NCBI GenBank assembly: GCA_938030895.1
Contig: CALHIV010000013.1
Span: forward strand, 1-64,000
Reading direction: 5' to 3'
Length of the DNA stretch: 64,000 bases
Source of the DNA: an uncultured Nitrososphaerales archaeon
Lineage (GTDB): Archaea > Thermoproteota > Nitrososphaeria > Nitrososphaerales > Nitrosocaldaceae
Both the position numbers and the translations under genes were made by a program. This document shows, one piece after another, positions 1 to 64,000 of this stretch. Numbering within the stretch: position 1 is the stretch's first letter; each line of letters starts with the position of its first letter. The notes under the pieces were generated by a model. The model searched no databases, was not told the DNA's origin, and saw only the letters and a program-made list of their open reading frames with translations.

Positions 1-2
1 GG

Positions 3-440
3 ATAGTGGAGTTCGCAAAGAAGCATAAGCACAAGCATAAGCATAACATGGGCATAATAATGGAGGATCTAAAGAATATAAGAAGAAGGATCAACTATGG
101 TAAGATGCTAAACCGCAGACTACACTCATGGAACTTCAGAAGGCTACAGTTCTACATCGAGTACAAGGCTAAACTGAACAGTCTACCAGTAGAATACGTT
201 AACCCAAAGCATACCTCAAGCCTATGCCCGATATGTGGTGGAAGAGTAGCACCGAATGGGTATAGGCTGTTAAGGTGTGGATGTGGCTATGAAGATGATA
301 GAGATATAATAGCAGCTCTAAATCTACTCAGCAGGATGAAGGGAGCCCCGTTGCCCCTGAATGCCCTCAATGAAACGATGGTTGAGAGGGAACGGATAGT
401 CAGCTATTCGATAACAGAACGGTTAGTTATAAAAAGTTAA
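3..440 (+). CDS. tnpB: TnpB (IS200/IS605-type) RNA-guided nuclease, C-terminal part; N-terminus outside window
   Basis: The frame is open to the left edge, so only about the last 145 residues are present. The glutamate in MEDLKNIR is the expected RuvC-II residue. A zinc ribbon follows (CPIC, then CGCG), and the aspartate in DDRDIIAALN is the expected RuvC-III residue. TnpB is the RNA-guided nuclease of IS200/IS605 elements; its guide RNA usually comes from the 3' end of the gene and its flank. A KHKHKHKHN run near the left edge is a simple-sequence expansion. No TnpA is visible. The visible part is uninterrupted, but whether the gene is complete cannot be judged. Confidence 0.88.
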   Translation: MVEFAKKHKHKHKHNMGIIMEDLKNIRRRINYGKMLNRRLHSWNFRRLQFYIEYKAKLNSLPVEYVNPKHTSSLCPICGGRVAPNGYRLLRCGCGYEDDRDIIAALNLLSRMKGAPLPLNALNETMVERERIVSYSITERLVIKS

Positions 441-465
441 CTATCCGACAACGGTTCTCATGGAA
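388..465 (+). other. Possible TnpB right end / guide-RNA region with inverted repeats
   Basis: The last codons of tnpB and the flank hold an inverted pair, CGGATAGT and AACTATCCG, about 43 nt apart, and a second partly matching pair around AACGGTT. This is where the guide (omega) RNA scaffold and element right end would be expected in IS605-type elements. The left end is outside the window, so boundaries cannot be confirmed. Confidence 0.3.
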
Positions 466-733
466 CTATCCTAGCCTCTACTGAACCCTTCTCATAACTT
501 ACTTTGATCTTTGTACCTGCTTCTACATTACAGTTCTTAACCGTCTTTGCAGATAACACAGTATCACTTGTATCAACTATACAGGAGCCATCATCAAGGT
601 TGTGTGTAACAGTAACATCTTCAGTTACAGTAACAGGGATCACGCCAGTTGGTGATAAGCCTATCCATATACCTAATATCGCTGCTGCAAGTGCACCTAT
701 GAACAGCACCAATGTTCTATATGATACCTCCAT
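458..733 (-). CDS. Small membrane-anchored hypothetical protein (91 aa)
   Basis: Function not recognised. A hydrophobic segment at about residues 8-27 is followed by a polar domain rich in Thr, Val and Asp with two cysteines that could form a disulfide. The layout suggests an N-terminally anchored protein facing outward. A TATA-like TTTATATC lies about 25 nt upstream of the ATG, which supports a leaderless start. It is convergent with tnpB, whose stop is only 18 nt away, so the transposon end lies against its 3' end. Confidence 0.6.
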   Translation of the reverse strand: MEVSYRTLVLFIGALAAAILGIWIGLSPTGVIPVTVTEDVTVTHNLDDGSCIVDTSDTVLSAKTVKNCNVEAGTKIKVSYEKGSVEARIVP

Positions 734-832
734 CTCTTCTTCTACTCCTCTGTGATATAAAAATCATTATAATCAGTGACTCTAGAACTATGTATAACTG
801 CTCAGATATAGTACGGAAGTAGGTTAGGAGAG

Positions 833-906
833 CGCCGCCGGTCGGACTCGAACCGACGACCGACTGGTTAACAGCCAGCCGCTCTACCACGCTGAGCTAC
901 GGCGGC
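833..906 (-). tRNA. tRNA-Asn (GTT)
   Basis: Read on the minus strand this is a full 74-nt cloverleaf. The 7-bp acceptor is GCCGCCG/CGGCGGC, the D-arm contains GCTCAGCGTGGTAGAGC, the anticodon loop is CTGTTAA (GTT), and the T-arm is TCGGTTCGAGTCCGA. No intron is seen and CCA is not encoded. It lies downstream of the rpl6 stop and marks the end of the ribosomal operon. Confidence 0.97.
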
Positions 907-1060
907 ACTAGAGCGGTAATACTAGTTAGTCGATTTAATCTTTTCTACTCATAACGTGAAAGAACCGATGTATACGTGGATGTATATATGGATGGATAAA
1001 ATTGCACTGGATGGAATGGACAGCTGTATATAGCACTACGGCTACTGCTAATCTATACAC

Positions 1061-1627
1061 CTACATACCCTTATCCTTTGCATATATGTATATGCCATCC
1101 AAGAATACCCTTATATCCTTCCGCTTTATTGTAGTAGCACTCTCTATATTTGCTGCGGTCTGTGCTACATCATCAAGACTCACGCCTTTGACTATAACAT
1201 CCTCACCCTCTACGCTAACCTTGCAATCTCCAACTATCTCAGCAACTCTAGGAGATCGCTCTCCTATGAAGTTCTCTATGAGTACTTGTTTGCCTTTAAC
1301 CTTCACTGAGATGGGGAAGTGCGCATGTACTATCTTCAACCTGTATGTATAGCCATACTGTACACCCTCTATCATATTCCTTATTATGGACTGCATAGTA
1401 TTAACTATAGCCTTATCCTTACGCCTTGGCTTACCCCTTGCTAATAATGGTCTTATAACCACTTTAGAATCCTCTATGCTTATATCAACATGTATCTTGC
1501 TAAGATCCCTGCTCACTCTGCCCTTAGGCCCTTTAACTTCGAGTACCCTACCGTTCATGCTGATCTGTATACCATCTGGCACCTCTACAGTAGCCTCTAG
1601 AGTGCTCTTCTCCTTGCTAATAGACAT
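1061..1627 (-). CDS. rpl6: Large ribosomal subunit protein uL6
   Basis: Binds 23S rRNA near the sarcin-ricin loop and factor-binding site. At 188 residues it has the usual archaeal length, with two repeated alpha/beta domains. Clear L6 features include the early VEVKGPKG stretch and the segment ending VSVEGEDVIVKG. It is the last gene of the minus-strand S19-to-L6 cluster and overlaps the end of rps8 by 11 nt, implying translational coupling. In many archaea L32e, L19e, L18 and S5 follow; here a tRNA follows instead. Confidence 0.97.
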   Translation of the reverse strand: MSISKEKSTLEATVEVPDGIQISMNGRVLEVKGPKGRVSRDLSKIHVDISIEDSKVVIRPLLARGKPRRKDKAIVNTMQSIIRNMIEGVQYGYTYRLKIVHAHFPISVKVKGKQVLIENFIGERSPRVAEIVGDCKVSVEGEDVIVKGVSLDDVAQTAANIESATTIKRKDIRVFLDGIYIYAKDKGM

Positions 1628-2015
1628 ACCCTATCAGCACACCCCCTGTACCCTTGCTCTGTGCTTCATGATGGGACATGACACCTAGAGGAGTTGAGAC
1701 TATGAGTATACCTCTACTGTATGATGGAAGATACTGCCTATCCCACTCATCATACCCATCCTTCTTGACACTGAACCTTGGAGTTATAACATTGCACTTG
1801 TTCACCCTTGAGAGCAGTTGTACCACTGCCTTCCCTCCCCTCCCATCATTAACGTATTGGTAATCACCTATGAACCCATAATCCTTCATGACCCTTAACA
1901 CCTCTAGCGCAAGTTTGGAGACTGGCGCTATTATACACGATCTCTTCCTCCTCATCTCATTGTTATATATAGTTGAGAAGAGGTTTGCAACTACATTGAG
2001 TGCTGGCATACTCAT
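1617..2015 (-). CDS. rps8: Small ribosomal subunit protein uS8
   Basis: Assembly protein that binds the central domain of 16S rRNA. The 132-residue length is normal. The C-terminal signature is present (GILIVSTPLGVMSHHEA, then GTGGVLIGYVY). A GGTGAT element precedes the ATG; the ATG two codons further in is an alternative start. It sits between rps14 and rpl6, the standard archaeal order. Confidence 0.97.
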   Translation of the reverse strand: MSMPALNVVANLFSTIYNNEMRRKRSCIIAPVSKLALEVLRVMKDYGFIGDYQYVNDGRGGKAVVQLLSRVNKCNVITPRFSVKKDGYDEWDRQYLPSYSRGILIVSTPLGVMSHHEAQSKGTGGVLIGYVY

Positions 2016-2025
2016 ATCACCTTCC

Positions 2026-2202
2026 TCACATATACTTCTTGAAGCCTATCCTCTTTGCTACTTCCCTGAAGCACTGCCTACAGAATAAGAGATCGTACTT
2101 CTGTATTATCGCTGTGTATTGGCCACAGCGTCTACACCATCTAGAACCTTTGCCATACTTCCTCACCTTTCTACCTGTTGATGCAAAGTCCCTTACCTTC
2201 AT
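2026..2202 (-). CDS. rps14: Small ribosomal subunit protein uS14, zinc-binding type
   Basis: Head protein of the 30S subunit. The start is placed at the internal ATG giving MKVRDF, because the longer frame would run back into rpl5 and archaeal S14 is about 55-58 residues. From this start the four zinc ligands are Cys23, Cys26, Cys41 and Cys44 (CRRC and CRQC). A GAGGTGG ribosome-binding sequence lies just upstream, at the rpl5 stop. Confidence 0.95.
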
Positions 2203-2206
2203 CCCA

Positions 2207-2701
2207 TCATACCACCTCCACACCAAGGGCCTTGAAGAACTCTATCGCCTCCTCCCTGCCTATCCTCTGCTCCTTGCCTATCTTACAGGGCATGATCTTA
2301 CGTCTAGCAACCCTATAACCTGGGCGCTCAAGAGATATGCACACATCCATGCCTATTATACCCAACTCTGGCTTATACTTCACGCCAGGTATATCTATAT
2401 GTTCCCTTATACCAAAGGATACATTTCCATACTCATCGAATGATGATGCCTTTAACTTATTACCCTTTGCTGTTAACAGCCTCTTCAACACTTGTATAGC
2501 CTTAGCCTTCCTTAATGTTACTATAACAGCTATAGGCTCTCCTTTATGGATCCCAAAGTCCCTGATGGTCTTCTTTGCTCTTCTTACTGCTGGTACCTCT
2601 CCAGTTATCTCCTCCAGTATCTTCTTAGCCTTCTCTATAGGCTCACCTGACTTGCCTACGGCAGCGTTCAGCACCACCTTACCTATCCTTATACTCTTCA
2701 T
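2207..2701 (-). CDS. rpl5: Large ribosomal subunit protein uL5
   Basis: Binds 5S rRNA and the P-site tRNA elbow in the central protuberance. The start is set at the ATG of [10 protein letters not shown] because a strong GAGGAGGGGA ribosome-binding sequence precedes it by about 5 nt; 13 more upstream residues are in frame but look non-coding. The resulting 164 residues carry the L5 core ([24 protein letters not shown], and the [11 protein letters not shown] region). The rps14 ATG follows 4 nt after its stop. Confidence 0.96.
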
Positions 2702-2770
2702 AACATTCCCCTCCTCTTGTAATGTAAGGCTCATACACAACCCAACCTCCTATACCCCATTTAAGCTATC

Positions 2771-3505
2771 CTATCCTATGTTGAGTAATGGTTTCTCTTT
2801 ACCTACAGCCATGACTATCTCAACTGGTATCTCCAGCCTCCTCTTAGTATCACTCTCTAATACAATCCTCTTCGAGAGTGTCATGGTACCTTCCTTCACC
2901 TCTACAACTCTACCGATTGTACCAGCATTCTCCCCTGCTATTATCATTGCTAGAGCATCCCTCTCCATCTTCACAGCGTCCTTCACCTCTTGATCTGGAA
3001 TACTTATCAGGATAGAGTCATTGACTGTTATACCATCCAACTTGCTTGACGATCCATCGAGTATATTCCTCCCGTCGTGGAGGGTATACTGTATCTTACC
3101 TCCTTTAACAGCAGACTTGCGTATAACCTTGCAGATCTTCACATCCTTATCTCCTTCTCCTATCTCTATAGGTTTGAGTATAAAGCCATCTCTTGGAACT
3201 AACCTGTATACCTTCTTCAATGGTTGGAGTTCTATAACATCCATTAAACCTATAGGGAATTTAATATCGAACCTCTTCACACTATCAACATACACATACC
3301 CGTTATGCAGTATCTTCTCAGCCTCTCTCATACTCTTTGCTACCTTGAGCACATCTCTAAGCAGTATGCCTAATGTATAACATCTCTCTATAGGATGGGG
3401 TCCTGGTATTGGTCTTACAGCGAATCTATACGCCTTCCTAGGTACCTGCCAGAATGCCGGCATAACCTGCCTCTTCAACCTATTAGAACCAGACTTCTTA
3501 CCCAT
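2771..3505 (-). CDS. rps4e: Small ribosomal subunit protein eS4
   Basis: Archaeal and eukaryotic S4e with an N-terminal RKSxx-type motif (GSNRLKRQVMPAFW), an S4 RNA-binding segment (about residues 40-100), a central domain and a KOW-like C-terminal segment (GENAGTIGRVVEVKEG). The start is chosen at MGKKSG; AGGTGA lies 5 nt upstream. Earlier in-frame codons would put the start inside the ribosome-binding sequence. It lies between rpl24 and rpl5, as is standard. Confidence 0.96.
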   Translation of the reverse strand: MGKKSGSNRLKRQVMPAFWQVPRKAYRFAVRPIPGPHPIERCYTLGILLRDVLKVAKSMREAEKILHNGYVYVDSVKRFDIKFPIGLMDVIELQPLKKVYRLVPRDGFILKPIEIGEGDKDVKICKVIRKSAVKGGKIQYTLHDGRNILDGSSSKLDGITVNDSILISIPDQEVKDAVKMERDALAMIIAGENAGTIGRVVEVKEGTMTLSKRIVLESDTKRRLEIPVEIVMAVGKEKPLLNIG

Positions 3506-3540
3506 CATACTCACCTATGGTATAGCAACCGATCATACCA

Positions 3541-3894
3541 TCACCCTTTACCTCTCCTCAATATACTCTCCCTTAATTTATCCCCCATATCCAATGCTAT
3601 GACCATCACCTTTGATGCATGTATAAGCACTGGGACCTTATCGCCCCTAACCTTCTCCCTCTGTAGACCTTCGATCTCTAGCCTACAATCTTTAACATGA
3701 ACCCTCTGCACCTTCCCTTCGATACCTTTATACTCTCCCCTCATAACCCTCACGGTATCACCCTTCCTTACCCTGACACTCCTCCTACCATACTGCCTCC
3801 TCAACTCCTCAGAGAGCGTCGCAGATACCTGTTTACTCTTCCTATGTAGAGGAGCTGTGTATATCTGCTTCATCCTAGCAAGTGATGCCTTCAT
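3541..3894 (-). CDS. rpl24: Large ribosomal subunit protein uL24
   Basis: Early-assembly protein near the exit tunnel. The KOW motif is clear (RKGDTVRVMRGEYKGIEGKV, about residues 43-62), preceded by the archaeal N-terminal extension with HRKSKQVSATLSEELR. AGGGAGGTG precedes the ATG by about 6 nt. Length of 117 residues is normal. Flanked by rpl14 and rps4e. Confidence 0.97.
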   Translation of the reverse strand: MKASLARMKQIYTAPLHRKSKQVSATLSEELRRQYGRRSVRVRKGDTVRVMRGEYKGIEGKVQRVHVKDCRLEIEGLQREKVRGDKVPVLIHASKVMVIALDMGDKLRESILRRGKG

Positions 3895-3910
3895 ACCAAC
3901 ACCTCCCTAA

Positions 3911-4345
3911 CTACACTATCATCGATGCGAGGTTTGCTATCCTTGGCCATCTCTCTGCAGCCTCTGCAGCGACTGGACCCTTTATATCTGTACCCTTCAC
4001 ATCGCCCTCTGGTGTTATGAGTATTGCTGCATTATCCTCAAAGCATATCCTGAGCCCATTGGGCCTCCTGATGGGATACTTTTGGCGTACTATGACAGCA
4101 CCGAATATCTGCCTCCTCAACTCTGGAGGACCCTTCTTCACAACTACCGTCACCAGATCGCCTACTGATGCAGATGGATACCTTGATAATCTACCCTTGT
4201 ATCTATTCACCTGAATAACCTGAACTATCTTTGCACCAGTGTTATCTGCACATACTAGATTTGCATAGACAGGTATAGCTCTGGTTATATGGGGCTTGAA
4301 CTCCTCAACCCCTTTGGCTGAGACCGCTCTACTCTTACCCGCCAT
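3911..4345 (-). CDS. rpl14: Large ribosomal subunit protein uL14
   Basis: Subunit-interface protein. Contains the L14 signature (NLVCADNTGAKIVQVIQV) and a conserved C-terminal part (GPVAAEAAERWPRIANLAS). Length of 144 residues fits archaeal L14. Its start overlaps the end of rps17 by 11 nt, so the two are probably translationally coupled. Confidence 0.97.
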   Translation of the reverse strand: MAGKSRAVSAKGVEEFKPHITRAIPVYANLVCADNTGAKIVQVIQVNRYKGRLSRYPSASVGDLVTVVVKKGPPELRRQIFGAVIVRQKYPIRRPNGLRICFEDNAAILITPEGDVKGTDIKGPVAAEAAERWPRIANLASMIV

Positions 4346-4700
4346 TGCTCTTCCTCACCTCAAGGAGTGCAAATGCTACAGTCTTGCTCAATGGTCTACA
4401 CTCACCTATTAGCACCTCATCACCCTCTTTAACATCGATACATTCTGGAAGGTAAGCGTGTATCTTACTCCTCCTCCTCTCATACCTCTTATACTTCTTT
4501 ATATACTGCTGGTAGTACCTCTCTATGACTACCATCTTCTTAGCCTTCTTGCTTACAACTATACCAGTTAATAACTTGCCTCTTATACTTAAAGTACCAT
4601 GGAATGGGCATTTGATATCATTACATGATCTGGAGGGTAGGGTAACCTGTAACCCTATACTCCTAACCTTGCTGCTACTACTTACATTACCTTCTACCAT
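4335..4700 (-). CDS. rps17: Small ribosomal subunit protein uS17
   Basis: Primary 16S rRNA-binding protein with an OB fold. Conserved elements are CPFHGTLSIRGKLLTG, the basic central KKYKRYERRRSKIHAYLPEC, and the C-terminal GDEVLIGECRPLSKT. The 121 residues include a short archaeal N-terminal extension. It overlaps the upstream Rnp1 gene by 14 nt and rpl14 by 11 nt. Confidence 0.97.
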   Translation of the reverse strand: MVEGNVSSSSKVRSIGLQVTLPSRSCNDIKCPFHGTLSIRGKLLTGIVVSKKAKKMVVIERYYQQYIKKYKRYERRRSKIHAYLPECIDVKEGDEVLIGECRPLSKTVAFALLEVRKSNGG

Positions 4701-4998
4701 CTTTAATCACCCTCCTCCTCTCTATCCTCTCAATCCTATCCTCTGGTCTACCAATTAAATCCTTGCCCTCAACGATACATCTACTCCCATCTGGGAGTGT
4801 GAATAGGAGCCTTGTTACTCCCTTTGGTATAGCCTTGATCCTATAACCTTCAGCACCACTCATAAGATAGAGCATATTCCTTCTCTCAAAGACTACCTTA
4901 CCGTTCAAGCCTCTCAGAGTTGGATCTCTACTCTCCTCTACTACCACATCTAGGCCTATCAGCTCATGTGCATGTATGTTATCCTTGTTTATCCTCAT
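4687..4998 (-). CDS. rnp1: RNase P protein component 1 (Rpp29/Pop4 family)
   Basis: Protein subunit of archaeal RNase P, which trims tRNA 5' leaders. The 103 residues match the family's Sm-like core: an N-terminal HAHELIGLDVVV, then GLNGKVVFERRNMLYL, and a basic C-terminus. The gene lies between rpl29 and rps17, its standard place in archaeal ribosomal clusters. It could serve the intron-containing tRNA-Ala and other tRNAs in the window. Confidence 0.93.
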   Translation of the reverse strand: MRINKDNIHAHELIGLDVVVEESRDPTLRGLNGKVVFERRNMLYLMSGAEGYRIKAIPKGVTRLLFTLPDGSRCIVEGKDLIGRPEDRIERIERRRVIKDGRR

Positions 4999-5015
4999 AA
5001 TTCACCTACCTCCAA

Positions 5016-5234
5016 CTAACTACCCTCCCTTCCCTTCACCCTCCTCTCCCTAAGTATAGTTAAGATTCTTGCTATATCACGCCTCATATACTTAACCCTT
5101 CCACTATCCTTCTTTATCGTACCCTTTGCTCTATCTACCATGATCTTGCTCAACTCTGACCTCAACTCGGATAACTTGCCTTTAAGATCATCATCGCTTA
5201 GTGCCTTCAAATCCTTCAACTTAAGTCTTGCCAT
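5016..5234 (-). CDS. rpl29: Large ribosomal subunit protein uL29
   Basis: Two-helix exit-tunnel protein of 72 residues. The family pattern is present: LKALSDDDLKGKLSELRSEL, followed by the KVKYMRRDIARILTILRERR-like second helix. It is situated between rps3 and rnp1. Confidence 0.96.
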   Translation of the reverse strand: MARLKLKDLKALSDDDLKGKLSELRSELSKIMVDRAKGTIKKDSGRVKYMRRDIARILTILRERRVKGREGS

Positions 5235-5278
5235 ATCAGTAACTCACCTCCTCTCTTCTCTTATCCTCTCCTCTCCTC

Positions 5279-5965
5279 TCATGACTCATCACCTTTGATT
5301 TCATTTGCCCTAGACTCTTCGATGTTGACTCCTTTACCACTTGTACTCTGATCATCCCTCAACTCAAACTCTGGCTGTAGAGCATCCTTGTATGCTATCT
5401 TTATCTTCACCCCATATAGTCCCATCTTCAAGAGTACATGGGTAACGGCCTCTCTAACAGCCCTCTCCGCTGGATCCCCACTCTTTGGCAGTATGCCTGC
5501 GGTGTACTTCTCAAACGATGCCCTCTCACTCCTCAACTTTCCAGAGATCACGACCTCTGCGCCCATGGCACCAGCACCCATTATTGTGTTCAATGCCCAT
5601 AACGCTGCCCTCCTGAATGCTGTACCCTTGTTTATCATCTGTGCAACCCTATTGGCTATTATCCTAGGGTTGAGTTCTGGGACCTCTATCTCTAGAACTG
5701 ATACCTGAGGGTTCTCAAGTCCAAACTCCTTCTCTAGTTTCTCTGTAAGTTCCCTTATACCAAAGCCCTTCCTCCCTATTATCAGCCCAGGTCTGGTAAC
5801 ATATACGGTTATCCTAGTGCCTAGCGGTGTCTTCTGTATCTCTGCACCACCATACCCAGCATGTGCTAACTCTCTCTCAAGGAACTCATCCAACTCTGAG
5901 TTCCTGAAGTAGTTCCTCATTATGGCCTTTGTTGATGAACTGTATGCTTGCTCTGGCATATCCAT
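5279..5965 (-). CDS. rps3: Small ribosomal subunit protein uS3
   Basis: mRNA entry-site protein. The type-II KH domain is in the first half, with GLIIGRKGFGIRELTEKL as its GxxG region. The C-terminal S3 domain follows (GAMGAEVVISGKLRSERA). The frame opens further upstream at a TTG inside rpl22; the ATG after the rpl22 stop is chosen, and GTG or ATG codons within 6 nt are alternatives. An acidic tail is typical of archaeal S3. Confidence 0.96.
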   Translation of the reverse strand: MDMPEQAYSSSTKAIMRNYFRNSELDEFLERELAHAGYGGAEIQKTPLGTRITVYVTRPGLIIGRKGFGIRELTEKLEKEFGLENPQVSVLEIEVPELNPRIIANRVAQMINKGTAFRRAALWALNTIMGAGAMGAEVVISGKLRSERASFEKYTAGILPKSGDPAERAVREAVTHVLLKMGLYGVKIKIAYKDALQPEFELRDDQSTSGKGVNIEESRANEIKGDES

Positions 5966-5969
5966 CACA

Positions 5970-6443
5970 TCACTTCTCAGAAGCAACCAACTCTACATGC
6001 GTTAATGTATTGAACCTTGCACTACCCCTTCCAAAGGCTCTTGGCATGAACTTCCTTATCTTGACTCCAGGGTATGCACATGCATGTATTATAGTTACCC
6101 TATCCAGATCCATGCCTTTATACTCACTGTTAGCCTCTAGATTTGTAAGTAAGCGTAGTATCTCCCTTGCTGCCTTGACAGGGTACCTCCCAGCAGGGAA
6201 TGAGTTCCTGCCCTTCAACTCAGATCTATGCCCAACCTTTGTATGGTAACTCCTGAATGGCACAGGCATCTCCATCGCTACAACCTTCTCTAGATACTCC
6301 TTAGCCTTCTCAAGCCTCATGCCCTTTATTGCCTTGCATATCTCAATCGCATGCTTATGGGAGATATCAACCTCCCTTAGGCTTGCCCTAACATGCTTGC
6401 TCTTATCGTACTGCTTCTTGAATGTGTAATCGAACTCTGGCAT
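5970..6443 (-). CDS. rpl22: Large ribosomal subunit protein uL22
   Basis: Tunnel-lining protein. The start is set at MPEFDYTF, preceded by GGTGAGG at good spacing; a GTG three codons upstream falls within the ribosome-binding sequence. Conserved features are the KHVRASLREVDISHKHA start, the GHRSELKGRNSFPAGRYP segment and the C-terminal PRAFGRGSARFNTLTHVE hairpin. Located between rps19 and rps3. Confidence 0.96.
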   Translation of the reverse strand: MPEFDYTFKKQYDKSKHVRASLREVDISHKHAIEICKAIKGMRLEKAKEYLEKVVAMEMPVPFRSYHTKVGHRSELKGRNSFPAGRYPVKAAREILRLLTNLEANSEYKGMDLDRVTIIHACAYPGVKIRKFMPRAFGRGSARFNTLTHVELVASEK

Positions 6444-6460
6444 TGCCCTCACCTACACTA

Positions 6461-6853
6461 CTACTTCAATGGTACGTAGAGGCTTGATCTTGAAGCCCCT
6501 ATGCCTGGAGTACCATGCTTGACAGGTTTATTTGGGATAGCATACTCACCAAGGTAATGGCCTATCATCTCTGGCTTTATCTCAACTGGTAGAAACTCTT
6601 TGCCATTGAAGACATGTATAGTAAGACCAACCATATTTGGGAGGATAACCATATCACGTAAATGTGTCTTTATCTGGCCTGAAGAGCCATCTTTAGCAGC
6701 CTTCATCTCCCTTAATAGATTGAGCCTCTCTTCACCTAGACCATGTCTTAGGGTTCTCCTTATCCTAGAGGGTAGGATGTTCATCAACTCCTCCATACTC
6801 ATACCTTGTAACTCTTCTAGAGTTCTACCCCTATATCTGAACTCCTTCACCAT
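6461..6853 (-). CDS. rps19: Small ribosomal subunit protein uS19
   Basis: Head protein of the 30S subunit. The signature is present ([25 protein letters not shown], in two parts), and the C-terminus [19 protein letters not shown] is typical. The start is placed at the fifth codon of the open frame (MVKEFRY) because a TATA-like ATTTAATA on the minus strand lies about 26 nt upstream, giving a near-leaderless message. It heads its own transcription unit; rpl2, usually directly upstream, is absent. Confidence 0.94.
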
Positions 6854-6878
6854 ATCTGGATGCATGTAAGTTAGCCTC

Positions 6879-6886
6879 TATTAAAT
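6879..6886 (-). promoter_or_regulatory. TATA box for the rps19-to-rpl6 operon
   Basis: ATTTAATA on the minus strand, centred about 29 nt upstream of the chosen rps19 ATG. The 110-nt gap between rps19 and rpl23 has room for a terminator and promoter and shows no coding frame. Confidence 0.5.
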
Positions 6887-6963
6887 CTAACGTGCCTATC
6901 TTAGATGCGTTAACACATACTTGAATAGTGATCGTGTAGAGAAATAAAGTAAGGAAGATTGGA

Positions 6964-7227
6964 TCAGACGAGTCCTAACTTTGTTGCTAGATCCCTAGCA
7001 GTTCCAGACTGAAACTTCACGTAAGCCTTCTTCCCGTATATGGTCCTTGCTATATTAACATCTATAGCATCAACATTGTAAAGCGTCTTTATCGCCTCCT
7101 TCACTTTAGCCTTGTCTGCCTTGTCGTGTACTATAAACGCTAGTATATCCTCTTTATCCATCTTTGTGTAGACCTTCTCAGTTATATAGGGTCTTACTAT
7201 TATACTTCTTGCCTGCTCAACATTCAT
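6964..7227 (-). CDS. rpl23: Large ribosomal subunit protein uL23
   Basis: Exit-tunnel protein that docks chaperones and SRP. The 87 residues include the conserved IIVRPYITEKV start and the YNVDAIDVNIARTIYGKKAYV region. Its start overlaps rpl4 by 4 nt. Rpl2, expected directly downstream, is missing. Confidence 0.96.
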   Translation of the reverse strand: MNVEQARSIIVRPYITEKVYTKMDKEDILAFIVHDKADKAKVKEAIKTLYNVDAIDVNIARTIYGKKAYVKFQSGTARDLATKLGLV

Positions 7228-8054
7228 CTTGCCATGACCTCCATCAACTCTACTGCACTGTTACTCATATCCCTTATGCTCTCAAGTGCGCTCTTGCTCC
7301 ATATACAGAGCCTTCCAGGGTGACCTCCAGGTGCTAGATGTATAACACTGAGCCTACTGACTGGAACGACCTCAACACCAGGTATAGAACCTGCAGCCAT
7401 TGCTACCTTACTCTTCTCATCCCTCACTATTACAAGTGCGCTCTTTGCTATATACTGCTTCCTTCCACGCATCCTTGCTTTGCCACTCCTCTTCTTTATG
7501 CTTGATCTTGCCCTCTCAAGATCATCTGAGAGCCTTAGTGCGTTGAGAACCTTGAGCAGGTCCTTGCTCTTGCTTATACTCTCAATATCATCAGTGACTA
7601 TCAACGGCAACTCTACATCGTCTTGTATCCTATGTCCTCTAGCCTTGACAACCTCCCTTATGGCAGTTGCTGCTATGGCTGTACATAACGCTAGATTCTT
7701 CTCCTTCTTGTTCAACCTCTTAACTATAACCTTCTCTACTCTAGGCGGATGGGTCAATCTACCTTTCACTACACCGGCAACACCTCCAGCCTGACCTGCC
7801 CTCCTCATACCTTCTCCCTTGATCCTAGCCATCCTTGCTATACCTAGCCCTGTACCTCTAGACTCTGCACTCACCCTCATCCCTGCCAATGGATCCCTTC
7901 CCTGTGGTTGGAAGAATCTTGATTGGATATGTACGAATGCCCTACGTATAATATCTGCTCTGTATGGTGTTAAGAATACTCTTGGCAGTTCTACCTGCTC
8001 AACCTTGCTACCATCTAGAGAGTAAACATTAATCATATTGCTCTTACTCATCAT
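7224..8054 (-). CDS. rpl4: Large ribosomal subunit protein uL4
   Basis: Tunnel protein with a long internal loop. Conserved segments include the PRVFLTPYRADIIRRAF start, the loop RRAGQAGGVAGVVKGRLTH, and a central region ending GKARMRGRKQYIAKSAL. At 276 residues it has archaeal length. It overlaps rpl3 and rpl23 by 4 nt each, so the three are probably coupled. Confidence 0.96.
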   Translation of the reverse strand: MMSKSNMINVYSLDGSKVEQVELPRVFLTPYRADIIRRAFVHIQSRFFQPQGRDPLAGMRVSAESRGTGLGIARMARIKGEGMRRAGQAGGVAGVVKGRLTHPPRVEKVIVKRLNKKEKNLALCTAIAATAIREVVKARGHRIQDDVELPLIVTDDIESISKSKDLLKVLNALRLSDDLERARSSIKKRSGKARMRGRKQYIAKSALVIVRDEKSKVAMAAGSIPGVEVVPVSRLSVIHLAPGGHPGRLCIWSKSALESIRDMSNSAVELMEVMAR

Positions 8055-9031
8055 ACAACGACCTCTAGTATCTTGGGCTCAACGACCTTCTCGATCTTTG
8101 GCCTTATAGCGTATCTTAACTTAACCAATCGCTTTACTGCTCCTGCAACTGAACCCCTAACCACTATATAATCCCCCTTGAGTATACCAAAATGCATGAA
8201 CCCTCCTTTGGGTGTCAGATTATGCTCATCAGCACTTGCAATCATCAGTATCCTCTTGTTATACTCAAGCCTCTGATGGAATCCCCTCTGCCCTGCTCTA
8301 GGTACTGTGTACATCACCGTAGCAGGACTTATTGGGCCTAGTGTACCTACAGCTCTAACACTCTTCCTCGACTTGTGCTGCTTCCTCTTTATACCCCATC
8401 TTGTGACCGGACCTTCAAAGCCCTTGCCCTTGGTTATCGCACTAACATCAATATATTCACCAACCTTGAATACATCGCTTATCCTCACATCCTTGCCAAG
8501 TAGGCTCTTCAGGTACTCGAACTGTGCCTTGATATCCCCTCCACCAACACCAACCTCAAATACAAAGGGCTTCTTCTGCTCAAGCCCAGCTCTCCTTGGA
8601 GTTACCGCAACTATTGCCCTCAGTTCATGAACATCATCTAGCCTAATATCATTGATATTACCTTCTCTAGGCTTTATCTTAACCTTCCTCGATAGCTCTT
8701 TGGGCAGCTCATTAGCATATATATCGAATAGTGACCTTAACCCGTAAACGGTCTTCTCATAGGCCCTTATACCTATCACCTTCATCGGAGGAGTAACTAT
8801 AACTGTAGCCCTACTCATGAGTGGCTTACCGAAGTTTGGTGTCCTCTCCCTATCATCTATACTTATCAGGTGGATATTTGCTGCCTTGAACCCTGCGAAG
8901 CCCAACAGTCTAGGTTCCTTACCATCTATACTTGGCCATGTCCTTATCCTAGACTCTATACTCTTTGCCCTTGCTCTAGGCAAGTATGCTAGGCTACCCC
9001 TCCTTGGTGCGCTATGCTTTCTATGACCCAT
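8051..9031 (-). CDS. rpl3: Large ribosomal subunit protein uL3
   Basis: Early assembly protein next to the peptidyl-transferase centre. The archaeal N-terminus (MGHRKHSAPRRGSLAYLPR) and the core (VSAITKGKGFEGPVTRWGIK, then RAGQRGFHQRLEYN) are clear. A TATA-like TTTATAAT on the minus strand lies about 30 nt upstream, inside the preceding small gene, so rpl3 can start its own unit. The first 11 nt overlap that small gene. Confidence 0.96.
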   Translation of the reverse strand: MGHRKHSAPRRGSLAYLPRARAKSIESRIRTWPSIDGKEPRLLGFAGFKAANIHLISIDDRERTPNFGKPLMSRATVIVTPPMKVIGIRAYEKTVYGLRSLFDIYANELPKELSRKVKIKPREGNINDIRLDDVHELRAIVAVTPRRAGLEQKKPFVFEVGVGGGDIKAQFEYLKSLLGKDVRISDVFKVGEYIDVSAITKGKGFEGPVTRWGIKRKQHKSRKSVRAVGTLGPISPATVMYTVPRAGQRGFHQRLEYNKRILMIASADEHNLTPKGGFMHFGILKGDYIVVRGSVAGAVKRLVKLRYAIRPKIEKVVEPKILEVVV

Positions 9032-9191
9032 ACTTCCTCATGCTAACCTGATACTCTATTATAAACCTAAGGGCAGAGGTAATGGTTGGATCCTCTAGTC
9101 TCCTCCTCCCCTCTTCTTTATTCTCTTTACACCTTTGGATATGGGTGTAAAAGCAGTACGTTCTCTTAGTACCATCTATATTATCTGCCAT
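9021..9191 (-). CDS. Small conserved-looking protein upstream of rpl3 (56 aa)
   Basis: Unrecognised. The frame runs ATG to TAG without interruption across nearly the whole gap between the SPOUT methyltransferase and rpl3, and overlaps the first 11 nt of rpl3. The protein is charged and begins MADNIDGTKRTYC. It has two cysteines and a histidine near the N-terminus and a predicted helix in the second half (ALRFIIEYQVSMRKYG). Composition resembles real protein, and the overlap suggests coupling to rpl3. Alternative: a chance frame in a leader region. Confidence 0.6.
   Translation of the reverse strand: MADNIDGTKRTYCFYTHIQRCKENKEEGRRRLEDPTITSALRFIIEYQVSMRKYGS
9058..9065 (-). promoter_or_regulatory. 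TATA box for the rpl3-rpl4-rpl23 operon
   Basis: TTTATAAT on the minus strand, centred about 30 nt upstream of the rpl3 ATG. It lies within the 3' third of the small gene at 9021-9191. Confidence 0.45.
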
Positions 9192-9217
9192 CTTGAACTT
9201 CTAGACCTCTTATCGAG

Positions 9218-10048
9218 TCATCGAGATCTTATGTAATTTACAACTGCTAGGCATCCGAGTATCGCCTCTTCAAGTCTTACACTTGCAACCTTCTGCCCAG
9301 GGAAGAAGTTGTACGCAGGGATATCTGTATCTATACTTGTATCCATATCTCTATCACCAATAATCTCATACACATCTCTATACGGAGAGCCGAAGATCAG
9401 CAATATATCCTTTGCATATGCTATATCCTGCTCTATCTCCCTCACAGGCCTTCCTAGCTTGGATGTTACTATGGTAAGGCACCCTCTCTCCCTCCTATAG
9501 GTAAAACGTAGAAGATCAGCAAGAGTATCAGCATACCTCACTCTATATCCCCAGTATCCCTCTATCTCATCCCTCTTTGCTATCCTACACCTTACATCTG
9601 GGTATGGGGATGTGAAGATCACGGATACCCTCTCCCCCTCCCTAGCCCTATCCCTATGCTCTAGTGCTATAGGTTTATCTAGGCCAACATCTACATACCT
9701 GCCCTTCACCACTACACCCTCTCTCACATCACCGACCTTAACCTCATCCAACCTCATGTATGGCTTATGATGTGGAGCCTTCAATGGAGGGAATAACCCT
9801 GCATACCTCAACTCCTTCATTCTACCATAGAGCCTCTTCCTCATATACTGAGGCGTATCCATGAACTCTAGGATCAACCTCAAGAGTGCACCATCCCTTC
9901 TGTAATCTCCCGTTACATCCCTGTAGATTAGAACTGTCTCTACTCCAAATATAGCCATAGCCCTTGCCATCATAGCTGCCTTGATACTCTTCTCTCTCAG
10001 CGTACTCTCCTCAGCAAGACTAGAATCGGGTATCGCTACACTTAGCAT
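9218..10048 (-). CDS. Putative SPOUT-class RNA methyltransferase (MTH1 / C9orf114 family)
   Basis: Members have the knotted SPOUT fold and are thought to methylate RNA with SAM. Visible features: an N-terminal strand-helix MLSVAIPDSSLAE, a small OB-like insertion near residues 95-150 (VKVGDVREGVVVKGRYVDVGL), and the C-terminal knot region with ILLIFGSPYRDVYEI and a late PGQKVASVRLEEAILGCL. The location just upstream of rpl3 is common in archaea and suggests rRNA as substrate. At 276 residues it has the usual size. Divergent from glyA across 40 nt. Confidence 0.82.
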   Translation of the reverse strand: MLSVAIPDSSLAEESTLREKSIKAAMMARAMAIFGVETVLIYRDVTGDYRRDGALLRLILEFMDTPQYMRKRLYGRMKELRYAGLFPPLKAPHHKPYMRLDEVKVGDVREGVVVKGRYVDVGLDKPIALEHRDRAREGERVSVIFTSPYPDVRCRIAKRDEIEGYWGYRVRYADTLADLLRFTYRRERGCLTIVTSKLGRPVREIEQDIAYAKDILLIFGSPYRDVYEIIGDRDMDTSIDTDIPAYNFFPGQKVASVRLEEAILGCLAVVNYIRSR

Positions 10049-10088
10049 GAACTATACTTAAATTAACAGATTAATCATTGTAATCATT

Positions 10089-11372
10089 ATGCCATATAAT
10101 AGCACTGTTGGTAGTAGCAGGAATGGTATGGATGGTAACAGGAGTAGTATAATAGATCTGGTACTAAGACATGAAGGATACAGGAGTAGGTGTATTAACC
10201 TAATAGCCTCTGAGAATGTAACCAGCCATGCAGTTAGAGTGCTACTTACAAGCGATCTGATGCATAGATACTCCCTTAGGCTCTCTGCCGATGATAACTT
10301 TTACAGGGGCACGAGGTACATAGAGCAGGTAGTAGAGTATGCAGATACACTTGCAAAGGAGTTATTCAACGCTAGGTATGCAGATACAAGGGCCATATCA
10401 GGGCATATATGCTCTCTAGCAGTGCTCATGGGCTTGAGCAAGAGTGATGATACGATAATGGCTCTAAGCATAGATGATGGTGGGTATCCTGGCTATACGA
10501 GCAAGTATATGCCATCTAGGCTGATGCTCAATACGCATGCAATACCTTATGATCATGCCAATATGTGTATAGATGTTAATGCATCTATAGCAGAGATACA
10601 GGAGCTGAGGCCTAGGCTAGTGATTATAGCGCCATCGACTATAACATTCCATACGCCCCTTCATGGTATAGCAGAGGCATGCAAAGATGTAGGCTCTATG
10701 CTGATCTACGACGCATCCCATGTGCTTGGTCTTATAGCAGGCAATGCATTCCCAAATCCCTTGCATGAAGGCGCTAGCATACTCATAGGCAGTACACACA
10801 AGTCACTCCCAGGGCCCCAAGGAGGGCTCATACTTGCTGATAGAGAGGATGGTTATGGGTTGAGAGATTACATACCTCTAAGGATAATGGATAATCCACA
10901 CTTTAACAGGATAGCAGCACTAGCAGTTGCCTTGGAGGAGATGAAGGAGTATGGCAAGGATTATGCTATGCAGGTGGTGAAGAATGCTAGAGTACTTGCT
11001 AGAGCGTTGGATGACAATGGCGTTGAGGTTAGGAAGAGGGTAATGGACGGTCAGCATACTGAGACGCATCAAGTACTCTTGAGGCATAGGTACAAGGCTA
11101 GGTTCGTTAAGATGCTAGAAGATGTTAACATAATAGTTGATGATATGCTTAGGCTAGGTACGTGTGAGGTGACAAGAAGGGGGATGAAGGAGGGGGAGAT
11201 GAGGCATATAGCAGAGATGATCTCAAGCATATACCATGCAACGAGTGATGATACAGCAGATAAAGATCAGATGGAGAAGATGATGAATAAAATCAGGAGG
11301 GATGTTGAGGAACTAGCGCTAAGATTCAATAGAATAGAGTACTCCGCTGATATCTTCTCCCTCATCGCCTGA
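10089..11372 (+). CDS. glyA: Serine hydroxymethyltransferase
   Basis: PLP enzyme that interconverts serine and glycine, moving a one-carbon unit to a folate or pterin carrier. The PLP lysine is in GSTHKSLPGPQGG (about Lys238). The N-terminus has INLIASENVTS. At 427 residues it is full length. It begins with a Ser/Asn/Gly-rich stretch that is probably dispensable. One-carbon units made here would feed the purine pathway encoded at 17-24 kb. Confidence 0.95.
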   Translation: MPYNSTVGSSRNGMDGNRSSIIDLVLRHEGYRSRCINLIASENVTSHAVRVLLTSDLMHRYSLRLSADDNFYRGTRYIEQVVEYADTLAKELFNARYADTRAISGHICSLAVLMGLSKSDDTIMALSIDDGGYPGYTSKYMPSRLMLNTHAIPYDHANMCIDVNASIAEIQELRPRLVIIAPSTITFHTPLHGIAEACKDVGSMLIYDASHVLGLIAGNAFPNPLHEGASILIGSTHKSLPGPQGGLILADREDGYGLRDYIPLRIMDNPHFNRIAALAVALEEMKEYGKDYAMQVVKNARVLARALDDNGVEVRKRVMDGQHTETHQVLLRHRYKARFVKMLEDVNIIVDDMLRLGTCEVTRRGMKEGEMRHIAEMISSIYHATSDDTADKDQMEKMMNKIRRDVEELALRFNRIEYSADIFSLIA

Positions 11373-11421
11373 TGTTATTATTATTGTTATTCTACTATTC
11401 TATTTCTCTAGATTATGATTA

Positions 11422-12156
11422 TTATTGAGTTGGTGGACCACGGCTCTTTGCAATCTCTGCGTATTTTGCCACCTCTTCCTCCGTTAGTCTACGCATCTTC
11501 TTGGTCTTGTTATCTATCACTGCCATCTTTATATGCTTTGTACCATTCTTATCCTCGCTTACATGGTATATAGCCTGTATTGCTAATATACATGCCTCAT
11601 CTATGCTCATATCCTCCCTATACACCTTCTCAAGCATATCATTAACCTGATCTGAACCAGCACCTATAGCAATTGCATTGTATGCTAGGTATGTACCACT
11701 TGGATCTGTAACGAATATGCTCCCTCCATTCCTATCCACTCCTCCTATTATAAGCGAGACACCATAAGGTCTAACACCAGCATACTGCGTAAACTGCTGT
11801 GCAAGATCTGCTACGTTCTTTGCTATAGTCTCAACATCTGCTGCCTCATCATAAACTAGCCTATTGCTCTGGGCCATAACCCTAGCATGATCTACTTGTA
11901 TCCTAGCATCTGGGATGTAGCCTGCTGCTGCAACACCTATATGCTCATCAACCTGGAATATCTTCTGAGTCATCGTATGAACCTGTAACTTCTTAGTCCT
12001 CTCCTCTGCTGCAAGGACCACACCATCCTTGCTCTTTATACCTATTGCTAGGGTACCTCTCCTTACAGTCTCTATAGCATACTCAACCTGGTAGAGCCTG
12101 CCATCTGGGGAGAATACAGTTATCGCTCTATCATATCCTGCTGCTGCTGGTAACAC
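11422..12156 (-). CDS. psmA: Proteasome subunit alpha
   Basis: Forms the outer, gate-bearing rings of the 20S proteasome. The N-terminal gating segment YDRAITVFSPDGRLYQVEYA is intact, and the body has the alpha-subunit fold (GVVLAAEERT, GVSLIIGG). Length of 244 residues is typical. The start lies about 27 nt from a TATA box shared with the divergent DUF371 gene. No beta subunit is in this window. Confidence 0.96.
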   Translation of the reverse strand: MLPAAAGYDRAITVFSPDGRLYQVEYAIETVRRGTLAIGIKSKDGVVLAAEERTKKLQVHTMTQKIFQVDEHIGVAAAGYIPDARIQVDHARVMAQSNRLVYDEAADVETIAKNVADLAQQFTQYAGVRPYGVSLIIGGVDRNGGSIFVTDPSGTYLAYNAIAIGAGSDQVNDMLEKVYREDMSIDEACILAIQAIYHVSEDKNGTKHIKMAVIDNKTKKMRRLTEEEVAKYAEIAKSRGPPTQ

Positions 12157-12179
12157 ATTGATCTTGCAGATATGCCAGC

Positions 12180-12188
12180 ATTTAAAAG
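12180..12188. promoter_or_regulatory. Bidirectional TATA box shared by psmA and the DUF371 gene
   Basis: The same AT-rich core reads TTTTAAAT on the minus strand and TTTAAAAG on the plus strand. It is centred about 27 nt from the psmA ATG (12156) and about 26 nt from a GTG (12211) that starts the DUF371 frame. Both messages would be leaderless or nearly so and would use one core element. Confidence 0.5.
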
Positions 12189-12210
12189 TTTCTTATTCGT
12201 AATTGCTAGA

Positions 12211-12627
12211 GTGCAAGGGGCAACTATAGCATTCCATGGGCATAGGAATGTTAGGGCATTGCATAGAAGAACGATAGAGATTACAAAGGATGAGCATCTC
12301 ACGCCTAGGGGAGATTGCATAGTTGGGGTTGGGGCAGATATGGCATGCAAGGACCTTGCTACGCTGATAGGAGATATGGTGAGGGAGGATGGAAGGGAGA
12401 TCCGATTCACTATACTGGTTAAGGGCATGGAATGGAGGTTCTCTGCTAAAGGTTGTAGGTTGCTTACCCTTCAAGATGATCGCTCTATAGTGATAAGGAA
12501 GAGCATGTATATCTGCCCAAGGACACTAGCAGTAATGAGCAGTGCTTCAGCCATAGACATGCCTAGAGAGATGGTCAGGATGCTGACGGATGAGAGTACT
12601 AGAGGGGTTATGGTAATAGAGTTCTGA
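12211..12627 (+). CDS. DUF371 family archaeal protein
   Basis: Function unknown. The family pattern is visible at the start (FHGHRNVRALHRRTIEITKD) and then LTPRGDCIVGVGADMACKDL. The open frame extends 13 codons upstream, but the GTG at 12211 sits at leaderless distance from the TATA box and gives a protein beginning at the conserved region, about 138 residues. The HGHRN...H cluster could bind metal, which is only a guess. Confidence 0.75.
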   Translation: MQGATIAFHGHRNVRALHRRTIEITKDEHLTPRGDCIVGVGADMACKDLATLIGDMVREDGREIRFTILVKGMEWRFSAKGCRLLTLQDDRSIVIRKSMYICPRTLAVMSSASAIDMPREMVRMLTDESTRGVMVIEF

Positions 12628-12664
12628 TAGGTAACGGAATAAAGGTGTTATTATTGTACAGATA

Positions 12665-13036
12665 CTAAACATCTATATTTATCTTTGAGAGTTGGTCAAC
12701 GATGTTGGTCTTGGATACTTTCAGATCGCCATGCTTCTTCAGTAGGTTGGCCACGAGCGCTATAGACAACTTTACACCATCGCTCTTCTCTTCTGGCATT
12801 GTAAGATCATCCAGTCTAACGGTTATACTGCTTCCCTTGAGCATCACATCCAAGTAGAACGATCTTGGTTTACCACTCTCAACCACCACAGCCTTTGCTA
12901 GCAATCTATTCTCAGCAGCGTTTATGAATAGTTCATCCAACTTGATTATTGCATCATCTATGCGTACAGATACCCTCTTGAAGTTCCTTAGAAGATCCTT
13001 CAGGTTAAGGTTACCATCTAGCACTACGTGGGGCAT
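12665..13036 (-). CDS. Conserved hypothetical protein downstream of NDH-2 (123 aa)
   Basis: Not recognised. The product is soluble and alternates beta and helix, with no Cys cluster or membrane segment. The start MPHVVLDG is chosen because GGAGGTGA, which includes the ndh stop, precedes it by 5 nt. It therefore appears to be translated from the ndh message and may share the control of that promoter. Confidence 0.75.
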   Translation of the reverse strand: MPHVVLDGNLNLKDLLRNFKRVSVRIDDAIIKLDELFINAAENRLLAKAVVVESGKPRSFYLDVMLKGSSITVRLDDLTMPEEKSDGVKLSIALVANLLKKHGDLKVSKTNIVDQLSKINIDV

Positions 13037-13041
13037 GATAC

Positions 13042-14388
13042 TCACCTCCTCAACCTATTAGTCATCATCTGCATCATGATACAGTGAGCAGGGTATTCAG
13101 CCTCCTTTGTAGAGCCCCGATGATAACCCATCCCAAGTATTGTATAGAATCTGGTCAGTAGTGCGAGTGTGTAGCGTGCAGATACATAGGTTAATGCTCT
13201 ACCGAGAGTTATCATACCTGCTATAGGATCCTCTTCATATGCAAACTTTGCAGAGCTATCGCCATAAAGCATCCTCTTATAGTTGTATGTGATGAACTCA
13301 TCAACATATCTGCACAACTCGCCCTCTAACCTTAAACCATCTATCACGCCTATACATTCATCCCCTAGAGAGAGGATTGATCCTTGCTTCTTTATCGATA
13401 ATGGTATTACTCCCTTGCCCTCCATCATATTGAGTATATTCATTGCTACCTTGTAGCCCTGCCTTACAGCAGTCTGTGCAAGTTGGGGAGCATAACCACT
13501 ACCACCATCATAATCTAGCCTAAAGGCTGAGATATCGCCTACAGCATATGCATCATCGTAACCCTTTATCCTCGAGAATCTATCAACCTCTATCCTATAC
13601 CCTTTAACCCTACTTACATCTGGAGTAATCTCTATGCTGGAGCCCTTTACACCAGCAGTCCATATTGTAAGATCGCTCCTGATCTCTTCACCATCATCCA
13701 TGGTGAGAGAGCGATCATCCACTTTCATAACCTTCTTACCTGTTAGTATCTCAACGCCTTTATCCTTGAGCAGATCCGTAGCGCTCTTAACTATATAATC
13801 ATCCCAACCATGCAGTATCCTATCTAGGGCCTCAACTATCTTTATCTTGAACTTCTTCCCTAAGGTTCTTCCTGCCTCTGAGAGAGCCCCTGCAAGGCTT
13901 ATACCGGTTGCTCCCCCTCCAACTATTATCAGGCTACCTCCATCCTTAACAGACCTGAGCCTCTTGCGTATATTCAGCGCATCCTCCATACTCCTGAACC
14001 CTATAGCATGCTCCCTAGCACCATCTACACCATAGTTAACCTCTGCTCCTAAAGCGAGTATGAGGTGATCGTAGCGTATATGTTCAACACCATCATCGGC
14101 ATATATACTAATCCTCCTCTCATTAAGGTCGATAGATCTTATCGTGGATCTTACTATCCTAGTATATCTTCCCTTGAGTACCTCGTTCAGAGGGATTATA
14201 TTCTCTTGTACATCCTCCAATCCTCCAGCAACTAGGTGTGCCCTAGTCAGTATCTCATGGTAACTCTTCCTATCTATCACTGTTAGATCTACCTTACCAT
14301 CTAGAATAACAGATGCTGTGATCCCAGCATACCCAGCACCTGCAACAACCACCTTCTCATCCTTGCCTCTGATCCTAATAGAGTACAT
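13042..14388 (-). CDS. ndh: Type II NADH dehydrogenase-like FAD oxidoreductase
   Basis: Single-subunit, non-proton-pumping flavoprotein of the NDH-2 / sulfide:quinone reductase superfamily. FAD-binding motif VVVAGAGYAGITAS lies near residue 12 and the second dinucleotide fold near residue 150 (LIIVGGGATGISLAGAL). The late AVGDISAF segment is the usual second FAD contact, and the C-terminus has hydrophobic helices for membrane association. The sulfide:quinone reductase cysteine pair is not evident, so NADH oxidation with quinone reduction is favoured. A TATA box (14411-14418) is at leaderless distance, and the shared operator-like element lies just upstream of it. Confidence 0.87.
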   Translation of the reverse strand: MYSIRIRGKDEKVVVAGAGYAGITASVILDGKVDLTVIDRKSYHEILTRAHLVAGGLEDVQENIIPLNEVLKGRYTRIVRSTIRSIDLNERRISIYADDGVEHIRYDHLILALGAEVNYGVDGAREHAIGFRSMEDALNIRKRLRSVKDGGSLIIVGGGATGISLAGALSEAGRTLGKKFKIKIVEALDRILHGWDDYIVKSATDLLKDKGVEILTGKKVMKVDDRSLTMDDGEEIRSDLTIWTAGVKGSSIEITPDVSRVKGYRIEVDRFSRIKGYDDAYAVGDISAFRLDYDGGSGYAPQLAQTAVRQGYKVAMNILNMMEGKGVIPLSIKKQGSILSLGDECIGVIDGLRLEGELCRYVDEFITYNYKRMLYGDSSAKFAYEEDPIAGMITLGRALTYVSARYTLALLTRFYTILGMGYHRGSTKEAEYPAHCIMMQMMTNRLRR

Positions 14389-14410
14389 GGGGAAGCGTTA
14401 GACAACCAGT

Positions 14411-14418
14411 TATATAAA
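14411..14418 (-). promoter_or_regulatory. TATA box of ndh
   Basis: TTTATATA on the minus strand, centred about 26 nt from the ndh ATG at 14388, which implies a leaderless transcript. Confidence 0.65.
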
Positions 14419-14419
14419 T

Positions 14420-14448
14420 AATAGTGGTAATTGTTAACTAGTGCCTAA
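14420..14448 (-). promoter_or_regulatory. Operator-like element A, upstream of ndh
   Basis: On the minus strand it begins TTAGGCACTAGTTAACAATT and ends CCACTATT. GGCACTA starts 27 bp before the TATA box. It is closely related to elements B (15400-15429) and C (17352-17381). It touches the 3' end of the cobalamin-binding gene. Confidence 0.6.
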
Positions 14449-14449
14449 G

Positions 14450-15370
14450 TTAGAGCAACTCTGCTAGTTGCTGTAGACTCTTTACAATGATGACCTCTTT
14501 ATCAAGGCCCATCTCGCTGATACCCCTACCACCTACGATTATAGTTATGCTATCACCATAACGCTTGAGCAGCTCCCTTACAAGCCTCTCAGCTGCCTTT
14601 ACTCTAGATGATAAAGTTACAGAGAGTATAATGATTCTTGGCCTTACCTCTTGCACGTATTTGATTACAGTCTCTCTTGGGGTTGATGGCGCTATATTGT
14701 ATACCTTGTATCCTTTGCTCATTAGTATGGATTCCACCATCTTGCATGGTATACTATGTAGATCCCCATACGGTGTACATATAAGTACATCGCCCTTCTT
14801 GTTATCATTATTCATATTCTGAGCATTATAATTCTCTATCACCTGTATTAGACCTAGAGTGGTATTGCTGCATACATGCTCTATTGCTATCCCAAGCTCA
14901 TCCCTCATCCAGAGATAGCCTACTTCATTAAGTGCAGGGATAATGATATTGTTATAGAACTCTAGTAGGGCTAGATCCTTCCTCTTATACTTCTCCACGA
15001 ATACCTTGTATATATCCAGTAGCCTATCCACATCCCCAGATGAGAGCATCTCTATTATACCCTTGCTATCATTGCTCAATACCATCCTACTCTTATGATC
15101 CTGTGTTCTTTCATCATGCCTCTCATATTCTCCATCTTCACCCCCATCATGACCCTTGCCTATCTTCGACTCATCGACCATCTTGAGGAACCTGAGTATA
15201 TTTGGATCGCTCCTATACTCCTCTGGTATATCACTCATACTTATATCATCTATCCTGCCGAGGTACTTTATGGTTCTCTGCTTAGGCTGCTTCCTCTCTC
15301 TATCCCATACACTCTCGACTAGGTATGCATATCTTATACCCCTTATGTTCTTCATCCTTATATAGGCCAC
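14450..15370 (-). CDS. Cobalamin-binding protein with B12-photoreceptor signature (CarH/LitR-like sensor module)
   Basis: 306 residues. The first 45 residues form a basic segment (AYLVES...KYLGRI) like the N-terminus of some IS1634-type transposases, perhaps for DNA binding. After an acidic linker (70-95), a helical bundle at about 100-185 contains Trp154, Glu164 and His165: W-x9-EH, the hallmark of the adenosylcobalamin light-sensing bundle in CarH/LitR. A Rossmann-type B12 domain follows, with D203-x-H205 as the probable lower cobalt ligand; the usual motif-ending Gly is Pro208. No catalytic methyltransferase domain is present, so sensing or regulation is inferred. The start is a GTG at leaderless distance from TATA; ATG at 15355 is an alternative. 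Its promoter carries the operator-like element found at its neighbours, which suggests autoregulation. Confidence 0.82.
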   Translation of the reverse strand: MAYIRMKNIRGIRYAYLVESVWDRERKQPKQRTIKYLGRIDDISMSDIPEEYRSDPNILRFLKMVDESKIGKGHDGGEDGEYERHDERTQDHKSRMVLSNDSKGIIEMLSSGDVDRLLDIYKVFVEKYKRKDLALLEFYNNIIIPALNEVGYLWMRDELGIAIEHVCSNTTLGLIQVIENYNAQNMNNDNKKGDVLICTPYGDLHSIPCKMVESILMSKGYKVYNIAPSTPRETVIKYVQEVRPRIIILSVTLSSRVKAAERLVRELLKRYGDSITIIVGGRGISEMGLDKEVIIVKSLQQLAELL

Positions 15371-15387
15371 GATCGATCTACACAGCT

Positions 15388-15399
15388 CTTATAAATAAA
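15388..15399 (-). promoter_or_regulatory. TATA region of the cobalamin-binding sensor gene
   Basis: TTTATTTATAAG on the minus strand. The box is centred 22-26 nt from the GTG start at 15370, consistent with a leaderless message. Confidence 0.6.
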
Positions 15400-15429
15400 C
15401 CTAGTGCTAAATTGTTTAACTAGTGCCAA
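15400..15429 (-). promoter_or_regulatory. Operator-like element B, upstream of the cobalamin-binding sensor gene
   Basis: On the minus strand it contains GGCACTAGTTAAACAATTTA followed by GCACTAGG, so GCACTAG is directly repeated about two helical turns apart. GGCACTA starts 28 bp before the TATA region. It overlaps the stop of the UV endonuclease gene. Confidence 0.62.
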
Positions 15430-15863
15430 GTAGCAGACTCGATGATGCGTATCAACTCATCAACACCTACTTTACGCCTATAATATGTGTAGAACCATGG
15501 TTTGGCCTTAACCTTATCTATGAGTCTCGACTTGATCAAACTGACATCATCCTCATCTGGTCTCCAATCACCCAACATTATGTTAGGGAAGCCATCTGTG
15601 CTTACTACTCTCCTACTTGTATAGCCCCTCCTTGCCATCTCATACCTTAGAGAGTCGTGCCTCCTCTTCAGGTAGAGTACCTTATCCTTGAAGAAGATCA
15701 TATGCCCCTTGCCTAGTGTGAACCTCCTTGGTATTCTAGTCAGATCATGATCCCTAAGGGGATGACTTCTTAGATAGGAGATTAGCATAAGTATCTCGTT
15801 ATACTCTGCTATGAGATGCTGATCTGTTAGATATAAGGGGTAGATCAGGTTAACCCTAACCAA
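15420..15863 (-). CDS. Pyrimidine-dimer DNA glycosylase / AP lyase, T4 endonuclease V (DenV) family
   Basis: Cuts the glycosyl bond at UV-induced pyrimidine dimers and nicks the DNA. The 147 residues align with T4 endonuclease V without gaps at the N-terminus: Arg3, Asn5, His16 and catalytic Glu23 are in the same places (TDQHLIAEYNE), and TLGKGHMIFFKDK and PWFYTYY match the later part. Thr2, whose amino group is the nucleophile, is Val here, and Arg22 is Asn; a free alpha-amine would still be available once Met is removed. The initiator is TTG, fixed by the alignment, and overlaps the upstream membrane-protein gene by 8 nt. It belongs to the cluster with the putative light sensor, which supports a UV-response role. 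Confidence 0.9.
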   Translation of the reverse strand: MVRVNLIYPLYLTDQHLIAEYNEILMLISYLRSHPLRDHDLTRIPRRFTLGKGHMIFFKDKVLYLKRRHDSLRYEMARRGYTSRRVVSTDGFPNIMLGDWRPDEDDVSLIKSRLIDKVKAKPWFYTYYRRKVGVDELIRIIESATWH

Positions 15864-16329
15864 GCCATATCACTACAAGATGAGCAACCACTATGCCATA
15901 GACTACATGTGCTACAAGGCTTAGCAGTGTAGGCTTGTAGCCTAGAGGATGCTTCGTTATCGATACCCCCGTTATAGGTTTGTGTATAGGTGCAAGGGTG
16001 AGTATCCAGAGCAGTAACCCGAATGATAGTCCTAGTAGATTCGCATCCAAATCGATTAGAGAGAGGCCCTTCACTACGACTGCATAGAAGAGTGCTGCAA
16101 GCCCTCCATTCAGGAAGTGTAGTATAAACCCTTCCCTTGTTAATCTCTCTGGACTCCTCTTCAGGAGGATGGACATCAGACACTGATTCTCATGCCACTC
16201 TAGTATACCCATCATCCCCCATCTCTTCCAGAATGGGTATTGGATGATGCTTATTATACCAGTCGCTATACATCCTGCTATAAAACCTATAAGGGCTTCG
16301 TTAATGCTCTCACCCCCTTCCTTATACAT
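15856..16329 (-). CDS. Hypothetical multi-pass membrane protein in the sensor/repair cluster
   Basis: About 157 residues with four hydrophobic segments (near residues 10-27, 71-85, 92-112 and 133-155). Family not recognised. The loop LEWHENQCLMSILLKRSPER is polar and could be functional. It overlaps the 3' end of the SRPBCC gene by 43 nt and the UV endonuclease gene by 8 nt, so all three are probably on one transcript. Confidence 0.75.
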   Translation of the reverse strand: MYKEGGESINEALIGFIAGCIATGIISIIQYPFWKRWGMMGILEWHENQCLMSILLKRSPERLTREGFILHFLNGGLAALFYAVVVKGLSLIDLDANLLGLSFGLLLWILTLAPIHKPITGVSITKHPLGYKPTLLSLVAHVVYGIVVAHLVVIWLG

Positions 16330-17321
16330 CCATGCCTTGAGCTCATTATAGCATCTGCAACGAGGTTGATTACAGATAATGTGAGGAAGAACACCGCTAT
16401 AGTGCTTACACCTTGTGAAGAGATCATATACAATGGTACATAGAATGGGATGAGCATACTAGCCAATGGACCTGCTATATACATGGAAGCGTACCCATAC
16501 TTGGACGCTCTGCTACCCTCTCTATCTATCTTTATCCCCAATGCTATAAAGAGCATCCTATACTTTGGGCCTATCCTCAATGCCTTGACGAGGTTCGATA
16601 TGCCTATGTAGAAGTGGGAGAATCTTACACCTACCAGCATCCCAACTATCAGGTGGAGTAGGTCATGCGTGAAGAACCATAGGAGGAACCATGCTAGAGC
16701 ATTAGAGATCAGGAGTAGCATGTTATCGTTGAAGTTGGTATAGATGGGGATCAGTAGCCCGATCATGGTCATTGCTATGCATAATGCGCTTCCTTTGGCA
16801 AGGCTTATGACTGTAGGATCTCTATACTTAACCTCTACCTTGCTATTGTTACCCTCCAGCACCTCCTTGATCCTATGGTTTCTATACTCGAGTATATTTG
16901 ATATCATCTTCTCAGCGAACATATCGCCTATCGGACCTAGTACAGTTCTGAACACTATTCTATCATCTATTATACATCCTTCGTTAGAGCCTCTACCATG
17001 TACATCTCCATCCTCATTAGCCGTTGAATCCCTTACAGTATGCGTATGTCTCCATAGCATGAATGGTGAGCCTATAGCCTCATCTGTGAACCCTATACCA
17101 TCTCTGTAATCCCTTACTATTGAGTGCCATTCGAACCTCTGGCCTAGGAGTCTAGCCTCCATCCTTATGGTAGAGCCCTCAGATATATGCTCTGGAGCCT
17201 CGAGTACCCTAAACCTTAGGCTCTCTGGATAGACGAGTTCTATATTCTTTGGGTCTGCTACGAACCTGAACGCAGTATCCTTATCAACATTGACATGAAC
17301 GCTTGACGATACACTGCCCAT
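16287..17321 (-). CDS. SRPBCC-domain protein fused to an M50-like membrane domain
   Basis: Residues 1-150 form an SRPBCC (START-like) ligand-binding domain, with LWRHTHTV and a late FRTVLGPIGDMFAEK region like the SRPBCC proteins often found near photolyase genes in bacteria (family knowledge, from memory). The second half has about five membrane segments. FFTHDLLHLIVG followed by AGPLASMLIP resembles the site-2 protease (M50) pattern, but the HExxH glutamate is Asp, so protease activity is uncertain. The start is set at the ATG giving MGSVSSS, since the TATA box is about 26 nt upstream of it and an ATG five codons earlier would be too close. First gene of a three-gene unit. Confidence 0.78.
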   Translation of the reverse strand: MGSVSSSVHVNVDKDTAFRFVADPKNIELVYPESLRFRVLEAPEHISEGSTIRMEARLLGQRFEWHSIVRDYRDGIGFTDEAIGSPFMLWRHTHTVRDSTANEDGDVHGRGSNEGCIIDDRIVFRTVLGPIGDMFAEKMISNILEYRNHRIKEVLEGNNSKVEVKYRDPTVISLAKGSALCIAMTMIGLLIPIYTNFNDNMLLLISNALAWFLLWFFTHDLLHLIVGMLVGVRFSHFYIGISNLVKALRIGPKYRMLFIALGIKIDREGSRASKYGYASMYIAGPLASMLIPFYVPLYMISSQGVSTIAVFFLTLSVINLVADAIMSSRHGCIRKGVRALTKPL

Positions 17322-17342
17322 GGGTAGATATAGCATAGATCT

Positions 17343-17350
17343 GTATATAA
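17343..17350 (-). promoter_or_regulatory. TATA box of the SRPBCC/UV-endonuclease operon
   Basis: TTATATAC on the minus strand, centred about 26 nt from the ATG at 17321, implying a leaderless message. Confidence 0.6.
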
Positions 17351-17351
17351 C

Positions 17352-17381
17352 TTTTAGGCATTATCATAAATAGTGCCTAAA
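17352..17381 (-). promoter_or_regulatory. Operator-like element C: perfect 8-bp inverted repeat upstream of the SRPBCC operon
   Basis: Arms TTTAGGCA (17353-17360) and TGCCTAAA (17374-17381) are perfectly complementary and separated by 13 nt. Read on the minus strand it contains AGGCACTA, and GGCACTA starts 27 bp before TATA, the same spacing as element A. It is located immediately upstream of the TATA box. Confidence 0.65.
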
Positions 17382-17383
17382 TA

Positions 17384-17932
17384 TTATAGGTTAGCCTTAT
17401 CCCTCCCCTCAAGGTAAGCCTTGTAACCCATCTCTTCTAGTCTTGCTGCTGCATCAAGCACCTTATCTCTCATCCTCCTCCTATACTCATCCAACTTTGC
17501 TGCTATATCCTCATACTTTAGTGCAAGTATCTCACATGCTAGAAGTGCAGCATTCTTGGCACCGTTTATGGCTACCGTTGCAACTGGCACCCCTGGAGGC
17601 ATCTGCACTATCGAGAGTAGTGAGTCTAGACCATTGAGGTTTGAGGATCTTATAGGCACGCCTATCACAGGAAGGGTTGTGAGGGACGCTACCATCCCAG
17701 GTAGATGGGCAGCGCCTCCAGCAGCAGCTATTATAACCTCTACACCTCTCCCTCTGGCATTCCTTGCATAATCATACATACGCTCTGGGGTTCTATGGGC
17801 AGATACTATGCTCACCTCATATGCAACGTTGAGCTCATCTAAAAGTGAACATGCATCCTTCATAACCTCGAGGTCCGAATCGCTACCCATTATAACAGCA
17901 ACCTTTGCATTCATACTCATATACACGCTCAT
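17384..17932 (-). CDS. purE: N5-carboxyaminoimidazole ribonucleotide mutase
   Basis: Class I PurE converts N5-CAIR to CAIR in purine synthesis. The signature [14 protein letters not shown] is at the N-terminus, then [13 protein letters not shown] and [15 protein letters not shown]. The presence of purK directly upstream fits the two-step, ATP-using route. Length of 182 residues is normal; the start could be at either of the first three Met codons. Twelve nt separate it from purK. Confidence 0.96.
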
Positions 17933-17944
17933 CCCATCATCTCA

Positions 17945-19162
17945 TCATATGCTTACTAACCTCAACTTTGACTTGATGAGTAATGCCTTGCTTATCACAT
18001 CGTCAAGATCATCACCAAGCAGTGTTATATGCCCTAACTTCCTCCTACCCTTGTTGCTCCTCTTCCCATATATATGGAGCCTTGCATCCATGCCCATGAT
18101 ATCCTCCATCCCATCTATAGCATAGTAACCATTCACCCTCTCATCCCCCAGTATATTCACCATAACAGCTGCCTTGCATACCATCCTAGGTTCAACTAGG
18201 GGTAGATCCAATATAGCCCTTATATGCTGCTCGAACTGGGATATATTACATGCCTCAATACTGTAATGGCCTGTGTTATGAACCCTGGGGGCAACCTCAT
18301 TCACCAGTATCATATACCCATCATCGCCAGCATCTACTGCAGTTCTATCGGTTCTACTGAAACCATTCCTTGCAATGAACATCTCAACCCCAAAGACCCC
18401 TATCCCATCAAAGGCCTTTATAACATCCATAGCTATATTTCTTGCCTTATCTGCTAATTGCCCTGGTATCCTTGCTGGCACTATACTTGTATCAAGTATA
18501 CCATCATCATGTATATTCTCAGCAACAGGGTATGCCACTACTACCTCTCCTTCCTTTCTACTCCTAGCAACTATAACAGACACCTCCTTTACAAAGTCTA
18601 TGAAGCGCTCAACGTAAACAGAGTTCCATCCACCCTTCTCATCGACGAACCTCTCAATCCTATAGTTTATGGTATCATCACAGCCTTTGACCAGTAGATT
18701 GCCCCTACCATCATAGCCTCCCTTCTTTGCCTTGAGCATTACAGGATAGCCTATGCTACTTGCGATGGAGTGTATATCATCCACACTCTTAACGGGGAAG
18801 AACTCTGCAACTGGTATACCGCTCTTATGGAGCAGATGCTTCTGCATGAACTTATCCTGTACTATCCTAAGGGTATGTGCTGGAGGCCTAACCTTATGCC
18901 CTCTCCTCTCAATACCCTCGAGTATATCTGCATCTGCCAACTCTATCTCATACGTTACAACATCGCTCATCTCTGCTAACCTATTCATAGCATCTGCATC
19001 ATTGAACCTTGCTACTATCAGTTCATCTGCGAACATGGATGCTGGGCACTCATCGGAAGGATCTAGTATGTTAACCCTCATGCTCAGCCTCTTGCACTCC
19101 ATAGCAAGCATCTTACCTAGTTGACCCCCTCCAACGATCCCTATCCTTATAGGGTCCTTCAT
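17945..19162 (-). CDS. purK: N5-carboxyaminoimidazole ribonucleotide synthase
   Basis: ATP-grasp enzyme that carboxylates AIR with bicarbonate. IGIVGGGQLGKMLAMECKRL is the typical N-terminus, so the start is set at MKDPIRIG; 30 further upstream codons look non-coding and would overlap the region before purF's stop. The ATP-grasp core (GYPVMLKAKKGGYDGRGN) and EVAPRVHNTGHYSIEAC are present. Confidence 0.95.
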   Translation of the reverse strand: MKDPIRIGIVGGGQLGKMLAMECKRLSMRVNILDPSDECPASMFADELIVARFNDADAMNRLAEMSDVVTYEIELADADILEGIERRGHKVRPPAHTLRIVQDKFMQKHLLHKSGIPVAEFFPVKSVDDIHSIASSIGYPVMLKAKKGGYDGRGNLLVKGCDDTINYRIERFVDEKGGWNSVYVERFIDFVKEVSVIVARSRKEGEVVVAYPVAENIHDDGILDTSIVPARIPGQLADKARNIAMDVIKAFDGIGVFGVEMFIARNGFSRTDRTAVDAGDDGYMILVNEVAPRVHNTGHYSIEACNISQFEQHIRAILDLPLVEPRMVCKAAVMVNILGDERVNGYYAIDGMEDIMGMDARLHIYGKRSNKGRRKLGHITLLGDDLDDVISKALLIKSKLRLVSI

Positions 19163-19252
19163 GCTGTAGAGCATAGTACAGCACCTACCTACCAGCATCC
19201 TCATCAGTATATTAGTTATTCCTATGTCTATAGGCCATACTAACTCACTCAC

Positions 19253-20701
19253 TCACTCACTGCTACCCTTCAACTGTTGTCTGCTCCTGAATAACGGCTG
19301 TATCTTGAGGTTCTCATAGTTGCCTGTATGGCATGTGAAGCACAACTCCTCCTTTGGTAGACCTATCGCATTCGCAAGGTTATCCATATCGTTGTAACCA
19401 ACGAAATCCACGCCTATGGCCTTTGCTACTAGCATACCAACTTCATCCTCGCTACACTCCTTACCATTGGTTACAGTATATGCTATCAACTCCTCCTGCG
19501 ATGGGAAGTCTATCCCAGCATAACATGGGAACCTTATTGGTGGATAACATACAAGCATCTTTATGCTTCTGGCACCAGCACCCCTTAGGGCACTGATTAT
19601 GGATGTGGAACTGGTCCCTCTAACTATACTATCATCTATAACTATTACATCCTTGCCCTCTATAACACTCCTTATTGGGATTATCCTTCTAACTATCTCT
19701 ATCCTATCACGCTGGTAGGGCTCTATGAAACTCCTTATTGGACCCTTCCTACTATAGCGATCCTTCATGAGCCCCTCCTCGAATGGTATGCCTATCTCCT
19801 CAGCATAGCCTAGGGCAGCTGGCCTAGCAGAGTCTGGTACCGGTATTACTATATCTGCATCAAGGTTGTACTTCCTAGCAAGTAACTTGCCTATCCTCTT
19901 CCTTGCTGAGTATATGCTTATACCCTCCATTATGCTTGATGGATGTGCAAAGTATGTGTACTCGAATGCACAGTGTGAGTGTGGCCTCTCAACAGCAAAT
20001 ATATCACTACTCAAGCCAGAGTAATCCATGGTTATGAGTTCTCCAGGCTCAACATCCCTTATCAGTTCAGCATTCACAGCATCTAGAGCACATGACTCCG
20101 ATGCAACTATATATGTGCTGCTCTCCTTATGATAGCCTAACACTAGAGGCCTGAAGCCCTTTGGATCCCTTGCAGCATATACCTTGCCATCGTTGGTGAG
20201 GAAGGTGAATGCGAATGAGCCTATTATCTCCCTCCTAAGTATATCTAGTGCGGAGGGCATATCCTTCCTCTTACTGTTGAGTAGATCCACAAGCCTCTTT
20301 GCCGCTACAAGTGTATCGCTCATACTTTGGGGCGTGAACGAGCATAACCCTGTAATACTAGCAAGTTCCTCGAAGTTAGATATTGTACCATTGTGAGCAA
20401 TGCACAGATCCTTCACCTTTAAAGGCTGAGCATTCCTTAGATTGCTCTTGCCTATGGTTGAGTACCTAACATGTCCTATTGCAGCATTGGATGCATACTT
20501 GTCTATTATGTTAGTGAATGATGGTGCTGCCTTTGATACAAGCCCATACCTCTTGTATGGTATCATCCTAGGCACTGCTATGCCCCAAGACTCCTGCCCT
20601 CTATGCTGCAATGCCCTTAGGCACTCTATCACTATTGGTACAACATTTCTACCAGAGAGGGAGTATGCTGCTACCACTCCACAGTTCTCTCTAGCATCCA
20701 T
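19253..20701 (-). CDS. purF: Amidophosphoribosyltransferase
   Basis: Catalyses the first committed purine step, PRPP plus glutamine to phosphoribosylamine. The nucleophile is Cys7 (ENCGVVAAYS) after a short propeptide, followed by a class II glutaminase domain (LQHRGQESWGIA). The phosphoribosyl domain has the PRPP loop VIVIDDSIVRGTSS. Late cysteines (CFTCHTGNYENL and others) resemble the iron-sulfur ligands of the Bacillus-type enzyme. Overlaps purL by 11 nt. Confidence 0.96.
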   Translation of the reverse strand: MDARENCGVVAAYSLSGRNVVPIVIECLRALQHRGQESWGIAVPRMIPYKRYGLVSKAAPSFTNIIDKYASNAAIGHVRYSTIGKSNLRNAQPLKVKDLCIAHNGTISNFEELASITGLCSFTPQSMSDTLVAAKRLVDLLNSKRKDMPSALDILRREIIGSFAFTFLTNDGKVYAARDPKGFRPLVLGYHKESSTYIVASESCALDAVNAELIRDVEPGELITMDYSGLSSDIFAVERPHSHCAFEYTYFAHPSSIMEGISIYSARKRIGKLLARKYNLDADIVIPVPDSARPAALGYAEEIGIPFEEGLMKDRYSRKGPIRSFIEPYQRDRIEIVRRIIPIRSVIEGKDVIVIDDSIVRGTSSTSIISALRGAGARSIKMLVCYPPIRFPCYAGIDFPSQEELIAYTVTNGKECSEDEVGMLVAKAIGVDFVGYNDMDNLANAIGLPKEELCFTCHTGNYENLKIQPLFRSRQQLKGSSE

Positions 20702-22898
20702 GGCCCATCAACCTTGATATGCTATTATACGAGTCTAGCATGCTGTCCATGCTTATGCTGATGCTACTACCATTGTACTCTAGCATTAGGTTGCCATTGC
20801 TTGTGAACTTGCCTATAACCGCTCTATCTACAGGGTAATCTGAAAGTAGTCTATCAACAGCATCTAGATGGTCTCTCTTGATGGATAAGAGGAACCTCGA
20901 GTGCGACTCTGAGAATAGTATATCATCTAACCTTGTACACCTATGGGGAAGATTGCCCAACTCAACTCTAGCACATATACCAGACGCTATACACATCTCC
21001 GCTATTGCAGTAGCTAACCCACCCTTGGAGCAGTCATGCACAGATGTAACAAGCCCTGCCTTTATGAGTGCTAGTACTGCATCCCTCGCACTCTTATCAT
21101 ATGCTAGGTCAACCTTTGGCACATCAGTATGTAGGATAGAGTGTATATACTCATAGTACTCCGAACCTCCCATCTCATCCTTCGTTAAGCCTATGATCAT
21201 TAGCATATCACCATCTCTAGCATGGCCCTTCATAACCTTGCCATCACTGACGAGTCCTACAACACATACCAGAGGAGATGGCTTTATTGCTCCTTGCCTT
21301 GTCTCATTGTAGAAGCTCACCTTGCCACCAACACACGGTATATTCATGTACCTCCCATAATCTGCCAAGCCTCTAACAGACTCTACAAACGTCCAGAATA
21401 CATGCTCATCCTCAGGGCTCCCAAACTGCAGATGGTCAACCATTGCTATTGGCTCTGCGCCAACACATGCAACATTCCTGCATGCCTCAGAGAAGCAGCC
21501 CATACTACCATTGTATGGGTCTATATAGCAGTGCTTCGAGTTGCCATCAACCTTTACTGCTATATACTTATAATCTATATCTGTCTCTGTACCATTGCTA
21601 GTAGATACTCTCAGTAGTGTAGCATCAGCATATCCAGGCTTGATAACGGTCCTCAACCCAACCTCATGGTCATACTGCCTATACACCCACTCCTTGCTCG
21701 CTATGCTTGGATTAGAGAGTAGTTGTAGCAGTATATCTGCTATATCATCATACTCTGGCATCTCTGGCTTCCTAGAGTTACTTGCTATATACTCCATGTA
21801 TGGAGGCTTTGTTGCCTTGCGCTTCACCACTGGGGCATTTGCAACTATGCTAGCCTTTATCCTAGCCATCTCACTGCCTTGATGGTATATATGAAGATGG
21901 GCATCATCGGTTAGCCTCCCAATGACTGAGAATTGTATCTCATACTTATCCATTATAGCCTTGAACTCCTCGAACCTTGAAGGTTCGACTATGTATAGCA
22001 TCCTCTCCTGCGATTCGGATATCATGATCTCCTCAGCGCTCATCTCCTCCCTCAAGTGTAGAGCATCTAGGTTTATGATCATGCCCTTGCCTAACTTGTC
22101 TGCAGTCTCAGATAAGCAGCATGCTAAGCCTCCTCCTCCTAGATCCTTTATTGCCTTTACGCATCCAGAGTCTACACACTCCATGGTAGCATCTATGAGT
22201 AGTTTGCCCATGAATGGATCTGGTATCTGTACAGCAGACCTATCCTCTTCCTCCCCCTCAAATGCTCTTGATGCAAATGAGGCTCCATGTATACCATCCT
22301 TTCCAGTCCTATTACCAGCAATGATGAGAAGGTCACCTGTATCACCCTTGAGCGTTACAAGTCTATCCTTCCTTGCTACGCCTATACATGCAACATCAAC
22401 TAGGCAATAGCCCTTGAACGAGTCATCGAACTCTACCTCTCCAGCAACCGTAGGCACGCCTATACAGTTACCATAATCTGCTATGCCTCTAACGACGTTC
22501 CTGAAGAGCCATCTCGCATGGTTATCATCCCTTATATCCCCAAACCTTAGTGCATCTAGCAGTGCTATAGGTCTACTGCCCATACTGAGTATATCCCTTA
22601 TCACTCCTCCTACTCCAGTTGCTGCACCACCGTAAGGCTCTACCGCAGATGGATGGTTATGACTCTCTATATGCACTGTGAGAAGGATTCCATCACCTAT
22701 ATCTAGAACTCCAGCATCATATCCAGGGCCTATGAGTACGTACTTGCCTTTGGTATTAAACATGCTGAGATATGGCCTAGATGATTTGTATGAGCAGTGC
22801 TCAGACCACTCAGCAGATACCATGCTCAACTCAACAATATTGGGCTCTCTTCCAAGGGCATCATGTAGATACCTGATCTCCTCATCCGTTAGGCTCAT
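20691..22898 (-). CDS. purL: Phosphoribosylformylglycinamidine synthase subunit PurL
   Basis: Synthetase subunit of the three-part FGAM synthase (PurL/Q/S). The AIRS-like duplicated fold is visible: SEHCSYKSSRPYL near the N-terminus, HIESHNHPSAVEPYGGAATG, and DLGGGGLACCLSE. At 735 residues it has the short, archaeal/Gram-positive form that needs PurS and PurQ, both encoded next door. Overlaps purQ by 4 nt. Confidence 0.97.
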   Translation of the reverse strand: MSLTDEEIRYLHDALGREPNIVELSMVSAEWSEHCSYKSSRPYLSMFNTKGKYVLIGPGYDAGVLDIGDGILLTVHIESHNHPSAVEPYGGAATGVGGVIRDILSMGSRPIALLDALRFGDIRDDNHARWLFRNVVRGIADYGNCIGVPTVAGEVEFDDSFKGYCLVDVACIGVARKDRLVTLKGDTGDLLIIAGNRTGKDGIHGASFASRAFEGEEEDRSAVQIPDPFMGKLLIDATMECVDSGCVKAIKDLGGGGLACCLSETADKLGKGMIINLDALHLREEMSAEEIMISESQERMLYIVEPSRFEEFKAIMDKYEIQFSVIGRLTDDAHLHIYHQGSEMARIKASIVANAPVVKRKATKPPYMEYIASNSRKPEMPEYDDIADILLQLLSNPSIASKEWVYRQYDHEVGLRTVIKPGYADATLLRVSTSNGTETDIDYKYIAVKVDGNSKHCYIDPYNGSMGCFSEACRNVACVGAEPIAMVDHLQFGSPEDEHVFWTFVESVRGLADYGRYMNIPCVGGKVSFYNETRQGAIKPSPLVCVVGLVSDGKVMKGHARDGDMLMIIGLTKDEMGGSEYYEYIHSILHTDVPKVDLAYDKSARDAVLALIKAGLVTSVHDCSKGGLATAIAEMCIASGICARVELGNLPHRCTRLDDILFSESHSRFLLSIKRDHLDAVDRLLSDYPVDRAVIGKFTSNGNLMLEYNGSSISISMDSMLDSYNSISRLMGHGC

Positions 22899-23608
22899 AT
22901 GCTCACCCTCTGCTTGCCCTGAAGATATCCTAGCAGGGATCTGAAGATTAGAATACCATCACCATAACCAGCATCTGTAGAGTGAGGGGCAAGGATCATC
23001 TCACATGCCCTCTCTGGGTGTGGCATCATCCCTAGAACGTTACCTTCCTCATTGCATACTCCTGCTATATCATGAAGGGAGCCATTTGGATTCTCCTCGT
23101 ACTTGAATACTATCTGCTCATTCATCACCATCTCCTTAAGTGTATCATCATCAACATAGTACTTGCCCTCTTGATTTGCTACAGGTATATTCAGTCTTGT
23201 ACCCTTCTTAAGGAGCGATGTAAACGGTGTTCTACTACCATTTACATTCAACCTTAGCCTAGTCCATCTACATGTGAATGTTAGTGAGTTGTTACGCATG
23301 AATGCCCCAGGTAATAGCCCAGACTCTACAAGTATCTGGAAGCCGTTGCATATACCTATAACTGGTACACCATCCCTTGCCAATCTCTTCACGCTCTGCA
23401 TAACAGGGCTGAACGCTGCTATTATACCTGCTCTAAGCCTATCTGCATATGCAAAGCCTCCAGGTATAACTATAGCATCATAATGGCTAAGATCTTCTCG
23501 CTTATGCCATATGAACTCTACATCTACACGCATTATATGCTTGAGGACATGGTATATATCCCTGTCGCAGTTGCTCCCAGGGAATACAACTATCCCTATT
23601 AGAGACAC
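22895..23608 (-). CDS. purQ: Phosphoribosylformylglycinamidine synthase subunit PurQ (glutaminase)
   Basis: Class I glutamine amidotransferase that supplies ammonia to PurL. The N-terminus IVVFPGSNCDRD and the catalytic region VIGICNGFQILVESGLLPG (nucleophile Cys in GICNGFQ) are clear. MMPHPER carries the catalytic His and is followed by family residues. 237 residues. Overlaps purL by 4 nt. Confidence 0.97.
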   Translation of the reverse strand: MSLIGIVVFPGSNCDRDIYHVLKHIMRVDVEFIWHKREDLSHYDAIVIPGGFAYADRLRAGIIAAFSPVMQSVKRLARDGVPVIGICNGFQILVESGLLPGAFMRNNSLTFTCRWTRLRLNVNGSRTPFTSLLKKGTRLNIPVANQEGKYYVDDDTLKEMVMNEQIVFKYEENPNGSLHDIAGVCNEEGNVLGMMPHPERACEMILAPHSTDAGYGDGILIFRSLLGYLQGKQRVSI

Positions 23609-23709
23609 ATGGTATGCTATATGCCTCCTATTATTATACCTTGATAATTTGGCTTATGAGATATACAAGAATTATTACCCTATCTATGCTGTAGCTGGAT
23701 GGGCTAAGT

Positions 23710-23973
23710 CTAGGCATCTATAGACTCTACTATCTTGCATATGCTGAGTACAGGGTTGTAGAGCCTTAGATCCTCACACATCCTCTTCACCATATCCTTT
23801 GCATCATCAACACTACCAGCCTCAACCTCAACCTTGAGCATCTTGGCAACCCTTATGGACTTTACGTTATCGTAGCCTCCTTTAACTACAAGATCCTTGA
23901 GTATGGTATCTCCTTCAGGATCACTTATGTATGGTTTGTTCTCTATAAGCACGTTAACCTTGTAGAGTGGCAT
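23710..23973 (-). CDS. purS: Phosphoribosylformylglycinamidine synthase subunit PurS
   Basis: Small structural subunit that bridges PurL and PurQ. The product is about 87 residues with the PurS pattern YKVNVLIENKPYISDPEGDT, then VKSIRVAKMLKVEVEA. MPLYKV is taken as the start; an ATG three codons upstream is possible. A 100-nt gap separates it from purQ, larger than elsewhere in the cluster. Confidence 0.94.
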   Translation of the reverse strand: MPLYKVNVLIENKPYISDPEGDTILKDLVVKGGYDNVKSIRVAKMLKVEVEAGSVDDAKDMVKRMCEDLRLYNPVLSICKIVESIDA

Positions 23974-24075
23974 AAAATGCATTCTGGCAAGGATGATTTA
24001 AACCTAGATGATTTAAATCTAGATAAAGGGGTTATTACGCAAGTAATGCTGCTGGACTGCTGGACTGTAGATATA

Positions 24076-24150
24076 GCCTCGGTAGCTCAGCCTGGTCAGA
24101 GCGAGTGCCTTGTAAGCACTAGGTCGCGGGTTCAAATCCCGCCCGAGGCT
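24076..24150 (+). tRNA. tRNA-Thr (TGT)
   Basis: Complete cloverleaf: acceptor GCCTCGG/CCGAGGC, D-arm GCTCAGCCTGGTCAGAGC, anticodon stem-loop AGTGC-CTTGTAA-GCACT (anticodon TGT) and T-arm GCGGGTTCAAATCCCGC. No intron and no encoded CCA. It borders the decayed region at 25-28.6 kb, but no duplicate of its 3' end was found there by eye. Confidence 0.96.
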
Positions 24151-24300
24151 CTTAACACACTGGCATATAAGTAGCGCTGTGGTTTAGTACAACCCTCTGA
24201 GCATGACCCTCATAACTAAAGGGGAATTTATTCGAGTAGATCTATAACCTTCTCTATACTTGGGGGTATTGAGCAAAGGTTATTATTTAAGCATTGTAGA

Positions 24301-25167
24301 GTGCAATATGATGGCAGTTTGAGTGACTGGGAGTTAATGGTACCAGGCTTGGGGCTTACAGTTATCGGGATGTTAGGCGTCATACTCTCATTAGCAGGGA
24401 TAGCAAGGACATTCGTTGAAGGGATGCATGCGATAAGTGCTATAGCCATGGTATTCGGGATGATACTGCTTGCTGCTGGTATACTCAAGGATGGACTTCC
24501 AAGGAGCAATGAGGCAAAGGCAGCAACCATATTCATAGCAGGGATACTTGCTGCACTTGGAGGGCTGCTAGCTGGACTATCGACAGTGTCTACTCTACCC
24601 ATACTCATAGGTACACTACTGCTTATATTCGTACCAGCAACAGCAATAGCCTATGCTGTTCACAAAGGGAGTGAGCATGTCAAGGCTGTAGCAGCTATAT
24701 TCATAGGAGGTTCCCTCATGGGGTTCATAGCATTCTCAGTATTCAGCATAGTGCAGCAGCCTACTCAAGCATTAGAGGAAGAGGAGGAGCAGGCTAAGCC
24801 TGGGGCTGAGGTTAGCGTTGAGCAGCCTCAACCAACTGGGCCAGTGGTAGAGATAACCATACTCCTTGACTCATCCATACAAGGCAATCCAGACTTTGAT
24901 CCAGATGAGGTGAGCGTAGAGAGAGGCACGGTAGTGGTATGGAGGAATGTCGATAGTGCAGTTCATACAGTTGCAAGTGGAAGAGGCTTCGATGATCCAA
25001 ACTTTGCTAGATTCTTCAACTCCCCAGTTATAAACACGAACTCAACATGGTCACTAGATACATCTACCCTAGAGCCAGGGGAGTATGATTACTTCTGTAC
25101 CCTTCATGCATACATGCAGGGCAAGTTAATAGTCGTTGAGAAGACTGTAGGTAGCATAGGGCCATAG
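24301..25167 (+). CDS. Membrane-anchored blue-copper (plastocyanin-like) protein
   Basis: The first 155 residues contain about four membrane helices. An acidic/Pro-rich linker follows, then a cupredoxin domain (about 180-280). Copper ligands are a His in SAVHTVASG and Cys266, His269 and Met272 in FCTLHAYMQG; the CxxHxxM spacing resembles amicyanin. Ammonia-oxidising archaea are known for many such proteins in place of cytochrome c, so periplasm-side electron transfer is the likely role. The start is a GTG; a TATA-like TTATTTAA lies upstream, but the distance is short, so the start is uncertain. Confidence 0.88.
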   Translation: MQYDGSLSDWELMVPGLGLTVIGMLGVILSLAGIARTFVEGMHAISAIAMVFGMILLAAGILKDGLPRSNEAKAATIFIAGILAALGGLLAGLSTVSTLPILIGTLLLIFVPATAIAYAVHKGSEHVKAVAAIFIGGSLMGFIAFSVFSIVQQPTQALEEEEEQAKPGAEVSVEQPQPTGPVVEITILLDSSIQGNPDFDPDEVSVERGTVVVWRNVDSAVHTVASGRGFDDPNFARFFNSPVINTNSTWSLDTSTLEPGEYDYFCTLHAYMQGKLIVVEKTVGSIGP

Positions 25168-25181
25168 CAAGACATACTAAT

Positions 25182-26658
25182 ATGATGTTGCTGTTGGGGA
25201 CGATGAATAACATATCTTTCATCCTACTTGCCTTTACAATAGTAAATCTTCTATGGTATAAGGAACAATTTCTTATTCACAATAGGCACGTTACGGAGTA
25301 GTGTTCCTGCTGGCTGGTTTAATTCGATGACTGGGCTAGGTGATGGAGAGTTCAACAGACCAATTGATCTAGAAGTGGATAGTAAAGGGCGGATAATTGT
25401 TGCTGATATTTGGAACCATAGAATACAGGCATTTGATAGTAGCGGTGAATTCTTAACAAAGTTTGGGAGATGCGTAACTCTTCCATTCCCAGAGGATATC
25501 GAAATAGATCTTCATGATAGAATACTAGTTCTGAGAACTGATACCTTAGGCAGGAAAACAGATGTACAGGTATTTAGAGAGATGCAATAGATGCCAGCAG
25601 ATATAACAATTGTAGATGCCGCAATTAGGAATGGTTTACTAGCATTATTGCCTAATAGTACTCAATTATATAGAAAAAGATAGACATCTGTGAACCAATT
25701 AGAGTGTTGGTTAAGGCAGTATATATAAACGGAGAAATAAGAGAGGTAAGCATGAGTAATATATCTGCTGATGATATATGGCAAGCAGAATTTGCATCGC
25801 CACACGAAATTGGTATAACTGCAGTCAGTATATTCATTGATTGCCTTGAAGAGACCGAAGGCTTCTCTAATAAGTTGGGGGGCGAAGATATACTTGAGAT
25901 AGGTGATATGTTGTTCTTTGATCCTAATGGAACTATATTCGAATCTTATACAGGTATTCCTTTGAATGGGGCAAAGGTAACATTATTAGTAGAGAATCCA
26001 GAAGGATCAAATAACTTTGTAGTTGCAACATCAGGTTTCTTACCTGAAGAAAATCCTAAGATCACAAGCGGTGATGGTAAATATAGTTGGCAAGTTACAA
26101 GTGGAAAATGGAAGATAATGGTAGAAAAGGAAGGTTATATAACGGAGTTTAGTGATCCTGTTAGTATTCCACCGCCAGTAATTGACTTATCTGTCATTAG
26201 AGATAAATGCTGGCTGTAGCTTCGGCACTGTTGATATAAGTAGAGAGATATTATCTATGAATCAGATAACCACGTTAACTCTGGATAACGAAGGATTTGA
26301 TAACGCAAGTATACTCGTATTGAACGTTGAAGAGTCAGATAGGGATATATGTACTACAGTTACAGACTTTGCTATTATTCTGAACCTAGCCAGTTCTATA
26401 TCAATGACCTACCCAGACGACTTTATACTATCAAGATTAGATGATGAAAATAGTGGAGACAATAGATGTGACACAGATAATATAGGCATTTATATTGTAT
26501 ATATATTTACAAGTAGAGGGGATCCTATAATAAAGTCATTTGATGTATCATTTATAGCCATACCAGAATCCTCAATAGGCATTATAGCACTGATAGCAAC
26601 ATCTCTAGCAGTATTAGGTTACTGGAGAATGCATAGAATACTACAGCATAAAGACTAA
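25182..26658 (+). pseudogene. Broken NHL-type surface protein with C-terminal membrane anchor
   Basis: Successive fragments in different frames look like one former secreted protein. There is a signal-peptide-like start ([20 protein letters not shown], stop at 25299). An NHL beta-propeller fragment follows (25303-25590; [20 protein letters not shown], then [11 protein letters not shown]). Next is a carboxypeptidase-regulatory-like segment (25704-26219), and a last part (26182-26658) ends IPESSIG, a hydrophobic helix and a basic tail. Frameshifts and stops separate them. The last part matches the C-terminal domain of the RTX-like protein at 51-52.7 kb. The fragments might instead be expressed as separate short proteins. 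Confidence 0.6.
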
Positions 26659-27274
26659 CTAACTAAACTAAAAGGAGTACAGTGTAGTCGTAATCACTTC
26701 TATTTATTTATTTAGCGATATAAAGCACCTTGTATTGCTTCCGCCGCCTGCCCTACTCCTACCTCCTTTTCTTCTGCTACTGCCTTTCTTACTGTTATTT
26801 CTTCTTCTATCTTTATCGTTATATGACAATGTAGGCTTAATGTACACTGTCAAGTTTAGAATCTACTGATATGCTAGCTGAAATGAATTAGACAATTAGC
26901 AACGGCTCTGTAGAGACCATACCATAAATACAGTTAATCTATGCATGTAGGCAACTACCCATGTTGTAGGCAATTACACTATCCTACCATACCCTACCCT
27001 ATCCTATCTACCATGAACATCAACCCTATTCTGCATCCTAACAACTTGCTCTTTACGCTCTCCAAATAGCCTTTATCATGAATAGTATATAGTCTCATTC
27101 TTCTTCTCCTTGGTAGTATAAACGTAGTATAAATGTAGAATCTACTCTTCCTCTTCATCTTCCTATATCTGCCATATGCTCTATATTGACGCATCTTCGT
27201 TCATCCACTAATTCATCCATTAATTCATCCATACATTCATCTATCCATTCATACATTCATACCTAGCAGGGATT
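26659..27274. other. Gene-poor stretch with low-complexity sequence
   Basis: No convincing gene. Pyrimidine-rich runs occur near 26740-26830. A very basic 66-codon frame at 26994-27194 (minus) looks like chance. The stretch connects the broken surface-protein gene to the recombinase remnants. Confidence 0.5.
27199..27263. repeat. Short degenerate tandem repeat (ATTCATCC-like)
   Basis: About seven imperfect copies of an 8-10 bp unit based on ATTCATCC or ACATTCAT in a row. Probably a simple-sequence expansion; no function suggested. Confidence 0.6.
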
Positions 27275-27397
27275 ATGCTTACAGAAAGCATCCAGATATA
27301 TAACAGATTTGGATCTGCTTTGCTATTAGCCTTTATCATAGTGGTATTATTTATGCTTGATATCCTTAGCAATGGTATGAAATCTATAATGGTATAG
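27275..27397 (+). CDS. Possible 40-aa single-span membrane protein
   Basis: ATG-to-TAG frame starting MLTESIQIYNRFGSALLLAF and continuing through one hydrophobic helix to a short polar tail. It lies in a decayed region, so it may be a remnant or chance. No clear promoter or ribosome-binding site. Confidence 0.3.
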   Translation: MLTESIQIYNRFGSALLLAFIIVVLFMLDILSNGMKSIMV

Positions 27398-27399
27398 TC

Positions 27400-27764
27400 T
27401 TATCTCTTGCTCTTCTTCTTATCTTCAAAGATACTAACTACTCCCTCACCTATAGAGAGCTTGTAATATTCTACTCCTGTTATAGTATAATAGGATATTA
27501 CTGGATGTGAACAGATACATATATACCAACATATAGCCCTATCACTACTATCCTCTCCCCTTCTAGACTCCCTAACTCTTCCTGCAACCTCTTGAACTTG
27601 CTGTAGAGTACAGTCTTACTTAAGACCAGTGATACATCTTGATCCTCATACTTCTCATCTACCCTCCTTCTTATGACGATACCATCTGTAGTCTGCTCTT
27701 CAACCTCTCTGCTCTCATATCCTACTATGATCTTGCAGTCTATGACATCTAAATCTGACTTCAT
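27400..27764 (-). pseudogene. Frameshifted hypothetical gene
   Basis: An 88-residue frame (27498-27764) is rich in charged residues (DGIVIRRRVDEKYEDQD) and stops at 27498. One base out of frame, the reading continues as PVISYYTITGVEYYKLSIGE and ends FEDKKKSKR at 27400. The two together look like one former gene broken by a single frameshift near 27500. Family not recognised. Confidence 0.4.
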
Positions 27765-27789
27765 GTTACCTCTTGATTATAGTAGAGCC

Positions 27790-28360
27790 ATACTACTAAA
27801 TGCTATATCCTTATCCTCATGTTTAAGAGCTCTTCAGCTCTTGCCCTGTCTCATACGCTACTGCTATAAAGGCTTCTGCAATGTACCTGCAGTATCTATA
27901 AGGCACTTCTCTGTTAGTGATAGTCTAGTCCAACTCTTCACTCTCTACGCTTATCCTTACTTATGTTGATCTTTAGCCATTCTATTTGCTGAGGATAGTA
28001 CTTATTATTGCCATAAACTATAAAGAATTCAAGTATGATCCTGAATGTGTACTCTTTGTGTATAGTTGCTACTCTTTAACATGTTTATAAACTTGCGTAT
28101 ATCCTCTTTAGTATTGTCTGAATGGCTTCCTTATATCTAATCTAGGTCTAGATCTAAGAGCCTCTAATCACTAATAAGGAGTTTATGCAACGTATGATGT
28201 GTAGAGCAGAGGTCTCCTTCTCTAAATGACACTGTACATACCTCATTATATCCTCCTTATCCTCCTTAGGTACTGCTATTAACCCTCTCTAGCCAATATT
28301 GTAGTCTCTTCTCTCTAGCATATATGTCTCTATCTCTATCCTTGCACTATCCTTATCCAT
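27790..28360 (-). pseudogene. Decayed tyrosine recombinase (integrase) remnant
   Basis: No intact frame, but translated pieces fit an archaeal XerC/D-like integrase in order. 28360-28157 reads MDKDSARIEIETYMLERR with an in-frame stop and later EDIMRYVQCHLE. Around 28010-28110, KEDIRKFINMLKSSNYTQ and then EFFIVYGNNKYYPQQIEWLK fit the core-binding domain. Around 27830-27890, pieces in three frames give AEAFIAVAYETG, RAEELLNMR and KDIAF, the box I region with the catalytic Arg. At least three frameshifts are needed. Box II (HxxR) was not found. Confidence 0.6.
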
Positions 28361-28607
28361 TCCTATAGAATAATTAGTGATTCGAAGCAAGGTTTGAGTC
28401 AAGTATTGGCATAACATACCTCTTTAATATATAAGAGAGGGAGGATAGGCGCGTTAAAGGAACTTCTATATAGTATAAGTGATGATATAAGAGCAGCAAT
28501 ATATCAAACTGAATGATATCTTGATAATCAATATAGTTATGTAACAAAGCAATCTACCTTAACCCTAACCACATTTTATACTTATATCCCTCCATTACAG
28601 AGACTGT

Positions 28608-29036
28608 ATGTTGGTCGATAGAATAGTTATAACACATAGATGGTTGGAAGCACTGAGGAAGATAGCAGAGAAGGCTTATCCTAACGAAGGATGTGCATTA
28701 CTTGCTGGGAGTATAGAGGCTGATGGCTCATCCTATACATACAAGATAATGAAGATAATAGAGGTTGAGAACTCAGATAGATCTAGCATAAGCTTCAGTA
28801 TAAGGGATGAGGACCTCATCAATGCCTATGAGATGATTAGTAGGAGCAACATGGAGTTGGTCGGGATATTCCATACCCATCCATTCTCGAATGCATACCC
28901 ATCTGGCAAGGATCTAAGGTACATGCAGATCAATCCTGTGCCATGGATAATACTGGGAGAGGATGGTGAGATGAGAGCCTTCATCATAGATGAAGGGAAG
29001 GGCGTTAAAGAATTGAGGTTGTCTATATCGGATTAG
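28608..29036 (+). CDS. JAMM/MPN+ domain metalloprotease
   Basis: Zinc isopeptidase-like fold of the Rpn11/AMSH class. All ligands are present: Glu27 (YPNEGCALLAG), His89 and His91, Ser99 and Asp102 (H-x-H-x7-S-x2-D in FHTHPFSNAYPSGKD). In archaea such proteins remove ubiquitin-like modifiers or act in sulfur-carrier processing; the substrate here is not known. Length of 142 residues is minimal-domain size. Convergent with the pyrophosphatase gene. Confidence 0.92.
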   Translation: MLVDRIVITHRWLEALRKIAEKAYPNEGCALLAGSIEADGSSYTYKIMKIIEVENSDRSSISFSIRDEDLINAYEMISRSNMELVGIFHTHPFSNAYPSGKDLRYMQINPVPWIILGEDGEMRAFIIDEGKGVKELRLSISD

Positions 29037-29057
29037 TGTACTGGTCGCTACTGCAGG

Positions 29058-31109
29058 TCAGATGCCCACTATACCAACGAATATCGGTACAAAGACTATC
29101 GCTACTGTGTTAAGTAGTTTTATCACAGTGTTAAGAGCAGGACCTGCGGTATCCTTGTATGGATCGCCTATAAGATCACCTACCACTGCAACCTCATGCT
29201 CTGGTGTATGCTTCTTCCCTATTATCTCTATGTACTTCTTTGCGTTATCCCATGCCCCTCCACTGTTTGCCATATGGTAAGCAAGGAATATCCCGCTAAC
29301 AACAGCGCCCATGAGTATGCCCGCAACTGCACTTGGGCCTAACAATACACCAAGCACTATAGGTGCTGCTACAGTTATTATTGCAGGTTGGAAGAGCTGC
29401 TTTATGCTTGCTGCAGTAGCAATATCTATACACTTTGCATAATCTGGCTTTGCCTTCCCCTCAAGTATGCCTGGATTACTCTTGAACTGGCTCCTAACCT
29501 CATCTACTAGCCTCATAGCTGCCCTGTTAACCCCTGCGATCAACTGGCTTGAGATGAAGAATGGGAGTAGTCCTCCAACCAATAAGCCTATTATAACATT
29601 TGGATTCGCTAAACTGTAATCAAGGACCTTATCTATGAATATGTTTGCTGCCTCATGCTGGAATGCCTGTATCATTGCTAATGCTGCAAGACCAGCACTT
29701 GCTATAGCAAAGCCTTTCGTTACAGCCTTCGTTGTATTCCCTATAGCATCTATCTGATCTGTTATCTTCCTATTCTCATCTCCCATGCCAGTCATCTCAA
29801 CTATGCCTCCAGCGTTATCACTAATAGGTCCAAATGAGTCTATGCTGAGCACTATACCTGCAAGGCTGAGCATAGCCATAGCTGCTATAGCAGTACCATA
29901 TATACCCATCAAGGGATCTCCAGTAACAGCATACGTTATCGAGTAGGATATGGCTAGGGTAACAACTATGGCTATCATGAAGGGCATCGTAGATCTTAGG
30001 CCAGAGATTATTCCAGCAAGCATATTCGCTGCATAGCCCCACTTCGTTGACTCCCCTATCTCCTTAACAGGCCTGTACTTGTAGTTTGTATAGTAATCTG
30101 TTATCCTCTGTATTATTGGTACTAGCACTACACCAACGACAGTGGTAGCAAAGAGTGCCATTGCTAATATGCTTGAGCCCATGAGCAGTTGTGTGAAGAT
30201 AAGGTTGAGTACTACTGCTATCCCTGCACTCACTATGAATGCTATATTCAAGGGCTTCATAGGATCATCTATCCTTCTAGGTGTTACAGTCAATGCACCT
30301 ATGATCGATGCTATAAGGCCAGATGCCCCTATCACAATGGGATATACAGTAAGCATAGTCTGATCAAATCCTGCTGTTAATGGGTCAACTACTACCAATG
30401 CACCTAGGAGCATTGCAGCCAAGAGTGTAACTATATATGATTCGTAAACATCAGAGCCCATACCCGCTGCATCCCCAACGTTATCCCCAACATTATCTGC
30501 TATTGTAGCAGGGTTCCTTGGATCATCCTCTGGTATCCCAGCCTCTATCTTGCCTACAAGATCTGCACCAAGGTCTGCTGCCTTTGTGAATATTCCTCCT
30601 CCAGCTCTTATGAACAATGCTATGAGACTTGCTCCTATTCCTACACCAGCTATCATTATAGGCTCTCTATAGAAGATGTAGAGTAGTGTTACACCTATCA
30701 GTGCCATTGCAGGTATTGCAAGGCCTACAGTCGCTCCTCCTCTGAACGCTGTCACTAGAGTATAACCTAAGCCCTTGGTTGTTGCCTGAGCGGTCCTAAC
30801 GGCAGCCTTGACGGTTATCTTCATGGCTATGAGCCCTGCTATAGCAGATAGCGCAGCACCAACCGCAAATGCTATCCCATTTGAGACTCCAGATGCGAAT
30901 GATATGGCTATTGCTAAACCTATAGCTATTGGCATTATGGTTATGAACTCACGCCTCAAGAATGCTGATGCCCCTGCCCTGACAGCGGAGCTTATCTCCA
31001 TCATGCTCTTATTCCCAATGCTCTGCCTCCCAACCCATAATGCCATTGCTCCTGCTATGCCCAATGATGCTACTGATGCTCCTATCGATAGCATAGAATC
31101 TAGATTCAT
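29058..31109 (-). CDS. hppA: Membrane-bound proton-translocating pyrophosphatase
   Basis: Hydrolyses pyrophosphate to pump ions across the membrane, recovering energy from biosynthesis. 683 residues with about 16 membrane segments. Active-site motifs are present: DLGADLVGKIE, DNVGDNVGDAAGMGSDVYES and the C-terminal DNAKKYIE and GDPYKDTAGP. GNTTKA has Lys at the position that separates K+-independent proton pumps (Lys) from K+-dependent forms (Ala), so the K+-independent class is predicted. A TATA box is at leaderless distance upstream. Confidence 0.97.
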   Translation of the reverse strand: MNLDSMLSIGASVASLGIAGAMALWVGRQSIGNKSMMEISSAVRAGASAFLRREFITIMPIAIGLAIAISFASGVSNGIAFAVGAALSAIAGLIAMKITVKAAVRTAQATTKGLGYTLVTAFRGGATVGLAIPAMALIGVTLLYIFYREPIMIAGVGIGASLIALFIRAGGGIFTKAADLGADLVGKIEAGIPEDDPRNPATIADNVGDNVGDAAGMGSDVYESYIVTLLAAMLLGALVVVDPLTAGFDQTMLTVYPIVIGASGLIASIIGALTVTPRRIDDPMKPLNIAFIVSAGIAVVLNLIFTQLLMGSSILAMALFATTVVGVVLVPIIQRITDYYTNYKYRPVKEIGESTKWGYAANMLAGIISGLRSTMPFMIAIVVTLAISYSITYAVTGDPLMGIYGTAIAAMAMLSLAGIVLSIDSFGPISDNAGGIVEMTGMGDENRKITDQIDAIGNTTKAVTKGFAIASAGLAALAMIQAFQHEAANIFIDKVLDYSLANPNVIIGLLVGGLLPFFISSQLIAGVNRAAMRLVDEVRSQFKSNPGILEGKAKPDYAKCIDIATAASIKQLFQPAIITVAAPIVLGVLLGPSAVAGILMGAVVSGIFLAYHMANSGGAWDNAKKYIEIIGKKHTPEHEVAVVGDLIGDPYKDTAGPALNTVIKLLNTVAIVFVPIFVGIVGI

Positions 31110-31133
31110 TTTGAGTTAAGGGAAGGAGGAAGG

Positions 31134-31142
31134 TTATATAAA
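31134..31142 (-). promoter_or_regulatory. TATA box of hppA
   Basis: TTTATATAA on the minus strand, centred about 29 nt upstream of the hppA ATG (31109). The sequence from 31145 to 31413 holds no supported gene. Confidence 0.6.
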
Positions 31143-31413
31143 CTATGGTCTCTCCATTCAGATTGCATCTAATCGCTGCGTATAGCTCCCTCATTTACTG
31201 GCATATCCATCCATCTAATACTGTACTCTATTTCTTGGAACCTTTATCAGCAGAAGCATATATCATATCTACCTACTGCAATATGAACCTGCTCCTACAT
31301 ATCTTCCTACATCTATACAGTAGATCAGGTGTATCTTGGGGTCAGACTTCCTACTATAATCACGTATCATATAGCCACCGCCTCATCATCCCCATCAATA
31401 CTCTGCATACCAA

Positions 31414-31917
31414 CTATATAGGTAGTTTGCTCAGGAGATGCTTGAACCTACCCCTACTCTCCTCATCAACCCTTAGCAGCACAATCCCTTCTAATGGTTG
31501 GCCGTAGAGGATGATCGAACCGTCTGGAGCAAGCCTTAGTACAGCAAGGCCTAGAAGATCCTCCTCACCATCAACATATACCCTTACAGGCTTCTCTAGT
31601 ATCAATGCCTTCTTTATTGCATCCATAGCATCCTTGCTAACAGTACCAGCAGGGTTTGAGCATCTAACCTCACTCCTATGCATACGTTTAACCTCATCCC
31701 TTGCATATCTCCTCTCCCTCCCATCCACTATCTGGATATCTGGTACCAACCCTAGTGAGACTAGCCTCTCAGTTGTAGCATCTCCCACACTTATCACCAT
31801 ACCTGCGCCCTTGAGCATATGCTCAAGGGTATCCTTGCTTACCTTGCCATCCTCTATGAGCAGACCTAGAGGCCTCTTCAATGAGTTCAGTTCATCACTG
31901 CTGAATGACGCTAGCAT
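31414..31917 (-). CDS. GTP-dependent dephospho-CoA kinase (DUF359)
   Basis: Last step of archaeal CoA synthesis, using GTP. Family motifs in order: GDATTERL, DGRERR, NPAGT, DGEEDLLGLAV and YGQPLEGIV. The 167 residues cover the whole domain. The start overlaps the 3' end of the Mrp gene by 23 nt, so they probably share a message. Confidence 0.9.
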   Translation of the reverse strand: MLASFSSDELNSLKRPLGLLIEDGKVSKDTLEHMLKGAGMVISVGDATTERLVSLGLVPDIQIVDGRERRYARDEVKRMHRSEVRCSNPAGTVSKDAMDAIKKALILEKPVRVYVDGEEDLLGLAVLRLAPDGSIILYGQPLEGIVLLRVDEESRGRFKHLLSKLPI

Positions 31918-32968
31918 CTTGCATCTCTGCTGCTATAACACTAACTCTGCCAGCAACTCTCCTTGCAATGGTCTCAACAGCCTTAGCATATGGTGAATCT
32001 GGCTCTAAGAGCATGATTGGTTTGCCTGTCTCGCTCCCTTCCATGATGGATGTATGAAGTGGTATATCTCCAAGCAGTGGAGCACCAAACCTCTCCTCTA
32101 TCTTCTCCTCTCCAGCATAGCCGAATACCTTGCTCTCCTTGTTGCAGTGTGGGCATATGAAGTAACTCATATTCTCCACAACCCCTATTATTGGGATGTT
32201 CAGCTTCCTGAACATGAGTGCCGACTTTCTTGCTATGTTCATTGCAACATCTTGGGGAGTAGTTACTATAACAACACCAGTTATCGGTATGGTCTGTGCA
32301 AGAGTTAGAGGCGCATCACCAGTACCAGGAGGGAGGTCAACTATAAGGTAATCTAGTTCCCCCCACTCAACATCTGTAAGGAACTGCTTTATTATTCCAG
32401 AGATTATTGGTCCCCTCCATATTCCAACATTCTCCTCTCCTCTAGTCGTTACTAAACCCATAGAGATGACCTTGATCCCATGTATCTGCTGAGGCACTAT
32501 TCTATTCTCACTATTGACCATCAACCCTGGTGTAAGCCCGAGCATTAGAGGGACGCTAGGCCCGTATATATCAGCATCTAGTAGTCCAACCCTTGCACCT
32601 GTGCTTGCTAATGCATATGCTAGGTTTACAGCAACGGTGCTCTTACCTACACCTCCCTTACCACTAGCAACCGCTATGACATTCTTTACACCAGCAAGTA
32701 TCTCGCTAGCATTAACTGCCCTACCCTCCATCACTCTTGCAGTTACCCTTATCACAGGCTCAACACCCAATGCTTTAATCCTCTCCCTAACCTCTTGCTC
32801 TATCTCGCTATTGTATGGGCATGCAGGTGTAGTCAGCTCTAATGTGAATTTAACCTCACCTCCCTCTATGCTCAGATCCTTTACCATACCCATGGAGACT
32901 ATATCCTTGTTCAACTCTGGATCCTTTACACTCCTTAATGCATTGATAACCTCATCTACTGTTACCAT
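31895..32968 (-). CDS. Mrp/NBP35-type iron-sulfur cluster carrier ATPase
   Basis: P-loop ATPase of the ApbC/Mrp family that holds and transfers Fe-S clusters. An N-terminal MIP18-like (DUF59) domain (about 1-85; VKDPELNKDIVSMGMVKDL) is followed by the ATPase domain with the deviant Walker A SGKGGVGKSTVAV. CPHC is the bridging cluster-binding pair, and DLPPGTGD is typical. 357 residues. The many Fe-S enzymes in the window (NadA, TYW1, CofG/H, PurF) are plausible clients. Confidence 0.94.
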   Translation of the reverse strand: MVTVDEVINALRSVKDPELNKDIVSMGMVKDLSIEGGEVKFTLELTTPACPYNSEIEQEVRERIKALGVEPVIRVTARVMEGRAVNASEILAGVKNVIAVASGKGGVGKSTVAVNLAYALASTGARVGLLDADIYGPSVPLMLGLTPGLMVNSENRIVPQQIHGIKVISMGLVTTRGEENVGIWRGPIISGIIKQFLTDVEWGELDYLIVDLPPGTGDAPLTLAQTIPITGVVIVTTPQDVAMNIARKSALMFRKLNIPIIGVVENMSYFICPHCNKESKVFGYAGEEKIEERFGAPLLGDIPLHTSIMEGSETGKPIMLLEPDSPYAKAVETIARRVAGRVSVIAAEMQDASVIQQ

Positions 32969-33125
32969 GAGCCCTCTACCCTTCTATGCTATTTAAATTA
33001 TTCAGCATGTAATGATAGCCATGCTTTATATGCTATGATCGCCCTATATATCTTTGGCCAAGTTATAAGCACCGATCTTCTTGGATCAAAAGGTTCATAA
33101 GGGTATGCTAGAGATAGTATATGGA

Positions 33126-33713
33126 ATGTTTGCTATTGTAGAGATGGTAGATGTCGTTAGGATACCTCCCCATAGGTTCAACACAAACCTAAAGGATGCT
33201 GCTCTAGCCATACTGAAGGAGAAGTATGAGAGTATGATAAGCACTGAACTGGGATATGTTATAATGATCATTGATGCAGATGTTAACCCTGTAGGCAAGG
33301 TAGTACATGGAGATGGTTCAACATATCATAAGACTAGGTTCAGCATGCTAACCTTCTATCCCAACCTGCAGGAGATCGTCGAAGGAGAGGTTGTAGAGGT
33401 TACAGAGTTTGGTGCCTTCGTTAGGATAGGGCCTACAGATGCATTGCTACATCTCTCCCAGATAATAGATGACTTTCTGAACGTTGATGTCAAGCAAGGG
33501 ATGATAGTTGCAAGCAAGAGCAGTAGAGTGTTAAGGATAGGCTCAACAGTTAGGACAAGGATAACGGCCGTTAGTCTCAAGGGAGGGACTATGGGTAAGA
33601 TAGGCGTAACATGTAGGCAGCCATTCCTTGGTGCTGAGGAGTGGATAATGGAGGATGTTAAGAAGGCTGAGCAGCAAAGGCAAAGAGCAAGAGTTGAGGA
33701 GGCAAAGCAGTGA
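33126..33713 (+). CDS. rpo7: RNA polymerase subunit Rpo7 (E')
   Basis: Forms the polymerase stalk with Rpo4 and binds emerging RNA. The N-terminal half (MFAIVEMVDVVRIPPHRF) and the C-terminal S1 domain (EGEVVEVTEFGAFVRIGPTD) are clear. The frame opens at a TTG 45 nt earlier; MFAIVEM matches usual Rpo7 starts, with an ATG at 33105 as an alternative. A charged, Gln-rich tail is unremarkable. Its stop overlaps the spt4 start. Confidence 0.95.
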   Translation: MFAIVEMVDVVRIPPHRFNTNLKDAALAILKEKYESMISTELGYVIMIIDADVNPVGKVVHGDGSTYHKTRFSMLTFYPNLQEIVEGEVVEVTEFGAFVRIGPTDALLHLSQIIDDFLNVDVKQGMIVASKSSRVLRIGSTVRTRITAVSLKGGTMGKIGVTCRQPFLGAEEWIMEDVKKAEQQRQRARVEEAKQ

Positions 33714-33898
33714 TGAAGGAGTACGCATGCAGAAGGTGTAAGGCAATAACGAGAGGTAAGGTATGCCCTGTATGCAAGTCAGCAGACCTCTCTGCTGACT
33801 GGGAGGGTTTAGTGTTGATAGTTAACCCTGAGGAGTCGAGGATAGCAAGGCTCCTCAATATAACACAGAAGGGTAAGTATGCTATGAAGGTAATGTGA
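33713..33898 (+). CDS. spt4: Transcription elongation factor Spt4 (RpoE'')
   Basis: Partner of Spt5 that helps processive elongation. 61 residues with the four zinc ligands in ACRRCKAIT and CPVCKSADL, followed by DWEGLVLIVNPEESRIA. TGATGA joins the rpo7 stop and this ATG, a classic coupled arrangement, and Rpo7-Spt4 pairing is standard in archaea. Confidence 0.95.
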   Translation: MKEYACRRCKAITRGKVCPVCKSADLSADWEGLVLIVNPEESRIARLLNITQKGKYAMKVM

Positions 33899-33998
33899 GA
33901 GTTAGTAATGTGAGTTAGAGGCTATGGCATCAATCTAACCTTAACCTAATCTATTAATTTAATCTATTTCTGATAAGGAATGGATGGATGGATGAAGA

Positions 33999-34859
33999 AT
34001 GCCAAAGGAAGGGTATAACGATGCATCATCATTAACTAGATTGCTCAGAGGATTCATAGAGGAGGATGTTGGTACTGGTGATGTAACAAGTGCTATAGTG
34101 GATGATAGACCGGTCAAGGCAGAGATAATATGCAAGGAGCATGCTGTAGTGGCGGGGCTTGAAGAGGCTATACTTCTACTCCATCTTGTTAACTGCAAGG
34201 CTGAGGGTATGGTTAGCGATGGCAGTAGTGTAGAGCCAAATACGGTAATAATGCGTGTTCATGGCAATGCTAGATCTATACTTGCTGTTGAGCGCACAGC
34301 ACTGAACCTGCTCATGCGTATGAGTGGGATAGCAACATACACAAGGAGGTATGTTGAGATTGCAAAGAGTGTCAACCCAAATGTGAAGATAGCATCTACA
34401 AGGAAGACAGCTCCAGGGTTGAGGCTTCTAGATAAGAAGGCAGTTGCTCTAGGAGGAGGCTATATGCATAGGCTAGGCCTTTATGATATGGTACTCATAA
34501 AGGATAATCATATAGCGCTTATAGGCTCTGTAGCAGAGGCTGTAAAGACTGCAAGGGAGTTGTATGGCAACAGGTATAGGATAGAGGTAGAGGTACGCTC
34601 ACTTCAAGGTGCGTTGGAGGCTATCGAGAATGGTGCAGATATTATAATGCTAGATAACCTTGGTGTTGATGATGTGAAGTTGATAGTAGAGGAGTTGAAG
34701 GCTAGAGGGTTAAGGGATAAGGTCATGGTAGAGGTATCTGGAGGTATAAATGAGGAGAATATAAGGGATTATGCCAGACTTGGTGTTGATATGATCTCCA
34801 TAGGGAGGATAACGCATTCAGTGAAGGCAGTAGATATGAGCCTTGAGATTGTAGTATGA
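33999..34859 (+). CDS. nadC: Quinolinate phosphoribosyltransferase
   Basis: Converts quinolinate and PRPP to nicotinate mononucleotide. Typical elements: EDVGTGDVTSAIV at the start, ASTRKTAPGLRLLDKKAV, and IMLDNLGVDDVK with VEVSGGINEENI. 286 residues, full length. With nadA and the aspartate dehydrogenase nearby it completes aspartate-to-NaMN synthesis. Confidence 0.96.
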   Translation: MPKEGYNDASSLTRLLRGFIEEDVGTGDVTSAIVDDRPVKAEIICKEHAVVAGLEEAILLLHLVNCKAEGMVSDGSSVEPNTVIMRVHGNARSILAVERTALNLLMRMSGIATYTRRYVEIAKSVNPNVKIASTRKTAPGLRLLDKKAVALGGGYMHRLGLYDMVLIKDNHIALIGSVAEAVKTARELYGNRYRIEVEVRSLQGALEAIENGADIIMLDNLGVDDVKLIVEELKARGLRDKVMVEVSGGINEENIRDYARLGVDMISIGRITHSVKAVDMSLEIVV

Positions 34860-34869
34860 GTAGCATCTA

Positions 34870-35013
34870 ATGGAGATATTAAATGAATTGCATGGGAAGA
34901 TGCTATCCATTTTTGAAAGGGATGTACGAGTCTTTAACAGCAGATTGCGTTCATGGTTATACAGAAGTACCTATAGGAAGATAGTGCTGGTAGGCAGTTC
35001 GCTAGGAGCATAA
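34870..35013 (+). CDS. Possible small basic protein (47 aa) between nadC and nadA
   Basis: ATG-to-TAA frame starting MEILNELHGKMLSIFERDV, ending in VLVGSSLGA. Composition is protein-like (amphipathic, Arg-rich), and it follows nadC by 10 nt on the same strand. No clear ribosome-binding site is seen, and chance is possible. Confidence 0.35.
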   Translation: MEILNELHGKMLSIFERDVRVFNSRLRSWLYRSTYRKIVLVGSSLGA

Positions 35014-35078
35014 ATAAGTATTATACATTACATATTTAAGATGATTGAATCACAAGCATATAATATTGGGCTAACTTT

Positions 35079-36107
35079 TTAATTGATGGCGAGCATCCTT
35101 TCTATTGCTCTCCTTGCCTTAGTTGCTACATCTTCTGGAACCTTGACCTCATAGACCATATCCCTTAACGATCTATACACCTTATCGAGTGTTATCATCT
35201 TCATGTACTTGCATACAGCATCATTACTTATAGGGATGAACTCCTTCTCAGGGTTCTCCTTCTTCAGCCTGTAGAGTATACCTATCTCTGTAGCAACTAT
35301 CAGCCTCTTTGCACTACTCTGCTTTGCATACCTCATCATACCCTCTGTTGATAGGAACTTCACCAATGATGCATTACTGCTACTACCATTCCCACTGCTA
35401 TTACTTACTACACATCCATACCCACTCCCATTCCTACTCCAATTCCCATTCCCATTACCGTTACCGTTACCAAAGTAGTACACCATCGAGGTTGTACATC
35501 CACACTCTGGGTGTATAAGGAACTCAGCATCCTTGTACATCTTTAGCATCTCAAGCACTAGAGAAGGTCTTATCCCAGCATGGACATGGCACTCCCCAGG
35601 CCATATGTAGATGTTCCTCCTCTTCGTAACCTCTGCAACATATGCTCCTAGGAACATATCTGGGAGGAAGAGTATAGGCTTATCATCTGGTATGCTCTTA
35701 ACTACCTTGACCGCATTGCTCGATGTGCAGCAGTAATCGCACTCAGCCTTCACATCTGCACTAGTGTTTATGTAGCATACAGTTACCGCATCTGGATGCT
35801 CTCTCTTCCATGCCCTTAACTGCTCAACCGTTATGGTAGAGGCTAGGGAGCATCCAGCCTCTAAATCTGGTATAAGCACTCTCTTATCAGGGCATATTAT
35901 GGAGGCTGTCTCAGCCATAAAGTGCACTCCACAGAATACTATAACCTTTGCATCAGTACTTGCTGCCTTTTGCGATAATGCTAGAGAGTCGCCTATGAAA
36001 TCAGCTACATCCTGAACCTCTGGGAGCTGGTAGTTGTGTGCAAGTATGATGGCATCCCTCTCCCTCTTCAGCCTCGTTATCTCTTGCTTAAGATCAGCTT
36101 CATCCAT
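35079..36107 (-). CDS. nadA: Quinolinate synthase, with low-complexity insertion
   Basis: [4Fe-4S] enzyme condensing iminoaspartate and dihydroxyacetone phosphate to quinolinate. Conserved parts: LAHNYQLPEVQDVADFIGDS, HFMAETASII, and HPECGCTTSMV with the usual cluster-region cysteines. Between that motif and KFLSTEGMMRYAK lies an extra Gly/Asn/Ser stretch of roughly 35 residues, partly GNGNGNGN, encoded by a short tandem repeat (about 35385-35470). The reading frame stays open, and conserved residues on both sides are intact. 342 residues. Confidence 0.94.
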   Translation of the reverse strand: MDEADLKQEITRLKRERDAIILAHNYQLPEVQDVADFIGDSLALSQKAASTDAKVIVFCGVHFMAETASIICPDKRVLIPDLEAGCSLASTITVEQLRAWKREHPDAVTVCYINTSADVKAECDYCCTSSNAVKVVKSIPDDKPILFLPDMFLGAYVAEVTKRRNIYIWPGECHVHAGIRPSLVLEMLKMYKDAEFLIHPECGCTTSMVYYFGNGNGNGNGNWSRNGSGYGCVVSNSSGNGSSSNASLVKFLSTEGMMRYAKQSSAKRLIVATEIGILYRLKKENPEKEFIPISNDAVCKYMKMITLDKVYRSLRDMVYEVKVPEDVATKARRAIERMLAIN

Positions 36108-36207
36108 TCCATGATCATCTCACCATATTTCTATTTAAGTGGATACAATAGATGCACCGATTGCATTTATATATCTAGATAAGAGCAAGATTTGCCATCT
36201 CAATATA

Positions 36208-37035
36208 TCATGTACCGATGCTCACCATATCATCACATGCTCTAGCAAGGCACTCTATAGCAGATAGAACCGCTAGATAACTTGTCTTTGGGTTGTTAGG
36301 ACTTGGGATATTGCTTACCTTGAAGTAGAGTTCGCCAAACTCGCCCTTTGCCTGTATCTCATGTATATTCCTCTTTGCCCTAGGATCTGCAACTATCCTA
36401 ACCATAGTTCTATCAGCACCTATACCTGCTAGGCTAAGGATGGCAGCAACGTTAACGTTTGCAGGGAATAACCTTATTGCTTCTCTCGCATTACCCCTGT
36501 ATATCACCTTGGCCCTCCTCAGACCCTTCAGACTCACTCTATGCTCCTTGAAGAATGGTGCATCGATGAGTGCCCTTGGGTGCTTTCTTGTAGTTATAGT
36601 AACCTCTTTTAGTAGATGCCTAACACTCCTTATAGCATCTATACCTGCTATAGCACCACTTGGAAGGTAGAGCCTCCTACCATACCTCTCAAGCAGAGAG
36701 TGTAACTCAGCATATAATGCATCATCTAATAGTGCGCCAACACTCATGAGCATCAGATCCTTGCTATGCTCCACTATACTCTTTGCATGATCCTTTACTG
36801 CTTGCTGTGATGCAGCCTCAACTATAAGTTCGGCATCAGATGCAAGTAGAGCATCGATCTCATCTGCTACAGATGGCTTTGAGTTAAGCCTATTAACGAG
36901 TGCTTCACACCTCTCTCTATAGATATCATATACGATAACCAACTCAGCATTAACCCTGCCAGAGTCTATTGCAACTGCTATCTCAGAGCCTATAGCACCA
37001 CAGCCTATCAGCCCAACCCTTCTCCTCCTATTCAT
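36208..37035 (-). CDS. nadX: L-aspartate dehydrogenase
   Basis: NAD(P)-dependent oxidation of aspartate to iminoaspartate, feeding NadA. The Rossmann motif VGLIGCGAIGSEIAVAI is at the N-terminus. The later SVGALLDD and LPSGAIAGIDAIRS region fits the family. The start is set at MNRRRRVGLIG; 27 upstream codons in frame look non-coding. About 275 residues, a normal length. Confidence 0.92.
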   Translation of the reverse strand: MNRRRRVGLIGCGAIGSEIAVAIDSGRVNAELVIVYDIYRERCEALVNRLNSKPSVADEIDALLASDAELIVEAASQQAVKDHAKSIVEHSKDLMLMSVGALLDDALYAELHSLLERYGRRLYLPSGAIAGIDAIRSVRHLLKEVTITTRKHPRALIDAPFFKEHRVSLKGLRRAKVIYRGNAREAIRLFPANVNVAAILSLAGIGADRTMVRIVADPRAKRNIHEIQAKGEFGELYFKVSNIPSPNNPKTSYLAVLSAIECLARACDDMVSIGT

Positions 37036-37104
37036 GGTCATAACCAACCATACCATATATCCACAAATATTATTAATATAGATAGGGTTAGTGATTGATG
37101 GGTT

Positions 37105-37215
37105 ATGGATCTGCATATACTTGCACTCTGGTTCATAATAACAGTAACATTCATGGTAGTTACTGGCTTCGCATACTCAAGGGTTAGGAAGGGTAGAAGT
37201 ATCAATGCTGGGTAA
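37105..37215 (+). CDS. Small single-span membrane protein (36 aa)
   Basis: ATG-to-TAA frame starting MDLHILALWFIITVTFMVVT, then a basic tail (YSRVRKGRS). One hydrophobic helix with a positive-inside tail. The frame fills the gap between the divergent aspartate dehydrogenase and the DUF99 gene. An AT-rich AATATTATTAATATA lies upstream as a possible promoter. Role unknown; it could be a small subunit of a membrane complex. Confidence 0.5.
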   Translation: MDLHILALWFIITVTFMVVTGFAYSRVRKGRSINAG

Positions 37216-37288
37216 AATTGCTTATCGTCTGTCTGATCGTTGAATGATGTAACAAGTGTGCGAGTGATGAAGTGTGAGTGATGGAGTG

Positions 37289-37864
37289 ATGAGGCTCCAT
37301 CTTGAGAAGAAGGCTATAAGGGCACTCGGCATAGCAGAGAGCTTCAGGAAGGGTAGGAGTAAGGCTGTGCTTGCTGGAGTTGTTATGCGTAGCGACTCTG
37401 TTATAGATGGTATAGCCTATTCTAACACAACCATAAGAGGTGATGATGCCACAGATGCTATCATACAACTCTACAAGGCTCTGAATAGGAACGATATAAA
37501 CATGATCATGCTTGGTGGTGTTGTGATAAGCATGTACAACATAATAGACCTTGATAGATTATACACTACGCTATCAGTACCAGTTATAGGTGTTACATTC
37601 GAAGAGTCAGAGGGGTTAGAAGAGCATATAATGCGTGTATTCCAAGGAGAGCAGATGGAGAGGAAGTTGCAGGCATACAAGAGGTTAGGGGCAAGGAGCA
37701 AGGTTATGCTCAAGACTGGGTACCATGTATACGTTAGGTGTGTTGGAATGAATACAAGGATTGCAAAGAGAGCATTGAACAAGTTCCTATTACAGGGTTC
37801 TGTGCCAGAGCCCATAAGGGTTGCAAGATTACTTGCAAGGGCAGTCTTGGCTTGGACCATGTAA
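37289..37864 (+). CDS. DUF99 family protein (endonuclease V-like fold)
   Basis: Archaeal family of unknown function, distantly related to endonuclease V. Pattern: EKKAIRALGIAESFRKG, then VLAGVVMRSDSVIDGIAY, RGDDATDAI and GGVVISMYNIIDLD. The start is the ATG giving MRLHLEKK; a five-codon upstream extension is optional. About 191 residues. Confidence 0.85.
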   Translation: MRLHLEKKAIRALGIAESFRKGRSKAVLAGVVMRSDSVIDGIAYSNTTIRGDDATDAIIQLYKALNRNDINMIMLGGVVISMYNIIDLDRLYTTLSVPVIGVTFEESEGLEEHIMRVFQGEQMERKLQAYKRLGARSKVMLKTGYHVYVRCVGMNTRIAKRALNKFLLQGSVPEPIRVARLLARAVLAWTM

Positions 37865-37911
37865 ATTGGTAGATATTGCATATATTATTTATATTATATT
37901 ATTACGCTTTA

Positions 37912-39420
37912 TCAGTTCAGGTATACACCAGCATACTTCTTTGCCCCATCCCTTATGAGCCTTAGAACATACCACGTACCCAGTCTTCCAAATGTATCTG
38001 CTACCATCCTTACTACTGGGCTGAAGTGTAACGTACCATAAGGCATCCACTCTGCTACAGTCTTCGCATTAAGGTACCAGCATCTGAAGTACAGCTCCCA
38101 TTGCGCTCTACTCATCCTCTCACCCTGAAGAGACCCACTAGGATCATTGTAGTCTGTGTAGAACATCGGTGCTACTACCGTTGCCCTACCCTCCAACCCT
38201 TTTATCAACTCTATAGTCTCTTTGACATCATCATCCTGCTCCCCTGGAAGACCGATTATGAGCGTATTTGCAACGAAGAAGTAGTTCTCGTTCAGTATCC
38301 TTATGCCCTCCTCAACAACCTCTGGCCACTCCTCTGGAGAGAATGGCTTGACCTTGTATGGCATATGCCTCCTTATTAGTGTAGGGGATGCCGTCTCTAG
38401 CCCTATCTGCACCCCAGTCCACCTGCTAGCATTGAAGTTGTTTATCTCCCTTATCTTTGATATACACTCTGGATCTGCCATAGCGGATGAGTATGTAAAG
38501 TGTATAGCAGCAACATAGTTGGTATTTGGAAGCATCTTAAGTTCACTGAACAGCTGCACTATAGCATCCCTGTTCGGTCTCATCTCGCTATTGTCGAGAC
38601 CATAGAGGAGTATCTCCTCAGACTGAAGCCATATGCTAGTTATCCCATACCTAAGGTTTACCATGGCCTCTTCCTTGAGCCTCTCTATAGGGAAGTCCCT
38701 CTTCATCCTCCTATTGGGGTCGCAAAAGTCACAGCCTCTACCACATCCTCTCATAGCCTCTATACATCCATTGGTTGTAGGCCCAGGTATGTAAGGTATA
38801 TCCATTATCGTATTTGTCTTTGTGAATATAACCTCTTTGGCCCTTCCTTCTATTATATCATTGCATATATCGGCTATCTTATCATCCACCTCCCCTATCA
38901 CAACATGGTCTATACCATAATCCTCCCTCTCCTTGTTACTGAATGAGAACTGCCATGCACCAGAGCCCCCAACAACGACCTTGAAGCGATAACCCCTCCT
39001 CTCCCTTAGACCCTTCAGCCTATAGCATAGATCTCTAAACGAGATCCTGTTTATAGGTGTCATCTTCCCCTGCGTTAATGCAGATGGGACTGGACCTATA
39101 CCTCTAGGATCCATGACATTTAGACCCACAATCTCTGTATCATAGCCTATAGCCTTCTCTATATAGTCTGGGTGCGCTACAAATATCTCATCCCTCTTGA
39201 ATGCCTTTAATAGTCCACCCTCAACCCTCCTCAAGCCTAGAGGTACAACCATAGCCTCTCCAGTAGCCTTGTTGAACTCCACGCTTGGGCAGAAGATACT
39301 CTTGTATATGAATGATGGCATCTTCTCTTTAGGGAACGTTGCTATGAACCCGAATAGCATGTTATCCCTATAGTGTGACATGAGCGTTCTATCAGCACTA
39401 AGCACTATCCTCTTGCTCAT
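37912..39420 (-). CDS. Radical SAM protein resembling tetraether-lipid (GDGT) ring synthase, paralog 1
   Basis: Radical SAM enzyme with the cluster motif CGRGCDFC, flanked by EAMRG and DPNRRMKRDFP. An N-terminal B12-binding-like fold contains KVVVGGSGAWQF. The product resembles the GDGT ring synthases GrsA/GrsB of Sulfolobus, which insert cyclopentane rings in membrane lipids; the assignment is from memory of that family and is not proven. A second copy lies at 59677-61185. The start at MSKRIVLSADR is chosen because TATA at 39443-39450 is 26 nt upstream. Confidence 0.75.
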   Translation of the reverse strand: MSKRIVLSADRTLMSHYRDNMLFGFIATFPKEKMPSFIYKSIFCPSVEFNKATGEAMVVPLGLRRVEGGLLKAFKRDEIFVAHPDYIEKAIGYDTEIVGLNVMDPRGIGPVPSALTQGKMTPINRISFRDLCYRLKGLRERRGYRFKVVVGGSGAWQFSFSNKEREDYGIDHVVIGEVDDKIADICNDIIEGRAKEVIFTKTNTIMDIPYIPGPTTNGCIEAMRGCGRGCDFCDPNRRMKRDFPIERLKEEAMVNLRYGITSIWLQSEEILLYGLDNSEMRPNRDAIVQLFSELKMLPNTNYVAAIHFTYSSAMADPECISKIREINNFNASRWTGVQIGLETASPTLIRRHMPYKVKPFSPEEWPEVVEEGIRILNENYFFVANTLIIGLPGEQDDDVKETIELIKGLEGRATVVAPMFYTDYNDPSGSLQGERMSRAQWELYFRCWYLNAKTVAEWMPYGTLHFSPVVRMVADTFGRLGTWYVLRLIRDGAKKYAGVYLN

Positions 39421-39442
39421 AGGCTGAGTATTCACCTAATAT

Positions 39443-39450
39443 CTTATAAA
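39443..39450 (-). promoter_or_regulatory. TATA box of the first ring-synthase-like gene
   Basis: TTTATAAG on the minus strand, centred 26 nt upstream of the ATG at 39420; implies a leaderless message. Confidence 0.6.
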
Positions 39451-39598
39451 TATTACAGGTAATTCTATGCTAATAATCATGAGTAATTGCATCTCTATAT
39501 AATAAAAGCAGATTCTATAATGACCATGGATTAGATGAATAATTTCTTTACATGTAGGTATAATAATCATAAACCAATCTAATCAATCGATTATATGG

Positions 39599-39709
39599 TG
39601 GACCGGGCGGGATTCGAACCCGCGACCTTTCCCATGCCACGGGAATATCCTACCAGGCTAGACGAGTGGCCTGCCGTATCATCTATTGGCGCTATACAGC
39701 AACCGGCCC
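39599..39709 (-). tRNA. tRNA-Ala (GGC) with a 37-nt intron after position 7
   Basis: Minus-strand exons are 39703-39709 (GGGCCGG) and 39599-39665. Acceptor GGGCCGG pairs with CCGGTCC and contains G3:U70, the alanine identity pair; the discriminator is A. The anticodon stem-loop is TTCCC-GTGGCAT-GGGAA (GGC). The intron (39666-39702) lies between tRNA positions 7 and 8. It folds into a canonical bulge-helix-bulge: bulge GGT, 4-bp helix GGCC/GGCC, bulge ACT, and inner 8-bp stem TGCTGTAT/ATACGGCA. Cutting after the second base of each bulge restores a normal 74-nt tRNA. CCA is encoded at 39596-39598, unlike the other tRNAs here. Confidence 0.9.
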
Positions 39710-39823
39710 GTTCTTTACCATGGCCCGATCCAGATAGAGTTTGATCCATCTTCTTAATAATCTTCCTTTCTATCCATTTCAATATATTTAAATACCCTTT
39801 CTCTTAAGTTTAGGGGAAAGGAG

Positions 39824-40675
39824 TTGGTTACAGATAACAGAGGCATAATATCATTCATAAGGCTATACACCGAGGATCTGGGGATATTCAGGATAAAGCC
39901 GGTTGAAGGTCAGATACCAGACTTTAAGGCAGGACAGTTCGTCACCCTAGGCTTGCCAGTCAAGAGTGAAGGGGGCAAGATAGTTAGAAGAGCATACTCA
40001 ATAGCCTCGCCTCCAGAGCAGAAGAAGTACTTCGAACTCTATATAAGGTGGGTAAGGAAGCCAGTCCCAGGGAGGTTCACAACAGAACTCTTCGAGAGGA
40101 AGGAGGGGGATGAGATACTCTGGCTCAAACCTACTGGACCGTTTGGGTTAGTGGATACATGGCCAGATGGTAGGAAGGAGGAGAGGCGTATAGTCATGAT
40201 TGCTGGAGGTACAGGACTAGCACCATTCATAAGTATGACACTACACCTGAAGGCAATTAGGGATAAGAGGGAGATAGTAGTGCTCCATGGCGCAAGTTAC
40301 GTTACAGAGCTGGGTTACAAGGAACTGTTAACACAGTTGGAAGAGGAGAGCATAGATGGTAAGGATAGTACGTGGAGGTTCAGGTACAGGGCAAGCATAA
40401 GCAGACCAGATGAGTTCCTGAACAGGAGTTGGGGAGGGCATAAGGGTAGGGTAGAGACGTTCCTCAAGAACGATCCTTCTACAGGAAGATCACCACTCGA
40501 GGAGCTGGTTGGGGAGAAGATAACGCCAGAGAATACCATGTTCTATGTATGTGGATGGCAAGGCACGGTTGATGGAGTACTACAGTACCTTAAGCCTCTA
40601 GGCTTCATAGAGGAGAAGGAGAAGAATAAGAGAGCAGATAAGACATTCGATGTGAGGTATGAGTCATACGGCTAA
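39824..40675 (+). CDS. Ferredoxin/flavodoxin-NADP reductase family protein
   Basis: FAD enzyme that moves electrons between NAD(P)H and ferredoxin or a similar carrier. The FAD motif is RRAYSIAS (about residue 57), the nucleotide-binding motif is MIAGGTGLAPFI, and the late MFYVCGWQG is typical. 283 residues. The start appears to be a TTG right after AGGGGAAAGGAG; a TATA-like TTTAAATA lies near 39787. Confidence 0.9.
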   Translation: MVTDNRGIISFIRLYTEDLGIFRIKPVEGQIPDFKAGQFVTLGLPVKSEGGKIVRRAYSIASPPEQKKYFELYIRWVRKPVPGRFTTELFERKEGDEILWLKPTGPFGLVDTWPDGRKEERRIVMIAGGTGLAPFISMTLHLKAIRDKREIVVLHGASYVTELGYKELLTQLEEESIDGKDSTWRFRYRASISRPDEFLNRSWGGHKGRVETFLKNDPSTGRSPLEELVGEKITPENTMFYVCGWQGTVDGVLQYLKPLGFIEEKEKNKRADKTFDVRYESYG

Positions 40676-40764
40676 AGTCATATGGCTGTAGACTATAACT
40701 CAAGTCAGGAAAATCCGTAAAACTTTTAATTCAATTCCTTGTATTATTATACAAGGTGAGACAG

Positions 40765-41004
40765 ATGTCTGCACCCATGGTAAACCTGGATAGCAAGAAT
40801 ATACTGAACAAGCCAATAGTTACCAGCGATGGTTATCTTAGGGGCCATATAGTTGGACAGACAGATAAGGAGTTGGTGCTGATAGAGGGTACATGGAGAG
40901 TACGCAAGTACAACATACCCAAGTCGCTAGTCACCAACTTCGATGGTAGTTACATATATATCTCAATACCAGACAGGGAGATGGAGAAGTATAGGGTAAC
41001 ATAG
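40765..41004 (+). CDS. Small PRC-barrel-like protein (79 aa)
   Basis: Beta-rich, soluble, beginning MSAPMVNLDSKNILNKPIVT, then GYLRGHIVGQTDKELVLIEG, the strand pattern of PRC-barrel-like proteins. The start has AGGTGAG upstream; three more in-frame codons are possible. Function unknown. Follows the ferredoxin reductase gene by about 90 nt on the same strand. Confidence 0.7.
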   Translation: MSAPMVNLDSKNILNKPIVTSDGYLRGHIVGQTDKELVLIEGTWRVRKYNIPKSLVTNFDGSYIYISIPDREMEKYRVT

Positions 41005-41119
41005 GCTAGGCGAGTAGTTACTATCCTTATCCTATAACATCAAATTTTTATTTCGTTATATTCTGATATAGCTGATATTATAGGCTAAGAATTTAGTATA
41101 CTGTTGTTTATTACTTACT

Positions 41120-41860
41120 CTACTGCAAGTTCTCATACCTACTCTCTACCAGCCTTGTCAGTTCCTTCATGAGTCCTCTTATCTGCTGTTCAATCTTATG
41201 CCTTACATGGAAGCCGAAGATCCTTGCCAATGGCTCCTTTATCCTTATATCTGCAACGACCATCAGCTGTGTACCCTCACTAGCCTCAGTATACGTCTCA
41301 GTTATCCTACTCCCTTCCAAGTATCCAGAGAGTATCTCCACCTCATGCACTGCTGGAGGATACACTATATGCCTACTTATCTGCTTTATCGATAGGTTAT
41401 CTATGGTAATCTCCTCCTCAGTTACAGTAACATTATCACTACTACTCCTTATGATTATACTCTTAAAGTATGATGGGAATAACTCTGTAAGGTTCTCATA
41501 ATCAGTAACGGTATCGAATACATCCTTCCTTGATGCTCTTATTAACGATGATAGCGCTAATCTAAACCTGTATCCCTCTTTATAGCCAAGCTCAAATGCC
41601 CTATCTATAGCAATCACATATATCCTACCAAAGGTTATCTTATCATCCCCAAGGAGTAGTTGTAGCACTTCATCAACATACTCATCCTCTATCGCAAACT
41701 CTATCTTGATTGATACTAGAGATCTAGAATCCTCCTTTGCATGCATGTTAACCATCTCCGATGATGTTATATGTACGCTCCTGACATGTTCTATAAGTGC
41801 TAGACGCTCAACGACGTAGTGTAAAGAGTCTCTACCTAGTATTATCTCTAACTTCTTCAC
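41120..41860 (-). CDS. P-II-like domain fused to an SRPBCC domain
   Basis: Residues 1-92 resemble a P-II (GlnB-like) ferredoxin fold: MKKLEIILGRDSLHYVVE, then a variable loop, then FGRIYVIAIDRAFELG. The usual T-loop uridylylation motif is not seen. Residues 95-240 look like an SRPBCC (START/coenzyme-Q-binding-like) domain: RASRKDVFDTVTDYENLTEL and a C-terminal helix. P-II proteins sense nucleotides and metabolites; SRPBCC domains hold hydrophobic ligands. The combination suggests a ligand-controlled regulator or carrier; target unknown. Confidence 0.6.
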   Translation of the reverse strand: MKKLEIILGRDSLHYVVERLALIEHVRSVHITSSEMVNMHAKEDSRSLVSIKIEFAIEDEYVDEVLQLLLGDDKITFGRIYVIAIDRAFELGYKEGYRFRLALSSLIRASRKDVFDTVTDYENLTELFPSYFKSIIIRSSSDNVTVTEEEITIDNLSIKQISRHIVYPPAVHEVEILSGYLEGSRITETYTEASEGTQLMVVADIRIKEPLARIFGFHVRHKIEQQIRGLMKELTRLVESRYENLQ

Positions 41861-41925
41861 TCCTATTCTCTACTCTTATCATAGGAAGATTATTTTAGGT
41901 TTGTGTTGAACCATCTTATGATACT

Positions 41926-41999
41926 GGGAGCGTGGCCTAGCATGGAATGGTGCCAGTCTCGGGCACTGGAGGTCGTGGGTTCAAATCCCACCGCTCCCA
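41926..41999 (+). tRNA. tRNA-Pro (CGG)
   Basis: 74-nt cloverleaf: acceptor GGGAGCG/CGCTCCC, D-arm GCCTAGCATGGAATGGTGC, anticodon stem-loop CCAGT-CTCGGGC-ACTGG (CGG), T-arm GTGGGTTCAAATCCCAC, discriminator A. No intron and no encoded CCA. Confidence 0.95.
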
Positions 42000-42093
42000 T
42001 CCATCCATACATACATTCACATATCGTTACTCTATCTTAATATACAATTTAGTATCAACACCATCCCATATCACCACTTCTACTTCAATATCC

Positions 42094-42101
42094 TTTTATA
42101 T
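42094..42101 (+). promoter_or_regulatory. TATA box of ilvE
   Basis: TTTTATAT centred 26 nt upstream of the ATG at 42124, supporting that start over the longer frame that runs back into tRNA-Pro. Confidence 0.6.
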
Positions 42102-42123
42102 CCATCTATATTGCATAAGAGCA

Positions 42124-43041
42124 ATGAAGCTTGAGGAGTACCCATATGTATGGTTTGATAGTAAGTTGATAGAGTATGAAGATGCAAAGATACCATTGAT
42201 GACCCATGCGTTGCACTATGGCACAAGCGTGATAGAGGGTATAAGGGCATACAAGGCAAAGGATAATCTGTATATATTCAGGCTTGAGGATCATATAAAG
42301 AGACTATTCAGATCTGCAAGCATACACTCCATCCCATTAAGGCATTCTGTAAAGGATGTTGTAGATGCTGTTGTGCAACTACTGAGAAAGAACGGTGTTA
42401 GAGACTCCTGCTATATAAGGCCTATAGCATTCGTTGGTCTACATGGCATAGACCTCTACGTTAGGGAAGACTCTCCATCACATATAGCAATCATTGCATT
42501 CAAGTTCGATCAATACTTCAACTCCAAAGGGATAAGGGCGTGCATCTCGTCATGGCGGAGGATAAACGATCTCTCACTCCCTCCATTGGCAAAGGCTGGC
42601 GCAAATTACCTAAATTCAGTACTTGCAACACAGGAGTGCAGGAGAAGGGGCTATGATGAGGCTATACTGCTCGATAACAATGGTATGGTTAGTGAAGCAC
42701 CTGGAGAGAATGTCTTCCTTGTAAGGAATGGTAGGATAGTTACACCTCCTCTAGCATCATGTGTCCTTGAGGGTATAACAAGGGATACTGCAATAAGGAT
42801 AGCAAGGGATATGGGTTATACTGTAGAGGAGAGGAACATACCTCGAAGTGAGTTGTATATAGCCGATGAGGTATTCCTTACAGGCACTGCCGCAGAGATA
42901 ACCCCTGTACTAAGCATAGATGATCATGTAGTAGGGGATGGGAATGAAGGCACTGTTACCAGAAGCATAAGGGAGATGTATGCAAAGACCACTAGGGCAG
43001 AGGTCAAGGCATACATGGAGTGGCTCACACCGGTCTGGTGA
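42124..43041 (+). CDS. ilvE: Branched-chain amino acid aminotransferase
   Basis: PLP (fold-type IV) enzyme for the last step of Val, Leu and Ile synthesis. The PLP lysine is in PLAKAGANYLNSVLA; EAPGENVFLVRNG and FLTGTAAEITPV bind the cofactor phosphate. HALHYGTSVIEGIRAY is the typical N-terminus. 305 residues from the leaderless ATG; the frame upstream overlaps tRNA-Pro and is not coding. Confidence 0.95.
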   Translation: MKLEEYPYVWFDSKLIEYEDAKIPLMTHALHYGTSVIEGIRAYKAKDNLYIFRLEDHIKRLFRSASIHSIPLRHSVKDVVDAVVQLLRKNGVRDSCYIRPIAFVGLHGIDLYVREDSPSHIAIIAFKFDQYFNSKGIRACISSWRRINDLSLPPLAKAGANYLNSVLATQECRRRGYDEAILLDNNGMVSEAPGENVFLVRNGRIVTPPLASCVLEGITRDTAIRIARDMGYTVEERNIPRSELYIADEVFLTGTAAEITPVLSIDDHVVGDGNEGTVTRSIREMYAKTTRAEVKAYMEWLTPVW

Positions 43042-43048
43042 TACATCC

Positions 43049-43942
43049 TTGAGGATATGCATTGTAGGTGCTGAAGGAGGGGATGATTATGCTAGGGTAT
43101 TAAACAGGTTTGGTGTCCTAGCATCTGTGTATGATGCTGATCTAGAGAAGGCAAAGGAGTTTGGAGCCAGATATGGTGTGCCATACTACACCACGCTTGA
43201 AGAGATGCTTGGATCAAGGCCCGATGGTATCATAATCACTACACCAGCATATACACATCTAAGCCTTCTATCAAGCATGATAGAGCATTGTAAGAACATG
43301 TTAGTTGAAAGACCGCTTGGAGGCTCGTTCAGGGAATGCATGGAGATAGCTGCCATGGTAGAGAAGGGTAAGGTCATGCTCATGCCACGTTATCTTGCCA
43401 GGTTTAATCCCATTGTAAACAGGGTTAAGGAGATTATAGATAGTAGAAGGTATGGTACTCTGCTGATGCTTGAATTGCAGAGCGGTAGTATTGGTAGGAT
43501 TGCCAATTCTAGCCTTATCTACGATGTTGCAATAGATGATGTAGATATTGCATTGTATCTACTTACTCATCCAGATGTTGTATTTTCCATCAGTAGCAAG
43601 GGCGAGAAGGCTATAATTATAGCACTTGGATTCAAGGATAGTGTAGTAGTATGTATAACCTCAAACTACACCAGAAGGTTTAGGAGGATGAGTGTAACTA
43701 TGGAGCACGGAATTGTTAGATGCGACCTTATTAGGCAGGAGATGTATCTGGAGGGCGAGGATACTGTAGTAAAGGATTGCGTAGAACCTCTCATGCTTGC
43801 ATTAAGCAACTTTATAGATGTTATTAACGGCAAGGATAGGCCAAGGATAGATATCAGGGATGCTCTGATGATTGAGAGGGTTCTTGATGCATCACTATTA
43901 TCGAGTAGGCTTGGATCACAAGTGTACATACGTGAGGCATGA
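43049..43942 (+). CDS. Gfo/Idh/MocA-type NAD(P)-dependent oxidoreductase
   Basis: Rossmann N-terminal domain (RICIVGAEGG; then DGIIITTPAYTHL and LVERPLGGSFREC, where the usual EKP is ERP), followed by the family's beta-sheet domain. About 297 residues. The start is a TTG 8 nt after the ilvE stop; the frame opens further inside ilvE but that part is a shadow. Substrate unknown. Probably in one message with ilvE and the Trm112-like gene. Confidence 0.82.
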   Translation: MRICIVGAEGGDDYARVLNRFGVLASVYDADLEKAKEFGARYGVPYYTTLEEMLGSRPDGIIITTPAYTHLSLLSSMIEHCKNMLVERPLGGSFRECMEIAAMVEKGKVMLMPRYLARFNPIVNRVKEIIDSRRYGTLLMLELQSGSIGRIANSSLIYDVAIDDVDIALYLLTHPDVVFSISSKGEKAIIIALGFKDSVVVCITSNYTRRFRRMSVTMEHGIVRCDLIRQEMYLEGEDTVVKDCVEPLMLALSNFIDVINGKDRPRIDIRDALMIERVLDASLLSSRLGSQVYIREA

Positions 43943-43970
43943 TTTGGATGAGTTAATTATAGGGTGAGGA

Positions 43971-44207
43971 GTGTTGAGGCGTTGGCTCCTAGACATACTT
44001 GTATGCCCAATCGATAAGAGTAGGCTAGAGTTAAGAGTATTTGATGAGCATGAGGATGAGATAATGGAGGGCGTGCTCATATGCTCATTATGCAAGAGGT
44101 TGTATCCTATAATTAAGGGCATACCAATACTCCTACCAGATGAGTTGAGGGACAAGAAGGTTGAGGAGGAGTTCTTCACAAGATGGAGGGATAGAGTGAG
44201 TATATGA
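43971..44207 (+). CDS. Trm112-like zinc protein (78 aa)
   Basis: Trm112 proteins bind and activate SAM-dependent methyltransferases of rRNA, tRNA and release factor. Pattern: LLDILVCPIDKSRLEL, then CSLCKRLYPIIKGIPILLPD; the cysteines are the zinc ligands, though the first pair is reduced to one Cys (CPID). The start is GTG after GGGTGAGG. Follows the oxidoreductase by 28 nt. Confidence 0.82.
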   Translation: MLRRWLLDILVCPIDKSRLELRVFDEHEDEIMEGVLICSLCKRLYPIIKGIPILLPDELRDKKVEEEFFTRWRDRVSI

Positions 44208-44420
44208 TCTTCAGCATCATGGAATATTATAATTATACTGGTTTATATAGATAGATATATGGATGGATTACAGCGACCATACAGCGAGTGATAGGTATAA
44301 AGACAAGTATATCATGCTCTTGTAGAGAGTATAGATATATGGATAGATAAACCACCCAGAAGCCTATACCATATTAACTATCAGAATCCCTCCTCTTCAT
44401 TCTTCCACTCCTCTACACTC

Positions 44421-46589
44421 TTAATTCAATAACCTTGATGCCTCATCCTTTATCCTCTTCGCTAGAGTATGGCCTATACCCTTTATGGAAGCTAGTTTAG
44501 ATTCTGGTGCATTGGCTACACTCTTCAGATCATGCAAGCCAGCATTGTACAATGCCCTTGCCCTAACCCTCCCTATACCTTCAAGCCTTACGAGTTCCAA
44601 CAACTCTTCCTTCACACCATATCTAACCCTCTTCCTAAGCGTATCTATTGTAGAGAGAAGGTGCCTCTTGCCAAGTAGCAATGCAAGTTCATGCATCGAG
44701 TATAGCAACCAATCGGCACTCTCAACCATCCTATACATATCCCCAGGCTCAACACTAAGGTTATCGAGCAGATGTCTATCGCTATACTCCTCTATCCATG
44801 CGTATAGTGCTAGAAGGCTCCTCGATACGCTATGTTCATCGACATCGTATATGAACTCATCCAAATGCTCATCTACAAGCATCTTAACCTCATCCACATC
44901 ACTGCTCCTTAACTGTAGTCTAGGATAAAAGTCAGGAGACTCACTCACTATATGAAGTAAGCCTAAAGTTAGATCTCTGTTTCTGCTACTCCTTACTCTA
45001 GAGAGTGCATCCCTCATGAGTATCGCTGTCTCAGGATCTATGTATAGCATGGCAGTCCTCCTCCCAAATCTTGTTGCCCTCAAGATCGTACCATCATCAT
45101 TGGTATACTCAATGAGCCCTTCAACCAAGAGGTATTCTAGTGCTGATTCGAACTTTGGGGTTATATACCTTGTACTATACTGCCTTGCCAGTAGTGTATG
45201 TGCAAAGATACCGTTCAGGTCTCTAAGGCTTATACCATCGCTCATTGCTATAGATGCTAGGATATGCATCCTTAGCAGCCTCTCATCTGCAAGGGTAGAT
45301 CTTAATGGTTCTGGCTCACCCTTTATGTAACGCTCGATAAGATCATCGACATCATGTGAACCTGCAACTATTATAGCCTCCCCATAGGCATCATACCTTG
45401 GCCTACCTGCCCTACCACACATCTGCTTGTACTCATTGATGGTTATACTTGTGTTTATACCATACTCCATATCGTATCTGCTTATGCTTGATATTATCAC
45501 TCTCCTTGCTGGTAGATTTACTCCAGCAGCAAGGGTTGGAGTAGCAGTAAGTATCTTCAATACTCTATCCCTGAACGCATCCTCAACTACCCTCCTCGCT
45601 ATAGGGCTTAGACCAGCATGGTGGAATGCCACACATCTATTCATTAGAGATGCCAACTTCTCTGCAAGCTCGCTACCATCACTCTCAAGGAGTGTATCTA
45701 TGTATGGCTTCACCTTAGCCCTCTCACCCTCACCAATCTTAGCACTTATTGCTTCTGCTGCCTTTGATGCCAGTGCTACACTCCTCTTCCTACTCTCAGC
45801 AAATATCAGTGCCTGTCCTTCATCCTTGAGGGCATCTATAGCAAGGTCTATTGGAGCACCATAAGCACTGGTTGTTATCTTTGCAGTTGTACCATCGCTG
45901 TAATGTATCAGACCATGGGAGTATACACCCTCAACTAGTCTAGTTGGTCTCCATCTACTACTTACTAGCATACAGTTGAGCCATGATGCTATCTCCTCAG
46001 CATTACTTACGGTAGCGCTAAGAGCAAGCACCTGTACACTACTCATCATAGATGCTCTAGCAAGCATCATCTCAAGGGTTGCACCCCTCTCCCTATCTGC
46101 CAGTAGATGTACCTCATCGAACACAAAGAGTCCAACATCACCAATCCATGATGCCTTATGCCTGAAGAGCGAGTCGATCTTCTCATTTGTAGTTATTATT
46201 ATATCTGCATCGCTCAACTCCTCGCCATTGGAGTCATAGTCCCCAGTCGAGATCTTTACCTTAGCACTTCTACCATTGAATACAAGGTTCTCTAGTAGTT
46301 TGAACTCCCTATACTTCTCATTTGCTAGTGCTCTTAATGGGGTCATGTATACAACCTTGCTACCATGCTCTAATGCTCTAACTGATGCTATCATTGCTAT
46401 GAGTGTCTTCCCACTTGCTGTTGGTGTTGCTATAAGCATGCTCTTCCCATCTAGGAGTCCTGCCTTTATCGCATCCTGCTGTGGAGGATAGAATGCTGTA
46501 TAGCCTAACCCTTCCAGTAACTCCTTGAACTCCCTCTTTATTGGTAGATCCCTTATGAGCATGCTATGACCAGTATCTGTATAATTCAT
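44421..46589 (-). CDS. hel308: Hel308-type superfamily 2 DNA helicase
   Basis: 3'-5' helicase that acts at stalled forks. Motifs: Q-motif region FYPPQQDAI, Walker A ATPTASGKT, DEVH, SATVSN, and motif VI QMCGRAGRPRYD. The C-terminal winged-helix, ratchet and helix-hairpin-helix parts end with LASIKGIGHTLAKRI. 722 residues; a second Met nine codons in (MLIRDLPIK) is a likely alternative start. Confidence 0.95.
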   Translation of the reverse strand: MNYTDTGHSMLIRDLPIKREFKELLEGLGYTAFYPPQQDAIKAGLLDGKSMLIATPTASGKTLIAMIASVRALEHGSKVVYMTPLRALANEKYREFKLLENLVFNGRSAKVKISTGDYDSNGEELSDADIIITTNEKIDSLFRHKASWIGDVGLFVFDEVHLLADRERGATLEMMLARASMMSSVQVLALSATVSNAEEIASWLNCMLVSSRWRPTRLVEGVYSHGLIHYSDGTTAKITTSAYGAPIDLAIDALKDEGQALIFAESRKRSVALASKAAEAISAKIGEGERAKVKPYIDTLLESDGSELAEKLASLMNRCVAFHHAGLSPIARRVVEDAFRDRVLKILTATPTLAAGVNLPARRVIISSISRYDMEYGINTSITINEYKQMCGRAGRPRYDAYGEAIIVAGSHDVDDLIERYIKGEPEPLRSTLADERLLRMHILASIAMSDGISLRDLNGIFAHTLLARQYSTRYITPKFESALEYLLVEGLIEYTNDDGTILRATRFGRRTAMLYIDPETAILMRDALSRVRSSRNRDLTLGLLHIVSESPDFYPRLQLRSSDVDEVKMLVDEHLDEFIYDVDEHSVSRSLLALYAWIEEYSDRHLLDNLSVEPGDMYRMVESADWLLYSMHELALLLGKRHLLSTIDTLRKRVRYGVKEELLELVRLEGIGRVRARALYNAGLHDLKSVANAPESKLASIKGIGHTLAKRIKDEASRLLN

Positions 46590-46722
46590 CGAGTCATCAC
46601 ATCATCATAATTATGCATATAGATAAATGCTATACCATGCTATGCTATACTATGCTATGGTCCATATCATATCATGTCATATCATGTCACACTACACCAT
46701 GCTATACCTATCTATTCGTTCA

Positions 46723-48903
46723 TCAAGCCCTCTTGTAGAAGCCCTGTCTTACCTCGTATATTATGCCCTGAGCATTGGACTTCCTTATCCACTCTCTAGC
46801 CTCATCCTCTGTGAACTTGCCAGTCTTTGCAAGTTCTGTTATCAATGCTTGCTCCTCGACCGGGTTCTGATCCTTGCCAGATAATGCATTAAATACATCA
46901 AGGAAGAGTTGCATCTTGCTCCTCTCGCTAGATGGCATACCATGCAGTACACCTAGATCTACTTTCCCAGTCTTCACATCTATGCCAACCTTGTTGAGCA
47001 TAACGTTGAATATGTATATGGCTCTCTCAGCATCCTCTACAGTTACCGTATCTCTAAGCATGAGCCTTGCCCTTGCAGTTGCAAGCCTTATTAACGCTTC
47101 CAACTGTCTAGCAGTTATTGTTATTGAGTCTGGGCTTGCATTTGCCCTCATCTGCATATAGTACTCAAATATCCTATCCTCTGCATCCTTGCTCAGTACA
47201 GGGCTAAACCTCTTCGCATACGCTAGATACTTGCGTAGTAGATCTATTGGGATTGGTGGGAGATGCTCATAGCCTATACGCCTATGTATGCCAAGTATAT
47301 GCCTTGCAAGGTTGGCATCGCCATCCTTGTTCGGCTCATCCCTTATAGCAAAGATCAGATCGAATCTAGTAAGCAATGGTATTGGAAGGTTAACATTCTC
47401 TGTTATATTCCTGTATGGATCGTACTTGCCTAGGATAGGATTTGCTGCTGCAAGTATGCTTGTTCTAGCGTTAAGTGTAGCAACTATGCCCCCCTTTGCT
47501 ACAGAACATGTCTGCTGCTCCATAACCTCGTGGAGTGCGCTTCTATCCTCTGCCCTCATCTTATCTAGTTCGTCTATGCAGACTAGACCTTGATCCCCCA
47601 GCACAACTGCCCCTGCCTCTAGCATCATCATCCCGCTCTTATCCCTGATCACAGCAGCAGTCAAGCCAGCAGCAGTACTCCCCCTACCAGATGTGTATAA
47701 TCCCCTAGGTGCTATCCTTGCTGCATACTTGAGCAACTCGCTCTTTGCAGTACCAGGGTCTCCAACTAGTAGTATATTTATGTCTCCCCTCAACTTCGTT
47801 GCATCCTCAAGCTCCCTCTGAGGGGATCCTACTATCTGGAGGAGTATAGCCTCCTTTATTATCTCATGCCCATATATGTGAGGCGCAAATGAGGAGATGA
47901 GTAGATCGTATAGATCTGCTCTTGCTGCTAACCTCTTGATCTCCCTCTCATCCTCCTCGCTTATAACGAACCTGCTATTGCTCCTAGCAGCAGCGTTGCT
48001 ATCCTTACCATCTCCTCTGCTTGCCAAGAACTCTATGTTATTGCCTTCTACCCTTATCCTGAACAATGGTATATCCATCTTACTACTCTCAACATCCTTC
48101 TCAACATCGACTATACCTGTAAGTATTATCCTATCCCCAGGCCTTGCATTATCAACCAGATCATACATGAGCATAACATCTATATGGTATGGTAATTGGC
48201 CAGGAGGTAGGTCCTCTGGAAGTTCTTGCAACCTTATCATCTGTATGTTACTGAACTTGCTCTTCTCAGCCTCTATGCTTACCTCCTTTTTACATACCTT
48301 ACATCTTATTCCCCTCTCGCCATAACTATTGTCTTCACCTTCCTCATCTCTACTACTATTGCTAGATCTCTTCCCACCCCTACCCCCACTCACGCCTGCA
48401 CCCTTCCTCTTACTCCTATAATACTCATCCCTACTTATATAACCCTCATGCCCATCTACACACGTATAGTAGTATCTGGATATGAATGGTTTAACCTCTG
48501 ATGCCCTAACTACCATACCAGATGTACTTATTAGCCTGCCTACAAGCTCTGCGTCTATATCACGCATCTTAACTTGGTATGGATAGTTGGATATCCTAAC
48601 CATAAGCTCATCCTTTATATCATCAGCATACCTTGCATCTACTTCCTTGAGTATATCGTATACTGCTCTGCTGAACTCCTTCAATATAGCGCTAGGCTCC
48701 CTATTAAGTCTAGTTATTATATCAGGATTGTATGATGCAAGATCGTTATGATCCACAGTTATGGATCTGGTATTGTTTATCTTCAACATCTCGATCTGCT
48801 CTCTATACCTGTATATTCCATTGGCATCCTTGAAGCCTTTGATGAACTCTATAATCTCATCATATGTACTCTTTACAACATCATCGTTGAGCATTGCCAT
48901 CAC
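46723..48903 (-). CDS. mcm: Replicative DNA helicase MCM
   Basis: Hexameric replicative helicase. The AAA+ domain has Walker A GDPGTAKSELLKYAA, Walker B VCIDELDKM, and the arginine finger region LTRFDLIFAI. The C-terminal winged helix follows. In the N-terminal zinc domain, YTCVDGH and CKVCKK are separated by an unusual Ser/Gly/Glu-rich insertion of about 40 residues. 726 residues. The GINS gene is 15 nt upstream on the same strand, a usual archaeal pairing. Confidence 0.97.
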   Translation of the reverse strand: MMAMLNDDVVKSTYDEIIEFIKGFKDANGIYRYREQIEMLKINNTRSITVDHNDLASYNPDIITRLNREPSAILKEFSRAVYDILKEVDARYADDIKDELMVRISNYPYQVKMRDIDAELVGRLISTSGMVVRASEVKPFISRYYYTCVDGHEGYISRDEYYRSKRKGAGVSGGRGGKRSSNSSRDEEGEDNSYGERGIRCKVCKKEVSIEAEKSKFSNIQMIRLQELPEDLPPGQLPYHIDVMLMYDLVDNARPGDRIILTGIVDVEKDVESSKMDIPLFRIRVEGNNIEFLASRGDGKDSNAAARSNSRFVISEEDEREIKRLAARADLYDLLISSFAPHIYGHEIIKEAILLQIVGSPQRELEDATKLRGDINILLVGDPGTAKSELLKYAARIAPRGLYTSGRGSTAAGLTAAVIRDKSGMMMLEAGAVVLGDQGLVCIDELDKMRAEDRSALHEVMEQQTCSVAKGGIVATLNARTSILAAANPILGKYDPYRNITENVNLPIPLLTRFDLIFAIRDEPNKDGDANLARHILGIHRRIGYEHLPPIPIDLLRKYLAYAKRFSPVLSKDAEDRIFEYYMQMRANASPDSITITARQLEALIRLATARARLMLRDTVTVEDAERAIYIFNVMLNKVGIDVKTGKVDLGVLHGMPSSERSKMQLFLDVFNALSGKDQNPVEEQALITELAKTGKFTEDEAREWIRKSNAQGIIYEVRQGFYKRA

Positions 48904-48918
48904 TCTCCCCTCCTCTAA

Positions 48919-49452
48919 CTAGCCTCTTTGTTCATTACCAAACATATAGCCTCTAAACTCACTCACAGCATCATATAATGCTCTAAATAGTGCCCTCTCC
49001 TCAACGCTAAGCCTCTGCTCTATCTCAGGCATTATACTCGATGATGTACTCCTTAACCTACTGGAGTAGTCCATGATCTTCTTGAGTCTAAGCGTTACTA
49101 TATCTTGGAGTGATACCATAAGCCTATCTTTACTGGCATCTTGCTGCCTTGATATGAACTCTTTCAAGCCTATGTAGAAGTCATGCCTTATAGTAGTTAA
49201 CTGCTCCCCCGCTATCTTCTCCCTGCTCAATACTCTAATCAGTTCTATGCCCATATCCTGCTCTTGTACCTCTACAATACCATTTGCATGGAGTATCCTT
49301 GCAAGCCATCTTGGGAGCATCTTACCCTCATCCTCGCTACCCTCAATTGCAATATTGAGTAGGTTTATCTTCACACTCTTCCTGAACCTAACCTTTATAG
49401 GCTCTAACATGTAGGCTAGGGTGTGAACCCTTGCTACAGTGCTTACATCCAT
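48919..49452 (-). CDS. GINS complex subunit, Gins23-like
   Basis: Accessory factor of the CMG-type helicase. The small beta domain comes first (RFRKSVKINLL, then LPRWLARILHANGIVEV), followed by the helical domain. This B-A order matches the Psf2/Psf3-like Gins23, not Gins51. 177 residues. Upstream of mcm, and divergent from the RFC gene. Confidence 0.8.
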   Translation of the reverse strand: MDVSTVARVHTLAYMLEPIKVRFRKSVKINLLNIAIEGSEDEGKMLPRWLARILHANGIVEVQEQDMGIELIRVLSREKIAGEQLTTIRHDFYIGLKEFISRQQDASKDRLMVSLQDIVTLRLKKIMDYSSRLRSTSSSIMPEIEQRLSVEERALFRALYDAVSEFRGYMFGNEQRG

Positions 49453-49537
49453 CCTCTATACACCTCTACTCGATATGCAAATCAAGTATATGAACTATAG
49501 AGTTAGCATTTTATTCATCTCTGCTATAGAGCAGAGC

Positions 49538-50521
49538 ATGAGCATAGAACAGTTGATGTGGGTAGAGAAGTACAGACCTAAGAGGCTTGATGATGTTGTT
49601 AACCAGAAGGAGATAGTCGAGGGGATAAAGAGGATACTTGCAAGCCCTGCAGGTATGCCAAATATGCTCTTCGCTGGTCCAGCTGGTGTTGGTAAGACTA
49701 CTGTTGCACTATGCATTGCTAGAGAGGTGCTTGGAGAGTACTGGAGGGATTACACACTTGAGCTTAACGCCTCAGATGAGAGAGGTATAAACATGGTCAG
49801 GGAGAAGGTTAAGATGTTCACTAGATACACAAGTATAGGCATCAGCATACCATTCAAGATAGTTGTACTGGATGAGGCTGATGAGATGACCTCTGAAGCA
49901 CAGACAGCGTTGAGGAGGATAATGGAGGATAGTGCTACTACAAGTAGGTTCATCCTTATCTGTAATTACATCTCGCAGATAATAGAGCCTATACAGAGTA
50001 GATGCGTGATATTTAGGTTCAAGAGCCTTGCTAGGGATGATGTTGTAAACCACCTTGCAAACATATGCAAACTTGAAGGGGTTAGATATGAGGATAAGGC
50101 ATTGGATATGATATATGAGTTCACCTCTGGAGATCTAAGGCATGCTATAAATATACTTCAGGCAGCATCTAGTCATGGCATAGTTAACGATGCTAGCGTT
50201 AGATCTGCACTAGGCATATCATACAAGGCAAAGGTTGGGGAAGTGATAAGGCTTGCACTTGAAGGGAACTTCAACGATGCAAGGTTGAGGATGCTAGAAC
50301 TTACTAGAGTACATGGCTTATCGGAGAGGGATTTTATAAAGTTCGCTGGGGAAGAGATCATGAAGCAATCTAGCAAGAATATAGAACTGCTCAAGGTGCT
50401 TGCAGAGTACGATTATAGGCTTGTTGTTGGTGCACATCCAGATATACAGTTGGCAGCATTACTTGCAGAGTTAGCAAGAGTAGGTAGAAGCAGTAGCAGT
50501 AGTAGCAAGATAGATAGGTGA
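49538..50521 (+). CDS. rfcS: Replication factor C small subunit
   Basis: Clamp-loader AAA+ ATPase that places PCNA on DNA. Walker A GPAGVGKTTVALCIA, Walker B VVLDEADEMT, and the SRC motif (IEPIQSRCVIFRF) are intact. The start is the ATG of MSIEQLMWVEKYRPK; 33 upstream in-frame codons overlap the divergent GINS promoter region. No intein. The stop overlaps the next gene by 4 nt. Confidence 0.96.
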   Translation: MSIEQLMWVEKYRPKRLDDVVNQKEIVEGIKRILASPAGMPNMLFAGPAGVGKTTVALCIAREVLGEYWRDYTLELNASDERGINMVREKVKMFTRYTSIGISIPFKIVVLDEADEMTSEAQTALRRIMEDSATTSRFILICNYISQIIEPIQSRCVIFRFKSLARDDVVNHLANICKLEGVRYEDKALDMIYEFTSGDLRHAINILQAASSHGIVNDASVRSALGISYKAKVGEVIRLALEGNFNDARLRMLELTRVHGLSERDFIKFAGEEIMKQSSKNIELLKVLAEYDYRLVVGAHPDIQLAALLAELARVGRSSSSSSKIDR

Positions 50522-51111
50522 GTAAGGTATTGCAAGATAGAGAGGCTAGTATCTTGGAGAGGTTAGTATTTGTAACATCAAACCACCAAAAATTCAGAGA
50601 GGTCAAGGCCATACTTGAGGAGTATGGCATAGAGGTTGAACATTCACTACTCAATATAGTAGAGATACAAGCGATGAGGATAGAGGATATAGCATCTGTA
50701 AAAGCAAAGAGTGCTTATGAGATGCTGCAGAGGAGCGTTATCGTTGAGGATGATGCCCTACTCATAGATGCTCTGAACGGTTTCCCAGGGCCATACTCAT
50801 CCTATGTATTCAAGACCATAGGGAATGAAGGAATAATAAGGCTTATGCATAACATAGATGATAGAAGGGCATCGTTCATATCAGTTATCGCATATTGCTA
50901 TAGTAATGGTGTTGAGCCTATAATATTCATAGGTAAGGTTGATGGTATGATAGCAGATAGAATAAGGGGCAATGGCTGGGGCTACGATCCTATATTTATA
51001 CCCAATAACAGTAGTAGAACATATGCTGAGATGGGTGATGAGAAGAGCAGGGTATCGCATAGGAGGTTAGCACTTGCACAATTTGCTAGCTGGTTAAAGG
51101 AGAGACAGTAA
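50518..51111 (+). CDS. XTP/dITP pyrophosphatase (RdgB/HAM1 family)
   Basis: Removes non-canonical nucleotides such as dITP and XTP from the pool. Motifs: VFVTSNHQKFREVKAIL, VIVEDDALLIDALNGFPGP, and NGWGYDPIFIPN followed by SRVSHRRLA. 197 residues; the GTG start overlaps the rfcS stop by 4 nt (GTGA), so the two are coupled in a genome-maintenance unit. Residues 1-15 may be extra. Confidence 0.94.
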   Translation: MSKVLQDREASILERLVFVTSNHQKFREVKAILEEYGIEVEHSLLNIVEIQAMRIEDIASVKAKSAYEMLQRSVIVEDDALLIDALNGFPGPYSSYVFKTIGNEGIIRLMHNIDDRRASFISVIAYCYSNGVEPIIFIGKVDGMIADRIRGNGWGYDPIFIPNNSSRTYAEMGDEKSRVSHRRLALAQFASWLKERQ

Positions 51112-51174
51112 TATCAATCTCCTTACACTAGCCATTGCAGTAGATAAGTGAATAAATAATAAATAATGGGTATT

Positions 51175-52737
51175 TTAGTTCTGCCTCTTACCTCTCTTAT
51201 ACAAGAGCATTGAGAGGAACCCTGCACCAACTATACCTGCTACACCTGCAATGGTCTCTGGTATAACGTTAAATGGTGTATAGAATGTAGTTACTATTGG
51301 ATCTCCAACCTCTGTATATGCTGTTACTGTATATGTGCCTATAGTATTTGTATTGCAATTATCACCACTAAAGTCATCAGGATATACTGCAGACCACGAT
51401 CCATCTGCTGGCACTATTACTGGTGCACCAGCATAGTTGCATATATACCCATCAGGAGTGGTTACTGTAACGCTGGTTATCTTTACTGGACTATCAACGC
51501 TTGAGTTGAATGTTATTGTTGCTGAACCTCCAACAGGTATAGAGGATCGATCTGAAGTTGTTCGAGTTGCTAATGCAGATATATCATCATACTCACAGTT
51601 AACCTCAGTATCTGGATCGCTTGCACATACATCCTCTGCTCCTAGAGTAGGTGACTCAACATCAACAAATATATCGTCACCATCTATATAATCATTGTTG
51701 GTAGTACCATCCTGAGCATTGATTATATCATTGCCACCATAAGCTGTATCATTACCACGTCCTCCCTCTATCCAATCTCCAAAAAGCCAATCATTACCAG
51801 CTCCTCCCTCTAGTGTATCATCACCTCCAGTTAGTATATCGTTACCATCTCCTCCAAATATATCATCTCCAGAAAGCCAATCATCACCCTCTCCTCCCTT
51901 TAGTGTATCATCACCTCCAGTTATTGTATTATTACCATCCCATTCCCCTATCAAATCTCCAGAAAGACGATCATTACCAGCTCCTCCATCTAGTATATCA
52001 TCACCTCCAGTTATTGTATCATTACCATCTCCTCCCCCTATCAAATCTCCATAAAGAACATCATTACCAGCTCCTCCATCTAGTATATCATCACCTCCAG
52101 TTATTGTATCATCGTCATCTCCTCCCCCTATACCAAATCCTCCAAATATATCATCTCCAGAAAGCCAATCATCACCCTCTCCTCCATCTAGTATATCATC
52201 ACCTCCAGTTATTGTATCATTACCCTCTCCTCCAAATATATGATCTCCAAAAAGAACATCATCACCATCATTACCACATAATATATCATCTCCTCCTTTT
52301 ATATTATCTGCATTAATTGTACCTTCTCTACCATCACCAAAAAGAGTATCATTACCTCCAAAGCCAACTATGAAGTCATCTCCTTCTTTGCCTCTTATGT
52401 AATCACCACCATTGGTACCAACTATAAAGTCATTACCATCTGTGCCTAGAAATGGATTATCCAATGTACTTGGAGTGGCAATCATTACAGTATATGTCTT
52501 AGTACCAAGAGGAGTAGTGAGTATTATCATAGCACCATTCTCATACACTATACCATTAACCTTAACCTCATCCACACCATCGTTATCAAAGTCACCTCTC
52601 TCTATTGTATAGCCAACACATTCACCACTTATTATCTGCTGAGCATATACCATCCTAATACCCTCTGTAACAGTCATAGATAGCACTATTAGTAGGGTAG
52701 CAGTAACTATTGTTGAATTCAGCGATCTACCAGCCAT
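51175..52737 (-). CDS. Secreted RTX-like repeat protein with C-terminal PE-type anchor
   Basis: 520 residues. A signal peptide comes first (TATLLIVLSMTVTEG, cleavage probably after YAQQ). Residues about 90-345 hold glycine/aspartate-rich RTX-like repeats such as GGDGNDTITGGDDILDGG, with a 29-30 residue period in at least six copies; such repeats fold as a calcium-bound beta-roll. A beta-sandwich-like segment follows. The C-terminus ends VIPETIAG, a hydrophobic helix and KRGKRQN, like archaeosortase-type sorting signals. Function is probably cell-surface or adhesion; enzymatic domains are not seen. The DNA repeats create long false frames on the plus strand. Confidence 0.85.
   Translation of the reverse strand: MAGRSLNSTIVTATLLIVLSMTVTEGIRMVYAQQIISGECVGYTIERGDFDNDGVDEVKVNGIVYENGAMIILTTPLGTKTYTVMIATPSTLDNPFLGTDGNDFIVGTNGGDYIRGKEGDDFIVGFGGNDTLFGDGREGTINADNIKGGDDILCGNDGDDVLFGDHIFGGEGNDTITGGDDILDGGEGDDWLSGDDIFGGFGIGGGDDDDTITGGDDILDGGAGNDVLYGDLIGGGDGNDTITGGDDILDGGAGNDRLSGDLIGEWDGNNTITGGDDTLKGGEGDDWLSGDDIFGGDGNDILTGGDDTLEGGAGNDWLFGDWIEGGRGNDTAYGGNDIINAQDGTTNNDYIDGDDIFVDVESPTLGAEDVCASDPDTEVNCEYDDISALATRTTSDRSSIPVGGSATITFNSSVDSPVKITSVTVTTPDGYICNYAGAPVIVPADGSWSAVYPDDFSGDNCNTNTIGTYTVTAYTEVGDPIVTTFYTPFNVIPETIAGVAGIVGAGFLSMLLYKRGKRQN
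51770..52320. repeat. DNA tandem repeats encoding the RTX-like array
   Basis: An approximately 87-120 bp unit with the recurring core ATCATCACCTCCAGTTA occurs about six times. Units differ by small indels in multiples of three, so the frame is kept. Such arrays can grow or shrink by recombination. Confidence 0.75.
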
Positions 52738-52904
52738 ATCAATACATTAATAACTTAATATTTATTTTTTCCTATATAGGTGCAAATTTATGTAATTATT
52801 GCTATATAATACCGGTTACATAACTCATATTCTAGAAGATATAAGAGATCATATACTCTAAATCCCCTTTTCATCTAGCCATTGCAACTTCAAATCCCAG
52901 AGAA

Positions 52905-53906
52905 TCAATGGATTATTGGATCTACATATCTCTTCATATTCTGAAGGACAGCAACTCTGGATGGGATACTCCAATCATATAGAGTGTAATCATCAAGATG
53001 ATGCTCTAGCGCTTCTGCAAATGCAAGAACCTCATCCATGTTGAGCATCTCATCTGCAGATAACCTGTTAATAGAGTTCCCAACATGCATATAAGATTTG
53101 ATCTCGATGAAGTGTGGGTTACCTATCCTTAGGATCTCAGCAAACTCACTAGCAGTATCAAGTCCATAGTTATAGCCTCTGATAAGTGTTATCCTTGCTA
53201 CAGTCCTTGCACGAGTTAGTGCAAGAAACTCTAGGCTCTTAAGCCATCGCTCCCAAGCATCCCTCAACCTTGGCCTGTTTATTAGGTAGTAGAGCCTCTT
53301 GTTTGGAGCATTTGTAGATAGGTAGATCTGTGTTGGGAGCGCATCCTCTTCCTCTAGCCTATAGAGCATCTCGGGCTCTTGCCCATTAGTTACAAGGAAT
53401 ATGGATCTTGTATCCTTGAGTCCCTTAAGATACCTTATCAGTTCTGGTAGTCTAGGGTACATAGTTGGTTCCCCTGAGAGTGAGATTGCATAGTGTGTTG
53501 GTCTCATAGCCTCCCTTAACTTAACCTTGTTTGCATCTTGATTGCCAAAGTACCCACTCATAAGCCTGAACCTCTCATTCATAAGATTATCTATTATCGT
53601 TTGAGGTTCATCTACTGCATTACTAGGCATCTCTATATGCTCATAGAACTCCATTGGCCTCCAGCAGTATACACACCTGTTCTCGCAGAACATACCTGCT
53701 GGTGAGAACTCCATACACCTATGTGTATCTATGCCATAGAACCTGTGCTTGTAGCACGAACCCTTATCCATGAACGACTTCTTGGTCCAGTGGCACAACT
53801 CTACAGTAGAATGGTTATATACTCCATACTTTGCATTCCTGAGCTGTCTAGTTATAATAGGCTTAATCTGTATAAGATCTTGCATACCATCATCTGAACA
53901 ACCCAT
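52905..53906 (-). CDS. taw1: 4-demethylwyosine synthase (TYW1/Taw1)
   Basis: Radical SAM enzyme that uses pyruvate to form the tricyclic base at G37 of tRNA-Phe. The SAM cluster is at Cys74, Cys78 and Cys81 (CENRCVYC). A second cluster is supported by Cys38, Cys51 and Cys64, whose 13-residue spacing matches the archaeal enzyme. SLSGEPTMYPRLPELI is typical. 333 residues, complete. Confidence 0.95.
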   Translation of the reverse strand: MGCSDDGMQDLIQIKPIITRQLRNAKYGVYNHSTVELCHWTKKSFMDKGSCYKHRFYGIDTHRCMEFSPAGMFCENRCVYCWRPMEFYEHIEMPSNAVDEPQTIIDNLMNERFRLMSGYFGNQDANKVKLREAMRPTHYAISLSGEPTMYPRLPELIRYLKGLKDTRSIFLVTNGQEPEMLYRLEEEDALPTQIYLSTNAPNKRLYYLINRPRLRDAWERWLKSLEFLALTRARTVARITLIRGYNYGLDTASEFAEILRIGNPHFIEIKSYMHVGNSINRLSADEMLNMDEVLAFAEALEHHLDDYTLYDWSIPSRVAVLQNMKRYVDPIIH

Positions 53907-53977
53907 AACAGATCTAACAAGAGATAAAAATATTAACTTTTGGAAGTAGATAGGCTTGGGTTGGTTTATCTACTAGT

Positions 53978-54262
53978 TTATGTCTGCTTAACCTCCTCTC
54001 TCCTACCCCTTACCAACTCCCTCATCACTATAACTATGCCAGCGACTATGAGCCCTGCTGTGAGTAGTCCAAGTACAAGGTTGAATACTGGAATGGTACC
54101 AAGCTCTGGTACAACCTGCCCTGTTACAGTTATGTACTGCTCCCATCTAACATTCAGTATATTGTAGATTAGCAGTGCTATACCCCCAGCAAGTAAACCC
54201 AAGCCTATCTTGAACCACTTGCCTATGGGTAGTGATACCATCATCCTCATACCCATCACCAC
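53978..54262 (-). CDS. Small two-span membrane protein (94 aa)
   Basis: Two hydrophobic helices (about residues 18-38 and 58-82) around an extracellular-looking loop containing VVPELGTIPVF. The tail RELVRGRREEVKQT is basic. The PELG-helix-Arg end resembles the C-terminal pattern of the surface proteins in this window, but the short length makes this weak. Function unknown. A Met six codons in is an alternative start. Confidence 0.65.
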   Translation of the reverse strand: MVMGMRMMVSLPIGKWFKIGLGLLAGGIALLIYNILNVRWEQYITVTGQVVPELGTIPVFNLVLGLLTAGLIVAGIVIVMRELVRGRREEVKQT

Positions 54263-54369
54263 CTTCTATTATAGAAGGAAGAATATTTACGTTTTTCGGA
54301 AAATATCACTGATAAAAATATGGTATCAATAATAAATAACCTTATCTTCCAGCAGCCCCATGCTATGAT

Positions 54370-54918
54370 ATGGAGTTCTCTGATCTTATAAGGAGACGTG
54401 GTATGGTTAGAAGCTTCAAGGAGAGACCAGTGGAGCATGAGAAGTTGATTAAGATACTTACAAGTGCTGTTAGAGCACCAAGTGCTGGTCATCTACAACC
54501 CTGGGAGTTCATAGTAGTGAAGGATGAGCAGGTTAAGAGGAGTCTTGCAGAGGCAGCGCTCAAGCAGATGTTCATAGCAGAGGCACCAGTAGTTATAGTG
54601 ACATGTGTAGATACTGAGAGATCTGCATCAAGATATGGAGATAGAGGGAGGAGGTTCTACAGCATAATAGATGGTTCATATGCCTCACTACTGATACTGC
54701 TAGCAGCAAGGGATCTAGGGTTAGGGGCATGCTTTGTAGGAGCATACAAGGATGATGAGGTAGCGAGGATACTTGAACTACCTGCACATGTAAGGCCCAT
54801 AGGTATAATCCCTATAGGCTATCCTGCTGAGAGGCCTCCAAGGTATGAGAGGCTCCAATTGGAGCAGGTGGTGCATCTGAATAGATATGGTAATAGGGCA
54901 AGCCTTCAGGGACTATGA
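54370..54918 (+). CDS. Nitroreductase-family FMN protein
   Basis: FMN-dependent NAD(P)H oxidoreductase. Pattern: RRRGMVRSFKERPVEHE at the start (phosphate-binding Arg/Ser), APSAGHLQPWEFIVVKD, then DLGLGACFVGAYKDDEV and IIPIGYPAERPP. 182 residues, a compact member. Substrate cannot be told from sequence. Divergent from the small membrane-protein gene. Confidence 0.9.
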   Translation: MEFSDLIRRRGMVRSFKERPVEHEKLIKILTSAVRAPSAGHLQPWEFIVVKDEQVKRSLAEAALKQMFIAEAPVVIVTCVDTERSASRYGDRGRRFYSIIDGSYASLLILLAARDLGLGACFVGAYKDDEVARILELPAHVRPIGIIPIGYPAERPPRYERLQLEQVVHLNRYGNRASLQGL

Positions 54919-55004
54919 TTATGATTATTATTATGATTATACTAGTTATGTTACAACTAGTTATGATTAGATGTTGGGCATGCAATTATTTATAGCCTAT
55001 AGCG

Positions 55005-56951
55005 CTACAACGCCCTATCCAAGGCATCTATCGATGCAGGGTTCTCTATGCTTGATATATCCCCAAGGGGCATCTTTAATGCCTTTGCCTTGACTAGCCT
55101 CCTCATAACCTTCCCGCTCCTAGTCTTTGGGAGTTCTTCAACGAAAAGCACGCTATCGAGCCTTGCTATCTTCCCTATACTACTCTCAACATACGTAGCC
55201 AGTTCATGCCTAAGCGTCTCATAACTAGCCTTATAATCTTGCTTGAGTACAACATACGCAACTATCCTCTCACCCTTCAACTCATCAGGCAGACTTATAA
55301 CAGCAGACTCAGCAACCGCACCATGAGTTGCAAGTACAGCCTCCAACTCAGCGCTTGATAGTCTATGCCCTGCAACCTTGATCACATCATCGACCCTCCC
55401 ATGAAGATACCAGAGCCCATCCTCATCTATAGTTGCATAGTCTCCATGGAACCATATGCTCTTGAACCTTGACCAGTAAGCCTCGATGTATCTAGAAGGA
55501 TCGTTGAGTATACCTCTTGTCATTGAGGGCCACGGCTTCCTTATTATGAGGTAGCCCTTACTCCCTCTTACTGGGTTACAGTAGTCATCAACAACATCTG
55601 CATCGAACCCTGGTACAGGTACACCTACAGTGCAAGGCTTTATCGGCATTATTGGAAGAACACTGAGTATCGCTCCCCCAACCTCAGTACCACCAGAGAG
55701 GTTTATAACAGGGCATCTTGAGCGACCTACCTTCCTGAAGTACCATAACCACTCCTCCTCATAGATAACCTCCCCAGTACATGAGAGTATCCTAAGCGTA
55801 TCAAGATCATACATATCGATAGTATCATCTGTAGAGCGCATCACTGCTCTAAGCGCTGTTGGTGCCATGCCAAGTATTGTGATGCTATAATCATCAACTA
55901 TCCTAAACACTACATCTGGTGAAGGATGGTCGAGAGCACCATCGTATATTACTGACGTTCCATTCATCATGAGAGAACCATAAACGCTCCATGTCTGTCC
56001 AGTTATCCAACCTATATCCGCTGGCCAGAAGAGCAGATCATCCCTCTTCATATCTATTAGGTATGCTGCCTGCTGTGCAGCAAATACCATGAACCCGCCA
56101 TGGACATGTACAGTACCCTTTGGCTTCCCCGTTGTACCTGATGTGTATAAGATGAAGAGTCTATCCTCAGCATTCATCTCAACGCAATCTACATACGATG
56201 ACTCTTCCTTCATTATACTATCCATCATGATATCTCTACTGCTCTCATCGAAACTCATCCCAGAGTACTCATGTACTATAACACACTCTACAGTATCATT
56301 CATGCTTAGAGCCTCATCGGCACTCTTCTTCAACTCTATTGGCTTTCCTCTCCTATAGTAACCATCTGCAGTTATCAGCACCTTTGCTCTAGAGTCATTA
56401 AGCCTATCTGCCAACGCTCTAGCACTGAAGCCAGAGAATACGACTGAGTGTATTGCTCCAATCCTTGAGCATGCAAGCATGGATGCTATAGCCTCAGGTA
56501 CCATGGGCATGTATATGCATACAACATCCCCCTTGCCTACTATAGCACTCAATGCATTTGCTATCCTACAACTCATACTGTAGAGTTCGCTGTATGTCAA
56601 TACCCTCTTCGAGCCCTGCTCATTCTCCCATATCACTGCTGGTTTATTGCCATTGCCAGCCTTCAAGTGCTTATCTAAGCAGTTGTATGCTATATTGCAT
56701 CTCCCATCTGTGAACCATCTAGCCCATTCTATACCATCTGATATATCGAGTATGTTCTCAGTTGAGTACATCTTGAACCATTCTATGCCTAGATCATGGC
56801 ATACAGCATCCCAGTACCACTCTATGTTTGATGATGAGCGCTCGATCAACTCCCTGTAGTCCTTTATACCATGAAGATCCATGAACCTTGCAATGTTAGT
56901 GCTACATGCAAACTCATCCGATGGTTTGAATACATACATCTGCATAATCAT
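55005..56951 (-). CDS. AMP-forming acyl-CoA synthetase (acetyl-CoA synthetase-like)
   Basis: Activates a carboxylic acid with ATP and CoA. Motifs: P-loop YTSGTTGKPKGTVHVHG, DIGWITGQTWSVYG, hinge YLHGRVDDVIKVAG, and the catalytic Lys in KTRSGKVMRR (about residue 614). The A5 motif of true acetate enzymes (DTWWQTETG) reads NLSGGTEVGG here, so the pocket Trp is not conserved and acetate may not be the main substrate. 648 residues. A branched, hydroxy or longer acid is possible. Confidence 0.88.
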   Translation of the reverse strand: MIMQMYVFKPSDEFACSTNIARFMDLHGIKDYRELIERSSSNIEWYWDAVCHDLGIEWFKMYSTENILDISDGIEWARWFTDGRCNIAYNCLDKHLKAGNGNKPAVIWENEQGSKRVLTYSELYSMSCRIANALSAIVGKGDVVCIYMPMVPEAIASMLACSRIGAIHSVVFSGFSARALADRLNDSRAKVLITADGYYRRGKPIELKKSADEALSMNDTVECVIVHEYSGMSFDESSRDIMMDSIMKEESSYVDCVEMNAEDRLFILYTSGTTGKPKGTVHVHGGFMVFAAQQAAYLIDMKRDDLLFWPADIGWITGQTWSVYGSLMMNGTSVIYDGALDHPSPDVVFRIVDDYSITILGMAPTALRAVMRSTDDTIDMYDLDTLRILSCTGEVIYEEEWLWYFRKVGRSRCPVINLSGGTEVGGAILSVLPIMPIKPCTVGVPVPGFDADVVDDYCNPVRGSKGYLIIRKPWPSMTRGILNDPSRYIEAYWSRFKSIWFHGDYATIDEDGLWYLHGRVDDVIKVAGHRLSSAELEAVLATHGAVAESAVISLPDELKGERIVAYVVLKQDYKASYETLRHELATYVESSIGKIARLDSVLFVEELPKTRSGKVMRRLVKAKALKMPLGDISSIENPASIDALDRAL

Positions 56952-56995
56952 TGAGCTTGGAAAAGGTTATTATTGAATGCATCGCTAGTTGAGCC

Positions 56996-58162
56996 ATGCT
57001 GATAAGTTATGGTAGTGATGGGATGGATGGGATTGATGGAATGGATAGGATGGATGGGATAAGCAGGGAAGAGGCATACAGCATTGCAGATGATATGGCT
57101 ATAGATGAGTTGATGGCAAAGGCATCACTGCTAAGGGATTCTATGAGAGGCAAGGTAGTAACATACTCTAGGAAAGTATTCATACCACTAACATATCTAT
57201 GCAGAGATCGCTGCTCTTACTGTACATATAGGAAGGAGCCTAGCAGCGCTGATGATATAATGCTTAAACCTGAGCATGTTCTTGCACTGGCAGAGCAAGG
57301 GAAGAGGATGGGATGTACAGAGGCGCTCCTTATGACTGGTGAGAGGCCAGAGCAACGTTACAGTGAGGTTAGGCAATGGTTGAGGGCTAGAGGGTACTCA
57401 AGCACTATAGAGTATATTGCAGATATGAGCAGGTTTATACTCGAGAGGGTTGGGCTTCTGCCCCATACGAATGCTGGTAACCTTACACTGGATGAGGTTG
57501 AGATGCTAAAGGAGTACAATGCAAGTATAGGTCTCATGCTAGAGAATGTAAGCGCTAGGCTTATGGGCAATGGGATGGCACATGAGCATGCCCCTAGCAA
57601 ACATCCATCGTTAAGGTTGAAGACCATCGAGAATGCTGGTAGGGTAAGGGTAGCATTCACCACAGGCCTGCTTATAGGCATAGGGGAGAGTATGGAGGAG
57701 GTTTTAGACTCTCTACTTGCCATAAGGGATATGCATGCAAGGTACAAGCATATACAAGAGATCATAATACAGAACTTCAACCCAAAGCCAGATACACCTA
57801 TGGCACATTGGGCTAGGCCATCAAGGGAGTACATGCTTAGAGTTGCTGCGCTAGCAAGGCTCATCATGCCTAGCATGAACATACAGGTTCCCCCAAACCT
57901 TAACCCAAAGTTTGATGAGTTCTTGGATGCTGGGATTAACGATTGGGGAGGCATCTCCCCCCTAACCATAGATCATATAAATCCAGAGGCACCATGGCCA
58001 AGCATAGACTATGTTAGAAGTGTAACAGAGGCAAGGGGGTTCAGGCTTAGAGCAAGGTTCCCTGTATACCCTGAGTATATAAGTGATGGGTATCTAGCAG
58101 GTAGAGTGATGGAGGTTATAAATAGGATGAGCGATGAGTATGGGTTGGTGAGGGGTTATTAG
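56996..58162 (+). CDS. cofG: FO synthase subunit 1 (CofG)
   Basis: Radical SAM half of 7,8-didemethyl-8-hydroxy-5-deazariboflavin (FO) synthesis, the coenzyme F420 chromophore. Cluster cysteines are Cys69, Cys73 and Cys76 (CRDRCSYC). NFNPKPDTPMAHWARPS and INDWGGISPLTIDHINPE are typical. 388 residues. The first 22 codons contain simple MDG repeats (GGGATGGATG-like DNA) not expected in the family; a later start is possible. cofH follows 46 nt downstream. Confidence 0.95.
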   Translation: MLISYGSDGMDGIDGMDRMDGISREEAYSIADDMAIDELMAKASLLRDSMRGKVVTYSRKVFIPLTYLCRDRCSYCTYRKEPSSADDIMLKPEHVLALAEQGKRMGCTEALLMTGERPEQRYSEVRQWLRARGYSSTIEYIADMSRFILERVGLLPHTNAGNLTLDEVEMLKEYNASIGLMLENVSARLMGNGMAHEHAPSKHPSLRLKTIENAGRVRVAFTTGLLIGIGESMEEVLDSLLAIRDMHARYKHIQEIIIQNFNPKPDTPMAHWARPSREYMLRVAALARLIMPSMNIQVPPNLNPKFDEFLDAGINDWGGISPLTIDHINPEAPWPSIDYVRSVTEARGFRLRARFPVYPEYISDGYLAGRVMEVINRMSDEYGLVRGY

Positions 58163-58208
58163 GTCGATCGATGTTGATGATACAGATCCAACTCCTATAG
58201 AGAGGATT

Positions 58209-59450
58209 ATGCATGATATAGACCCTGTAGTAGCAGGGATACTAAACAGGGCTATAGATGGTAAGGATATCAGTGTTGAGGAGTCATATGAGTTGTTTGA
58301 GTGCAGTAGCGAGGAGATGAACGCCCTTGTAAGGGTTGCAGATATGCTAAGGAAGAGGCGTGTTGGTGAATATATAAGTTATGTTGTGAATAGAAACATA
58401 AACTTCACAAATGTGTGTATAAAGCGCTGTGGCTTCTGTGCATTCTCTAGAGACTTTAGGGAAGAGGAAGGTTACCTTCTTCCAGTTGAGGAGATAGTTA
58501 GGAGGGCTGATGAGGCATACAGGTTTGGTGCCAGCGAGGTATGCATACAGGCAGGGCTGATGCCAAAGATGAATGGTATGCTCTACATCGATATATGCAG
58601 AGCAATAAAGAGGGCTATCCCAGATATTCACATACATGCATTCTCCCCTGAAGAGATAATGTATGGATCTCTTAGGGCAGGGATGAGTATAGAGGAGTAT
58701 CTGAAGGCACTGAAGGATGCAGGGCTTGGGAGTATCCCAGGTACTGCTGCTGAGATACTCATTCAAGAGGTTAGGGATGCCATCTCTCCTGGTAGAATAA
58801 AGGTCAAGGATTGGATAGATATAATAAAGACTGCCCATAGGTTAGGGATACCATCCACCTCTACCATCATGTATGGGCATGTAGAGAGTTCTATGCATAA
58901 GGCAATCCATCTATCAACCATAAGGGATATACAGAGAGAGACTGGAGGCTTTACCGAGTTCGTACCCTTAAGCTTTGTGTATAGAGAGGCACCGATGTAC
59001 AGATATGGACTTGTCAAGGGTTTGAGACCTGGACCAAGTAGGGATGAGGTGATAAAGATGCATGCAATAGCAAGGATAATGCTGAATAACTACATACCAA
59101 ACATCCAGGTCTCATGGGTTAAGGAAGGGCTTGATATGTGCAAGGTACTGCTTAATGCTGGAGCAAACGATCTTGGAGGTACTCTAATGAATGAGAGCAT
59201 ATCAACAGCAGCAGGTGCGATGAATGGACAGATGCTCAGACCCAAAGAGATTAGAGCGTTAATAAGGAGTATAGGTAGGATACCTGTGCAGAGAGATACC
59301 CTCTATAGAAGGTTGAAGGTATTCAATACTCAAGAGCAAGAGCAAGAGCATCAAGATCCACTTGATATGGTAGAGGATCCATCTATATTCGGCTCATACT
59401 ATGAACTTATAAAGCTTGATAGATTCAAATACAAACGACATTATCCTTGA
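58209..59450 (+). CDS. cofH: FO synthase subunit 2 (CofH)
   Basis: Radical SAM enzyme that joins tyrosine with the flavin-pathway uracil precursor; works with CofG. Cluster cysteines are Cys70, Cys74 and Cys77 (CIKRCGFC). Also ICIQAGLMP-like EVCIQAGLMPKM, AFSPEEIMYG, and GANDLGGTLMNESIS. 413 residues, with a Gln/Glu-rich stretch near the C-terminus (TQEQEQEHQ) that looks like a small repeat expansion. F420 would serve F420-dependent oxidoreductases elsewhere in the genome. Confidence 0.95.
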   Translation: MHDIDPVVAGILNRAIDGKDISVEESYELFECSSEEMNALVRVADMLRKRRVGEYISYVVNRNINFTNVCIKRCGFCAFSRDFREEEGYLLPVEEIVRRADEAYRFGASEVCIQAGLMPKMNGMLYIDICRAIKRAIPDIHIHAFSPEEIMYGSLRAGMSIEEYLKALKDAGLGSIPGTAAEILIQEVRDAISPGRIKVKDWIDIIKTAHRLGIPSTSTIMYGHVESSMHKAIHLSTIRDIQRETGGFTEFVPLSFVYREAPMYRYGLVKGLRPGPSRDEVIKMHAIARIMLNNYIPNIQVSWVKEGLDMCKVLLNAGANDLGGTLMNESISTAAGAMNGQMLRPKEIRALIRSIGRIPVQRDTLYRRLKVFNTQEQEQEHQDPLDMVEDPSIFGSYYELIKLDRFKYKRHYP

Positions 59451-59676
59451 GTAACCTGCTTAATGATGGTTAGCATCATTAAGGTATTATATAATGCATA
59501 TGGGGATATGAAGATTAGTATATGTTTATGATTCTTTCAATTAAAATCGATGAATAAATAGATAAAATGTTGTAGGCTAGACGGTTGGTGTGTTACATTA
59601 ATAATAAGAACATTAATAATAAGATAAGAACAAGAATAATTAAAGGATATAGATATAGTTTAGAGGATAAAGAAGT

Positions 59677-61185
59677 TCATACGTTAAAGTCGGGATCCTC
59701 TCCAAGTATGCTCTTCGCCTTATCCCTAACATACCTCAACTGATATGCTGTACCAAACTTGCCTACAAGCCCTGCTATCTGCCTTACCAATGGTGGAAAG
59801 TGTGCAGTAGCATACCATATCCAGTTGTATATTGCTTTGGTACTTATCTTCCAGCAGAGGTAGTAGAGCTTCCAGTGCAGTTTAGTAAACTTATCTGTAG
59901 TTAGAGAGTTCTCTGGCTTAAAGTAATCAGTCCATAACAATGGTACAACAACGAATGCAGAACCATCCAATCTCTTCACCAACTCTATAGTATCTTTGAC
60001 ATCATCATCCTGCTCCCCTGGAAGACCCATGACGAGGGTACATGCAGCGAATATATAGTTCTCGTTCAGTATCCTTATGCCCTCCTCAACAACCTCTGGC
60101 CACTCCTCTGGAGAGAATGGCTTTGCCTTCAACGGCATATGCCTCTTGAACATCTCTACTGAGCCAGTCTCTATACCAGGTTGTATGCCATTCCACCTAC
60201 TAGCATTGAAGTTGTTTATCTCCCTTATCTTTGCTATACACTCTGGGTCTGCTACTACTGAGGATAGTGTAACATGCACTGCGCCTATATAATCAACATT
60301 GTCCAAGGACTTCAACTCCTTGTAGAGTGTAACTATCGCATCCCTATTCGGATACATATCCTTGTTATCACAGCCATAGAGCATTATCTCATCTGATAGG
60401 AGCCAGATGCATGTATGATGCCTAAGGTTTACCATGGCCTCTTCCTTGAGCCTCTCTACAGGGAAGTCCCTCTTCATCCTCCTATTAGGGTCGCAAAAGT
60501 CACAGCCTCTACCGCATCCTCTCATAGCCTCTATTGTGCTGTTGCATGTTGGGTTCCTTATGTATGGCACCTCGCCTATCCTGTTTGTTAGTGTTGACAT
60601 GAACTCTCTTGCCCTACCATCCATTATATCTTGGAACATCTCCACACAATGGTTATCAGCCTCACCAAAGACTATATGGTCTATGCCTAGCCTCTCCCTA
60701 TCCTCCCTCTTGTAGAGCTGCCATGCCCCTGCCCCCCCAACCACAACCTTGAACTTATACTTGGACTTGAGCCTTGATATTCTACTCATAAGTTCCTCGA
60801 ATGTGTATCTGGTGTATGGCGTGTAAGGCTTGCCTGAGATAGATGTTGTTATCGGTCCTATACCTAGGGGGTCCATGACATTAACGCCTACAACCCTTGT
60901 ATCCTCTCCTATAGCCTTCTCTAGATGGTCACAGTGTGCAACTATTACACTCTCCTTACCAAATCCATCTATAAGGCTTGACTCTATCCTCCTTAACCCT
61001 AATGGAGCAAACAATGCCTCTCCACTGCCCTTATCTGCTGGTACTGCAGGGCAGAAGACCCTGTAGTACAACTGCTTCGATATCTTCTCTACTGGCATAC
61101 ATGCTACGAAGCCGAAGAGCATGTTATCCCTGTAGTTTGATAGCAGCGATCTATCTGCAGTAAGCACTATCCTCTTTCCTCTCAT
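59677..61185 (-). CDS. Radical SAM protein resembling tetraether-lipid (GDGT) ring synthase, paralog 2
   Basis: Close paralog of the gene at 37912-39420, sharing start (GKRIVLTADRSLLSNYRDN), the B12-like KVVVGGAGAWQL and the radical SAM site CGRGCDFC. 502 residues. Two paralogs would fit the GrsA/GrsB pair that adds rings at different positions of the lipid chain; this is inference. Parts of the two genes are nearly identical at DNA level. A TATA-like ATTTAAAT (61211-61218) is about 29 nt upstream. Confidence 0.75.
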   Translation of the reverse strand: MRGKRIVLTADRSLLSNYRDNMLFGFVACMPVEKISKQLYYRVFCPAVPADKGSGEALFAPLGLRRIESSLIDGFGKESVIVAHCDHLEKAIGEDTRVVGVNVMDPLGIGPITTSISGKPYTPYTRYTFEELMSRISRLKSKYKFKVVVGGAGAWQLYKREDRERLGIDHIVFGEADNHCVEMFQDIMDGRAREFMSTLTNRIGEVPYIRNPTCNSTIEAMRGCGRGCDFCDPNRRMKRDFPVERLKEEAMVNLRHHTCIWLLSDEIMLYGCDNKDMYPNRDAIVTLYKELKSLDNVDYIGAVHVTLSSVVADPECIAKIREINNFNASRWNGIQPGIETGSVEMFKRHMPLKAKPFSPEEWPEVVEEGIRILNENYIFAACTLVMGLPGEQDDDVKDTIELVKRLDGSAFVVVPLLWTDYFKPENSLTTDKFTKLHWKLYYLCWKISTKAIYNWIWYATAHFPPLVRQIAGLVGKFGTAYQLRYVRDKAKSILGEDPDFNV

Positions 61186-61210
61186 AGGAACCGTAATATT
61201 TTATTAGAAT

Positions 61211-61218
61211 TTAAATCT
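61211..61218 (-). promoter_or_regulatory. TATA box of the second ring-synthase-like gene
   Basis: ATTTAAAT centred about 29 nt from the ATG at 61185; near-leaderless message implied. Confidence 0.5.
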
Positions 61219-61318
61219 TTTTTAAGCTATGGTTAAAATCTAAGCCGGATGAGGGTCATCACCTCTTAAATCTGATCAGGATAGAAAAGGTTATTATGAT
61301 ATGTAAGTAAGATATAGT

Positions 61319-61447
61319 ATGAATGTATGCTTGGAGTGTACAGAGCATAGGCTGATATACGATAAGGTTGTTAGCAGAGACGAGTGTGAGTGTCCATGTC
61401 ATATTGAGGCTGAGACAGGGTGCATAACAGATCCATGTTGTAGATAG
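61319..61447 (+). CDS. Cysteine-rich small protein (42 aa)
   Basis: ATG-to-TAG frame with eight cysteines in 42 residues (Cys4, 7, 23, 25, 27, 35, 40, 41), beginning MNVCLECTEHRL, with a CECPCH core. CxxC at the start and the dense later cysteines suggest zinc, copper or Fe-S binding. An AT-rich TTATTATG lies about 26 nt upstream, consistent with a leaderless start. Not recognised as a known family. Confidence 0.6.
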   Translation: MNVCLECTEHRLIYDKVVSRDECECPCHIEAETGCITDPCCR

Positions 61448-61625
61448 AAGATCTTATAACTACCAATCGTATTCTCCCATTAGAAACTAGAAAGTAGAGC
61501 CTCTCTTCCTCTACGCTTGGTCTACCCAAATTACATGTTGTGTTAAACTCTCTAACATAAAATTATTTATAGTAAGTGCCCTTATAGACTAATGAATATG
61601 AGGATGGTAGGGTGGTGTATGTATC

Positions 61626-61910
61626 ATGGTGCAACAGCATAGGAACTCCTTTAGGATAATAGGGGATATATTGAATGTAGCAAGGGCGTTCGGTAGGGAT
61701 GGTGTTAACATAACATACTTGATAAGACATGCAAATATTCCATACAATAGATTCACGAGGGTGGCTGAGCAACTCATAAAGGCTGGACTCATAGAGGAGA
61801 GGATCGATGAGAGTACACATAAGTATATAATAACCGAGAAAGGTATGGAGTATCTCAGATCCTACGAATCGTTCAAGAGTGTTGCAGAGGCCTTTGGATT
61901 AGATCTTTAG
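61626..61910 (+). CDS. Winged-helix transcription regulator (94 aa)
   Basis: Compact archaeal winged helix: IIGDILNVARAFGRDGVNIT, recognition-helix region YNRFTRVAEQLIKAGLIEER, wing and C-terminal helix for dimerisation. Resembles the many small HTH proteins of ammonia-oxidising archaea. Target unknown. TATA-like ATTATTTATAG is about 60 nt upstream, so a short leader is present. Confidence 0.8.
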   Translation: MVQQHRNSFRIIGDILNVARAFGRDGVNITYLIRHANIPYNRFTRVAEQLIKAGLIEERIDESTHKYIITEKGMEYLRSYESFKSVAEAFGLDL

Positions 61911-62403
61911 ATCTTTAGATGGGGTTAGGTACCTAGATGGTGGTATAGAGCATAAGGTGATGATCCATTCTATCCCATACCTACTTCTTCCAGCATACCT
62001 CCTTCTAGACGTATCTTGTTTAGCCTTCAGATGAGTTATCATCTGTATTTATTTATCATCTGTATTTATAGCTGTATTTATAGCAATACATCTTATAGCA
62101 ATACATCTATTATGGTATCTAGAGGATGCGTATATGATAGATCTTGACTAGAAGTATGTTAAGATGCTACCAATGCCCAAACTTATGCCTTGACATAGTT
62201 CAATATACACGGTACATCCTCATCCACCCATGGGGCGCATTCTTCTCTTAGTACTTCATAATAACGTTGAATGTCATAACAGATCTATTATTAGGCATAT
62301 TATTAGGCTATAGTAGCAAGTTCATCTTAATAATAAACTCAAGTTCACTACTGAGCGTACTTACGATAGTGTAAATTTATATCTTATACTGGTCAATTAT
62401 AGA
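61911..62403. other. Gene-free stretch with short direct repeats
   Basis: No supported gene or RNA. Short tandem duplications occur at 62036-62068 (TTATCATCTGTATTTA twice) and 62078-62108 (TTATAGCAATACATCT twice). The 3' end holds the promoter of the next gene: TTTATATC at 62376-62383. Confidence 0.6.
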
Positions 62404-62409
62404 TTGAAG

Positions 62410-62910
62410 ATGAATTGTAAGAATGAAAGGTATAAGGAGAGGTTAAGAGATGCGGTTGACTTTAATGATGTATTTGCCATAGTGAAGGATGCTGTAGAGT
62501 ATAGGTTTGGGATGAGGAGGGCAGGCTTGAACCTAATACTTCAAGATATGCCATCCTTCGTAGGTGCATACCATGTATTAGGCTCCAACTCTATAGTAGT
62601 CAATAGGTATCTACTAAATACTGTTAAGAGTATAGCAAGGAGTAAGGAGGAGTATAACTCATATGTATTAGTTGTACTTGCGCATGAGTATCTGCATAGC
62701 CTAGGCATGGTAGATGAGTATAGAGTTAGGACTATGACCTATGAGTTATGTAGAGATCTTCTAGGGGATGAGCATACAGCAACCATTATGGCTAAGAGTG
62801 ATCCCACCTCATACTTCCCTGAGTTGAAGATGCTCATGAGGCTGACATTTGGGAGGGAGTATGAACTCGTCAAGGAGTTCGATACCTCGAACATATCGTA
62901 TATTGCATAA
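62410..62910 (+). CDS. Putative zincin-like metalloprotein with HExxH motif
   Basis: About 166 residues. VLAHEYLHSLGMVDEYR has the HExxH zinc-protease motif (HEYLH) followed by a Glu at a plausible third-ligand distance. The N-terminal half is alpha/beta. Small predicted metallopeptidase-like proteins of this kind occur in archaea; the substrate is unknown. TATA (62376-62383) is at leaderless distance from the ATG. Confidence 0.7.
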   Translation: MNCKNERYKERLRDAVDFNDVFAIVKDAVEYRFGMRRAGLNLILQDMPSFVGAYHVLGSNSIVVNRYLLNTVKSIARSKEEYNSYVLVVLAHEYLHSLGMVDEYRVRTMTYELCRDLLGDEHTATIMAKSDPTSYFPELKMLMRLTFGREYELVKEFDTSNISYIA

Positions 62911-62975
62911 TTCGTAAGATTATTATAAACGATTATTTAGCAGTTTATACATATTATTATGTTGGTGGAAGTAGA

Positions 62976-63416
62976 TTGATAGAGCAAGATAATAAGGGTA
63001 GAGAGGAGAGTATTGAGGATCTAACCTCCAAGGTATTCAAGTTGATAGTTGAACAGGGCAAAGAAGGTATACTACAGAGCAGGCTATGGAAGGAACTCAA
63101 CCTTACAAGTAGGGATGGCTCAAGGATTGCAATGAGGTTAGAGAAGAGAGGACTAGTAAGAAGGCAGAGGGTTCTGGAGAATGGCAGGTGGACCTTCAGG
63201 CTGATAGCGCTAAGGCTCCCATTGGATACAACGAGCATAGAGGGTGCACCGTGTCTTACATGCAACCTTGAGAGCATGTGTACTGAAGATGGTAGTGTGA
63301 GCCCAAATACGTGCAGGCTGATAGAGAACTGGGTACTAGTAGAGATGAGTAAAAGGATCGATGATAAGAGAGAGCATGATACTGCTGATACGATACAAGT
63401 ACCAAGATACAAATAG
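62976..63416 (+). CDS. TFE-beta-like transcription factor (RPC34/RPC39-like winged helix with Fe-S cysteines)
   Basis: N-terminal winged helix (about 15-85; EGILQSRLWKELNLTSRDGS) and C-terminal cysteine cluster CLTC, then Cys after 5 and Cys after 10 more residues (CTEDGSVSPNTC), fitting the [4Fe-4S] site of archaeal TFE-beta, the orthologue of Pol III subunit RPC39. TFE-beta assists promoter opening with TFE-alpha. The start is a TTG at leaderless distance from TATA. 146 residues. Confidence 0.75.
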   Translation: MIEQDNKGREESIEDLTSKVFKLIVEQGKEGILQSRLWKELNLTSRDGSRIAMRLEKRGLVRRQRVLENGRWTFRLIALRLPLDTTSIEGAPCLTCNLESMCTEDGSVSPNTCRLIENWVLVEMSKRIDDKREHDTADTIQVPRYK

Positions 63417-63440
63417 AGAGCGTATAGGAATGAGTAAGTG

Positions 63441-64000
63441 ATGAGGCTAGAGGAGGCTAAACGTGACTACTATAGGAGGCTTGCAAAGGATGAAGGGTAT
63501 AGGAGTAGGGCTGCATACAAACTGCTAGAGATAAACAGATCCTTCCATATATTTAGTAAGGGGGATAGAGTCCTTGATATAGGATGCTACCCTGGTGGTT
63601 GGTTGCAGGTTGCTAGCCATGCTGTAGGCTCTGATGGTTTGGTTATAGGCGTTGATGTCAAAGAGATAGATAGAGGGAAGGATGATGATGGACTTGCTAA
63701 CGTAAAGTTCCTCTGCATGAGCGTTGAGGATGATACACTGGCATTAAGGGTTAGAGAACTTCTAGGGGATAATGCTTTAGATGTCATACTCTCCGATGTA
63801 TCCCCAAACCTCTCTGGCATATGGAGCCTAGATCATGCAAGGCAGATACACTTGAGCAGGAGGGTGCTTGCTATAACAAGGTTACTGCTCAGAGATGATG
63901 GATGTGCAGTACTAAAGATCTTTGAAGGTGATCTGCTCAAGGAGTTTATAGATGAGGTTAAGACGCACTTCAAGAGGGTTTATATACACAAGCCGAAGGC
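63441..64000 (+). CDS. FtsJ/RrmJ-type RNA 2'-O-methyltransferase, partial (runs off the right edge)
   Basis: SAM-dependent methyltransferase. SRAAYKLLEI (catalytic Lys), VLDIGCYPGGWLQVASH (SAM-binding motif I; the family's usual CAPG reads CYPG), SDVSPNLSG (catalytic Asp) and VLKIFEGD (second catalytic Lys) are in order. About 186 residues are visible, and the C-terminus is missing. ATG directly follows a GTG; either could start. It is 24 nt downstream of the TFE-beta gene. Confidence 0.9.
   Translation, partial: MRLEEAKRDYYRRLAKDEGYRSRAAYKLLEINRSFHIFSKGDRVLDIGCYPGGWLQVASHAVGSDGLVIGVDVKEIDRGKDDDGLANVKFLCMSVEDDTLALRVRELLGDNALDVILSDVSPNLSGIWSLDHARQIHLSRRVLAITRLLLRDDGCAVLKIFEGDLLKEFIDEVKTHFKRVYIHKPK

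Follow-up and report, generated by a model that had tools for sequence, protein, structure and literature searches.

Does a gene cluster of an ammonia-oxidising archaeon (AOA) encode a B12-dependent light sensor, and which genes would such a sensor control? The question is raised by positions 14450-17321 of the window, that is, of the whole stretch of 64,000 nucleotides that was analysed. Few organisms on Earth are more common than AOA. Nitrifiers have been documented to undergo photoinhibition (PMC9239080), and no light sensor of AOA is known to us. The original prediction stated that an archaeal B12 light sensor controls UV repair and membrane functions. Our analysis supports this view, in which binding of adenosylcobalamin (AdoCbl) and the response to light or UV remain inferences. 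It is likely (probability approximately 0.75) that the receptor is an AdoCbl photoreceptor and transcription regulator of AOA with a transposase-derived DNA-binding domain; operator binding is likewise inferred. At the level of sequence, the locus combines a CarH/photocobilin-type sensor bearing the AdoCbl/light signature, an IS1634-homologous N-terminal domain, and a tandem element with a 19-bp period at the TATA box.

Domain structure and signature of the receptor

The source genome is that of a Nitrosocaldus, the genus of Ca. Nitrosocaldus schleperae, and is 98.66% complete. The receptor gene and its domains are located as follows.

14450-15370, minus strand: putative AdoCbl photoreceptor-regulator gene (P0001; 306 aa, GTG start)
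15173-15370, minus strand: N-terminal domain, residues 1-66; basic (pI 9.6), putative DNA-binding part
14840-15058, minus strand: helical bundle PF02607, residues 105-177, with G151xxW154-x9-E164H165 as adenosyl-side signature
14516-14788, minus strand: B12-binding Rossmann domain PF02310, residues 195-285, with D203xH205xxP208...S250xT252...G280G281

The matches to B12-binding_2 (3.3e-10) and B12-binding (1.8e-14) are both above the Pfam cut-off. The adenosyl-side signature of the helical bundle is as described previously (PMC11796333, PMC9304148), and the B12 domain contains the motif G202DLH205, whose His205 is predicted to be the lower axial ligand. The published light signature comprises GxxW, EH, GxxH and GxxxP (PMC11796333); the classic B12 motif is D/ExHxxG/P...SxT/V...GG (PMC9304148). 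The window protein satisfies both, the sole exception being the Gly of GxxxP. This motif reads AxxxP; P231 is invariant, and the Gly position is occupied by Ser, Ala or Gly among homologues. The motifs GxxW, EH and GxxH correspond to G151xxW154, E164H165 and G202xxH205 and are kept in 50 of 51 aligned homologues. All 50 intact homologues contain G151, W154, E164, H165, G202, H205, P231, S250, G280 and G281. Because these positions are conserved in 50/50 sequences, the W-x9-EH / DxH signature cannot be attributed to chance. The positions originally assigned to W154-x9-E164-H165 and D203-x-H205 were thus exact.

The bis-His residue that follows the Trp in TtCarH is Met155 in the window protein; in CtMerR this residue is not a His either. 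The full-length model of the receptor, computed from a single sequence, was poor (pLDDT 64): the adenosyl pocket could not be resolved and a fold search was of little value.

The sensor groups with photoreceptors and not with corrinoid carriers

Of the 201 genomes sampled from the order, 68 contain receptor homologues. They occur in three of six Nitrosocaldus genomes and in the families f7, f9 and f14, the first two of which we take, from their kinship, to be Nitrososphaeraceae and Nitrosopumilaceae. No relatives of the receptor were found in viral contigs. An alignment of 18 diverse members was later extended to 50. In the former, identity to the window protein is 29-38% if two Nitrosocaldus members are excluded. 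In both alignments the fully invariant positions make up the AdoCbl photoreceptor pocket and one block of the N-terminal domain.

The Pfam domains of the receptor are identical to those of corrinoid methyltransferase carriers and methionine-synthase-like proteins, and weak matches to MtbC/MtgC/MetH models were observed. Both observations would suit a carrier, and grouping with carriers had been named beforehand as a result that would refute a light sensor. In a profile search of solved structures, SasPcob (3e-22), CtMerR (7e-19) and AbPcob (6e-18) ranked top; methionine synthase (4e-15) and other carriers followed behind the photocobilins and CtMerR, and TtCarH reached 3e-12. A tree was calculated from the archaeal family, eight photoreceptor-type sequences and four corrinoid carriers, which served as outgroup. 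The archaeal family formed one group (support 100/98), the carriers formed a clade of their own (100/99), and the split that separates them from photoreceptors plus archaeal family was supported at 100/99. The branching order within the photoreceptors is unsure, because the branches are long. The compared carriers lack W-x9-EH, and no methyltransferase neighbour was seen. The carrier reading is thus refuted with respect to grouping and all but excluded. We dropped it, as tree placement and motif both speak against it.

A second, diverged receptor copy lies near a photolyase gene in one other genome (G137, L131:8402-9265, minus strand). It lacks the Trp, the EH pair and the promoter element, and has kept ExH; in this it resembles CarA, which is found beside CarH.

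The receptor shares a homologous N-terminal domain with IS1634 transposases

An output domain unlike MerR had been foreseen. This held: no MerR match was found in the window protein, whereas TtCarH gave one. Moreover, the domain could be identified as IS1634-transposase-like. Annotated IS1634 transposases were collected by means of a consensus and then subjected to a profile-profile comparison. The N-terminal domain of the receptor matched the transposase N-terminus with an hhalign probability of 96% and an E-value of 4.6e-9 over 44 aligned columns; shuffled or reversed controls gave E-values of 0.08-0.6. This profile similarity, spanning about 45 residues, establishes homology. The N-terminus of a transposase is expected to bind the ends of the element. 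That the receptor domain binds DNA is the natural inference from this homology; there are no binding data.

Among 250 genomes of the phylum, the domain turned up solely at the head of the receptor, and it is basic across the family (pI 8-10). For two sequences a three-stranded sheet plus helix was predicted with a pLDDT of 90. Searches of Pfam, NCBIfam, PHROGs, PDB sequences and plasmids yielded no convincing match. Foldseek gave no significant or convincing relative, and weak matches to PC4/Sub1 were set aside.

Genes adjoining the receptor

The following genes surround the receptor gene in the window.

15420-15863, minus strand: pyrimidine-dimer glycosylase, Pyr_excise, T4 endonuclease V-like (PF03013, 3.2e-14)
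15856-16329, minus strand: DUF6789 membrane protein (1.9e-6)
16287-17336, minus strand: fused SRPBCC and M50-like membrane protein (Polyketide_cyc2 1.1e-4, below cut-off; M50 8.3e-7)
13042-14388, minus strand: FAD/NAD(P) oxidoreductase, NDH-like, Pyr_redox_2; bears the second promoter with the element described below
12665-13045, minus strand: small protein of cluster c4; its gene overlaps the 3' end of the flavoprotein gene

The T4-endonuclease-V-like, SRPBCC/M50-like and membrane-protein neighbours on one strand were confirmed; SRPBCC and M50 are parts of one fused protein. The genes for the receptor, Pyr_excise, DUF6789 and SRPBCC-M50 overlap or almost touch. The latter three constitute an operon of overlapping open reading frames (ORFs) headed by SRPBCC-M50. 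The Pyr_excise protein scores 53.5 bits against a PF03013 cut-off of 23. No photolyase gene was found in this nearly complete Nitrosocaldus genome.

The window Pyr_excise is longer (147 aa) and lower scoring (53 bits) than most other AOA representatives (83-101 bits). Its residue 2 is Val; in T4 endonuclease V, residue 2 is Thr. A run of purine biosynthesis genes (purE, purK, purF and purL, assigned by eye) flanks the cluster at 17384-22898 and is kept in two related species.

A tandem element abuts the TATA box of the receptor gene and of further genes

A two-site promoter element, TTAGCACTAG-N9-TTAGCAYTAG, abuts the TATA box upstream of most receptor genes in four families. In the window, three promoters are concerned.

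15401-15429, minus strand: putative tandem operator TTGGCACTAG-N9-TTAGCACTAG with 19-bp period in the receptor's own promoter (no binding data)
15388-15399, minus strand: TATA box region TTTATTTATAAG of the receptor gene, against the operator
14422-14448, minus strand: putative operator TTAGGCACTAGTTAACAATTACCACTA upstream of 13042-14388, TATA at 14409-14421 (no binding data)
17353-17381, minus strand: third element TTTAGGCACTATTTATGATAATGCCTAAA, belonging to the SRPBCC-M50 operon, TATA at 17343-17352

Neither this common element nor the flavoprotein gene 13042-14388, which has it too, had been noticed in the original prediction. Sites of the TTAGGCACTA type lie against the TATA box in all three promoters, and each is kept in two further Nitrosocaldus species. 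One half-site of TTTAGGCACTATTTATGATAATGCCTAAA is kept in three species and the other half is inverted; Pyr_excise is the third ORF behind this element. The pair pattern has four matches in the window's genome, two of which are window promoters. The other exact or near matches to TTAGGCACTA that were inspected lie nearly all within ORFs.

A search matrix was trained on the receptor-promoter sites and applied to 580 kb comprising 41 loci. It detected 102 sites, compared to 1.2 in shuffled sequence, which excludes a chance motif. Of these sites, 32 precede receptor genes and 70 lie elsewhere, among them 20 before genes of the secreted-protein family c2, 10 each before genes for short-chain dehydrogenase-type (SDR) and amine-oxidase-type proteins, and three before the Nitrosocaldus flavoprotein gene. 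With a period of 19 bp in 73 sites and 18 bp in 22, the repeats are about two helical turns apart; the element usually ends 27-31 bases upstream of the start codon. Distal sites precede genes for SDR paralogues, c2 proteins, c13-type proteins and small membrane proteins. Most photolyase promoters contain degenerate sites at best. A small regulon beyond the receptor's own gene carries TTAGCACTAG-N9-TTAGCAYTAG at the TATA box, as shown by sequence.

The c2 genes (L048:845-1738 and relatives) are the commonest element-bearing genes after the receptor; they code for putative secreted proteins with WVKNNAGWWADG repeats and lack a Pfam match. A simple palindromic operator was also considered and dropped: the palindromic look is limited to the third window element, and in general the two half-sites form a direct repeat.

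In whole genomes, a strict version of the pattern was found in 40 of 201 cases, 39 of which belong to the 68 receptor-bearing genomes and one to the 133 without receptor (p = 7e-22). Within family f9, it occurs in 30 of 35 genomes with receptor and in none of 16 without. The same pattern read backwards, used as a control, matched once. The strict pattern is missing from 29 of the 68 receptor-bearing genomes, including three Nitrosocaldus genomes. Part of the co-occurrence is supplied by the receptor's own promoter; other promoters contribute too.

One could object that the sensor is correctly identified, but that the element is read by a TFB paralogue encoded nearby or by a wHTH regulator, the receptor acting through protein contacts. 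In favour of this reading, 17 of 41 loci have a TFB gene (cluster c5) near the receptor, the element is situated against TATA/BRE, and no DNA-binding relative of the N-terminal domain has been solved. Against it, three Nitrosocaldus loci have the element without a TFB gene nearby, an oligomeric regulator would suit tandem repeats two turns apart, the element co-occurs with the receptor, and the N-terminal domain is basic and transposase-like. We regard this alternative as unlikely and the receptor itself as the probable reader of the element. The TFB encoded near the receptor could possibly serve the element-bearing promoters.

UV-repair genes accompany the receptor in many genomes

For each of the 68 receptor-bearing genomes, photolyase and Pyr_excise genes were mapped relative to the receptor. 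Of the 17 genomes that encode photolyase, 10 have it no more than 5 kb from the receptor (0.12 expected). Among the 21 with Pyr_excise, the distance is at most 5 kb in seven (0.13 expected) and at most 10.5 kb in 11. No genome contains both (5.25 expected, p = 6e-4). As the genomes are related, the P values for neighbourhood and co-occurrence overstate independence and should not be taken at face value. In one locus (L043) photolyase follows directly downstream of the receptor on the same strand at a distance of 1 base, in another (L047) Pyr_excise does so at 8 bases, and in two more (L140, L141) a zinc-ribbon ORF apparently intervenes between receptor and Pyr_excise. Because positions and strands vary among genera, this is not a single frozen gene order.

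In the 41 loci, the genes near the receptor further code for NmrA/epimerase SDR (26), DUF1722 (18), the c4 family (17), FAD amine-oxidase-type proteins (13) and SRPBCC proteins (10); in three further AOA families, members of the DUF6789 family are likewise encoded near the receptor. The DUF1722, SDR, SRPBCC and FAD amine-oxidase-type neighbours echo bacterial LitR/CarH loci (PMC11417400). The second result named in advance as refuting, a lack of conserved neighbours, was not obtained. SRPBCC-M50, DUF6789 and the divergent Pyr_excise are Nitrosocaldus-specific as an exact set; the theme of UV repair, SDR, flavoprotein, SRPBCC and DUF6789 is conserved more broadly. The archaeal DNA-repair family Nre and a PF01497 binding protein are each encoded near the receptor in seven of 41 loci (L138:8982-10139 and L048:3673-4602).

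Alternatively, the physiological signal could be the level of AdoCbl or the redox state and not light, with fold and operator unchanged. This is conceivable, since the signature residues contact AdoCbl itself, the PF01497 gene near the receptor is possibly BtuF-like, and light is weak where many AOA live. On the other hand, the neighbours serve repair of UV damage and photodamage (photolyase, Pyr_excise, DUF1722) and not cobalamin biosynthesis, and proteins with the same signature responded to green light in published tests (PMC11796333). We consider an AdoCbl-status sensor improbable and prefer a light sensor, with the caveat that many AOA habitats are dim or dark.

Proposed mechanism

In the dark, the light sensor would bind AdoCbl, with the cobalt above His205 and the adenosyl group packed against Trp154. 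The bound AdoCbl would hold together an oligomer that grasps the repeats with its N-terminal domains and hides BRE/TATA from TFB/TBP. Light would break the Co-C bond and loosen the oligomer, and the genes would be derepressed. Among the derepressed genes would be those for membrane proteins, for an SDR or flavin oxidoreductase and for a UV-repair enzyme, either Pyr_excise or photolyase; the UV-repair genes lie within or next to the regulon. We narrowly favour dark repression over light activation, a guess by analogy with CarH/LitR; the placement of the element is compatible with activation as well.

Taken together, proteins that resemble B12 light sensors, contain a transposase-like piece, lie near UV-repair genes and share a common promoter switch suggest that AOA probably sense light in a way that has not been described. 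We lean, with some reserve, towards a bolder reading: a light-switch regulon evolved in AOA by joining the domesticated DNA-binding domain of an IS1634 transposase to a bacterial-type AdoCbl photosensor, which would act on TATA/BRE via tandem TTAGCACTAG sites of 19-bp period, with photolyase or a T4-endonuclease-V-like enzyme as UV-repair partner. In the open-access literature searched, no description of a B12-type light sensor or regulon in archaea was found; if true, this would be the first one described there, as far as we could find. It would possibly be a case of a transposase domain recruited into light signalling, and it would offer a new, perhaps thermostable, green-light part for optogenetics. 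Cultured strains allow direct tests of what is predicted here: the sensor, its operator and the genes under its control.

Comparison with known systems

With CarH/LitR, for example CarH from T. thermophilus, the archaeal receptor shares the helical bundle plus B12 domain, W-x9-EH and (D/E)xH. Both systems have a tandem direct-repeat operator that overlaps the core promoter; sequence and period differ, and binding is inferred for the archaeal one. In contrast to CarH/LitR, the archaeal receptor has an IS1634-like N-terminal domain instead of a MerR winged helix, lacks the bis-His residue and is associated with a TATA/BRE promoter. The operator period is 19 bp, compared to the 11-bp nnnnTnnACAn repeats of CarH (PMC9304148). 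The window protein scores 44.9 bits against the NCBIfam CarH equivalog, below the cut-off of 400 bits. Unlike IS1634-family transposases, the receptor has no DDE transposase domain after its N-terminal domain.

The closest solved sensor domains are those of the photocobilins SasPcob and AbPcob and of CtMerR, which possess the same signature and no His after the Trp. The archaeal receptor differs from them in the absence of a biliverdin globin domain, a diguanylate cyclase and a MerR domain. With regard to gene context, carH of T. thermophilus (pTT27) likewise has photolyase and SDR genes as neighbours. Bacterial LitR-PhrB-RudS light operons (PMC11417400) differ in that the archaeal DUF1722 is a stand-alone protein, the setting is archaeal and the regulator is another fusion; in both cases, DUF1722 and photolyase genes lie beside a regulator that resembles a B12 light sensor.

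Follow-up and report, generated by a model that had tools for sequence, protein, structure and literature searches.

A tRNA-Ala(GGC) gene of Candidatus Nitrosocaldus with an intron at position 7/8 and a probable surrogate acceptor strand in its leader

The minus strand at positions 39709-39599 of the window (the whole 64,000-nt stretch of DNA that was analysed) was found to carry the tRNA-Ala(GGC) gene of Candidatus Nitrosocaldus, split by a small intron beside the acceptor stem. The precursor of this single-copy gene, with its bulge-helix-bulge (BHB) intron at 7/8, is probably made spliceable by a surrogate acceptor strand encoded in its leader. The radical-SAM protein adjoining the gene shared 86-90% identity with four loci from Candidatus Nitrosocaldus and archaeon HR04, and on sequence the window belongs to this thermophilic ammonia-oxidising genus.

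The minus-strand letters of the gene are GGGCCGG / TTGCTGTATAGCGCCAATAGATGATACGGCAGGCCAC / TCGTCTAG...CCGGTCCA, and its parts are as follows:

39703..39709, minus strand: exon 1, GGGCCGG, the acceptor 5' strand (tRNA positions 1-7)
39666..39702, minus strand: 37-nt intron at 7/8, with an 8-bp inner stem (39701-39694 with 39679-39672)
39599..39665, minus strand: exon 2 (positions 8-73) with anticodon GGC; 39606-39600 form the acceptor 3' strand and 39599 is the discriminator A
39702..39708, minus strand: 5' half of the BHB, with helix GGCC at 39708-39705 (tRNA positions 2-5) and, at 39704-39702, bulge GG^T
39665..39671, minus strand: 3' half of the BHB, with GGCC of the intron at 39671-39668 and, at 39667-39665, bulge AC^T

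The initial annotation had placed a 37-nt insert between the acceptor stem and the D-arm at 7/8, and sequence, coordinates and anatomy all agreed with this. The bulges, helix and inner stem that it described were all present: a strict BHB was found at the junctions, with a 4-bp GGCC/GGCC helix, two 3-nt bulges (GGT and ACT) and the 8-bp inner stem, as well as a 3-bp outer helix missing from the earlier description. Four central and at least eight inner pairs were obtained in none of 200,000 shuffles of the intron. Excision of the intron in silico gave, as had been claimed, an exact tRNA, namely a complete 74-nt tRNA-Ala with anticodon GGC and the G3:U70 pair, which matched the intronless genes of relatives. 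The heptamer GGGCCGG is also the 5' end of those intronless Ala(GGC) genes, which supports the assignment of exon 1. The insertion point was ambiguous by one base (7/8 or 8/9), a T starting both the intron and exon 2; because the introns of several relatives start with A, the site was taken to be 7/8, not 8/9.

The concern that a tRNA finder could miss such a gene was borne out by ARAGORN, which called tRNAs for Asn, Thr and Pro in the window and did not report the Ala(GGC) gene. The Rfam tRNA model covered just 39599-39672, with 33.8 bits. The intron-aware search that had been proposed was carried out with a purpose-written splicer combining cloverleaf and BHB; it recovered the gene with a single 37-nt intron at 7/8, and the score was 49 before removal of the intron and 68 after it.

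The genome (1.37 Mb, 24 contigs, rated 98.7% complete) was searched for tRNA genes. Another intact tRNA-Ala(GGC), beside which the present copy might have been silent as the initial annotation cautioned, was not found in this 98.7%-complete genome. Ala(UGC) and Ala(CGC) have genes of their own, whose introns lie near position 42-45. The alanine codons in 25 long open reading frames of the window were GCA (486), GCU (271), GCG (69) and GCC (57). Because GCC and GCU account for 328 of these 883 codons, tRNA-Ala(GGC) is needed.

The genome also encodes two PF01974/PF02778 proteins, the alpha and beta subunits of a splicing endonuclease. The alpha subunit aligned over its full length to the catalytic subunits of A. 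pernix (3p1z), S. tokodaii and P. aerophilum and kept the catalytic Y, H and K, as well as a KPK loop with the loop lysine. In this CSL loop, IPKPKDAEF of the query was aligned to VEKPRGADF, with a conserved Lys and a following basic residue (K44 and R46 of A. pernix; for their role, see PMC12397907). The beta subunit is a separate second subunit from which the catalytic His is absent. The heteromeric enzyme that had been suggested as a check is therefore encoded, with a catalytic alpha and a non-catalytic beta, and appears to be of the broad-specificity type. RtcB, the ligase, and RNase P RNA are both encoded as well. In the beta gene (L032) there is a Ser/Asn-rich insert, RKDDSDSNSKSNNNRTE, which resembles in character that of a quinolinate synthase (NadA-like) protein in the window (35079-36107, minus strand), which has a Gly/Asn/Ser-rich low-complexity insert, GNGNGNGNW...; this latter insert was found in four Nitrosocaldus relatives, with differing length and sequence.

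The position of the Ala intron, 7/8, was conserved in 12 Nitrososphaerales genomes from four families, whereas the intron itself varied in sequence and, from 10 to 57 nt, in length. All six Nitrosocaldus genomes had it, at 27 to 57 nt, with the inner stem kept and the loop not, and their exon 2 was 97-100% identical. Outside Nitrosocaldus, the introns were of 15 nt (G006), 25 nt (G007), 33 nt (G031), 10 nt (G055), 12 nt (G072) and 26 nt (G077). The BHB was retained in every relative bearing the insert; that of the 10-nt intron in G055 is weak and does not exceed chance. Among 350 genomes of the order, 147 had an intact Ala(GGC) 5' part without an intron, some of them from two of the four intron-bearing families. 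A pattern match in G022 was rejected as an intron gene, being an intronless Ala gene with GGGCTGG upstream. The published length range of archaeal introns is 11-129 nt (PMC4090602); the shortest introns at 7/8 had 12 nt (L083, G072) and 10 nt (L050, G055), the latter below the published minimum of 11. A silent pseudogene, or an insert that stays in, is extremely improbable, considering that this is the sole Ala(GGC) gene found, that exon 2 is nearly invariant (97-100%) across the genus, that the BHB is preserved in all insert-bearing relatives and that 328 of 883 alanine codons in the window are GCC or GCU.

The BHB recruits acceptor nucleotides 2-5 for its central helix, so that it and the acceptor stem are mutually exclusive. 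When the pre-tRNA was folded without its leader and without constraints, it retained the true acceptor stem, not the BHB. This fold was considered as an argument against the intron and rejected as such; it indicates the conflict between the two structures instead. The initial interpretation was thus supported but incomplete, since both the exclusion and a complementary strand in the leader had gone unnoticed. The leader contains the following features:

39725..39731, minus strand: surrogate acceptor 5' strand GGATCGG, forming 7 bp with tRNA positions 66-72 (39606-39600)
39750..39762, minus strand: TATA-like box, GATTATTAAGAAG, lying some 25-28 nt 5' of the surrogate strand

GGATCGG was present in the leader of all six Nitrosocaldus genomes, 21 to 39 nt upstream of position 1, and pairs 7/7 with the acceptor 3' strand CCGGTCC. 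It was invariant in these genomes, while the spacer downstream of it varied from 14 to 32 nt. The leader strands of the 12 intron-bearing Ala genes were GGATCGG, GGACCGG, GGATCGA or GGACTGG, with a match of 6-7 bp. The bases immediately 5' of the Ala leader strand were likewise conserved. An AT-rich box lies about 25-30 nt upstream of the surrogate in all four acceptor-proximal intron genes of the genus, and this roughly constant distance suggests a transcription start at or close to the surrogate strand. Two leader bases before +1 pair with D-stem positions 10-11 in 9 of 10 genes with the intron versus 5 of 15 without it (p = 0.012); since 6 of the 10 intron genes come from one genus, this conserved outer helix counts as no more than a hint.

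In all 12 intron-bearing Ala genes (L042-L050, L070, L081, L083), the base of the leader strand facing U70 is A, never G, so that the surrogate stem lacks the G3:U70 identity pair for AlaRS. The possibility that the leader copy is the true Ala exon 1 was rejected, since there is no G3 in GGATCGG and the intronless relatives show GGGCCGG. It was also rejected for Ser and for the Met gene of the same genome, in which mismatches would remain.

Folding energies were calculated at 37 C for the 11 precursors with usable models, Met of G006 being left out. When the 3' strand was kept from the leader, the true acceptor stem was more favourable than the BHB in 10 of the 11 precursors; when the surrogate was allowed, the BHB together with the surrogate was predicted to be more favourable than the true acceptor stem, again in 10 of 11. 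After splicing, the surrogate was still preferred, with a margin in secondary-structure energy of 2 to 9 kcal/mol (37 C). Strand exchange would therefore need tertiary contacts, RNase P or kinetics.

Three further genes of the same genome have introns in or near the acceptor stem, located within nucleotides 1-11 of the tRNA:

G000:C11:153736-153875 (L084): Gln(UUG), intron at 10/11, leader strand AGCCCGG
G000:C19:16194-16304 (L104): Met(CAU), intron at 4/5 and a second intron, leader strand AGCGGGA
G000:C5:17750-17834 (L096): Ser(UGA), intron at 8/9, leader strand GCCGG

In this genome, all four acceptor-proximal intron genes were found to have a leader strand that can pair with their own acceptor 3' strand. 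Shuffling of the leaders gave p values of 0.0065 for Ala, 0.0005 for Gln, 0.016 for Met and 0.056 for Ser, whose match of only 5 bp is borderline when taken alone (p about 0.05). Among the 28 other tRNA genes of the genome, Gly(CCC) alone was equally striking. When leaders were assigned at random within the genome, the observed sum was reached in 0 of 20,000 trials. The strand might instead be a promoter or initiator element, or a chance match, unconnected with splicing; its fixed distance from the TATA-like box and the conserved bases just 5' of the Ala strand would fit such an element. However, the strand is gene-specific and tracks the gene's own acceptor, random leader assignments were never as good, and the strand is missing from the other tRNA genes of the genome, so that this explanation is regarded as very unlikely.

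The association of leader strand and intron was also observed in relatives. The leader match was found in 12 of 12 Ala genes with the 7/8 intron versus 1 of 14 intronless ones at equal score, and in all Gln genes with the 10/11 intron (8/8), Ser genes with the 8/9 intron (6/6) and Met genes with the 4/5 intron (6/6). It was found in neither of two Ser genes and in none of three Met genes lacking the respective intron. Five of 30 intronless Gln genes matched at a loose threshold, and an exact close tandem copy was present in none of the 30. Pooled, the match occurred in 32 of 32 acceptor-proximal intron genes versus 8 of 77 controls, with a nominal p of 2e-20 that overstates the significance because the genomes are related, making the counts non-independent, and because the score cut-off was picked after the data had been seen. 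A 60-nt leader yields an equally good match in about 10% of controls.

Cleaner evidence than this count was provided by a converse search that was blind to introns, in which the tandem copy AGCCCGG...AGCCCGGTRG was sought across 400 genomes of the class. It gave 25 tRNA loci in 23 genomes, and all 25 were interrupted after position 10. Nineteen of the 25 were identified as Gln(UUG) genes with the intron at 10/11, and one of the 25 lies outside the order; six Gln loci with more than one intron, along with several further loci, were left unassigned by the splicer. Two of the tandem AGCCCGG matches (L131 and L132) were discarded because they were not tRNA genes.

A rival explanation is that the intron is an ordinary non-canonical BHB intron and that the leader strand, with no processing role, is a scar of the intron's origin, left when the tRNA 5' end was duplicated by recombination or integration. 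The Gln copies are near-perfect tandem repeats 0-9 nt apart, the repeated strand also occurs in some intronless genes (Gly(CCC) of the same genome and Ala of G022), and insertions leave tRNA 5' fragments in Caldiarchaeum (PMC3293823). Yet the Ala strand is identical in six Nitrosocaldus genomes whose spacer varies from 14 to 32 nt, and the link between leader strand and intron holds for four tRNAs and many families. Moreover, leader strands depart from exon 1 while preserving the pairing, as in GGATCGG or GGACCGG versus GGGCCGG, AGTGGGG versus AGCGGGG and GCTGGGA versus GCCGGGA. A scar is thus considered unlikely, though less so than a promoter element. In the Gly(CCC) gene mentioned above (L002 1482-1515; G000:C11:113977-114010), a tandem GCGGGGT...GCGGGAT stands at the 5' end and an intron was not found; the tandem strand is possibly the remnant of a lost one.

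According to the preferred reading, in which the surrogate has a role in processing, the tRNA-Ala(GGC) precursor would be transcribed with GGAUCGG near its 5' end, and this strand would pair with the acceptor 3' strand (66-72) and close a tRNA-like body. With positions 66-72 occupied, the true 5' strand would be free to pair with the intron as the BHB. The alpha2beta2 endonuclease would then cut at GG^T and AC^T, and the exons would be joined by RtcB. The true acceptor strand would displace the surrogate after splicing and before the RNase P cut that would remove the leader.

With somewhat less assurance, we favour a general form of this reading, in which archaeal pre-tRNAs with introns in or adjacent to the acceptor stem begin with a surrogate strand acting as an RNA switch: a temporary stem would license BHB splicing, the true strand would displace the surrogate, splicing would precede 5' maturation, and the Ala precursor would be without G3:U70. 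Acceptor-strand BHB introns face a folding conflict that a surrogate in the leader would resolve. The model predicts the order of tRNA maturation (splicing, then RNase P), suggests how introns at the 5' end of tRNA genes could be acquired, maintained and lost, and gives a rule usable to find or check acceptor-proximal introns overlooked by annotation.

Non-canonical BHB introns of tRNA genes are documented in Thermoproteales, Thaumarchaeota and Caldiarchaeum (PMC4090602, PMC8450103, PMC3293823), and they are known in thaumarchaea and in acceptor-stem regions (PMC4090602, PMC8450103, PMC12397907). In thaumarchaea they are common enough for a dedicated search model in tRNAscan-SE 2.0. Because such introns are well documented, the Ala intron as first noted is ordinary for such a genome and is a further case of the known type: it is short, with a 4-bp helix, two 3-nt bulges and a predicted cut after the second bulge nucleotide, and there are many introns per genome, as is usual for archaeal introns of this kind. 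Unlike the reviewed introns, it lies at 7/8, which is not among the positions named (3/4, 20/21, 22/23, 25/26, in an open-ended list). The endonuclease resembles the (alpha-beta)2 enzymes of crenarchaea (A. pernix 3p1z/3ajv, P. aerophilum 2zyz; PMC12397907) in the catalytic residues and loop lysine of alpha and in its non-catalytic second subunit; judged from its gene sequences, it shows nothing notably different.

No description of intron-bearing tRNA genes whose leader duplicates the acceptor 5' strand was found in the open-access PMC literature, and since the search was restricted to that literature, the novelty of such a strand is provisional; if confirmed experimentally, the surrogate acceptor strand would be a new feature of a known intron type. 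The closest likeness in function is to the split tRNAs of Nanoarchaeum and Caldivirga (PMC3218864), in which extra pairing of leader and trailer holds the parts together until BHB splicing. In split tRNAs, two transcripts pair at the splice junction, whereas here there is one transcript and the acceptor stem is duplicated.
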